From positions 1-35,924 of the forward strand of contig JANYAF010000205.1 in the NCBI GenBank assembly GCA_025355175.1: a stretch of 35,924 bases of DNA, written 5' to 3'. The DNA comes from Deltaproteobacteria bacterium (GTDB lineage: Bacteria; Desulfobacterota; Syntrophia; Syntrophales; Smithellaceae). The position numbers and the translations under genes were made by a program. Of this stretch, positions 1 through 35,924 are shown one piece after another. Below the pieces are notes generated by a model. That model made no database searches. It was not told the origin of the DNA and saw only the letters and a list, made by a program, of their open reading frames with translations. The number at the start of each line of letters is the position of its first letter. Position 1 is the stretch's first letter.

Positions 1-833
1 TCGAAACGTCCCCTCTTCTGACCATCCGCTCCGGTGAAGGCGCCTTTTTCATGACCGAAAAGCTCGCTGTCCAAAAGCGTGTCGGGAATGGCGCCGCAAT
101 TCACCTTGATAAAGGGGCCACCCCTGCGTTGGGAGGAATAATGGATGGCATTGGCGATCACGTCTTTGCCCGAGCCGGTCTCTCCCAGAAGCAGCACGGG
201 ACTGGTCAGCGGCGCCACCTGGCGGACCATGGCCATAATATCTTTCAATCCGGAGTTCTCGCCAATGATTTTGTCGCCGTAGATATCCCGCAGCTCTTTC
301 TGCAGGTAGCGGTTGTCATCCGCAAGCTTGTCTTTGAGATTGGACAGCTCGCGATGTTTCAAAGCGTTGTCCAGAGCAATGGTAAAGGGTTCGGCAACCA
401 GCGACAGCAAATGCGCATGCTCCTCCTGGTATTTGTTTTTACCGTCAGTCCGCATCGACAGGGCGCCGCCCCTGTCCTCGTCCATCATCAGATAGAGAAG
501 CATCACGGAAGAGTCAGACGGCTTTCCGCGGCGGATCATCGTTTTGACGAGAAGATCGCGCTCCGGATGATTAATGATCTTTACCGGTTCCGGCGACTCT
601 TCCAACTTCCCCCGCAGGGAGGTAACTTTATCGACAACAAAGCTTCCGGACGCACTGACGCGGGCGATGGTACGCATAGCGCTAAGTCCTGGTTCATAGA
701 GATGGAGCCCCATGGCATCGAGAGGCATGAATTCCCGTAAATATTGAAAAGCCCTGGCCAGGGCCGTCCTGATGTCCAGCGAGCCGCATACTCTTGTAGT
801 CACTTCCCTGAAAAAAACGTTTTCATCAATCAT
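1..833 (-). CDS. Sigma-54-dependent transcriptional activator (GAF + AAA+), 3' end outside window
   Basis: Reading leftward on the minus strand from ATG at 833 gives an open frame that runs off the window start (about 277 residues seen). The start is preceded by an AAGGGG-type ribosome site. The N-terminal ~155 residues look like a GAF sensor domain. Next comes a sigma-54 interaction/AAA+ domain with a Walker A (GETGSGKD) and the diagnostic GAFTGA loop that contacts sigma-54 (about 30-50 bases from the window edge). The rest of the AAA+ domain and the expected DNA-binding helix-turn-helix lie outside. It is divergent from the oxidoreductase operon at 1359, which has a sigma-54-type promoter and three upstream dyads, so it is the obvious candidate activator of that operon. 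There is no receiver domain at the N terminus, so it probably senses a small molecule directly. The ligand cannot be told from sequence. Family call is firm; target is inferred. Confidence 0.93.
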   Translation of the reverse strand, partial: MIDENVFFREVTTRVCGSLDIRTALARAFQYLREFMPLDAMGLHLYEPGLSAMRTIARVSASGSFVVDKVTSLRGKLEESPEPVKIINHPERDLLVKTMIRRGKPSDSSVMLLYLMMDEDRGGALSMRTDGKNKYQEEHAHLLSLVAEPFTIALDNALKHRELSNLKDKLADDNRYLQKELRDIYGDKIIGENSGLKDIMAMVRQVAPLTSPVLLLGETGSGKDVIANAIHYSSQRRGGPFIKVNCGAIPDTLLDSELFGHEKGAFTGADGQKRGRF

Positions 834-981
834 CAAAGGCCCCTTCTTAATCAATCACCTCGCAAGCTACGGAGAATTAACGCTCGTCCCGCAGCAGCGG
901 GATTAACGAACAGCCGCTCTTCTTTGTGAGCAATTTACCCGGTGCTGCGCACCAGGTTATTAATGGAAGAAACTGTAATCT

Positions 982-1075
982 CCCCTCCCTCGATGGGAGG
1001 GGGCAGGGGGGAGGGTGGAAACAAAGGCTTCCCCTCCCCTCAATCCCCGTCCACCAGGGGCGGGGAAGTTTCTTA
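982..1075. repeat. G/C-rich intergenic repeat with hairpin
   Basis: The segment begins with a perfect 8-bp inverted repeat, CCCCTCCC / GGGAGGGG at 982-989 and 995-1002, with a TCGAT loop. It continues with further G- and C-runs up to about 1075. The style (complementary poly-purine and poly-pyrimidine blocks) resembles dispersed intergenic repeats of many proteobacterial genomes. Copy number elsewhere cannot be seen here. Confidence 0.5.
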
Positions 1076-1106
1076 GGAGGAGCAAGGCTGCAAATCCCTA
1101 TCACGG

Positions 1107-1124
1107 ATTGCCCCTTGAGGCAAT
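1107..1124. promoter_or_regulatory. Upstream activator dyad 1 (putative bEBP site)
   Basis: ATTGCCCCTTGAGGCAAT: inverted repeat ATTGCC / GGCAAT with a 6-bp centre. It is the first of three related 18-bp sites, about 130 bp upstream of the predicted sigma-54 start site, a usual distance for enhancer-binding activators. Assignment to the divergent activator is inference. Confidence 0.6.
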
Positions 1125-1127
1125 TAT

Positions 1128-1145
1128 TTTGTGCCAGAGGACAAT
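1128..1145. promoter_or_regulatory. Upstream activator site 2 (degenerate copy)
   Basis: TTTGTGCCAGAGGACAAT matches site 3 at 14 of 18 positions and lies 21 bp after site 1, so it would sit on the same helix face. It is less symmetric than the flanking copies. Confidence 0.5.
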
Positions 1146-1150
1146 CATTT

Positions 1151-1168
1151 ATTGCGCCATAGGGCAAT
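1151..1168. promoter_or_regulatory. Upstream activator dyad 3 (putative bEBP site)
   Basis: ATTGCGCCATAGGGCAAT has ATTGC / GCAAT arms, like site 1 (14 of 18 identical). It begins 23 bp after site 2 and ends about 50 bp before the -24 element. Confidence 0.6.
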
Positions 1169-1217
1169 TGGCGGAAAGAAACTCAACAAACATCCTGGAA
1201 TGACTTGATTTTTATTA

Positions 1218-1233
1218 TGGCACGATAATCGCT
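1218..1233 (+). promoter_or_regulatory. Sigma-54 (-24/-12) promoter
   Basis: TGGCACGATAATCGCT matches the sigma-54 consensus TGGCACG-N4-TTGCW except for one base (TCGC for TTGC). The invariant GG (1219-1220) and GC (1231-1232) have the required 12-bp offset. Transcription would start near 1244 and give a leader of about 115 nt before the gene at 1359. Confidence 0.72.
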
Positions 1234-1358
1234 CTAAAATACATGGCAATAAAACCGTAAATGGTGTGAATATAAAATCATGCTGAATCACGATTTGGCA
1301 GTAAAACCGTAGACGAAACACATACTCATCAGGAAGATGAATCATTCAAGGAGGGAAC

Positions 1359-4073
1359 ATGTCGTCATCACATGTAAAAGAAGGAAGAGATCTCACCAAA
1401 CACAATTCCGTTTTTGACGCCGTCGTTGTCGGCGCGGGAAACGGCGGCCTGACGGGGGCTCTCACCCTGTGCAAGGCAGGGAAAAAAGTGCTTCTGCTGG
1501 AACGTCACAACATCCCTGGCGGCTGCGGAACCACCTTCCGGCGCGGACGCTTCGAATTTGAAGTGGCGCTGCACCAGCTCTACGACATCAACAACAACTA
1601 CCGCGGCGAAAAAGGCTTCCTGCGCAGAATCTTCGAGGAGCTGAACGTCTGGAACAAAATCGATTTCGCCATGCAGAAGGACGCCTTTACCCTGGCCATT
1701 CCGGGCGTGGGCGAAATCACGCTGCCCGGCTCCCATGACGGTTTCGTGCAAAAGCTCCAGGAGATCGCTCCGGACAGTGCCGACGCAATCCGCGATTATC
1801 AGGCCCTGGTGGACAAAATCGGCGAAGAGTCGGGCCTGCTGTATGAAAGCATCGCCCAGGACGAACCGCTGACGCGCGAGAAGGCTCCTCTGATCTTCGA
1901 ATACGGGGCCAAAACCGGCAAGGAAGTGCTGGACCGATACTTTAAAAACCCGATGGTGAAAGGCGTGTACAAGGCGCTCTTCGGCTATCTGGGCATGCCC
2001 GTCGACCGGGTTCCTTTTATGGCTCTGGCCGCTCTGTATGCCCGGGGCGAAGGCACATCTTATGTCAAAGGCGGCTCCCAGGCCATGTCCAGCGCCATCG
2101 CTGATGAATTTATGGCAACGGGCGGAACCATCAAGTTCAACACGGCCGTGGAGAAAATTCTGGTGGAAGACGGTTCGGTCAGAGGCGTTCTGACGGATGC
2201 GGGCGAACTCTTCCGGACGGACACGGTCCTCTGCAACGCCAACCGGATCAATGTTTACGTGGATATGATCGACGAACAGCACGTTCCCGAAAGCGTGTTT
2301 GCGGATCTGCGGGTTTCCACCCCCAGCATGTCGTCGTTCGGTCTTTTTATCGGTCTTAACTGCACGGCCGAAGAAGCCGGCATCAAACATGCCACAAGCT
2401 TCATGGCCGCTCCGATGGGCGGCCCGCGAATGCGCTATGACGTGGGGCTGCGCCAGACCAACGTCATCCCCGGTGGATATATGTCCTGCTATAACATCGA
2501 TGATCCCGACGCCAGTCCGCAGGGAACCAGCGTCCTCACCATTCTTTCCAGCCAGATGGCCGATGCGTGGATCAGCCTGCCGCCCGAAAAATACCACGAC
2601 GCAAAAATGGAATACGCCGAAAAACTCCTCGACTTCCTGTATCAGTTTCACCCGAATATTCGCGGTCACATCGAAGAGATGGAAGCCTTCACTCCGATCA
2701 CGCTGATGCGGTATATCCATTCACCCGGCGGCTGCATTTACGGCGTGGATGCTTATTTCAAGGATCTGCTCGCCAACAAGATACAGGCCCGCTCCCCCAT
2801 CAAGGGACTTTACTTCTGCGGCGCTTCGCTGCTCTTCGGCGGTTTCAATACCACGCTGACATCCGGCTATACGGCGGCAAAACTGATCATCAAAGATTCG
2901 ACGGGCCGCGTACCCAAAGATCCCACAACGTTTGAAGGTTTGGACGGGCTGGATTCGATTCAAAAAGAAATTGAAGTCGGCAAACGATACAATCTCGATC
3001 ACCGGTGCAACCGGGGCGACATCAAACGGGCGCTGGACGTCCTTCATCCCCAAAGCATCGAATACCGGGTTACGGAAATCCGCAAAGAGACAAAAAGCGC
3101 CAAAACGATCCGTCTTGCGCCTGTGGGCGGATACCTTCCGCCGTTTGTTCCCGGCCAGTACATCAATCTGAACGTGGAAATCAAAGGCATCCGCACCAGC
3201 CGGCCTTACAGCATTTCCTCGCCCGCCACCGAGCGCTCGTATTATGAAATCACGGTGAGGAAAGCCAAAAACGGCTTTGTGTCGGACTACCTGCTCAAGG
3301 GGCTCACGGTCGGCGATCTGCTGACCAGTTCCGCACCTACGGGCCATTTCTATCGAATGGAGGCCGTGCACGGCAACAGAATGGTTTTCATTGCCGGCGG
3401 CTCGGGCATCACCCCGTTCATGAGCATGCTGCAAACCGATTTCGACAAATTAAACCGCAGCAATCAGGTCGATCTGATTTACGGCTGCGCCAGGCAGAAG
3501 GATATCCTTTTTGAATCGAGGCTTCGCAAACTTGAAAAGGAAGGACTCTTCAAGATGCATCCGGTTATTTCGGAACCGGATGCCGGATGCAGCGAGCGTC
3601 AGGGATTTATTACGGCGGACATCATCAAGGGTATTGCCGATGATGTTGCACAGTGTACATTTTTTCTTTGCGGCCCTACTGCCATGTATGATTTTGTCCT
3701 GCCCGAGCTTCAGAAGCTGGGCGTCACCGGCCGACAAATCCGCTGCGAAGTCCAAACGGCACCTGCTGATCCCACGCGGCTGCCCGGCTGGCCGGAGAGC
3801 GTGGGGGACAAGGATAAGTTTGCGATCACTCTGCCAGACGGCCGCAAGTTTAAGGCAAAAGCTACCGAAACCGTGCTTGCCGCCCTGGAGCGAGGCGGCG
3901 TGGTTGTACCCTCTTTGTGCCGCAGCGGCGAATGCAGTGCCTGCCGCGCCAAACTTATATCCGGTAAGGTATTTCACCCCGGGTCCGAACTGTTGCGCAA
4001 ATCGGATATGAGATTCGGGTATATTCATCCCTGCGTCACCTATCCAATCAGCGATATTGAAATTCTGCTGTAA
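1359..4073 (+). CDS. RetSat/CrtI-like FAD oxidoreductase fused to FNR reductase and 2Fe-2S ferredoxin
   Basis: A 904-residue, apparently cytoplasmic fusion. Residues ~18-515 are a flavin amine-oxidase-type fold closest in style to phytoene desaturase/retinol saturase proteins: dinucleotide loop VGAGNGG at 24-30 and a conserved PGG(C) turn after the first strand. Residues ~567-800 form a ferredoxin-NADP reductase module with the FAD motif RPYSIS (615-620), the nucleotide motif GGSGITPF (680-687) and CGPT (771-774). Residues ~820-904 are a plant-type ferredoxin with C854, C859, C862 and C892 as [2Fe-2S] ligands. Electrons would flow NAD(P)H to FAD to [2Fe-2S] to the second FAD, making the saturase-like domain self-sufficient, although the reverse direction is also possible. 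The substrate is unknown. ATG 1359 follows AAGGAGGG. It heads the operon behind the sigma-54 promoter and ends 31 bp before the dienoyl-CoA-reductase-like gene. Confidence 0.9.
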   Translation: MSSSHVKEGRDLTKHNSVFDAVVVGAGNGGLTGALTLCKAGKKVLLLERHNIPGGCGTTFRRGRFEFEVALHQLYDINNNYRGEKGFLRRIFEELNVWNKIDFAMQKDAFTLAIPGVGEITLPGSHDGFVQKLQEIAPDSADAIRDYQALVDKIGEESGLLYESIAQDEPLTREKAPLIFEYGAKTGKEVLDRYFKNPMVKGVYKALFGYLGMPVDRVPFMALAALYARGEGTSYVKGGSQAMSSAIADEFMATGGTIKFNTAVEKILVEDGSVRGVLTDAGELFRTDTVLCNANRINVYVDMIDEQHVPESVFADLRVSTPSMSSFGLFIGLNCTAEEAGIKHATSFMAAPMGGPRMRYDVGLRQTNVIPGGYMSCYNIDDPDASPQGTSVLTILSSQMADAWISLPPEKYHDAKMEYAEKLLDFLYQFHPNIRGHIEEMEAFTPITLMRYIHSPGGCIYGVDAYFKDLLANKIQARSPIKGLYFCGASLLFGGFNTTLTSGYTAAKLIIKDSTGRVPKDPTTFEGLDGLDSIQKEIEVGKRYNLDHRCNRGDIKRALDVLHPQSIEYRVTEIRKETKSAKTIRLAPVGGYLPPFVPGQYINLNVEIKGIRTSRPYSISSPATERSYYEITVRKAKNGFVSDYLLKGLTVGDLLTSSAPTGHFYRMEAVHGNRMVFIAGGSGITPFMSMLQTDFDKLNRSNQVDLIYGCARQKDILFESRLRKLEKEGLFKMHPVISEPDAGCSERQGFITADIIKGIADDVAQCTFFLCGPTAMYDFVLPELQKLGVTGRQIRCEVQTAPADPTRLPGWPESVGDKDKFAITLPDGRKFKAKATETVLAALERGGVVVPSLCRSGECSACRAKLISGKVFHPGSELLRKSDMRFGYIHPCVTYPISDIEILL

Positions 4074-4104
4074 GGCATACCAACTTGATACGGAGATTTA
4101 TATC

Positions 4105-6162
4105 ATGGAAATTTTGAACAAATTATCTCAGACAAATTCAGACAAGCAGCAAAAGGGGCGGAGAGACGATATCCTTTTTTCACCCGTTACCATCAACAAG
4201 ATGGTCGTCCCCAATCGCATTCTGATGCCGGCCATGCACCTCAACATGGTTACGACACCGTATATCAACGATCGGATCATCGCCTTCTACGCTGCACGGG
4301 CGCGCGGAGGCGCAGGCGTCTTGATCGCCGGCTATGCCGGCGTCAATGAATCTTCCGGTGGCGGCGTCATCGGCGCGTATGCCGATGATTTCATCGGGGG
4401 GCTGTCGCATTTGCGTAAAGCCATGCAACTGGGCGGCGGAAAAGCGGGCCTGCAATTGAACCACGCGGGTCGATACGCCCATTCCATCATGATGGAAGGA
4501 AAGCAGGCCGTGGCGCCATCCGCCGTCTTCTCCAATTTTACACATGAAACGCCGCGGGCGTTGGAATTGGAAGAAATCAAACAGACAATCCAGGATTTCG
4601 CCGATGCGGCCATCCGAACGAAAAAAGCGGGATTTGATTTTGTCGAGATCCTGGCCGGAACGGGCTATCTCATCAGCCAATTTCTATCCGACCTGACGAA
4701 TCAGCGGGATGACGAATACGGCGGGTCGTGGGAAAACCGCATGCGCTTTGGACTGGAAATCGCTTCCGCCGTCCGCAAGGCCGTGGGAAGCGACTATCCG
4801 GTGATGTGGCGGATCAATGGCAATGATTTGATGGTCAACGGGATCGGAAGAATCCGCCTTCAGGAATACGCCGCGCTGATCGTTAAAAACGGCGCAGATG
4901 CCATCTCCGTAAATGTCGGATGGCACGAAGCACGGGTGCCGCAGCTCGTTACGGAAGTGCCGCGCGCCGCCTATGCTTATCTGGCCAGGGGAATCAAGGA
5001 ATGCGTCAACGTTCCGGTCATCGCCGGGCACCGCATCAACGATCCGCAAACGGCCCGCCAGATGATCGAGGACGACCTCTGCGACATGGTGGCCATGGGC
5101 CGGCCGCTGATTGCCGATCCCGACCTGCCGAAAAAGACGGCTGAAAACAGAGAAAACGAAATCATTCACTGCATCGCCTGCGCTCAGGGATGTTTCGATC
5201 ACCTCTTCGTGGTGCAGCCTGTGGAATGCCTGTGCAACCCCGAGGCAGGACATGAACTCACGGCCGTTTCCGGAAAAACGGATACCCCAAAGAAAATCCT
5301 CGTCTGCGGGGGCGGCCCCGCTGGAATGGCCGCTGCAGCCGCGGCGGCCCAGCGCGGTCATGATGTGGTGCTGTATGAAAGAAGCGGACAACTCGGAGGA
5401 CAACTCCTGATCGCCGGAAGCCCTCCCGGCCGCGAAGAATTTACTGTACTGGCCTCGGATCTGCAGGCTCAACTGGAACCGAGCGGCGTAAAGAAAGTGG
5501 TCCTCGGCGAAGAAGTGAATGAAGACATCATCGCCAGGGAAAAACCGGATATTGTTCTATTGGCAACCGGCGCTGTGGAAATTGTACCGAACATTCCGGG
5601 CGCCACGCTCCCTCATGTGGTGAGCGCCTGGGATGTTTTGGCCGGGCGGGTTGGGACCGGAAAGAGCGTTGCGATCATCGGCGGCGGCGCGGTTGGTGTG
5701 GAAACGGCGATCTTTCTGGCCCAGAAGGGCACCCTACCCGCCGATGCCCTCAAATTTCTTTTTATCAACAGGGCAGAACCCGTCGAGGACCTTTACAGAC
5801 TCTCAACGATCGGAACCAAGAAAGTTGTCATCATCGAGATGCTCGAACACGTCGGCGCGGATATCGGAAAGTCAACAAGGTGGGGGATGATGCAGGATAT
5901 GCACCGCCATCGCGTGCGGATCAAGACAAACACGAGGGCGAAGGAAATTACGCCGACCGGTGTTATTGCCGAAACCGCAGACGGCATGCAGGAAATTCCC
6001 GCCGACACCATTGTGCTGGCCCTGGGATCCAGATCATACAATCCGCTGGAGGAAATATTTAAAAAAAAGGGCATTCCTTATCGGGTTATCGGCGATGCCC
6101 GACAGATCGCCAAAGCGTTTGACGCTATTCACGAAGGGCATCACGTCGCTTGTGAAATATAA
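4105..6162 (+). CDS. 2,4-dienoyl-CoA reductase-like Fe-S flavoenzyme (OYE/FadH family)
   Basis: A 685-residue protein with the layout of FadH, trimethylamine dehydrogenase and bile-acid BaiCD/BaiH enzymes. It has an FMN-binding old-yellow-enzyme barrel (~22-345), a [4Fe-4S] loop (C356, C359, C363, with C375 as likely fourth ligand), then FAD and NAD(P) Rossmann domains (GGGPAG at 402-407; GGGAVG at 526-531). Y188 (in GYLI) and H274 (in GWHEAR) align with the proton-donor Tyr and His of E. coli FadH, which favours reduction of a conjugated dienoyl- or enoyl-CoA. A longer frame exists from TTG 4057, overlapping the previous stop. I prefer ATG 4105, which follows CGGAGA and gives a family-like N terminus. 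The tight spacing to the upstream fusion gene indicates co-transcription. The exact substrate is not determined, and a steroid- or bile-acid-like enone remains possible. Confidence 0.9.
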   Translation: MEILNKLSQTNSDKQQKGRRDDILFSPVTINKMVVPNRILMPAMHLNMVTTPYINDRIIAFYAARARGGAGVLIAGYAGVNESSGGGVIGAYADDFIGGLSHLRKAMQLGGGKAGLQLNHAGRYAHSIMMEGKQAVAPSAVFSNFTHETPRALELEEIKQTIQDFADAAIRTKKAGFDFVEILAGTGYLISQFLSDLTNQRDDEYGGSWENRMRFGLEIASAVRKAVGSDYPVMWRINGNDLMVNGIGRIRLQEYAALIVKNGADAISVNVGWHEARVPQLVTEVPRAAYAYLARGIKECVNVPVIAGHRINDPQTARQMIEDDLCDMVAMGRPLIADPDLPKKTAENRENEIIHCIACAQGCFDHLFVVQPVECLCNPEAGHELTAVSGKTDTPKKILVCGGGPAGMAAAAAAAQRGHDVVLYERSGQLGGQLLIAGSPPGREEFTVLASDLQAQLEPSGVKKVVLGEEVNEDIIAREKPDIVLLATGAVEIVPNIPGATLPHVVSAWDVLAGRVGTGKSVAIIGGGAVGVETAIFLAQKGTLPADALKFLFINRAEPVEDLYRLSTIGTKKVVIIEMLEHVGADIGKSTRWGMMQDMHRHRVRIKTNTRAKEITPTGVIAETADGMQEIPADTIVLALGSRSYNPLEEIFKKKGIPYRVIGDARQIAKAFDAIHEGHHVACEI

Positions 6163-6226
6163 AAGACAGGCCTGACGCCCTCCAGCAATTTGCAATGAGA
6201 GAAGAGCGAGGTGATCATCCCGGAGG

Positions 6227-6256
6227 TTGACACGGAAATGCCCCATGTTGTATGTA
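6227..6256 (+). promoter_or_regulatory. Candidate sigma-70 promoter upstream of crotonase gene
   Basis: TTGACA at 6227-6232, 18-bp spacer, TATGTA at 6251-6256. It lies in the 192-bp gap before the crotonase gene, so that gene may have its own promoter as well as read-through from the sigma-54 operon. The gap shows no gene. Confidence 0.4.
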
Positions 6257-6354
6257 AAGGCTGGTGGCGCGGCTGCCCTGCCATATCGGAAGAATAGCCA
6301 GAAATCTGATCATCGGATTGTAAAAGTCCGCGGCGGAAAGGAAAAGGAAAAATC

Positions 6355-7158
6355 ATGAGTGAACTGGTGAAGATTACAATCGAAAACAACGTAGCGGATG
6401 TCCGCTTTAACAGGCCTGAGAAATACAACGCCCTGAGCTTTGATATGATTGATGCCATGGCCAACGCCATTAACCGACTGGCCAAGGAACCCGGAGTCCG
6501 GGTTGTTGTCATCTCCGGCGAGGGCAAGAGCTTCTGCGCCGGGCTGGATGTTGAAAACTTCGCGGCCCTGCAATCCGGAGAAAATAAGTTTCCCAATCTT
6601 ACGGATCGATACCAAAACCGGATTTCCAATATCTATCAGCATATCGGATTTGGGTGGAAAGAGCTTCCCGTGCCGGTGATCGCGGCCATTCATGGCGTAG
6701 CGCTGGGCGGCGGTTTTCAGATCGCCATGGGGGCGGACATTCGGTTCAGCACACCCGACGCCAAATTCTCGCTCATGGAAATGAAATGGGGATTGATTCC
6801 GGATATGAGCGTGACCCAGACCATCCGTGATATCGTGTCGATTGACGTGGCCAAGGAACTGATCTTTACGGGTAAAATCATCAAAGGCGAAGAAGCGGCC
6901 CGCTTGAATCTGGTGACGCACATCTCAGAAAAACCCTATGACGACGCCATGACCCTGGCCCGGGAAATCGCCTCCAAAAATCCCGATGCCGTGCGCGCGG
7001 CGAAAAAACTCATCAACGAAGTATGGCATGGCGACTCAGGCCTCGGCCTGATGATGGAATCCGAACTGATGATGACGCTCATGGGAAGTCCGAACCAACT
7101 GGAGGCGGTTGCCGCCAACTTTACTCAGAATCCGCCTAAGTTCAAGGACCCGGTGTGA
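6355..7158 (+). CDS. Crotonase-family protein (enoyl-CoA hydratase/isomerase, atypical active site)
   Basis: A 267-residue crotonase-fold protein with both oxyanion-hole segments (CAGLD at 61-65; GVALGGGF at 114-121). At the two positions that hold catalytic glutamates in rat hydratase, the first is Gln (Q122) and the second is Glu (E142). Asp150 sits eight residues after E142, the same E/D spacing as the dienoyl-CoA isomerase ECH1, whose third acid is replaced here by Q122. A simple hydratase is therefore less likely than an isomerase-type reaction. The many crotonase subfamilies with a WGLIPD-type motif have few tested members. ATG 6355 follows AAAGGAAAAGG. Position after the dienoyl-CoA-reductase-like gene supports a shared unsaturated acyl-CoA pathway, though a 192-bp gap with a possible promoter separates them. 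Confidence 0.88.
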   Translation: MSELVKITIENNVADVRFNRPEKYNALSFDMIDAMANAINRLAKEPGVRVVVISGEGKSFCAGLDVENFAALQSGENKFPNLTDRYQNRISNIYQHIGFGWKELPVPVIAAIHGVALGGGFQIAMGADIRFSTPDAKFSLMEMKWGLIPDMSVTQTIRDIVSIDVAKELIFTGKIIKGEEAARLNLVTHISEKPYDDAMTLAREIASKNPDAVRAAKKLINEVWHGDSGLGLMMESELMMTLMGSPNQLEAVAANFTQNPPKFKDPV

Positions 7159-7227
7159 CGGCCCGGCTTAACCGGTCATCTTTCCGATCAGGACATTACG
7201 CTCTTATATTATCCCCCGGCAACCCAC

Positions 7228-7257
7228 TTGACAACCGGAAAATGATAACCATGTATA
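7228..7257 (+). promoter_or_regulatory. Sigma-70-type promoter of htpG
   Basis: TTGACA at 7228-7233, 18-bp spacer, TGTATA at 7252-7257, about 65 bp before the htpG start. No CIRCE element or clear sigma-32 signature is visible. Confidence 0.55.
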
Positions 7258-7324
7258 GGGTCGTAATAACCATGCGGGAAATAATTTTATAGAATAAATT
7301 CAATAATATACATCAGGAGACCTT

Positions 7325-9238
7325 ATGGCAGGAAAGAAGCAGACCCATCAATTTAAAACAGAAGTCCAGCAACTCATGAATATCATCATCAACTCTCTGT
7401 ATTCACACAGGGAGATCTTTTTGCGGGAGCTTGTCTCCAATGCATCGGATGCCCTCGACAAGCTGCGCTTCAAGGCGCAGACGGAGTCCCACATTCTGGG
7501 CACGGATACGGAGCTGAAAATCAAGATCACCCGGAATAAGGATAAGAATACCCTCGAAGTATCGGATAACGGAATCGGCATGACCTTTGATGAGGTTGTG
7601 GAAAATATCGGGACCATCGCCAAGAGCGGGACGGCAGGATTTTTGGAGGCCGTGGGCGCCGCAAAGAATCAGGCGGCGGTTACACCGGAGCTGATCGGCC
7701 AGTTCGGCGTCGGCTTCTACAGCGCTTTCATTGTTGCCGAAAAGGTCACGCTGACGACGCGCGCCGCGGGAAGCAACAAGGGATGCCGCTGGGAATCCGC
7801 CGGAGACGGCACCTTTTCCATTGAAGAATTCGATAAGGAAACCCGGGGGACGACGATCGCCCTGCAATTGAAAAAAGTGGATACGGACGATCAGGATTTC
7901 ATCGACGAGTGGACCATCCGGGGCATCATCAAGCGGCACTCCGATTTTGTGGGCTATCCTATCGTCATGGATGTAGAAAAAACAGAGCCGGTCCTCGACG
8001 CGAAAGGCAAACCGGAGAAGGACAAGACTGTAAAGGTCATCCGGGAAGAGACCCTCAACTCCATGAAAGCCATCTGGACGAAGGACAAGAATGAGGTGTC
8101 CGAAGAGGAACACAGTGAATTCTATCAGCACGTCAGCCATGACTGGAACCCGCCGCTGGCCCACCTTCACCTGAAGCTCGAAGGAACGACGGAATACAGC
8201 GCTCTTTTGTATATTCCCTCCAAAGCCCCCTTTGACCTCTTCACCCATGAGCAGAAACACGGGATACAACTCTATTCCAAACGGGTCTTCATCATGGAAA
8301 ACTGCAAAGAGTTGATGCCCCAGTACCTCGCCTTCGTCAAGGGCGTGGTCGATGCTCCGGATCTTAATCTCAATGTCAGCCGCGAGATCCTCCAGCAGGA
8401 TGCCCTTGTCCGGAATATCAAGAAGAATCTTGTCAAGAAGGTGCTGGAACTCCTCGCCTCCATGGAGCAGGAAAAATACGAAACTTTCTACAAAGAATTC
8501 GCTTATATCTTCAAGTCGGGAATCTCCCAGGATTTCGATAATAAGGATAAGATCGCCAGCTTCCTGCGCTACAAGACAACAAAATCAGACGGGAAATGGG
8601 TCTCACTGAAAGACTACGTTGCCCGGATGAACCCGGACCAGAAGGACATTTATTATATCACCGGCGACAGCCTGACCACGCTCATCAACAGCCCCCATCT
8701 CGAACAACTGAAAGAAAAAGATATCGAGGTACTCCTCATGACGGACCCCATCGACGAATGGGTCATCCGGGACCTCCATGAATTCGAGAAAAAAACTTTC
8801 AAGAGTGCGGAGAAGGGGGATCTCGATCTGGACAAAACGGACGACAAGAAAAAAGAGGAATACGGCAGCCTGTTTGAATTTCTCAAGGCAAGCCTCGCTG
8901 AAAAGGTGAGGGACGTCAAACTCTCCACCCATCTGAAGAATTCCGTGGCCTGTCTCTCAGGAGATGCCAATGACATGAGCGGCTATATGGAGAAGATCCT
9001 CAAGGCCAGCGGCCAGGACGTGCCGCAAAGCAAGCGGGTCCTGGAATTGAACATGGACCATCCGCTCCTAATGAAGATCAAGGGAATCTTTGAGAAGGAC
9101 AAGGAAGCCGATGCCTTGAAGGACTACACGACGTTTCTGTATGATATGGCGGTTGTCTCCGAGGGAGGGAAACTCGATGACCCGGCAAGGTTCAACAAGA
9201 TGATCGGCAATCTGACGGCCGGCGGCATTGATCAATAA
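7325..9238 (+). CDS. htpG: Molecular chaperone HtpG (Hsp90)
   Basis: A 637-residue full-length bacterial Hsp90 (E. coli HtpG is 624). The N-terminal GHKL ATPase domain begins with the family pattern around [20 protein letters not shown] and includes the DNGIGM nucleotide motif and the [11 protein letters not shown] lid/glycine loop. Middle and C-terminal dimerisation domains follow without interruption. It is a cytoplasmic ATP-dependent chaperone for late-stage folding of client proteins. ATG 7325 has a CAGGAG ribosome site. It stands alone: 166 bp downstream of the crotonase gene with its own promoter, and 181 bp before the next gene. Confidence 0.98.
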
Positions 9239-9419
9239 GGGAATGGGGATTGAAATATTGGGGACGGTTGTAAATTCCCTTGCCGTATAAAGCTCTCCGT
9301 GTTTAACTTCAAAACATGTTAAAAAACGTCTTTATCCATCTCGGTTTTTATCATGAAACATTCAGGGGCTTAGCCGCAATGGCCGTGCGTAGGCCAAAGG
9401 CAACGGGGAGGATTCGTTG

Positions 9420-11723
9420 ATGCGTCGATACCTGATTTTGTTTCTGGCAACTGCCCTGCTCGCTGTCCTGTTTCTTCGTATCGGGTATCTGTATGTTGAG
9501 GTGGGTAAGGGTATTGCCGAAAGCGATGGTAAATCCCCCACGATCTTTTACGGACGGCCTCTGGAAATCCGCAAGGGAGATCACCTGGGAAACATCCATA
9601 TCGTCGAGCAACTGAACAGGCTTTCCTACAAGAAAGTCACAGGAAAACCATCCACCGCCGGCACGTTTTCCAATGAGTCAAATCATCTCCGGATATTCCT
9701 CCGCGACAAAGGAATCGAGAAGCGCTTTCACGGGATAAGCCCGTTGGATATTACCCTTCGCGACGGCCGGGTCATATCGCTCGCATCTTCCGCCGGTAAA
9801 GAATTGGAATCGATTCAGCTGGAACCGGAAGAAATCGGCCGCATCATGAATCCGAAACTGGAATCCCGGCACCAGGTTACTCTTTCCGCTATTTCCCCTT
9901 ATCTGCAAAACGCTGTAATCGCTTCTGAAGACGCGCACTTTTATTCCCACTTCGGAATTGACATTCTCGCTATTGGCCGCGCCTTCTTTGCCAACCTCAA
10001 GGAACAGCGGTTTGCCGAGGGCGGTTCCACGATTACGCAACAACTTGCGAAAAACTTCTTCCTCTCTCCGCAGAAAACCGTTGCGCGCAAACTACGTGAA
10101 GCGGAACTCGCAGTGGCTCTAGAGCTGCGGTACTCTAAGAAACAAATCCTGGAGATGTATCTAAACAAAATTTATTTAGGACAGACAGGCGCCGCTTTAA
10201 TCTACGGCGTCGAAGATGCAGCAAGCATCTATTTCTCGAAGCATGCACAGGATCTTTCTTTGGAAGAGGCTGCGCTCTTGGCCGGGATTATCCGCGCCCC
10301 AAACCGCTACAACCTCGTCAGAAATCCCAGGGCGGCAAAGGAACGTCGTGATAAAGTCCTGTCCAGAATGCAAAAACTGGGCATGATCCGAGAAGATCAG
10401 GCGCGCAGGGCAGCCAATGCACCGGTGCAAATCAAGGCGGGCGCGGCCCCTATCCATCTGTCATCCTATTTTATGGATTACATCCAGCGGATCACCAAGG
10501 AAGAACTGGGAACTGAGGGGCTCTATCATGCAGGATACCGTTACTATACCACCCTTGATCCCACTCAGCAGGCCGCCGCCGAGGAGGCAGTCGCCGGGGG
10601 ACTGGAAGCAATCGAGAAAAAGGCTCTCCGCGCCAATGAGCCGCTGCAAGCCGCCCTGGTCGCCATTGACCCGAAAACAGGAGCGATGACCGCCATGGTC
10701 GGCGGACGAAGCTATGCGCAAACCCGATTCAACAGGGCGGTGGACGCGAGACGTCAGCCGGGGAGCGCTTTCAAACCTTTTGTTCTGCTGGCGGCACTTT
10801 CAGAATCGCCGGCGAACGGACAGAAGATGACGCTCTCCACCCTGGTGTCCGGTGAACCGATCTCTCTTCAGACACCCGAAGGGATGTGGACCCCGTCAAA
10901 TTTTGAAGACAAAAAATACGGAAAGATCACCATTCGGAAAACCATTGAAGATTCCGTAAACACGGCCACGGTCCGGCTGGCCAATGACATTGGCTTTAAA
11001 GACGTGCTCAAAACCGCCCGTCTGGCGGGGATTAAAAGTCCTCTTTTACCCGTTCCTTCGATGGCGCTGGGAAGCTTCGAGGTCACGCCTGCAGAGCTCG
11101 CCTATGCCTATGCAACGATGGCTTCAGGGGGTATCCGTTTTGAACCATTTCCCCTTTTTGCGGTCACCACATCAGATGGAGATACGATCATCACCAGAGC
11201 GGTTAAACGTAAACAGGAGTTTGATCCGCAGGTGACCTATCTTGCCGGATATGCACTGGAGGGCGTGCTGGAACGCGGTACGGCAAAAGAGGTAAAGACC
11301 TTAAAAATTAATTTCCCCGTATCGGGAAAAACCGGAACAACAAACGGCAACCGGGACTCCTGGTTTGTGAGTTATACGCCCGACGTCGTCTGCGCCGTCT
11401 GGGTGGGGTATGACTCCGGAGCCGATACGGGACTGACCGGAGCAGCCGGAGCGCTCCGCATCAGTGCACGGTTTCTGCGAGCTCTCTATTCCCAATCCGG
11501 ACCGCCAGCCGCCATCGTACCGGAGGGAATCGAAACGGCGTTGATCGACCCCGCCTCCGGCTACCTCGCCACGGCTCTATGCCCTCAAACGTTTCAGGAA
11601 GCCTATCTGACAGGAACAGCACCGAAGGAAACCTGTCCTGACCATCCGGTGAATACAGTGATGAATGCCATCCGCAACAAAATGCGCGATACCGGGGAAT
11701 TCTTGCTCAACCTGTTCAAATAA
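9420..11723 (+). CDS. Class A penicillin-binding protein (PBP1B-like transglycosylase/transpeptidase)
   Basis: A 767-residue bifunctional peptidoglycan synthase. It has an N-terminal membrane anchor (~4-27) and a UB2H-like segment (~45-130; RPLEI, GTFS) as in PBP1B. The glycosyltransferase domain (~155-330) has catalytic Glu170 in IASEDAHFYSH and GGSTITQQLAKN. The transpeptidase domain (~405-700) has S449-xx-K452, S512-V-N514 and K637-T-G. It polymerises lipid II and cross-links stem peptides at the outer face of the inner membrane. I start at ATG 9420, 3 bp inside a possible TTG start, because GGGGAGG lies at the right distance. The UB2H-like region suggests partnership with an outer-membrane lipoprotein activator of LpoB type, though none is seen nearby. 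mrcB is the nearest named gene, but paralogues make the symbol unsafe. Confidence 0.93.
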   Translation: MRRYLILFLATALLAVLFLRIGYLYVEVGKGIAESDGKSPTIFYGRPLEIRKGDHLGNIHIVEQLNRLSYKKVTGKPSTAGTFSNESNHLRIFLRDKGIEKRFHGISPLDITLRDGRVISLASSAGKELESIQLEPEEIGRIMNPKLESRHQVTLSAISPYLQNAVIASEDAHFYSHFGIDILAIGRAFFANLKEQRFAEGGSTITQQLAKNFFLSPQKTVARKLREAELAVALELRYSKKQILEMYLNKIYLGQTGAALIYGVEDAASIYFSKHAQDLSLEEAALLAGIIRAPNRYNLVRNPRAAKERRDKVLSRMQKLGMIREDQARRAANAPVQIKAGAAPIHLSSYFMDYIQRITKEELGTEGLYHAGYRYYTTLDPTQQAAAEEAVAGGLEAIEKKALRANEPLQAALVAIDPKTGAMTAMVGGRSYAQTRFNRAVDARRQPGSAFKPFVLLAALSESPANGQKMTLSTLVSGEPISLQTPEGMWTPSNFEDKKYGKITIRKTIEDSVNTATVRLANDIGFKDVLKTARLAGIKSPLLPVPSMALGSFEVTPAELAYAYATMASGGIRFEPFPLFAVTTSDGDTIITRAVKRKQEFDPQVTYLAGYALEGVLERGTAKEVKTLKINFPVSGKTGTTNGNRDSWFVSYTPDVVCAVWVGYDSGADTGLTGAAGALRISARFLRALYSQSGPPAAIVPEGIETALIDPASGYLATALCPQTFQEAYLTGTAPKETCPDHPVNTVMNAIRNKMRDTGEFLLNLFK

Positions 11724-11817
11724 ACGACCCGGCGCATCATCCCCCGGGATTGTAATCTTTCCTCACATTTGATAAAAGCTCTATGGCTGAATAAAGCAAC
11801 GGAAGGACTCCTATAAC

Positions 11818-12876
11818 ATGACTGATATCTATGAACGATTACGCGACAGGCTTGAAATGATGGCGACCGGTTACCCGGCAACGGTAAGTGGCGTTGAGAT
11901 CAAAATCCTTCGGCAGCTTTTCAGTGACGAAGATGCGGACCTGTTTCTGAAGTTGAAGGCCAGGCCGGAAACGGCTCAGCAGGTGGCGTTGCGGATTGCG
12001 ACTGATGTCGCGGATATGGCGGCCAGACTGGAAGGGATGGCCCGCAAGGGGCTTATCTTCCGGGTCAGGCAAGATGATGCGATCTGTTATTTCCCGGTTC
12101 CTTTCATTGTCGGCATCTATGAGTTCCAGTTGAATAATTTGAATAAGCCGCTCTTGAAGGACATCTCCCAGTATTATCTGACCGGCTTGGGCGCCACGTT
12201 CCACGGGCAGAAAACACCCCACCTGCGTTCCATTCCCATCAACGCCGAAATCGTCGCCGACCGGCCTGTCGCTCCTTACGATGATGCGGCGGCCATCATT
12301 AAGTGCAAATCGCGCATTGCCGTTGCTGAATGCTTTTGCCGCAAGGCCGTAGGCTTGTATGGAAAGACCTGCTCTCATCCCCTGGAGACTTGTCTGCAGT
12401 TCGAGACCTTTGCCGATTATTATGTGGAAAACAAAATGGCACGCTATATCAGCACAGATGAGGCTCTGGCCATCCTGAAGCAAAGCGAAGCGGAAGGCCT
12501 GGTGATTCATATCCTGAATTCCCAGAAAGTGGAAGCCATGTGCTGTTGTTGCTCCTGTTGCTGCGGCATGCTGATCTCTCTCAAACTCTTCCCGGCCCCG
12601 GCCCTGGCAGTGAAAAGCAATTATACCTGCCTGTTTGACGAATCCCTCTGCACGCAGTGCGGCGTTTGCGCCCAACGCTGCACCGTGGGGGCCTTTAAGA
12701 TGAAGGATGGAAAAATCGAGTTTTATGCCGATCGCTGTATCGGATGCGGCCTTTGCGTCACCACCTGTCCCGCCGAATCGTTGAAGCTCGCCAAGAAACC
12801 GGACGATAGCCTGTATACCCCGCCGCCAACCGTCTATGATACCTATGCTGTGATGAGCCGGGAGAAAATCGAATAG
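11818..12876 (+). CDS. wHTH-like/ferredoxin protein with cysteine-run motif
   Basis: A 352-residue cytoplasmic protein with three parts. Residues 1-~85 look like a winged helix-turn-helix (a helix followed by MARKGLIFRV). Residues 160-250 are cysteine-rich: C163, C172, C174, C185, C192 and then four cysteines, Ser246 and three more cysteines (242-249). Residues 270-320 form a 2x[4Fe-4S] ferredoxin (C278/281/284/288 and C307/310/313/317). Similar hypothetical Fe-S proteins occur in anaerobic Deltaproteobacteria and clostridia, but I know no tested function. A metal- or cluster-dependent redox role, or a DNA-binding redox sensor, is conceivable. ATG 11818 follows GGAAGGA. The gene ends 14 bp before the flavodoxin-ferredoxin gene, so the two are probably one operon. 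Confidence 0.75.
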   Translation: MTDIYERLRDRLEMMATGYPATVSGVEIKILRQLFSDEDADLFLKLKARPETAQQVALRIATDVADMAARLEGMARKGLIFRVRQDDAICYFPVPFIVGIYEFQLNNLNKPLLKDISQYYLTGLGATFHGQKTPHLRSIPINAEIVADRPVAPYDDAAAIIKCKSRIAVAECFCRKAVGLYGKTCSHPLETCLQFETFADYYVENKMARYISTDEALAILKQSEAEGLVIHILNSQKVEAMCCCCSCCCGMLISLKLFPAPALAVKSNYTCLFDESLCTQCGVCAQRCTVGAFKMKDGKIEFYADRCIGCGLCVTTCPAESLKLAKKPDDSLYTPPPTVYDTYAVMSREKIE

Positions 12877-12890
12877 ACAGTGAGGAAACA

Positions 12891-13856
12891 ATGGAAAACA
12901 GACGCAGTTTTGTAAAGAAATGCCTGACGGGATGCGCGGTGGGATGTCTAGCCATGGCCGCGCCCGGATTGTCGCTCTACGCCTACGCCGGGCGGCCGCA
13001 AATCCCGATCAGTAAAAGAAATCCGAAGCGGGCCCTAGTTCTCTGGTACAGCCAGACCGGCCATACCAGGCGCATCGGCCGTATTATCCGCCATGCCTGG
13101 GAGAAGGCGGGGCTGACGGTGGATGCGGCGGATTATCGGGAAATTGAAAAGAGCACGCTCGGCCAATATGATTTGATTGCCGTCGGCACGCCGGTGCATT
13201 ACTTGGATGTGCCGGTTAATCTCCAGGATTGGATTAAAACACTGCCGCGCATCGAAGGAACCTCTGTGGCGGCTTACACAACCTTCGGCGGCAAGGGCAA
13301 CGGACAGCACAATACGGCCTGCGGATTGCTGGAACGAATGACGGACACAGGCGGGGCGCCGGCCGGAATGGGGCTCTTTGGAAATATGTCAACTTTTGCG
13401 CCAACCTGGTCAACGGGCAATGCGGCTCGAATTCTGGCGTTCAGGGATCGGCCCAATGAAAAAACCTACCAGCAGGCGCGCGCGTTTGCCGACAATGTCC
13501 TGGCCAACGTGACAGCAGGCCGAGCGTATAAGATTGACCGCGAATTCGGGTTGGAGTCCCTGATGGGCATTGTTCCGCAAATCGGCCTGACCAAGTTGAT
13601 GATCACAAATCACCACATTGATAAGAGTCTTTGCATCCAATGCGGGACCTGCATAAAAAAGTGTCCGGTGAACGCTATTCATTTGGAGGCCGGGGCTGTG
13701 AACTCCAAGCGCTGCATTGCCTGCATGGGGTGTGTCAACAATTGTCCAACTCAGGCGATGAAAATGAATTTTATTGGCAAGCCGGTTTATGGTTTTAAAG
13801 AATTCCTCAAGCGTAATCACATCGAGATCATGGAACCGGCTGAACGGAGTGCATAG
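12891..13856 (+). CDS. Exported flavodoxin-ferredoxin fusion (EFR1-like, Tat signal)
   Basis: A 321-residue protein. The N terminus (MENRRSFVKK, then a hydrophobic stretch to ~33 ending in YAYA) is a good twin-arginine export signal. Residues ~47-205 are a flavodoxin-like FMN domain with the phosphate loop SQTGHTRR (54-61). Residues ~240-295 carry two [4Fe-4S] sites (C248/251/254/258 and C275/278/281/285). The domain order matches EFR1-type flavodoxin/ferredoxin electron carriers, which are usually cytoplasmic, so the export signal is notable. It would be folded with its cofactors and then placed in the periplasm or anchored to the membrane. ATG 12891 follows GAGGAAA. It probably shares an operon with the preceding Fe-S protein, which suggests a common electron-transfer task of unknown nature. 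Confidence 0.85.
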   Translation: MENRRSFVKKCLTGCAVGCLAMAAPGLSLYAYAGRPQIPISKRNPKRALVLWYSQTGHTRRIGRIIRHAWEKAGLTVDAADYREIEKSTLGQYDLIAVGTPVHYLDVPVNLQDWIKTLPRIEGTSVAAYTTFGGKGNGQHNTACGLLERMTDTGGAPAGMGLFGNMSTFAPTWSTGNAARILAFRDRPNEKTYQQARAFADNVLANVTAGRAYKIDREFGLESLMGIVPQIGLTKLMITNHHIDKSLCIQCGTCIKKCPVNAIHLEAGAVNSKRCIACMGCVNNCPTQAMKMNFIGKPVYGFKEFLKRNHIEIMEPAERSA

Positions 13857-13914
13857 TGAAATCATCAAAGAATATAATGACCTATTCTTTACTCCTGGCA
13901 ACGATAAAAATCAT

Positions 13915-13943
13915 TTGACAGCAAACCAACGAATGTTTATACA
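13915..13943 (+). promoter_or_regulatory. Sigma-70 promoter of cstR-like gene
   Basis: TTGACA (13915-13920), exactly 17 bp, TATACA (13938-13943): a near-consensus promoter. Its -10 overlaps the repressor operator. Confidence 0.8.
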
Positions 13944-13959
13944 TACCCCCAGGGGTATG
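13942..13959. promoter_or_regulatory. CsoR/CstR-type operator
   Basis: CATACCCC-CA-GGGGTATG, a perfect 8-bp inverted repeat with G/C-tract core. This is the known style of CsoR-family operators (TACCCC...GGGGTA). It overlaps the -10 and the start site and lies 2 bp before the repressor's own ATG, so autorepression is expected. The GGGG half may double as the ribosome site. Confidence 0.85.
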
Positions 13960-13961
13960 AT

Positions 13962-14225
13962 ATGGAGGAACATCGAAAAAATGTTTTAAACCGCTTGCGA
14001 CGAATCGAGGGGCAAATCCGCGGGCTGGAAAGGATGGTGGAACAGGAAGCACCATGCGCCGACGTGCTCACCCAGTTGTCTGCGGCCACTGCAGCCATCA
14101 AGAAAACGGGGGTCGTCATCATCCAGGCCAATATGAGGCGATGCATTGAGGAAGCTGCCGCTGACCGGGACAAAAGCCTTGAAGATTTTCAAAACGCGTT
14201 AAACCGTTTTATCGGCATGTCATAA
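13962..14225 (+). CDS. CsoR-family repressor, CstR-like (persulfide-sensor-type)
   Basis: An 87-residue all-helical DUF156 protein starting MEEHRKNVLNRLRRIEGQIRG. CsoR copper sensors use a Cys-His-Cys set; here the set is C32, N57, C61. The two cysteines keep the usual 29-residue spacing and the His is replaced by Asn, so Cu(I) binding in the CsoR manner is unlikely. Loss of the His with retention of both Cys is the signature of CstR, which senses reactive sulfur by forming di- or trisulfides. The downstream gene is a sulfurtransferase, as in cst operons, which supports this reading. It probably represses itself, and perhaps the rhodanese gene, through the operator at 13942-13959. A copper or formaldehyde (FrmR/RcnR) sensor is less likely. 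Family call is very firm; ligand is inferred. Confidence 0.92.
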   Translation: MEEHRKNVLNRLRRIEGQIRGLERMVEQEAPCADVLTQLSAATAAIKKTGVVIIQANMRRCIEEAAADRDKSLEDFQNALNRFIGMS

Positions 14226-14262
14226 AAATTGATCATCATTTAAGCGACAGATGTTTGGGCAG

Positions 14263-14286
14263 AGAGATGCCTCAAAAGGCTTCTCT
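14263..14286 (+). other. Hairpin between cstR-like and rhodanese genes
   Basis: AGAGATGCCT / AGGCTTCTCT arms with one mismatch around a CAAA loop, with no T-run after it. It is not a standard terminator. It may stabilise or process the bicistronic mRNA. Confidence 0.4.
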
Positions 14287-14327
14287 ATATAAAAGTGAAA
14301 TATTTAAAAGTGAGGAGGTATTTACTT

Positions 14328-15239
14328 ATGAGGAAAATGAGATGGATGAAGGCGGCTGTATTGGCGGTGATGTTGTTACTGCCGTTTGCAATCACGGCTC
14401 CGTTACAGGCGGCGGCAAGGGGCATTGATCCCATTGTATCTACGGATTGGCTCGAGAAAAACCTGAACAATCCAAATCTGGTCATCGTCGATTTGCGCAA
14501 AGTGGAAGAGTATAAGGCAGGACATGTTCCGGGCGCCGTGAACGTTTTTTACGGATCCTGGGCCATCAAGAGGGGCGACCTGCTAAACGAACTGCCAGAC
14601 ATGGATGACTTGGCGGAGGTTATCGGCGGCGCCGGAATCGGGGTAAATTCCCTCGTCGTTCTCGTTGATAAAACGGAAAAAATTCCTGATCAATTCGGCA
14701 TGACCCGCGTAGCCTGGACATTGAAGTATGCCGGTATCAACAACATCGCCATCCTGAACGGCGGACAGGACCAGTGGGTCAAAGAAAAAAGAGCCTTGTC
14801 GCAGGATATGGTGAAGCCCCAAGCAAAGCCTTACAAAGCGGCATGGAACAAGAATCTCTTTATAGATAAGGCCTCTGTGCAGACTAAGCTGGGCAAGGCT
14901 ACAATTCTGGACACACGTGCGCCCGGTTTCTATGAGGGAAAAGAGAAACTCGCCTTTGTGCCGAAACTCGGCCGGATCAAAGGGGCCGTGAACCTACCGG
15001 TGGGGCAGCTGTACACCAAGGAAGGTCTGTACAAAAGCCAGGCGGAGCTTGCGTTATTAGTGGCAAAGGCAACTGGAGGCGATCTGGACAAAGAGTACAT
15101 ACTATATTGTGATACCGGAAAGACTTGCACCTCCTGGGCTTTTGTCATGACAGAGCTGTTTGGGTATAAGGATGTAAAGGTCTATGACGGATCCTCCATG
15201 GAATGGCTTGCAGATCCGAATGCTCCGTCGGAACCCTAA
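14328..15239 (+). CDS. Secreted tandem-rhodanese sulfurtransferase
   Basis: A 303-residue protein starting at ATG 14328 behind GAGGAGGT; an upstream GTG (14295) in frame lacks such a site. The N terminus is a Sec signal peptide (MRKMRWMK, hydrophobic core ~9-24, likely cut after LQA at ~28). Two rhodanese domains follow (~33-155 and ~175-300). The second has the active-site loop CDTGKT with nucleophile C261 and a further C267. The first has Asp114 where the cysteine should be and is probably structural, as in many TST/SseA proteins. It would move sulfane sulfur from thiosulfate or persulfides to an acceptor in the periplasm. Together with the CstR-like repressor it forms a small reactive-sulfur response unit. 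Confidence 0.92.
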   Translation: MRKMRWMKAAVLAVMLLLPFAITAPLQAAARGIDPIVSTDWLEKNLNNPNLVIVDLRKVEEYKAGHVPGAVNVFYGSWAIKRGDLLNELPDMDDLAEVIGGAGIGVNSLVVLVDKTEKIPDQFGMTRVAWTLKYAGINNIAILNGGQDQWVKEKRALSQDMVKPQAKPYKAAWNKNLFIDKASVQTKLGKATILDTRAPGFYEGKEKLAFVPKLGRIKGAVNLPVGQLYTKEGLYKSQAELALLVAKATGGDLDKEYILYCDTGKTCTSWAFVMTELFGYKDVKVYDGSSMEWLADPNAPSEP

Positions 15240-15275
15240 CAAAATAAAAAATAGCCTTAGAATATAGGAAAGCAA

Positions 15276-15309
15276 AAGCCCGACGGTTAATCCGTCGGGC
15301 TTCTTTTTT
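15276..15309 (+). terminator. Rho-independent terminator after rhodanese gene
   Basis: Perfect 11-bp stem AAGCCCGACGG / CCGTCGGGCTT with a TTAAT loop, followed by CTTTTTT. It lies between two convergent genes and closes the cstR-rhodanese unit. It may also work weakly on the other strand. Confidence 0.92.
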
Positions 15310-15334
15310 ACAGCAATCAAGTCACTGGTAAAAA

Positions 15335-16150
15335 CTAGGATTCAATATCGGGAAACAAAGGTTTCTGTTTGGAGAGAAAGGCCGTAATGCCGTGGATACA
15401 TTCACCCGAGACAATCAGTGTAGTCGCCTGTTCGCGTTCCAGATCAAGGGCGGCGTGCATAGGCAGTTCCAGAGATTTTCTAATGACCGCCAAGGCATGG
15501 CGAACGGCTCGGGGCCCGTTATGGGAAATGGTCTGTGCCAGAACCATGGCCTCCGTCAGCGCCATGCCCGGCTGGCTTACGCGGTTGACCAGACCGATGC
15601 GCAAGGCCTCCTCTGCGCCGACCTTGCGGCCAGTGAGAATCATGTCTGCAGCCCGTGATACGCCAATGAGCCGCGTGAGACCAGGGCCACCGCCCCAGTC
15701 GGGCATGAGTCCCAGCTTTGCCTCGGAGAAACAGAACACTGCGGTGGAATCCATCACCCGCAAGTCGCAACGCGAAGCCAATTCCGCCCCACCACCATAG
15801 GCGTCACCGTTAACAGCCGCAATCACAGGCACGGGCAGACTCACCAGACCGTCCACCGTTTCCTGAAGGCGCCGGATCAACGCCTCAACCGGCGCTCGTT
15901 CCCGCCTTTCCACAGCGCCAATCAGGCCGCTGACCTGAGGGTTGTCAGGGTTGACATCAAACCCCGCGCAGAAATTCTTCCCTGCCCCGGTGACCACCAC
16001 GACACGCGGGGTGTGCGACCGCAACTGCGCTATAACCTGCTCCAGTTGCACCCACATGTGCTCATCAAATGCGTTGCTGCGTTGCGGCCGGTTAAAAGTA
16101 ACTATGGCCACACGATCTTTTTGTTCAAGAAGAACATCATGATTTTGCAT
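15335..16150 (-). CDS. Enoyl-CoA hydratase/isomerase family protein
   Basis: A 271-residue crotonase with both oxyanion-hole segments (CAGFD; GDAYGGGAELA). In contrast to the crotonase at 6355 it keeps both catalytic glutamates, E123 and E143, and also has D151 in GLMPDWGG. Hydration of a 2-enoyl-CoA in fatty-acid or related CoA-ester degradation is the simplest role, but fold members are diverse and the substrate is open. ATG 16150 follows CAGGAGA. The 117-bp gap to the upstream unknown gene (ending at 16268) shows no gene; whether they share a transcript is unclear. Confidence 0.88.
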   Translation of the reverse strand: MQNHDVLLEQKDRVAIVTFNRPQRSNAFDEHMWVQLEQVIAQLRSHTPRVVVVTGAGKNFCAGFDVNPDNPQVSGLIGAVERRERAPVEALIRRLQETVDGLVSLPVPVIAAVNGDAYGGGAELASRCDLRVMDSTAVFCFSEAKLGLMPDWGGGPGLTRLIGVSRAADMILTGRKVGAEEALRIGLVNRVSQPGMALTEAMVLAQTISHNGPRAVRHALAVIRKSLELPMHAALDLEREQATTLIVSGECIHGITAFLSKQKPLFPDIES

Positions 16151-16267
16151 AATCCATTCTCCTGCTTACAGTTTTTATTCCTGCCGTGATCATATTAAAT
16201 CTCCTGGCCCTCAGAGAACTTGGCCACCTTTCCTAACGAAACTGAAGGCTCATGTATTGACAATCTA

Positions 16268-16780
16268 CTATTCCTTATTCCCAACAAACGCACGCAAGAC
16301 GTCGGACACAGCATCCTTGTGCTCCACCAGAATAACTTTAATGCCGGCGCTTCTGCCGGTGATCAATTGCCCCAGTTTTATGCTGTCAACGTCCAACTGG
16401 CAGCCCAGAATTCGGAGATGGTGCTCGACGAGGGCCTGTTCGATGTGGCGACAAAGGCGCTCGGCGCAGTCATTGGAGAACAATAGCAGACGGGAGATTC
16501 GATCTTTTTGCTGCGATTTCGTCCTTTGCAACAATTCATCGATGCCCTTTTTTTCAGCGGCGAGTTTGTCAAAAATATCATCAAACCCAAAGCGGACGCG
16601 TCTTTGCAACCTGGCCCTCTTAATCGCTCCGGTCAGCGCTTCACTGATATTCAGTACAGGCACTTCTATTTTGCCTTCCGGCCAAAGCCTGGTTTTTCGC
16701 GTCTCTAATGCCTGACGGATTTTTTCCGCACTACCTTCTGCTTCCAGTGGACGTGGGAAACGTATCGTTGACAAGTTCAT
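16268..16780 (-). CDS. Hypothetical protein (170 aa)
   Basis: I do not recognise this protein. It is 170 residues, mixed charge, with no signal peptide or membrane segment. The middle (~55-95) is rich in Lys, Arg and Glu and probably helical. It has a pair of cysteines around 'CAERLC' and another in 'LGCQLD'. ATG 16780 follows AAAGGA. It starts 12 bp after the stop of the ABC-F gene, so the two are very likely co-transcribed and it may assist a ribosome- or DNA-related role of that ATPase. The reading frame is intact and colinear with the operon, which supports a real gene. Confidence 0.65.
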   Translation of the reverse strand: MNLSTIRFPRPLEAEGSAEKIRQALETRKTRLWPEGKIEVPVLNISEALTGAIKRARLQRRVRFGFDDIFDKLAAEKKGIDELLQRTKSQQKDRISRLLLFSNDCAERLCRHIEQALVEHHLRILGCQLDVDSIKLGQLITGRSAGIKVILVEHKDAVSDVLRAFVGNKE

Positions 16781-16792
16781 AAGATGTTCCTT

Positions 16793-18694
16793 TTAAGTCG
16801 TAAATTTTGCGGCCAGTTCTTCGAGTTCGTCCCAGCGGTCGTAGGCCGCAGTCATTTTCGTCTCCAGTTGCTCAAGCCTTGCATTCACATCCAGCACACG
16901 GGCGGGATTGTTGGTTTTATATAAATCCGCAGAATTTAACAACGCCAACAATTGGGCTTTTTCTTTTTCCATCTTTTCAATTTTTGGGGGCAGCTCTGCA
17001 ATCTCCTGCGTTTCCTTAAAAGACAATTTACTTTTTTCTTTGGGTTGCTTTTCCTTTTTGGCTTTTGCCTCTTTGGGTACCGCCTTGGACGTCTCCTTTA
17101 TTGCCGAGCTCTGCCTGAGCCAGTCATCATAACCGCCCACATATTCCTGCAGGCGTCCTTCCCCTTCCAGCACAATCGTGGAGGTGACAACGTTGTTGAG
17201 AAACGTCCGGTCGTGGCTGACAAGCAAGATCGTTCCGCCGTATTCCAGAAGGCGATCTTCCAAAAGTTCCAGCGTTTCCGCGTCCAGATCATTGGTCGGT
17301 TCATCCAGCACCAGGACATTGGACGGCGTGCAAAAAAGCTTGGCCAAAAGCAGACGGTTGCGCTCGCCGCCGGAAAGAGATGCAACCGGCGCAAGAATCT
17401 GCGCGGGCGGAAACAAAAAATCCTGCAAATAGCCGACGACGTGGCGGGGGGCGCCGTTGATAAAAACGGTATCATTGCCGCAGGCTATGTTGTCTCTCAG
17501 GGATTTGCCCTCGTCAAACTGCGCGCGCAGCTGATCGAAATAAGCAATCGCAATCCCTGTGCCGAACTTGATCTTCCCGCCGGAGATGGGCAGTTCCCCC
17601 AGCAAAACTTTGAGTAGCGTGGTCTTACCGGAACCGTTGGGACCAATAATGCCGATTTTATCGCCGCGCAAAATCCTCGTGGAAAAAGAATCGATGATCT
17701 TTTTATTTTCATAAGCAAAACTGATTTTTTCGGCGTCGGCCACCAGCCTGCCGCTGCGCTCGGCTTCCGAAACGGCAAGCCGGACGTTCCCGTCCCGTTC
17801 GCGCCTGTGCGCGCGCTCTTCGCGTAGCGCCAGAAGCGCGCGCACGCGGCCTTCGTTGCGCGTGCGGCGGGCTTTGATGCCCTGCCGGACCCAGATTTCT
17901 TCCTTAGCCAGTTTTTTGTCGAAGGTTTGCCATTGCTTTCCCTCGCCTTCCTGCATGGCCTGTCGTCTTTCGAGATACGTCGCGTAATTGCAGGAAAAGG
18001 AAAACAGCTTGCCGCGATCGATTTCCAAAATGCGCGTGGCGATTTTTTGTAGAAACGTCCGGTCGTGCGTGACAAACATCAGGGTCTTGTCGTAATTTTG
18101 GAGAAACTCTTCCAGCCAGAGGATGGAATTAATATCCAGATGATTGGTGGGTTCATCCAAAAGCAAAATATCGGGATCGGCAACCAGCGCCCGCGCTAAG
18201 AGCACCCTGCGTTTCAACCCTGCCGATAGCAGCCGGAACTCCGCGTTTTCAGAAAGCGACGCGCGGGAAATCACCGTTTCCACTTTCTGGTGATATTGCC
18301 AGGCACCCGCCGTTTCCAGTTTATGCTGAACCTGTTCGATTTTTTTTAGAAGCGTCGGATTGTCGCCGTGGGTTAACTGCAAGGTAAGCTCGTGATATTC
18401 GTGCAATTGATCCAGATGTTCTTGACCGCCTGCGGCGACCACATCATAGACCATGCCCGGTAGATCCTCGATATCCTGGGGCATTATCGCGACGCGAACG
18501 TCCCCGCTGGAAACAATTTCCCCCTGGTCAGGAACAATGTCGCCATGAAGCAGCTTCATCAAGGTGGACTTACCTGAACCGTTTCGTCCCAGAAGTCCAA
18601 TGCGTTCCCCCGCTTCAATCTGGAGCGACGCGCCGTCGAGGAGCTGTGGTCCGCCAAAGCTCACAGAAATATTATTAATCCAAAGTAACGCCAT
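16793..18694 (-). CDS. ABC-F family ATPase (Uup-like)
   Basis: A 633-residue soluble protein with two ABC ATPase domains and no membrane part. Domain 1 has Walker A GRNGSGKST and Walker B LLLDEPTNHLD. Domain 2 has GPNGSGKTT, LSGGERNR and VLDEPTNDLD. A Lys/Glu-rich linker and a C-terminal coiled coil (last ~70 residues) match Uup. In domain 1 the signature reads LSAGLKRR (Gly to Ala). ABC-F proteins act on the ribosome or on branched DNA intermediates. The frame can extend upstream to TTG 18730 or ATG 18706, but MALLWINNISVSFGG from ATG 18694 is the usual family start. None of the candidates has a strong ribosome site. Promoter is shared within the divergent 18731-18907 gap. Confidence 0.92.
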   Translation of the reverse strand: MALLWINNISVSFGGPQLLDGASLQIEAGERIGLLGRNGSGKSTLMKLLHGDIVPDQGEIVSSGDVRVAIMPQDIEDLPGMVYDVVAAGGQEHLDQLHEYHELTLQLTHGDNPTLLKKIEQVQHKLETAGAWQYHQKVETVISRASLSENAEFRLLSAGLKRRVLLARALVADPDILLLDEPTNHLDINSILWLEEFLQNYDKTLMFVTHDRTFLQKIATRILEIDRGKLFSFSCNYATYLERRQAMQEGEGKQWQTFDKKLAKEEIWVRQGIKARRTRNEGRVRALLALREERAHRRERDGNVRLAVSEAERSGRLVADAEKISFAYENKKIIDSFSTRILRGDKIGIIGPNGSGKTTLLKVLLGELPISGGKIKFGTGIAIAYFDQLRAQFDEGKSLRDNIACGNDTVFINGAPRHVVGYLQDFLFPPAQILAPVASLSGGERNRLLLAKLFCTPSNVLVLDEPTNDLDAETLELLEDRLLEYGGTILLVSHDRTFLNNVVTSTIVLEGEGRLQEYVGGYDDWLRQSSAIKETSKAVPKEAKAKKEKQPKEKSKLSFKETQEIAELPPKIEKMEKEKAQLLALLNSADLYKTNNPARVLDVNARLEQLETKMTAAYDRWDELEELAAKFTT

Positions 18695-18820
18695 AATAAT
18701 AATCATGTCACAGTCGGCTAAGCCAGGCAAGTTGATTTACAATAAATGACTCTGGCGGGCCTATCCAAATCTTTGATTGGCATTAACATTTGTGCGCCGT
18801 CTCCGGCACATATTTGTAAG

Positions 18821-18849
18821 TTGCATAATTTACGTCTTTTGGGTATAAA
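18821..18849 (+). promoter_or_regulatory. Sigma-70 promoter of purSL
   Basis: TTGCAT (18821-18826), 17-bp spacer, TATAAA (18844-18849), about 50 bp before the purSL start, in the divergent gap next to the ABC-F gene. I see no PurR-type box. Confidence 0.55.
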
Positions 18850-18907
18850 CGCACCGTCTGCTTCATACCAGACAGATCAAAAACATTGGAAAACGTTAAG
18901 GTAAATA

Positions 18908-21889
18908 ATGGCGGATAGAATCGAAGTTGGTTTTAAAGAAGGCATTCGCGACGCTTTGGGCGAAAAGACCCAAAAGCGCATTACCGATAATCTGGCGCTG
19001 GCCGTCGCCAAAGTGGCCACCATCGAAGTCTATACCATTGCCGGGGAACTAAGCGCCGCCGAATTGCAGGACGCAGCTGTTGGGCCTCTCTCCGATCCGG
19101 TCATTCAGGAATTTTCCATCAACCGACCGCTGGCGAAAAATTTTGATTGGCTCATTGAAGTCGGTTTTCGTCCGGGCGTGACCGATAATGTCGGCAAAAC
19201 AGCCCGCGAAGCGATCTCTCTTTTACTTGGCGAGAATACCGGCGAGCGGAAAATCGCCGTTTATACCTCCCGCCAATATCTGATCAGCGGCAAAATATCT
19301 CAAACCGACGCGGGAAAAATCGCCTCCGGTCTCCTGGCAAACGATTTGATCGAACGCCATCAAGTCATCGTGGCGAGTGATTTTGATTTTAACCGTGGCC
19401 TGCCCGTTTTTGTGCCGCAGGTGATGGGCAAAGATGAACTGCAAGTTGCTCTGATCAATCTGGCGGCATTCAATCCCAACGAGCTCATAAAAATCAGCCA
19501 GGAAAAACTCCTGGCTCTGAATCTGGAAGAGATGCAAGCCATCCAGGCTTATTATCAAAATCCCGCCGTCATCAAAGCCCGCAAAAAAGTCGGGTTGAAT
19601 GAAACCACAACCGATGTGGAACTGGAATGCCTGGCACAAACCTGGTCCGAACATTGCAAACATAAAATTTTCAACAGCAAAATTGATTATACCGACGGGC
19701 GTAATAAATTAAAAATTGATTCGCTTTTCAAAAAATATATCAAAGGTTCGACGGCCAAAATCCGCAAGGCCAAAGGCAAGAAGGACTTCTGCCTTTCCGT
19801 TTTTGTGGATAACGCGGGCATCATTAAATTCAACGACGATCACAATCTGGTTTTCAAAGTGGAGACGCACAATTCGCCTTCCGCGCTTGATCCTTACGGC
19901 GGGGCGCTCACCGGCATCGTCGGCGTCAACCGAGATCCTTTCGGTACGGGCATCGGTGCAAAGTTGATTTTCAACACGGATGTGTTTTGTTTTGCCTCGC
20001 CCTTTTACAAAAAGAAACTGCCGCCCCGCATCCTGCATCCACGCCGTATTTACGAAGGCGTGCGCGAAGGCGTCGAACACGGCGGCAACAAAAGCGGCAT
20101 CCCCACGATCAATGGAAGCCTTGTTTTTGATAAACGGTATCTAGGCAAGCCATTGGTTTACTGTGGCACCGCCGGCATCATGCCCGCGCGCCTTAACGGT
20201 AAGCCCACACACACCAAGGAAATCAAACCCGGCGACGTGATCATCATGACCGGAGGCAGAATCGGCAAGGACGGCATTCACGGCGCGACTTTTTCTTCAG
20301 AAGAACTCCATGAAGGCTCGCCGGTTACCGCCGTGCAGATCGGCGATCCCATCACACAGAAGAAAATGACGGATTTTCTGCTGGTCGCCCGCAATCGCGG
20401 CCTTTATCGCGCGATTACCGATAACGGCGCAGGCGGTCTGTCTTCGTCCGTGGGTGAAATGGCGACCTACTCCGGCGGCTGCGAAATTGATTTGTCGCTG
20501 GCGCCTCTGAAATACGCGGGGCTTCAGCCCTGGGAAATTCTGGTATCGGAAGCGCAGGAGCGCATGTCGCTGGCGGTTGATCCGAAAAAAGTCGATCAGT
20601 TCATGGCACTGGCCCGCAAGATGGGCGTGGAAGCCACAGCCATGGGCAAGTTCACCAAGTCCGGAATATTTCATGCCCGCTTTGGCGAAAAAACCGTGGC
20701 CTACCTGAATATGGATTTTCTGCACGACGGCGTGCCGCAGATGAAACTTAAGGCCAAATGGAAAGCACCGAAAAACGACGAGCCGACCTTTGCCGAACCC
20801 GCCAATTTAAATAAAGCTTTTATTCGAATGCTCTCGCGTCTGAATATCTGCTCCAAAGAAGCGGTCGTGAGGCAATACGATCATGAAGTCCAGGGCGGCT
20901 CTGTGATCAAACCCATGGTGGGCGTGCAAAACGACGGGCCGTCGGATGCGGGTATTGTGCGGCCGATTCTTACTTCCATGGAAGGCGTGGTTGTAGCGCA
21001 TGGCATTTGCCCGCGCTACAGCGATATCGACGCCTACCATATGACGGCCTGCGCCATTGACGAAGCCATCCGCAATGCCGTGGCCGTGGGCGCTGATCTG
21101 GATCATCTGGCGGGACTGGATAACTTCTGCTGGTGCGATCCCGTCAAGTCTAACAAAACGCCCGACGGCGAATACAAGCTGGCACAACTGGTGCGCTCGA
21201 ATATGGCCATTTATGATTACACCACCGCCTTTGGCGTGCCTTGCATTTCCGGCAAAGACAGCATGAAAAACGACTACGCCATAGGCCTTACGAAAATCTC
21301 CGTGCCGCCGACGCTGCTTTATTCGGTGATCGGCAAGATCAAGGATGTCCGCAAAGCCGTGACCATGGACGCCAAGCGGCCGCAGGATCTGGTTTACATT
21401 ATCGGGGAAACCCTCGATGAACTGGGCGGCTCCGAGTGGTTTGCCGAGCACAGAGCGATTGGCAACAAAGTCCCGCAGGTGGACGTAAAAAAAGCCATCA
21501 AAAAATATCGCGCCCTGCACAAGGCCATCCAGTCAGGCCTTATCGCCTCCTGTCATGATTGCTCCGACGGGGGCTTAGGCATCGCGCTCATCGAAACCGC
21601 GTTTGCCGGGGGATTGGGCATGAATATCGACTTAAAAGATGTTCCTTATCGCGGCAAGAAGCGCAACGATTATGTTTTATTTTCCGAGACAGCCAGCCGT
21701 TTTGTCGTGACCATCCATCCGAAAGATCAAGGCCGGTTTGAAAATATCATGGATGGAAGCGTACTGAATGAAATCGGCTTTGTCGCGGGCGACGGACTCT
21801 TCCAGATCACCGGCCTCAATGGCAAACTGATTATGAAAGAAAAAATCAGCAACCTTAAAGAAGCCTGGCAGAAGCCGCTTAATTTTTAG
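18908..21889 (+). CDS. purL: Phosphoribosylformylglycinamidine synthase, PurS-PurL fusion
   Basis: A 993-residue protein. The N-terminal ~170 residues hold two PurS-like units (EVGFKEGIRDALGEKTQKRI at 5-24 and EVGFRPGVTDNVGKTAREAI at ~88-107). The rest is the duplicated ATP-grasp-like PurL core (VFKVETHNSPSALDPYGGALTG, GGNKSGIPT, SCHDCSDGG). It converts FGAR, glutamine and ATP to FGAM, the fourth step of purine synthesis. The glutaminase is encoded separately just downstream (purQ), so the pair makes a split version of the large single-chain enzyme. Such PurSL proteins are known in Deltaproteobacteria. ATG 18908 has a weak TAAGGT site. Cytoplasmic. Confidence 0.95.
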   Translation: MADRIEVGFKEGIRDALGEKTQKRITDNLALAVAKVATIEVYTIAGELSAAELQDAAVGPLSDPVIQEFSINRPLAKNFDWLIEVGFRPGVTDNVGKTAREAISLLLGENTGERKIAVYTSRQYLISGKISQTDAGKIASGLLANDLIERHQVIVASDFDFNRGLPVFVPQVMGKDELQVALINLAAFNPNELIKISQEKLLALNLEEMQAIQAYYQNPAVIKARKKVGLNETTTDVELECLAQTWSEHCKHKIFNSKIDYTDGRNKLKIDSLFKKYIKGSTAKIRKAKGKKDFCLSVFVDNAGIIKFNDDHNLVFKVETHNSPSALDPYGGALTGIVGVNRDPFGTGIGAKLIFNTDVFCFASPFYKKKLPPRILHPRRIYEGVREGVEHGGNKSGIPTINGSLVFDKRYLGKPLVYCGTAGIMPARLNGKPTHTKEIKPGDVIIMTGGRIGKDGIHGATFSSEELHEGSPVTAVQIGDPITQKKMTDFLLVARNRGLYRAITDNGAGGLSSSVGEMATYSGGCEIDLSLAPLKYAGLQPWEILVSEAQERMSLAVDPKKVDQFMALARKMGVEATAMGKFTKSGIFHARFGEKTVAYLNMDFLHDGVPQMKLKAKWKAPKNDEPTFAEPANLNKAFIRMLSRLNICSKEAVVRQYDHEVQGGSVIKPMVGVQNDGPSDAGIVRPILTSMEGVVVAHGICPRYSDIDAYHMTACAIDEAIRNAVAVGADLDHLAGLDNFCWCDPVKSNKTPDGEYKLAQLVRSNMAIYDYTTAFGVPCISGKDSMKNDYAIGLTKISVPPTLLYSVIGKIKDVRKAVTMDAKRPQDLVYIIGETLDELGGSEWFAEHRAIGNKVPQVDVKKAIKKYRALHKAIQSGLIASCHDCSDGGLGIALIETAFAGGLGMNIDLKDVPYRGKKRNDYVLFSETASRFVVTIHPKDQGRFENIMDGSVLNEIGFVAGDGLFQITGLNGKLIMKEKISNLKEAWQKPLNF

Positions 21890-21903
21890 ACAGGATTAAA
21901 GAT

Positions 21904-22728
21904 ATGACCCGCAAAGTAAAGGCAATTGTGTTGACCGGCAACGGCACCAACTGTGAGATGGAAATGGCGCACGCCTGCAAACTCGCCTGCGCCGATCAAA
22001 TTGATATTGTGCATATCAGTGAATTACTTTTCGGAGAAAAACGTCTGTCCGATTATAATTTTCTGAATCTTCCGGGCGGTTTCCTGGACGGCGACGATCT
22101 GGGCTCGGCCAAAGCCGGTGCCAACCGCTTTCTGCACGCGCGCATCGCCGGTTCGAGTGAAATGCTTATCGAAGATCTGCTCAAATTTATTGCCGACGGG
22201 AAGCTCATTCTGGGCATCTGCAACGGTTTTCAACTCATGGTGAAACTGGGATTGCTTCCGGCGCTTGCCGGCAATTTTACAAAGCAGAGCACTACGTTGA
22301 CCTTTAACGATTCAGGACGATTCGAAGACCGCTGGGTATACCTCAAGGCCAACGATCAGAGCCCCTGTGTTTTCACCCGTGGCATCGATACGGTTTATTA
22401 TCCGGTGCGTCACGGCGAAGGTAAGTTTGTGCCGGAAAGCGCCGCCATTCTGAAAGAAATCGAAAAGAAAAATCTCGTGGCGCTTCAATATTGCGAGCTT
22501 ACCCGTGCCATCACGATGGACTATCCTGACAACCCCAACGGCTCAACAAACGCCATCGCCGGCGTCTGCAATGAAACCGGCCGGCTCTTCGGTTTAATGC
22601 CGCACCCCGAAGCTTTCCTGCACCGCACCAACCACCCCCGCTGGACACGCGAAACCCTGCCGGAAGAAGGACAGGGCCTGGCTATTTTCCAAAATGCGAT
22701 CCGCTTCATCCGCGGCAAAGATTTCTAG
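21904..22728 (+). CDS. purQ: Phosphoribosylformylglycinamidine synthase, glutaminase subunit PurQ
   Basis: A 274-residue class I glutamine amidotransferase. The nucleophile cysteine is in GICNGFQ and the His-Glu pair is in MPHPEAF near the C terminus. LTGNGTNCE at the N terminus and the oxyanion segment LPGGFLDGDDLG are typical. It supplies ammonia to the PurSL protein encoded 14 bp upstream; the close spacing implies one operon. It is longer than Bacillus-type PurQ (~227 residues) and resembles the glutaminase end of large PurL. Confidence 0.95.
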   Translation: MTRKVKAIVLTGNGTNCEMEMAHACKLACADQIDIVHISELLFGEKRLSDYNFLNLPGGFLDGDDLGSAKAGANRFLHARIAGSSEMLIEDLLKFIADGKLILGICNGFQLMVKLGLLPALAGNFTKQSTTLTFNDSGRFEDRWVYLKANDQSPCVFTRGIDTVYYPVRHGEGKFVPESAAILKEIEKKNLVALQYCELTRAITMDYPDNPNGSTNAIAGVCNETGRLFGLMPHPEAFLHRTNHPRWTRETLPEEGQGLAIFQNAIRFIRGKDF

Positions 22729-22737
22729 TTTTTCCTG

Positions 22738-22780
22738 TTGACTTTTCGAGCTTGTCGTCTATACTAACAAGTATAGACGA
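22738..22780 (+). promoter_or_regulatory. vapBC promoter and palindromic operator
   Basis: TTGACT (22738-22743), 16-bp spacer, TATACT (22760-22765). A perfect 11-bp inverted repeat, TCGTCTATACT / AGTATAGACGA around AACA (22755-22780), covers the -10. This is the expected site for VapB/VapBC autorepression. Confidence 0.85.
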
Positions 22781-22801
22781 AGGATGTGGAGGCAAAAGAC
22801 C

Positions 22802-23029
22802 ATGAATACAGCTAAACTGTTTAAAAACGGCAGCAGTCAGGCAGTGCGCCTGCCCAAGGAATACAATTTTGAAGGCACGGAAGTGTATGCACAGAAAATC
22901 GGCCGTTCCGTGGTGCTTTTGCCGAAGGACAATCCGTGGGAAATACTCATCGGCAGCGTTAATGATTTTACCACTGATTATCTCGCCAAACACGTTCAAC
23001 CGCCTTTACAGAAAAGGAATGGCCTGTAA
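22802..23029 (+). CDS. vapB: VapB-type antitoxin (AbrB/SpoVT fold)
   Basis: A 75-residue protein with a swapped-hairpin AbrB-like N terminus (TAKLFKNGSSQAVRLPKEY) that binds DNA, and a C-terminal tail that should cover the toxin active site. I use ATG 22802, behind GGAGG, rather than an in-frame GTG at 22784. The stop overlaps the toxin start (TAATG). It binds VapC and, with it, the palindrome at 22755-22780. Confidence 0.92.
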   Translation: MNTAKLFKNGSSQAVRLPKEYNFEGTEVYAQKIGRSVVLLPKDNPWEILIGSVNDFTTDYLAKHVQPPLQKRNGL

Positions 23030-23427
23030 TGCGCTACCTTCTGGATACGGATATTTGCATTTACATCATAAAAAAACAGCCAGTTAAAGTTTTTAATCGC
23101 CTCAGAAAGTGTTCCATCGGCGATGTAGCGGTATCCTCCATCACCGTTGCCGAACTCGAATACGGCGCGGCCAAAAGCAGCAGACCGGATCAAAACCACA
23201 ATGCGCTGCTTGCTTTCCTGTCCCCTTTCGAAATTCTGCCGTTTGATGATCAGGCGGCCATCCACTACGGCGACATTCGATCCCATCTGGAAAAGGCAGG
23301 CAAGATTATCGGATCAATGGATATGTTGATTGCCGCCCATGCCCGCAGCATTCCTCTTATCCTTGTGACCAACAACAGCGGCGAATTTGCACGTGTACCT
23401 GATTTGCGGGTGGAAAACTGGGTGTAA
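23029..23427 (+). CDS. vapC: VapC-type PIN-domain toxin ribonuclease
   Basis: A 132-residue PIN domain. Acidic metal-site residues are D6, E42 and D98, followed by the conserved VTNN...EF (113-120) and the usual VENWV end. VapC toxins are Mg-dependent endoribonucleases that cut tRNA or rRNA and stop translation. The start overlaps vapB by one base. All catalytic residues are present, so the pair looks functional. The pair lies between purine-synthesis genes and a tonB-like gene, without mobile-element marks. Confidence 0.93.
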   Translation: MRYLLDTDICIYIIKKQPVKVFNRLRKCSIGDVAVSSITVAELEYGAAKSSRPDQNHNALLAFLSPFEILPFDDQAAIHYGDIRSHLEKAGKIIGSMDMLIAAHARSIPLILVTNNSGEFARVPDLRVENWV

Positions 23428-23544
23428 AATACGTAACCGGCAAAAAGTCATGCCGACATAAAGAGAACACCGACTTGCGAAAGCAATAAACGCTAAATGT
23501 TCTGGCTTTTTTCATATCATTTCAAAGAGACGGTGAGGATCCTC

Positions 23545-24111
23545 TCAATCCTTCATACGATAGCGGAAAGAAGCAATAATGTGGATGCGTGACAGTTTGT
23601 ATTGTGGAGGCAACGGTTGAAAAGGCGCGGCGGCCCGAACAACATCCAGCGTGCCGGAATCAAGATTAACAAAACCGGAGGAAGTCATCCGCACGACATG
23701 GAGAAGAGAGCCTTTCGCGTCAATCGATATTTTGATTACCACCACCCCTTCTTCACTCTTTTCATACGCGCCGGGCGGATACTTCCAAATACGCATAATC
23801 TTATTTTTCACTCCCGCTAAATAAGCCGCATATTTGACATCGGAGGCGCCGATACTCACCGTGTCCTCCCGCCCGCCTTCCGGCATCGGCACCTGTTTTG
23901 CTTCTTCAGCTTGCTGCGACGTTTTTTCCCGCGCGGTGTTTTCGTCTATTTTCGGTTCGACCGTGGATTGGCGTTGCGTAATTTCTACCGTGAAAAGTTT
24001 TTCGGCTTTAACGTTGGCACGCAAGTCAACCACACTACTGACAGAAATCAGCACGACATGCCCGATGATGGATATCATGACCGGCCAAAGGAATAATTTT
24101 TCTGGATCCAT
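23545..24111 (-). CDS. TonB-family energy transducer/periplasmic protein
   Basis: A 188-residue protein from ATG 24111 (AGGCGG upstream). A longer frame from GTG/ATG codons up to 24174 adds 21 residues of unlikely type. It has one N-terminal membrane segment (~9-27, WPVMISIIGHVVLISVSSVV), a charged Glu/Gln/Lys-rich periplasmic linker and a TonB C-terminal domain (~105-188; AYLAGVKNKIMRIWKYPPGA...). TonB-like proteins couple inner-membrane ExbBD proton-motive energy to outer-membrane receptors; TolA-like roles also occur. No exbBD or receptor gene is in the window, so the partner is unknown. It is divergent from tadA with a 95-bp shared gap. Confidence 0.85.
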   Translation of the reverse strand: MDPEKLFLWPVMISIIGHVVLISVSSVVDLRANVKAEKLFTVEITQRQSTVEPKIDENTAREKTSQQAEEAKQVPMPEGGREDTVSIGASDVKYAAYLAGVKNKIMRIWKYPPGAYEKSEEGVVVIKISIDAKGSLLHVVRMTSSGFVNLDSGTLDVVRAAAPFQPLPPQYKLSRIHIIASFRYRMKD

Positions 24112-24206
24112 GTTATCCCGCCTGAGTAGAATCATATACGGCATTTGCCTCAAAATCAACATTATGATAACCAAAAGACAAAATTAAACGAAGTTGAGAG
24201 CAACTG

Positions 24207-24680
24207 ATGCTGACGGACATTGACTTTATGAATATCGCGCTTCAAGAAGCAGTCGTCGGGTACAAGCAAAACGAGGTACCGATTGGCGCAGTGCTGGTGC
24301 AAGAGGGCCAAATACTGGCGCAGGCGCATAATGCGCCCATTGCCTCAAAGGACCCCTCTGCACACGCGGAAATGCTGGCGATCCGCAAGGCCTGCGAGAA
24401 AACAGGTAATTACCGACTGACCGGAGCGTCGCTCTATGTGACACTGGAACCCTGCGTGATGTGCGCCGGCGCGATTCTCCAGGCAAGACTTAAGCGGGTT
24501 ATTTTCGGCGCGCGCGATCCAAAGGCCGGCGCTGTGGTTTCCCTCTATCGTATTTTAAATGATAACCGGTTGAATCATCAGGTGGATGTAACGGAAGGGG
24601 TTTTGCAGGAAGAGTGCGGGGAAATTTTGAGTAGATTTTTTAAGGAAAAGAGGATAAGAGCCGATTCGGCGGATAAATAA
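24207..24680 (+). CDS. tadA: tRNA-specific adenosine deaminase TadA
   Basis: A 157-residue zinc deaminase. The zinc and proton-shuttle residues are H53-A-E55 and P-C83-x-x-C86. The C-terminal helix ends in SRFFKEKR, as in TadA. It converts A34 to inosine in tRNA-Arg(ACG). The order tadA, tRNA-Ser, SRP RNA, dnaX, ybaB, recR matches the conserved arrangement in Bacillus subtilis, which supports the assignment over other cytidine/guanine deaminases. Confidence 0.95.
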   Translation: MLTDIDFMNIALQEAVVGYKQNEVPIGAVLVQEGQILAQAHNAPIASKDPSAHAEMLAIRKACEKTGNYRLTGASLYVTLEPCVMCAGAILQARLKRVIFGARDPKAGAVVSLYRILNDNRLNHQVDVTEGVLQEECGEILSRFFKEKRIRADSADK

Positions 24681-24686
24681 GTCGCG

Positions 24687-24779
24687 GAGAGATGTCTGAG
24701 TGGCCGAAGGAGCACGACTGGAAATCGTGTGTGCGCCCACAAAGGTGCACCGCGGGTTCGAATCCCGCTCTCTCCGCCA
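24687..24779 (+). tRNA. tRNA-Ser (anticodon GGA)
   Basis: A class II tRNA of 93 nt including encoded CCA. The acceptor arms GGAGAGA / TCTCTCC close perfectly, with discriminator G. The anticodon loop CTGGAAA gives GGA. It has a long variable arm (GTGCGCCCACAAAGGTGCAC) and a T-arm with GGTTCGAATCC. It reads UCC/UCU serine codons. Confidence 0.97.
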
Positions 24780-24784
24780 GAAAT

Positions 24785-24824
24785 AATACCGTAGAGACGT
24801 TCACGGCGACGTCTCTACGGTATT
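24785..24824. repeat. 16-bp perfect inverted repeat after tRNA-Ser(GGA)
   Basis: Arms AATACCGTAGAGACGT and ACGTCTCTACGGTATT are fully complementary, with an 8-nt loop (24801-24808). It begins 6 bp after the tRNA CCA. It could end tRNA transcription or be a copy of a dispersed repeat; a related imperfect copy follows the next tRNA. Confidence 0.8.
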
Positions 24825-24842
24825 TATGATCTTTGAACAAGC

Positions 24843-24936
24843 GGAGAGTTACCGAAGTGGTCGTAACGGGATCGACTCGAAATCGATTTGGGGGCCACAA
24901 GCTCCCACGGGGGTTCGAATCCCCCACTCTCCGCCA
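24843..24936 (+). tRNA. tRNA-Ser (anticodon CGA)
   Basis: A class II tRNA of 94 nt with encoded CCA. The acceptor is GGAGAGT / ACTCTCC with discriminator G. The anticodon loop CTCGAAA gives CGA. It has a long variable arm and GGTTCGAATCC in the T-arm. It reads UCG codons. Confidence 0.97.
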
Positions 24937-24947
24937 GAATCATATTG

Positions 24948-24975
24948 TAGGGGCGTTGCCTGCAATGTCTCTACG
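24948..24975. repeat. Degenerate copy of the tRNA-flanking inverted repeat
   Basis: GTAGGGGCGTT...AATGTCTCTAC has the same layout and partial sequence as the perfect repeat at 24785-24824, here 12 bp after the second tRNA-Ser CCA. The arms are imperfect. Confidence 0.5.
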
Positions 24976-25088
24976 GCAAGTGTTTTCCTGAACAGGTTTT
25001 TACCGCGCCTGATCACCCACCTGAAAATTTGGGTTGATTCCTGCTGATTTATCCATTAAGAGTCTGGGTCAGTATTCATTAAAAATAT

Positions 25089-25184
25089 GGCCGGGTCCCG
25101 TACAACGGAGGCTTGTGAACCCCGTCAGGTCCGGAAGGAAGCAGCGGCAGCAAATCCCATCGTGTGTTGCGGCAAACCCGGTCA
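25089..25184 (+). ncRNA. ffs: Signal recognition particle RNA (4.5S type)
   Basis: The segment contains the nearly invariant SRP domain IV sequence CAGGTCCGGAAGGAAGCAGC (about 25126-25145), with the GGAA tetraloop and the asymmetric loop bound by Ffh. The ends GGCCGGGT and ACCCGGTC pair to close a ~96-nt hairpin, the short bacterial form. It works with Ffh in co-translational targeting of membrane proteins. The surrounding 24937-25371 gap holds only this RNA and repeats. Confidence 0.94.
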
Positions 25185-25202
25185 CCAGTTAAATTTAATG
25201 GG

Positions 25203-25317
25203 CTCGTAAAAAGTCCACCAATTTGTCATTCCCGCCTGCGTAATCTGATACCCTGAAGGGCACGCGAGGTCACAAGCCGGGAATGACAAAAACGGACCAA
25301 AATTGATTTTTAACGAG
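25203..25317. repeat. Inverted-repeat element upstream of dnaX
   Basis: The inner arms TTTGTCATTCCCG (25222-25234) and CGGGAATGACAAA (25278-25290) are perfectly complementary. The outer ends (CTCGTAAAAAGTCC near 25203 and TTTTTAACGAG near 25316) are also roughly complementary. It looks like a small dispersed repeat, commonly built around GTCATTCCCG in proteobacteria. It lies between the SRP RNA and dnaX and has no coding content. Confidence 0.7.
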
Positions 25318-25371
25318 TTCGTCATATTTTACTCGATGTGAAAAACCTATAATGGGGTTCATGAGGTTCAT

Positions 25372-27072
25372 TTGGAATACCTGGTTTTAGCCCGAAAATT
25401 TCGCCCGCAAACCTTTGACGACGTCGCAGGTCAGGAACCTGTGGTCCGCACCCTGAGCAATGCCATTGGCCAGGGGCGCATCGGACACGCCTTTCTCTTT
25501 TCCGGCCCCCGGGGCGTCGGGAAAACATCCGTAGCCCGTATTCTGGCCAAATCCCTCAATTGTGAAACAGGACCAACAGCAACGCCATGCAATAAATGCG
25601 CAAACTGCAAGGAAATAACAGAGGGAAATTCGATGGATGTGCGCGAGATCGATGGCGCGTCCAACCGCGGTATCGACGAAATCCGCGAACTCAGGGAAGG
25701 TGTCAAATTTGCGCCGGCCGCCTCCAAATATAAAATCTATATCATCGATGAAGTCCACATGCTGACGCGCGAAGCGTTTAATGCTCTGCTCAAAACACTG
25801 GAAGAACCGCCCGGCCATGTCATCTTTATTTTTGCCACAACGGAAAATCACAAAGTACCGGCCACGATTCTGTCGCGCTGCCAGTGCTATGATTTCCGCC
25901 GTATTTCGCTTGGTGAAATCGCAGCCAATTTAGGCCGTCTGGCCGCCGCCGAAGGCATTCTTATCAGCCCCACGGCGCTTTCCTGGATTGCCGAAGCAGG
26001 CGACGGCAGCATGCGCGACGCCCAGAGTATTTTCGATCAGGTCATTTCCTATGCCGGTTTGAAAATTTCCGACGACGACGTGGAAGACATTCTGGGACTG
26101 GCTGACCGCAAATATCTTTATCGTCTCTCCGAAGCCGTCGTGACACGCAATGCAAGCGGCTGTCTGGTTATTCTGGCCGAGGCCTATCTGGCGGGCATCG
26201 ATATGAAGCACTTCTACTCGATGCTCTTGAAACATTTCCGCAATTTGCTTTTGGTCAAAATCGCCGCAGACAGCAGTTCATCATTTGATATTGCGCCGGA
26301 ACAAGTGGAAAAGCTTAAAAATCAGGCACAAAATGTTTCCCGCGAAACGTTGCAGCGTTACCTGGATATCCTGCTCAATGAAGCCGACAGCCTGCGCCGC
26401 AGCCAGGAAGTGCGGATGAAAATCGAAACCATCCTCGTCAGGATGGCCTATCTGGAACCGGTTTTGCCGGTGGGCGAAATTATGGCGACACTCGGATCGC
26501 TGGAGCAGAGGCTTCAGAGCGGCCTGCCACCTTCCCGCGGGAAGGTTAATACTGAACCGATTGCAGCAAAACAGCCCCTCGAATATTCGCAGGCGGTCAG
26601 CGTTCAAAAATCGGCCGATCCGTCGCAGCAAAAACAAATTTCAGAAGCAACGGAGCCCCGTTATATTGCAAAACCTGAACCGGATGGCGATTTGAAAAAA
26701 TTTATCAAAAGGGAAAATCCGCCGCTGGGAGCAAAAATTGACGCGGCTGAAATTCTGGCATTGGAAAACGGCTGTTTGACACTGGGCTTCCCCAATGGTT
26801 ATATTTTCCTCGACAGCATTATGGAAAAACCGCAAAAAGAAGAGCTGGAAAGGATCGCGGGAATTTATTATTCACAAAAGGTTTCCTTGGCGATTAAAAC
26901 CATCGAAGCGACAAAAACGAACGGCACCGAACGCGGCGCCAAAGCTAACAACGTAAACGATATCAAGCGAAAAGCCATGAACTCTCCTCTTCTCCAGAAA
27001 GTGATCGCTGAGTTTGAAGGCGCGGAACTGATAGAAATTAAAACAATGACTGATAAAAAACAGGGGGGATAG
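25372..27072 (+). CDS. dnaX: DNA polymerase III subunit gamma/tau
   Basis: A 566-residue clamp-loader ATPase. The N-terminal AAA+ region begins EYLVLARKFRPQTFDDVAGQ and has Walker A GPRGVGKTS (45-53), a zinc module (C64, C73, C76, C79), Walker B DEVH (126-129) and the SRC arginine-finger motif (168-170). Domain III reaches about residue 365, then a hydrophilic tau-like tail follows. It loads the beta clamp and links polymerases at the fork. The start is TTG 25372, with GAGG 6-9 bases upstream; a nearby ATG is in another frame. A TATAAT (25348-25353) sits just upstream without a clear -35. It is followed closely by ybaB and recR. Confidence 0.96.
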   Translation: MEYLVLARKFRPQTFDDVAGQEPVVRTLSNAIGQGRIGHAFLFSGPRGVGKTSVARILAKSLNCETGPTATPCNKCANCKEITEGNSMDVREIDGASNRGIDEIRELREGVKFAPAASKYKIYIIDEVHMLTREAFNALLKTLEEPPGHVIFIFATTENHKVPATILSRCQCYDFRRISLGEIAANLGRLAAAEGILISPTALSWIAEAGDGSMRDAQSIFDQVISYAGLKISDDDVEDILGLADRKYLYRLSEAVVTRNASGCLVILAEAYLAGIDMKHFYSMLLKHFRNLLLVKIAADSSSSFDIAPEQVEKLKNQAQNVSRETLQRYLDILLNEADSLRRSQEVRMKIETILVRMAYLEPVLPVGEIMATLGSLEQRLQSGLPPSRGKVNTEPIAAKQPLEYSQAVSVQKSADPSQQKQISEATEPRYIAKPEPDGDLKKFIKRENPPLGAKIDAAEILALENGCLTLGFPNGYIFLDSIMEKPQKEELERIAGIYYSQKVSLAIKTIEATKTNGTERGAKANNVNDIKRKAMNSPLLQKVIAEFEGAELIEIKTMTDKKQGG

Positions 27073-27076
27073 TAAA

Positions 27077-27391
27077 GTGCATAACATCGGCAACATCATG
27101 AAACAGGCCAAAAAGATGCAGGAAAAAATGGGACGGCTCCAGGAAGAGTTGGAAACAAAAACCATCGAAGCACAGGCAGGCGGCGGCATGGTGCGGGTCG
27201 TCGTCAACGGAAAGTTTGAAGTTGTTTCTCTGAAAATCGAGAAAGAAGTCGTCAATCCGGAAGACATTGAAATGCTGCAAGACCTGATCGCCGCGGCGGT
27301 GAACGAGGGCATCCGTAAAGCACAGGAAATGGCCTCCTCGGAAATGGCGAAGATCACGGGCGGACTGGGAATTCCCGGTCTGGGCATGTAA
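27077..27391 (+). CDS. ybaB: YbaB/EbfC nucleoid-associated protein
   Basis: A 104-residue protein with the family pattern [20 protein letters not shown], a central beta sheet ([21 protein letters not shown]) and a Gly-rich end. It dimerises and binds DNA. The start codon is GTG 27077 behind GGGGGGA, 4 bp after the dnaX stop. Position between dnaX and recR is the classic arrangement. Confidence 0.95.
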
Positions 27392-27399
27392 GGCGGCCC

Positions 27400-27999
27400 A
27401 TGAAATCCTACGCACAACCGATTAAACGCCTGATTGCAGAACTGGCCAAGCTTCCGGGAATCGGTGAAAAAACGGCGGCGCGGCTGGCCAATTATATTTT
27501 GCGCGCCACCCCCGATGATGTGGAAAAGCTGGCGGAAAGCCTGGTCGAAGTTAAACGAAAAATTCGACTCTGCCGGATCTGTCTCAATCCGACGGAAGAG
27601 GATATTTGCCATATCTGCAGTAATCCGGCGCGCGATCAACATATGATCTGCGTGATCGAAGAACCGGATGCTCTGGCCGCTATAGAAGAAAGCGGCGTTT
27701 TTCACGGATTGTATCACGTTTTGCATGGCGCGCTCGCGCCCCTCGACGGCATCGGACCGGACAACCTTCGTCTGGGCGAACTTCAAAAACGAATCAGCGA
27801 AGGCCAGATTCAGGAATTGATTCTGGCTACCAACCCCAACGTGCATGGGGAAGCCACGGCGCTGCTCATTACACGAATGTTCAAAGATTCCAATATTCAA
27901 ATCACGCGCATCGCCATGGGCGTACCGATGGGCGGCGACTTGAAGTATGTGGATAAGATGACCCTTTCCAAATCGTTGGAATTCCGGCGAGGCATGTAG
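27400..27999 (+). CDS. recR: Recombination protein RecR
   Basis: A 199-residue protein with an N-terminal helix-hairpin-helix ([20 protein letters not shown]), a C4 zinc finger ([16 protein letters not shown] region), a Toprim domain ([18 protein letters not shown]) and a C-terminal conserved [25 protein letters not shown]. With RecF/RecO it loads RecA at gaps. ATG 27400 lies 9 bp after ybaB, in the dnaX-ybaB-recR operon. Confidence 0.97.
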
Positions 28000-28008
28000 G
28001 CGTGATTG

Positions 28009-28881
28009 ATGAATACGGAAAATAAAAAAAGTAATCCCTGGCGACGGATCAATACCAAGCGCATCACGGAAACTGTCAAAAAACTATTTATCAAAGCCAA
28101 TACTACTCTGGGCGCGGATATGGTTTCTGCTCTGCGTTGCGCCTTACAACAGGAGGAATCGCCCATCGGCAAACAGGTACTCACGAAAATTCTTCAGAAT
28201 GCCGATATTGCCTGCCACGAGGCGATGCCGATTTGTCAGGATACCGGCCTGGCCGTGTTGTTTGTCGAGATAGGCCAGGATGTTCGGATTGTTGGGGGCG
28301 ATTTACGAAAGGCCATTGAAGAAGGTGTGCGGCAGGCTTACGGGGAAGGCTTTCTTCGCAAGTCCCTGTGCGATCCACTCACTCGAACCAACACGGGAGA
28401 CAACACACCCGCTGTCATACACATGGATATCGTGCCCGGTAATCAATTAAGAATCATCGCCATGCCCAAAGGCGGCGGCAGTGAAAACATGAGCGCGGCT
28501 CGAATGCTGACCCCTTCGGCGGGAACCGACGGCATTAAAAAATTTGTTTTGGAAACTGTGGACAGGGCCGGCGCCAATCCCTGCCCTCCGATTATCGTGG
28601 GCATTGGCATCGGCGGATCGCTCGAACAGGCCTGTATTCTCGCGAAAAAAGCGCTTTTAAGGCCGGTGGGGGAAAAGAATACCTCCGATAAACGCGTGAC
28701 TCAAATGGAAAAAGAACTCTATACGCGGATTAATGAATTGGGAATCGGTCCTGCGGGTTTGGGAGGCAGAGTGACAACCCTGGCCGTTCACGCGGAGATG
28801 ATGCCCTGTCACATTGCCTCGCTTCCGGTAGCCGTCAATATCCAATGCCACGTCGCCAGGCATCAGGAGACGATCATTTAA
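28009..28881 (+). CDS. Class I (Fe-S) fumarate hydratase, alpha subunit
   Basis: A 290-residue N-terminal half of class I fumarase (FumA-type; the half also occurs in tartrate dehydratase). Likely [4Fe-4S] ligands are C76 in PICQDTG, C192 in NPCPP, and one of the cysteines in PCHIASLPVAVNIQCH near the C terminus. It interconverts fumarate and malate with the beta subunit encoded 184 bp downstream. The oxygen-labile cluster enzyme fits an anaerobe. I use ATG 28009, 10 bp after recR, rather than the adjacent TTG 28006. Tartrate dehydratase cannot be excluded from sequence alone. Confidence 0.9.
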   Translation: MNTENKKSNPWRRINTKRITETVKKLFIKANTTLGADMVSALRCALQQEESPIGKQVLTKILQNADIACHEAMPICQDTGLAVLFVEIGQDVRIVGGDLRKAIEEGVRQAYGEGFLRKSLCDPLTRTNTGDNTPAVIHMDIVPGNQLRIIAMPKGGGSENMSAARMLTPSAGTDGIKKFVLETVDRAGANPCPPIIVGIGIGGSLEQACILAKKALLRPVGEKNTSDKRVTQMEKELYTRINELGIGPAGLGGRVTTLAVHAEMMPCHIASLPVAVNIQCHVARHQETII

Positions 28882-28885
28882 TTAT

Positions 28886-28915
28886 CCTCCGCTGGCGGAG
28901 GTGTCACGAAGTGAC
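28886..28915. repeat. Twin hairpins between fumarase subunits
   Basis: CCTCCG-CTGG-CGGAGG (28886-28901) is followed at once by GTCAC-GAA-GTGAC (28903-28915). A second repeat-like block with CCCCCTTAATCCCCCGCCTGCGG-type sequence lies at about 28980-29010. These fill most of the 184-bp gap between fumarase alpha and beta and resemble dispersed intergenic repeats. Confidence 0.6.
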
Positions 28916-29065
28916 GGAGGTGGTTAAGGGAATATTAACAGTTTTTAACTTGGATCATCATAGCGGTTGCATGAATACCACCCCCTTAATCCCCCGCCTG
29001 CGGGGGACACTCACCGCGAAGGCTTACGGAGAAATACAGTAGCATCAAAACTGGAAAAGTTGAAA

Positions 29066-29626
29066 ATGGAAACACGAAAAATTAAAACACCTCTGACAGA
29101 AGAAATTATCATTTCGTTTCGAGCGGGTGATATGGTTTTGTTGAGCGGTGACGTTTACACGGCCAGGGATGCAGCCCACCGGCGGATTTATGAGGCCTTA
29201 AAAAAAGGTCTCTCGCTGCCGATTGATTTGTCGAAAGCGACCATTTTTTATGCCGCCCCCTCGCCTACCCCGGAAGGCAAGGTGATCGGCGCGATCGGCC
29301 CGACGACGAGCTACCGGATGGATGTATTCACGCCGGCATTACTCGAGCATGGACTCAGAGGGATGATCGGCAAGGGCAACCGTTCACCGGAAGTCGTGGA
29401 AGCCATAAAGAGATATGGAGCTGTCTATTTCGGCGCGATCGGCGGCATCGCCGCGCTCACGGCACAATGCGTAAAAAGAATGGCAGTGGTCGCCTATGAA
29501 GACCTGGGACCGGAAGCGATCCGAAAACTGACCGTCGTTGATCTGCCCCTGGTCGTTATCAATGATTCCCAGGGCAACGATCTTTATCTTTCCGAGCAGA
29601 ACAAGTGGCGTATCCTGGCGGTATAA
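29066..29626 (+). CDS. Class I fumarate hydratase, beta subunit
   Basis: A 186-residue C-terminal half of class I fumarase. Typical blocks: GDVYTARDAAHRRI, YAAPSPTPEGKVIGAIGPTTSYRMD, GMIGKGNRS and YFGAIGG. The frame is open upstream to 28967 but passes through repeat sequence, so I start at ATG 29066 (METRKIKTPLTEE), which has a weak GGAAAAG site and fits the family. It completes the alpha subunit's active site. Confidence 0.9.
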   Translation: METRKIKTPLTEEIIISFRAGDMVLLSGDVYTARDAAHRRIYEALKKGLSLPIDLSKATIFYAAPSPTPEGKVIGAIGPTTSYRMDVFTPALLEHGLRGMIGKGNRSPEVVEAIKRYGAVYFGAIGGIAALTAQCVKRMAVVAYEDLGPEAIRKLTVVDLPLVVINDSQGNDLYLSEQNKWRILAV

Positions 29627-29723
29627 ATATCATTTTAAAATAATGCGAAAAGATATTGACTCAAAAAACCATCTATAATATGGATGGCCGTCATTTTGTA
29701 ACATTATAAGGAGATCTAGGTAA

Positions 29724-30272
29724 ATGATAGAAGTCAGATGGCATGGCCGGGGCGGCCAGGGAGCGGTAACATCGGTGGAGTTGCTGGCGGTATCGGCAAT
29801 TGCCGCAGGAAAATATGCGCAGGGATTCCCCAGTTTCGGTCCGGAAAGAAGAGGGGCGCCTGTCGCCGCGTTTACACGCATTGATGATAAAAAAATTAAT
29901 GTCCGTTCGGGCATTTATGAACCCGATATCGTACTGGTTCTCGATTCCAGCCTCATCGGTTTGGTCAACGTTATCGACGGATTGAAACCGGGCGGCACAA
30001 TCATTGTCAACACGCATAAGACACCGGAAGAAATCCGTAAGGACTTGAATTTCAACGGCTCGGTCGCCACGGTGGACGGCACCGGCATCGCACGCAAGGA
30101 AATGGGCGTGCCCATTGCCAACACGACCATGATTGGGGCGCTTTTGAAAGTGACCGGCATTATGGGACTTGATGCCATGAAAGAATCGGTGGAACACCGA
30201 TTTGGCCGGATCGCTCAGAAGAATCTCAATGCGATGAAACGAGCCTATGACGAAATAAAAATAATAAACTAA
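29724..30272 (+). CDS. 2-oxoacid:ferredoxin oxidoreductase, gamma subunit
   Basis: A 182-residue gamma-type subunit beginning IEVRWHGRGGQGAVTSVELLAVSA, with the conserved GFPSFGPERRGAPVAAF. It is the first gene of a gamma-delta-alpha-beta set, the four-gene order of archaeal and Thermotoga pyruvate and branched-chain 2-oxoacid oxidoreductases. The complex oxidises a 2-oxoacid with CoA and reduces ferredoxin. ATG 29724 follows AAGGAGAT. The gap before it (29627-29723) is A/T-rich with a TTGACT and a TATAAT, but their spacing is only 12 bp, so no promoter is called. Confidence 0.93.
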   Translation: MIEVRWHGRGGQGAVTSVELLAVSAIAAGKYAQGFPSFGPERRGAPVAAFTRIDDKKINVRSGIYEPDIVLVLDSSLIGLVNVIDGLKPGGTIIVNTHKTPEEIRKDLNFNGSVATVDGTGIARKEMGVPIANTTMIGALLKVTGIMGLDAMKESVEHRFGRIAQKNLNAMKRAYDEIKIIN

Positions 30273-30281
30273 GAGGTAGTT

Positions 30282-30560
30282 ATGACATTGAAATCTTGGA
30301 AGGAACTTCCCATCGGCTGCGTTGTTTCCGAGCCGGGCAGCGCCAGCGAATACCACACGGGAAGCTGGCGGTCGCAACGCCCGATCTGGGACGACGCCAA
30401 ATGCATCAAATGCGGCATCTGTTACGTATTTTGTCCGGAAGGTTGCGTGCAGCAGAGCGAAGACGGTTTTTTTAAAGCGAACATGGATTATTGTAAAGGT
30501 TGCGGTATTTGCGCACACGAATGCTGGCCGCGCGCGATCAAGATGCTGGAGGAGGGGTAA
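30282..30560 (+). CDS. 2-oxoacid:ferredoxin oxidoreductase, delta (ferredoxin) subunit
   Basis: A 92-residue protein with two [4Fe-4S] motifs, CIKCGICYVFCPEG and CKGCGICAHECWPRAI. It carries electrons from the TPP site toward external ferredoxin. It is preceded by AAGAGGTAG and sits 9 bp after gamma and 2 bp before alpha, clearly one operon. Confidence 0.94.
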   Translation: MTLKSWKELPIGCVVSEPGSASEYHTGSWRSQRPIWDDAKCIKCGICYVFCPEGCVQQSEDGFFKANMDYCKGCGICAHECWPRAIKMLEEG

Positions 30561-30562
30561 AC

Positions 30563-31741
30563 ATGGGCAAACGCGTTGGATTGGAAGTAACGGTTGCCGT
30601 GGCGGAAGCTGTGGCACTATGCCGTATTGATATGGCGGGCGTCTATCCCATCACACCCCAGTCACACATCGCAGAGCATCTCTCCACCCTGGTGGCCGAC
30701 GGCAAATTAGATGCGGAATTTGTGACAGTAGAATCAGAACATTCGGCTATGAGCGCGGTCATCGGCGCCTCCGGCGCCGGCGCTCGGTCTTATACCGCCA
30801 CCAGCTCGCAGGGACTGATGCTGATGCATGAACTGCTGCCCATCGCCTCGGCAATGCGGCTGCCCATTACCATGGCCATTGCCAACCGGGCGGTTTCCGG
30901 ACCTCTGAATATTTTAAACGATCATTCCGATATTATGCCGCAGCGTGATGCGGGTTGGATCGTTGTATTTGCCGAAAACGGCCAAGAAGCGATTGACCTG
31001 TCCATTCAGGCTTTCAAGATCGCAGAACATAAAGATGTCATGCTGCCGGTATCCGTCAATATCGATGGATTTCAACTCACGCATATGGTCGAGCCGGTAG
31101 AGATGCCCACCCAGGAAGAAGTGGATCAGTTTCTCCCGCCCTTTGTCCCGCATGCGACGTTGCATCCCGCGCGTCCGGTGACCATGGGCGCGTTTGCCAT
31201 GTCCGATTATTTCACGGAAATCATGAAAGCCAAGGACGAGGCCGTCAAGAACTCCAAGAAAGTTATCCTGGAGGTCTGGGACGAATGGGCAAAAATGTTC
31301 GACCGCAGCTATAAGCCGGTGGAAACTTACAAAGCAGACGATGCGGATGTTCTGCTCTTGACGATGGGTTCGATGGGCGAGACCGCACAACTGGCGATTG
31401 ATGAGCTGCGCGTGAAAGGCGTCAAGGCAGGCCTGGTGAAACTGAGACTCTGGCGTCCCTTCCCGTTTGCCGAAATCAAAGCCGCCGTTAAAAACGCGAA
31501 AAAACTGATTGTCACCGACCGCGCCGTTTCCTTCGGCGGACCCGGCGGTCCCGTGTTTTCGGAAATTAAATCGGCCTTGTATGCCGAAACCCGGCGCCCC
31601 GCAATTTACAATTATATTTACGGTCTGGGCGGACGCGACATCACCGTGCATGATTTTGTCGGCATGTTTGAAAAAATTATAGCGGATACGGGAAATGTGG
31701 CAGCAGACACCTATGAATTTTGGGGGGTGAGAGAACAATGA
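30563..31741 (+). CDS. 2-oxoacid:ferredoxin oxidoreductase, alpha subunit
   Basis: A 392-residue alpha chain. It starts MGKRVGLEVTVAVAEA at ATG 30563 behind GGAGGAGGGG; longer frames overlap the delta gene and are not needed. YPITPQSHIAEHL and SGPLNILNDHSDIMPQRDAGWI match the pyrimidine-side TPP domain of PorA-type subunits. The C-terminal domain II (DVLLLTMGSMGETAQLAIDELR) is complete. Pyruvate is the most likely substrate because the INDHSD-type region resembles PorA, but a branched-chain oxoacid is not excluded. Confidence 0.92.
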   Translation: MGKRVGLEVTVAVAEAVALCRIDMAGVYPITPQSHIAEHLSTLVADGKLDAEFVTVESEHSAMSAVIGASGAGARSYTATSSQGLMLMHELLPIASAMRLPITMAIANRAVSGPLNILNDHSDIMPQRDAGWIVVFAENGQEAIDLSIQAFKIAEHKDVMLPVSVNIDGFQLTHMVEPVEMPTQEEVDQFLPPFVPHATLHPARPVTMGAFAMSDYFTEIMKAKDEAVKNSKKVILEVWDEWAKMFDRSYKPVETYKADDADVLLLTMGSMGETAQLAIDELRVKGVKAGLVKLRLWRPFPFAEIKAAVKNAKKLIVTDRAVSFGGPGGPVFSEIKSALYAETRRPAIYNYIYGLGGRDITVHDFVGMFEKIIADTGNVAADTYEFWGVREQ

Positions 31742-32691
31742 GTATTGTAGAAAACTTTGATTTATATGCCCCGCGGCTGATTAATAAAAAAGAATTATTA
31801 TCGTCCGGCCACCGCGCCTGCTCCGGCTGCGCTGAAGTACTGGCTGTGCGGTTGATGTGTAAGGCGCTTGGTGAAAACACCGTCATCGCCTCCGCCACGG
31901 GCTGTATGGAAATTGTCTCAAGTATGTTTCCCACCACCGCCTGGGAGGTACCCTGGATTCACGTCGCATTTGAAAACGCGGCGGCCGTGGCCTCCGGTGT
32001 GGAAGCCGGTCTCAAGGCGTTGCGTAGAAAAGGCAAGATCGACGACCGTTACGTCAAAGTGGTCGGCATGGCCGGCGACGGCGGCACGATGGACATCGGG
32101 TTTCAAGCGCTTTCCGGCGCCATGGAACGCGGACACGATATGATCTTTGTCTGCTTTGACAACGAAGCCTACATGAACACCGGCATTCAGCGCTCCAGCG
32201 GCACACCGATGGGCGCATCCACCACCACGGCGCCTGCGGGAAAAGTCAGCTCCGGCCAGAAAACCTGGAAAAAGAATATGCCGGAAATCATGGTTGCGCA
32301 CAACGTGCCGTACGTGGCCACTGCGTGCCCCAGTTATCCGCTGGACTTCATCCGCAAAATCGAAAAGGCCAAAAGCATTAAGGGACCTTCCTATATTCAT
32401 TGTTTCTCCGTGTGTCCCACCGGTTGGCGCTCTCCGTCGCATACGGCGGTGTCCATGGGCCGTCTGGCCGTGGAAACAGGCGTCTTCCCGTTATTTGAAG
32501 TGGAGAACGGCCATTACCGTATTTCTCCAGACATGCCGAAGCAACTCAAGCCGATCAATGATTATTTCAAGCCGCAGGGACGTTTCCGCCATCTGATGTC
32601 CGAAGAAATCGACACCATCCAGGAAAAAGTCACTTCGGAATATAAAAAACTCACGGAAAAAGCCAGATTTCTCAAGACGGGCAATGAATAA
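31738..32691 (+). CDS. 2-oxoacid:ferredoxin oxidoreductase, beta (TPP) subunit
   Basis: A 317-residue TPP-binding subunit. The Cys motif GHRACSGCAEVL begins the domain and the TPP/Mg motif is GDGGTMDIGFQAL...NEAYMNTGIQRS. SSGTPMGASTT is typical of PorB. It starts at ATG 31738, sharing bases with the alpha stop (ATGA), so the two are translationally coupled. An upstream GTG in frame is not preferred. Confidence 0.94.
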   Translation: MSIVENFDLYAPRLINKKELLSSGHRACSGCAEVLAVRLMCKALGENTVIASATGCMEIVSSMFPTTAWEVPWIHVAFENAAAVASGVEAGLKALRRKGKIDDRYVKVVGMAGDGGTMDIGFQALSGAMERGHDMIFVCFDNEAYMNTGIQRSSGTPMGASTTTAPAGKVSSGQKTWKKNMPEIMVAHNVPYVATACPSYPLDFIRKIEKAKSIKGPSYIHCFSVCPTGWRSPSHTAVSMGRLAVETGVFPLFEVENGHYRISPDMPKQLKPINDYFKPQGRFRHLMSEEIDTIQEKVTSEYKKLTEKARFLKTGNE

Positions 32692-32729
32692 AATGGGGCA
32701 ACCCTAAAGAATACTGAGGTGAAAAAAGT

Positions 32730-33209
32730 ATGTCAAAAGTCAGTGATATCAAACTAAAGACAAAACAAATCGTCAAAAAACACAAAGGCGATAAAAGCGC
32801 GCTGATTGCCGTGTTACAGGATATTCAGGAAGCATTGAATTATCTTCCCAAAGAAGCCCTGATCGCGGTCGGTGACGCGATGGGTATACCCGCCAGTCGC
32901 GTTTACGAGGTGGCCACATTCTACAACGCTTTCAGTCTGAATCCGCGCGGAGAACACATTGTGAAAATCTGTGTGGGCACCGCCTGTCACGTCCGAGGTG
33001 CATCGGCTATTCTGGACAAATTCGAGCGGACGCTCTTCATTAAACCGGGTGAGACGAATCAGGATCGGAAATTCTCATTGGAACTCGTGAACTGTGTGGG
33101 TGCCTGTGCATTGGGCCCCGTCGTGGTTATTGATACGGAATATCACGGCCAGATGACCATGGCCAAGGTAGATAAAATTATCGGAAAGCTCAAAGAGGGG
33201 GCGCAGTAA
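32730..33209 (+). CDS. NuoE-like [2Fe-2S] subunit (HndA type)
   Basis: A 159-residue thioredoxin-fold ferredoxin of the 24-kDa Complex I/HndA class. Ligands are C81, C86, C122 and C126 in [10 protein letters not shown] and CVGACALGP. The N-terminal helical part has the expected [14 protein letters not shown]. It passes electrons next to the NuoF-like FMN subunit encoded 2 bp downstream. The gene follows the por beta gene by 38 bp, so electrons from 2-oxoacid oxidation are a plausible source. Confidence 0.94.
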
Positions 33210-33211
33210 TC

Positions 33212-35059
33212 ATGATAAAAATGAACAACACACTGGCTTTGCGCCAAGTTCAGGATGATTTGAAGAGGCAATACGATCCGAAAAAAAAGCTGGTCACAAT
33301 ATGCGCCGGCACCGGCTGCCGCGGTTACGGCTGTATTAAAGTCAAAGAAGAACTGGAAGCGGAAATTAAAAAACAGAATATGGATGTGGAAGTCCGCGCC
33401 ACCGGCTGCTTCGGTTTCTGCGAAAAAGGCCCGCTGGTGATCATCCACCCGGAAAAAATATTCTATCAGCAGGTTAAAATCAAAGACGTGCCGGATATTA
33501 TCTCCAAAACAGTCGCGCAGGGCGAAGTGCTGGAAAAACTGCTCTATCGCGATCCGCAGACCAATGAAACCGTCATGAAAGAGGAAGACGTTCCGTTTTA
33601 CAAAAAACAGAATCGTCTGGTTTTCGGCCAAAACGGCCTGATCGATCCCACACGCATTGAGGATTACTTAATCCTCGGAGGTTATTCCGCGCTGGCCAAG
33701 GCGCTCTCCGAAATGACCCCCGAAGGCGTGATCAGCGAAGTGAAAAAAGCCGGCCTGCGCGGGCGCGGCGGCGGCGGATTTCTGGCCGGCATCAAATGGG
33801 AAGGATCCCGCAGGGCTCACGGCGAGCCGAAATACGTCATCGGCAACGGCGACGAGGGCGATCCCGGCGCGTATATGGACCGCAGCCTTATGGAGGGCAA
33901 TCCCCACAGTGTCATCGAAGGTATGATTATCGGCGCTTATGCCATCGGCGCTTCTGAAGGCTATATTTATGTGAGAAATGAATATCCGCTAGCCGTGATA
34001 CACCTGACCACGGCGATCGAAAGTGCCCGCGAAGCAGGACTTCTAGGCCGCAATATTCTGGGTACTGATTTTTCATTTGACATCAAGATCAGCAAAGGCG
34101 GTGGCGCCTTTGTCTGCGGTGAATCTTCCGCTCTATTTGCTTCTATTGAAGGACGCGCCGGCGAACCGCGTGCCAAATACGTCCACGCCGTGGAAAAAGG
34201 CCTGTGGGACAAACCCACTGTTCTCAATAATGTGGAAACCTGGGCCAACGTCCCGCTCATCATCAACAAAGGAGCGGACTGGTACGCATCCATCGGTACG
34301 GAAAACAGCAAGGGCACCAAAATATTCTCGCTGGTCGGCAAGATCAATAACACAGGGCTCATTGAAGTGCCGATGGGCATGACGCTGCGGGAAATCATCT
34401 ACGGCATGGGCGGCGGCATCCCCAAAGGACGCAAGTTCAAAGCCGTGCAGACCGGCGGTCCTTCCGGCGGCTGTATTCCGGAAAGCCTTCTGGATCTGCA
34501 GGTGGATTTCGACAGACTTTACGAAGTCGGCTCCATGATGGGGTCCGGTGGCATGATCGTCATGGACGACCGCTCGTGTATGGTGGATGTCGCTAAGTAT
34601 TTTCTGGCCTTTTTGCAGGAGGAGTCCTGCGGCAAGTGTGTCCCCTGCCGGGAAGGCGTTCGCCGTATGAGGGAAATCCTCGAAGATATCTGCGCGGGCA
34701 AAGGCGAGGAAGGCGACGTGGAACTTTTGGAACATATCTCAACGGGCGTCGCGGACGGTTCACTTTGCGCTTTAGGCGGCAGCGCCCCCAACCCGGTATT
34801 GAGCACAATCAAATATTTCCGGGAAGAGTATGATGCGCATATCAGAGATCACCGCTGTCCGGCGGGTGTCTGCAAGGCACTCATCACCTACAGCATCGAT
34901 CCGGAAAAATGCACCGGTTGCGGCCTGTGCATCAAGGTCTGCCCGACACAGGCGGTAAGCGGCGAAAAGAAGAAAGCTCATACCATTAACAATGATCTTT
35001 GCACCCGGTGCGGCGCGTGTATCGAGAGCTGCAAATTTGACGCAATCAACGTGAAGTAA
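33212..35059 (+). CDS. NuoF-like NAD(P)-binding flavoprotein with extra Fe-S domains (HndC/HydB type)
   Basis: A 615-residue protein. Residues ~25-105 are an N-terminal thioredoxin-like [2Fe-2S] domain (C31, C36, C66, C70). Residues ~130-535 are the NuoF core with NADH loop [10 protein letters not shown] (181-190), FMN region [14 protein letters not shown] (211-224) and the N3 cluster motif [11 protein letters not shown]. The end carries a 2x[4Fe-4S] ferredoxin ([24 protein letters not shown]). This layout is that of NADP-reducing or electron-bifurcating hydrogenase and formate dehydrogenase diaphorase subunits, not respiratory NuoF. It likely links ferredoxin with NAD(P)H. ATG 33212 has a poor, distant ribosome site (GAGGGGG), so translation may be coupled to the upstream gene. 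Confidence 0.94.
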
Positions 35060-35073
35060 AGGTAGGATAAGCC

Positions 35074-35787
35074 ATGGTAAATATGATTATTGACGGAAAA
35101 AATATATCGGCGGCGAAAGATACGATGCTCTTGGAAGCGATTCGCGGCGCGGGCATTTCTGTTCCAACTCTTTGCGCACATGAGGCCGTGTCGCGCTCCG
35201 GCTCGTGCAGACTGTGTGTGGTCGAAATAAAGAAAGGCAACCGGTCTCGAATTGTCACGTCCTGTCTCTATGGTGTGGAAGAAGGACTCGTGGTTGACAC
35301 GAAAAGCGACCGGGTTTTAAATGTGCGACGCCTGGTGATGGAATTGCTGCTGGCGCGCTGCCCCGAATCCGATGTCCTGCAAAAGATGGCCTTGGAGATG
35401 GGCGCGGAACATCAATCGCGATTTGTCGCCGACACGGATAAGGGTAAATGCATTTTGTGCCGTTCCTGCGTGCGCGTTTGTGAAGAGGTCGTTGGTGTAA
35501 GCGCCATCGGTCTGTTCGCTCGCGGCTCCCAAAAAACCGTCGGCCCGCCCTTTCATGAGCAATCGGATGTCTGCATTGGTTGCGGCGCTTGTGTCTATGT
35601 CTGCCCCACCGGCCACATTGAAATGATCTCAACCGGCGAGAAACGTAAGATCTGGGGACGCAGGTTTAAAATGCAGCCCTGTGATAAATGCGGCAAGTAT
35701 TTCGCGCCTGTGGACCAGTTGAAATTCATCAGCAAGAAAACCGGCGTACCTTTCAAGGAACTCTCGGTTTGTACGGAGTGCCGGTAA
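35074..35787 (+). CDS. NuoG/HoxU-like Fe-S subunit with C-terminal CxxC pair
   Basis: A 237-residue protein with an N-terminal [2Fe-2S] domain (C34, C45, C48, C64) and two [4Fe-4S] sites (C126/129/132/136; C167/170/173/177). It then has a 60-residue tail with C203-x-x-C206 and C233-x-x-C236, which may form a small zinc or iron site. The His-ligated cluster found in NuoG is degraded (LLLARCPESD), and there is no hydrogenase or molybdopterin domain. It would connect the diaphorase to an electron partner encoded elsewhere, such as formate dehydrogenase, or directly to ferredoxin. ATG 35074 lies 14 bp after the NuoF-like gene. Confidence 0.9.
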   Translation: MVNMIIDGKNISAAKDTMLLEAIRGAGISVPTLCAHEAVSRSGSCRLCVVEIKKGNRSRIVTSCLYGVEEGLVVDTKSDRVLNVRRLVMELLLARCPESDVLQKMALEMGAEHQSRFVADTDKGKCILCRSCVRVCEEVVGVSAIGLFARGSQKTVGPPFHEQSDVCIGCGACVYVCPTGHIEMISTGEKRKIWGRRFKMQPCDKCGKYFAPVDQLKFISKKTGVPFKELSVCTECR

Positions 35788-35814
35788 AGATTATTATACC
35801 AAGGAAGGCGCACC

Positions 35815-35924
35815 ATCAATAAAATATTTGGTAACACAGCGGGACTGGGCGCCCAGCAAATCAAATCTCTGGAACGTCTCTACCGCCGCGGCATCCCGCC
35901 GGAAAATATAATCAGCAACGATCT
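35815..35924 (+). CDS. hflX: GTPase HflX, N-terminal fragment (ATC start), 3' end outside window
   Basis: The last 110 bp encode (I/M)NKIFGNTAGLGAQQIKS followed by LERLYRRGIPPENIISNDL, which matches the HflX N terminus (GN-x-x-GL...LERLYRR-x-x-P). HflX is a ribosome-splitting GTPase. The frame has no ATG, GTG or TTG after the preceding stop at 35785-35787. ATC at 35815 is preceded at the right distance by AAGGAAGG, so an ATC start, or a single-base error for ATG, is the simplest reading. Confidence 0.75.
   Translation, partial: MNKIFGNTAGLGAQQIKSLERLYRRGIPPENIISND

Follow-up and report, generated by a model that had tools for sequence, protein, structure and literature searches.

The three tandem dyads that precede a -24/-12 promoter in this DNA are very probably the cognate enhancer of a divergently encoded sigma-54 activator, which is predicted to control an oxidoreductase operon through them. 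We assign the dyads to this activator because its relatives in many other bacteria are accompanied by these sites too, equally far from a promoter, even where the target genes are others. Sigma-54 enhancers with cognate activators are a well-known kind of system. In sulfate reducers and their relatives, sigma-54 activators are numerous, and the sites and targets of many of them are not known. The window, i.e. the whole stretch of 35,924 nucleotides that was analysed, starts with the leftward activator gene, followed by the three dyads, the -24/-12 box and the rightward gene for the first oxidoreductase (Table 1). An earlier note on this DNA had proposed that dyads, promoter and divergent activator form one control unit, and this proposal is supported by conservation, geometry, protein domains and the presence of the sigma-54 gene rpoN in the same genome (PF04552 match, 4.5e-65).

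Table 1 Features of the window
Feature	Position	Strand	Description
Contig (identical to the window)	1-35,924		one of 280 contigs of a 2.9 Mb genome
Divergent sigma-54 activator	3-833	-	GAF-like sensor and start of AAA+ domain with GAFTGA
Distal dyad ATTGCCCCTTGAGGCAAT	1107-1124 (core 1108-1123)		predicted activator site 1; read from the sequence
Middle dyad TTTGTGCCAGAGGACAAT	1128-1145 (core 1129-1144)		predicted activator site 2; weakest palindrome
Promoter-proximal dyad ATTGCGCCATAGGGCAAT	1151-1168 (core 1152-1167)		predicted activator site 3
-24/-12 sigma-54 promoter TGGCACGATAATCGCT	1218-1233	+	predicted from sequence and conservation in G102, G131 and G020
Predicted first target gene	1359-4073	+	CrtI/amine-oxidase-like flavoprotein fused to BenC/PaaE-like NAD(P)H:2Fe-2S reductase, 904 aa
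Predicted second target gene	4057-6162	+	old-yellow-enzyme/FadH-type (BaiCD-like) oxidoreductase
Enoyl-CoA hydratase family gene	6355-7158	+	possibly third gene of the operon; preceded by a 193 bp gap

The dyad array and its promoter

The dyads described in the earlier note could be read directly from the sequence: their starts are 21 and 23 bp apart, and identity is 14 of 18 positions for sites 1 and 3 as well as for sites 2 and 3. Palindromic matches amount to 7 of 9 in sites 1 and 3 and to 5 of 9 in site 2. An exact match to the ATTGC-N8-GCAAT core that had been proposed is present only in sites 1 and 3, and site 2 requires the relaxed form TTGY-N8-RCAA, which fits all three sites and is also retained in relatives. 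Another search pattern, TTGNNCCNNNRGGNCAA, was dropped because it is one base too long and misses the window's own sites.

The clustering of the dyads in the window is beyond chance. A motif-blind score for three similar, phased palindromes reached 38 at the array, the maximum in 2,000 dinucleotide shuffles was 32 (none of them equalled the dyad triple), and the best of 135 other chunks of the window scored 30. Lone matches to TTGY-N8-RCAA are unremarkable (5 in the window versus 3.2 expected from shuffling), and sequences close to ATTGC-N8-GCAAT show no enrichment across the window. In the 2.9 Mb genome, the tandem-dyad pattern was found at this array and at one further place (C238), which we did not count as a site because it reads as coding sequence and is shared with genome G117. 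The combined pattern of dyad, 50 bp and promoter occurs at a single place in this genome, the locus studied here. Directly upstream of the array, a C-/G-rich inverted repeat with 35-nt arms (71% complementary) occupies positions 981-1066.

In the predicted promoter, the GG and GC of the -24/-12 element are correctly spaced; the -12 part, TCGCT, deviates from TTGCW, yet it is the same in all three close orthologues. From the position of the box, transcription is predicted to start near 1244, so that the sites lie 76-137 bp upstream of the start, as had been stated. The core of the proximal dyad begins 66 bp before the -24 box. At and after the predicted start, in the putative leader, a 16-bp direct repeat TGGCARTAAAACCGTA is present at 1244-1259 and 1296-1311; G131 shows a similar pair and G102 does not.

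The first dyad was also flagged as terminator-like on the plus strand, and all three could in principle be RNA hairpins or terminators instead of protein sites. We consider this extremely improbable, since the TTGY...RCAA ends are kept while the middle varies, the pairing is imperfect (5-7 of 9), and the dyads stand in tandem at a set distance from the promoter, upstream of the predicted start.

Conservation of the array beside related activators

Poor conservation in the orthologous gaps had been named in the earlier note as a finding that would refute the proposed control unit. Conservation is in fact strong: array and promoter distance are retained in all three close orthologous loci, with three dyads in G102, three in G131 and two in G020, at spacings of 21-23 bp. 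The counterpart of the distal dyad stands at the equivalent position as TTGCCCCATTGGGCAA in G102 and as TTGCTCTATAAGACAA in G131, the middle dyad is retained in all three loci, and the proximal dyad starts 66 bp (G102 and G131) or 67 bp (G020) before the -24 box. The core ends of these dyads are constant, and their middles and flanks vary. G020 has the array although a nitronate-monooxygenase-like gene takes the place of the flavoprotein gene opposite the activator; the array therefore follows the activator. On the same contig of G020 lies another operon, with genes for an enoyl-CoA hydratase and a further nitronate-monooxygenase-like protein; in front of it the proximal dyad recurs unchanged as TTGCGCTATAGGACAA, 66-67 bp before the matching promoter TGGCATGATAATCGCT.

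We extended the comparison to 80 activator homologues obtained from a scan of named genomes. Their upstream regions together contain 53 TTGY-N8-RCAA dyads, where dinucleotide shuffles gave an expectation of 4.1. Each of the 15 closest homologues in this named set (L109-L123) has at least one dyad, and homologues with 42-48% identity in the sensor domain retain TTGY-N8-RCAA arrays despite differing downstream genes. According to the record labels, the site-bearing homologues belong to Thermodesulfobacteriota, Calditrichota, Gemmatimonadota and others. No such array was present in 12 more distant homologues (L020-L022 and L024-L032; about 33-41% identity). Since the strict motif is absent from many homologues below about 42% identity, some of which show TTAC-type variants, the specificity drifts with distance. 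Residues HG and PSTLR of the helix-turn-helix were considered as determinants of the motif and rejected: the association by simple count (Fisher p 9e-8) gave way to a median p of 0.25 when relatedness was allowed for.

The position of the dyads is tied to the target promoter and not to the activator gene. In 14 of 23 scored loci, the window included, the proximal dyad starts 65-68 bp before the -24 box whatever gene follows, and in most of the remaining loci the strict dyad is found one step farther out, often with a degenerate proximal copy. By comparison, dyad and activator gene are separated by anything between about 50 and more than 300 bp. Among the products encoded downstream of the arrays are the flavoprotein of the window, a nitronate-monooxygenase-like enzyme, small uncharacterised proteins and hydrolase-like proteins; judged from these comparisons, the dyads travel with the activator and not with the target. 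The array also makes a clean test case: target operons differ from locus to locus, and the site stays the same.

These observations bear on the possibility that the dyads are operators of another regulator, such as a repressor or a sensor of redox state or metabolites, and that the activator binds elsewhere. Three palindromes closely upstream of a promoter would suit such a regulator too, but the motif goes with the relatives of the activator across many families and several phyla, in front of any downstream operon, and its distance is fixed relative to a sigma-54 promoter; we therefore regard this reading as very unlikely. An addition to the assignment as activator sites, rather than an alternative to it, would be a two-way array through which the activator also controls its own gene, by repression or activation. 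This is conceivable but rather doubtful: in several relatives the array and the start codon of the activator are within 24-100 bp of each other, whereas 274 bp separate them in the window, this separation is not a conserved feature, and no promoter was identified for the activator gene. In G102, activator and array are about 200 bp closer together than in the window. The activator leader contains about 41 bp (866-906) of a repeat that is dispersed over the genome in about 40 copies, mostly 83-97% identical.

The suggestion that all sites face one side of the helix fits the spacings of 21 and 23 bp in the window and does not hold generally in relatives. Their spacings cluster at 22 bp (19-23 bp) and at 28-30 bp, and because many of them use the longer gaps, the one-face arrangement is not a family rule; helical phasing was rejected as such (mean resultant 0.46 at 10.5 bp).

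A protein of about 90 amino acids starting with MKW/MQW/MRWxExIxLR recurs as the first gene after the promoters of homologous activators (L113, L114, L115, L116, L117, L118, L126, L138, L153, L155, L177 and L180) and stands second in L112. Two examples of this protein matched no Pfam family.

The activator and related regulatory systems

Because the window is a whole contig, the activator is incomplete at its edge. The fragment matches Sigma54_activat (PF00158; 1.4e-31) and has the GAFTGA motif, which confirms that it is a sigma-54 activator. Its intact orthologue in G102 is 94% identical and comprises 507 amino acids with an AAA+ domain, lid and HTH_8. The HTH_8 domain was observed in orthologues only, since the copy in the window ends before the DNA-binding half; a search for the missing half in the rest of the assembly revealed only other activators (best identity 51%). 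The note had further called the protein a GAF-AAA+ activator. Here the Pfam match of the N-terminal region to GAF_2 stays below the cut-off (14.9 versus 28.6 bits), and the assignment is based on the predicted fold: an AlphaFold2 model of the N-terminal 190 residues had a pLDDT of 84, and its best fold matches are GAF domains. According to this model, the sensor has a GAF fold. Among the best matches is the GAF domain of a Chlorobium tepidum sigma-54 regulator (PDB 3k2n; TM 0.65/0.69), which resembles the sensor in fold and differs from it in sequence (16% identity). The best NCBIfam matches of the incomplete activator, both far under the cut-off, are NifA and FhlA, and Pfam found no V4R/XylR_N domain in the intact orthologue.

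XylR/DmpR-type upstream activating sites have the form TTGA-N8-TCAA. The dyads resemble them in the TTG...CAA palindrome ends, in the length of 16 bp and in their tandem position upstream of a -24/-12 promoter. They differ in the fourth base, which is C or T and not A in all three sites of the window, in their number of three with the proximal centre near -84, and in the sensor of the neighbouring activator, which is GAF-like and has no V4R/XylR_N domain. Among the recognised classes considered, the XylR-type site is thus nearest in length and ends, but it does not fit. Pu has two XylR-type sites and an IHF site (PMC3900584), and for mphR the activator gene is divergent, as in the window (PMC3063778).

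TGT-N10-12-ACA, the FhlA/NifA site class, is the commonest in the sigma-54 regulons of Clostridiales (PMC6615313). Like the dyads, these sites are inverted repeats upstream of sigma-54 promoters, and the activator shares the NifA-like GAF-AAA-HTH architecture. Spacer and ends are different: a TGT/ACA pair is missing from sites 1 and 3, and the pair in site 2 has a shorter spacer (TGT-N8-ACA), so that the dyads do not match TGT-N10-12-ACA, and the view that the motif is distinct from FhlA sites stands. Desulfovibrio vulgaris is described, in the main text of PMC4641369, as having 37 sigma-54 activators, of which three are one-component proteins with GAF domains, and a sigma-54 promoter consensus of tGGcacg...tTGCt. 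Its regulons are there likewise organised in local activator-operon units; that main text gives no TTGC-N8-GCAA site. In a limited literature, considered as text, in which motif logos could escape notice, we found no published description of a TTGY-N8-RCAA site.

It is slightly more likely than not that a large, unstudied GAF-AAA+-HTH_8 family distributed over several phyla shares an undescribed TTRYCRTATAYGRYAA-like code (TTGY-N8-RCAA in this branch) together with a promoter grammar, with centres near -84, -106 and -128 or -134. If this is true, the regulons of the family would be readable from sequence alone. A motif at a fixed distance from the promoter allows targets to be assigned to activators computationally, and in the present case it would connect an unstudied flavin-oxidoreductase operon, from an uncultured bacterium, with a single activator encoded nearby.

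Predicted mode of action and target operon

The layout is in keeping with a standard enhancer unit. Each dyad would be occupied by one activator dimer, with the C-terminal Fis-type HTH as the DNA-binding part; the dyad centres are at about -84, -107 and -128. The GAF-like domain would receive the signal, probably a small molecule, upon which the DNA-bound dimers may form the active AAA+ ring. The stretch of DNA from the proximal dyad to -24 would then bend, in a presumed loop, and bring the GAFTGA loops into contact with the sigma-54 polymerase waiting at the promoter, which would be opened to switch on the oxidoreductase operon, of putative extent, from about position 1244.

The gene order of this operon, the enoyl-CoA hydratase gene included, is retained in G102. 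The start of the second target gene is uncertain, as relatives align from residue 17 (about position 4105). The fused flavoprotein-reductase has counterparts with 82% identity at the equivalent place in G102 and G131, and its two halves are separate genes in other genomes. Since the flanking genes are 94-98% identical to those of G102 and the fusion is only 82% identical, the fusion gene seems, from this comparison, either to change faster than its neighbours or to be a replacement. The gene set suggests that an unsaturated or cyclic acid is reduced and then degraded by beta-oxidation.
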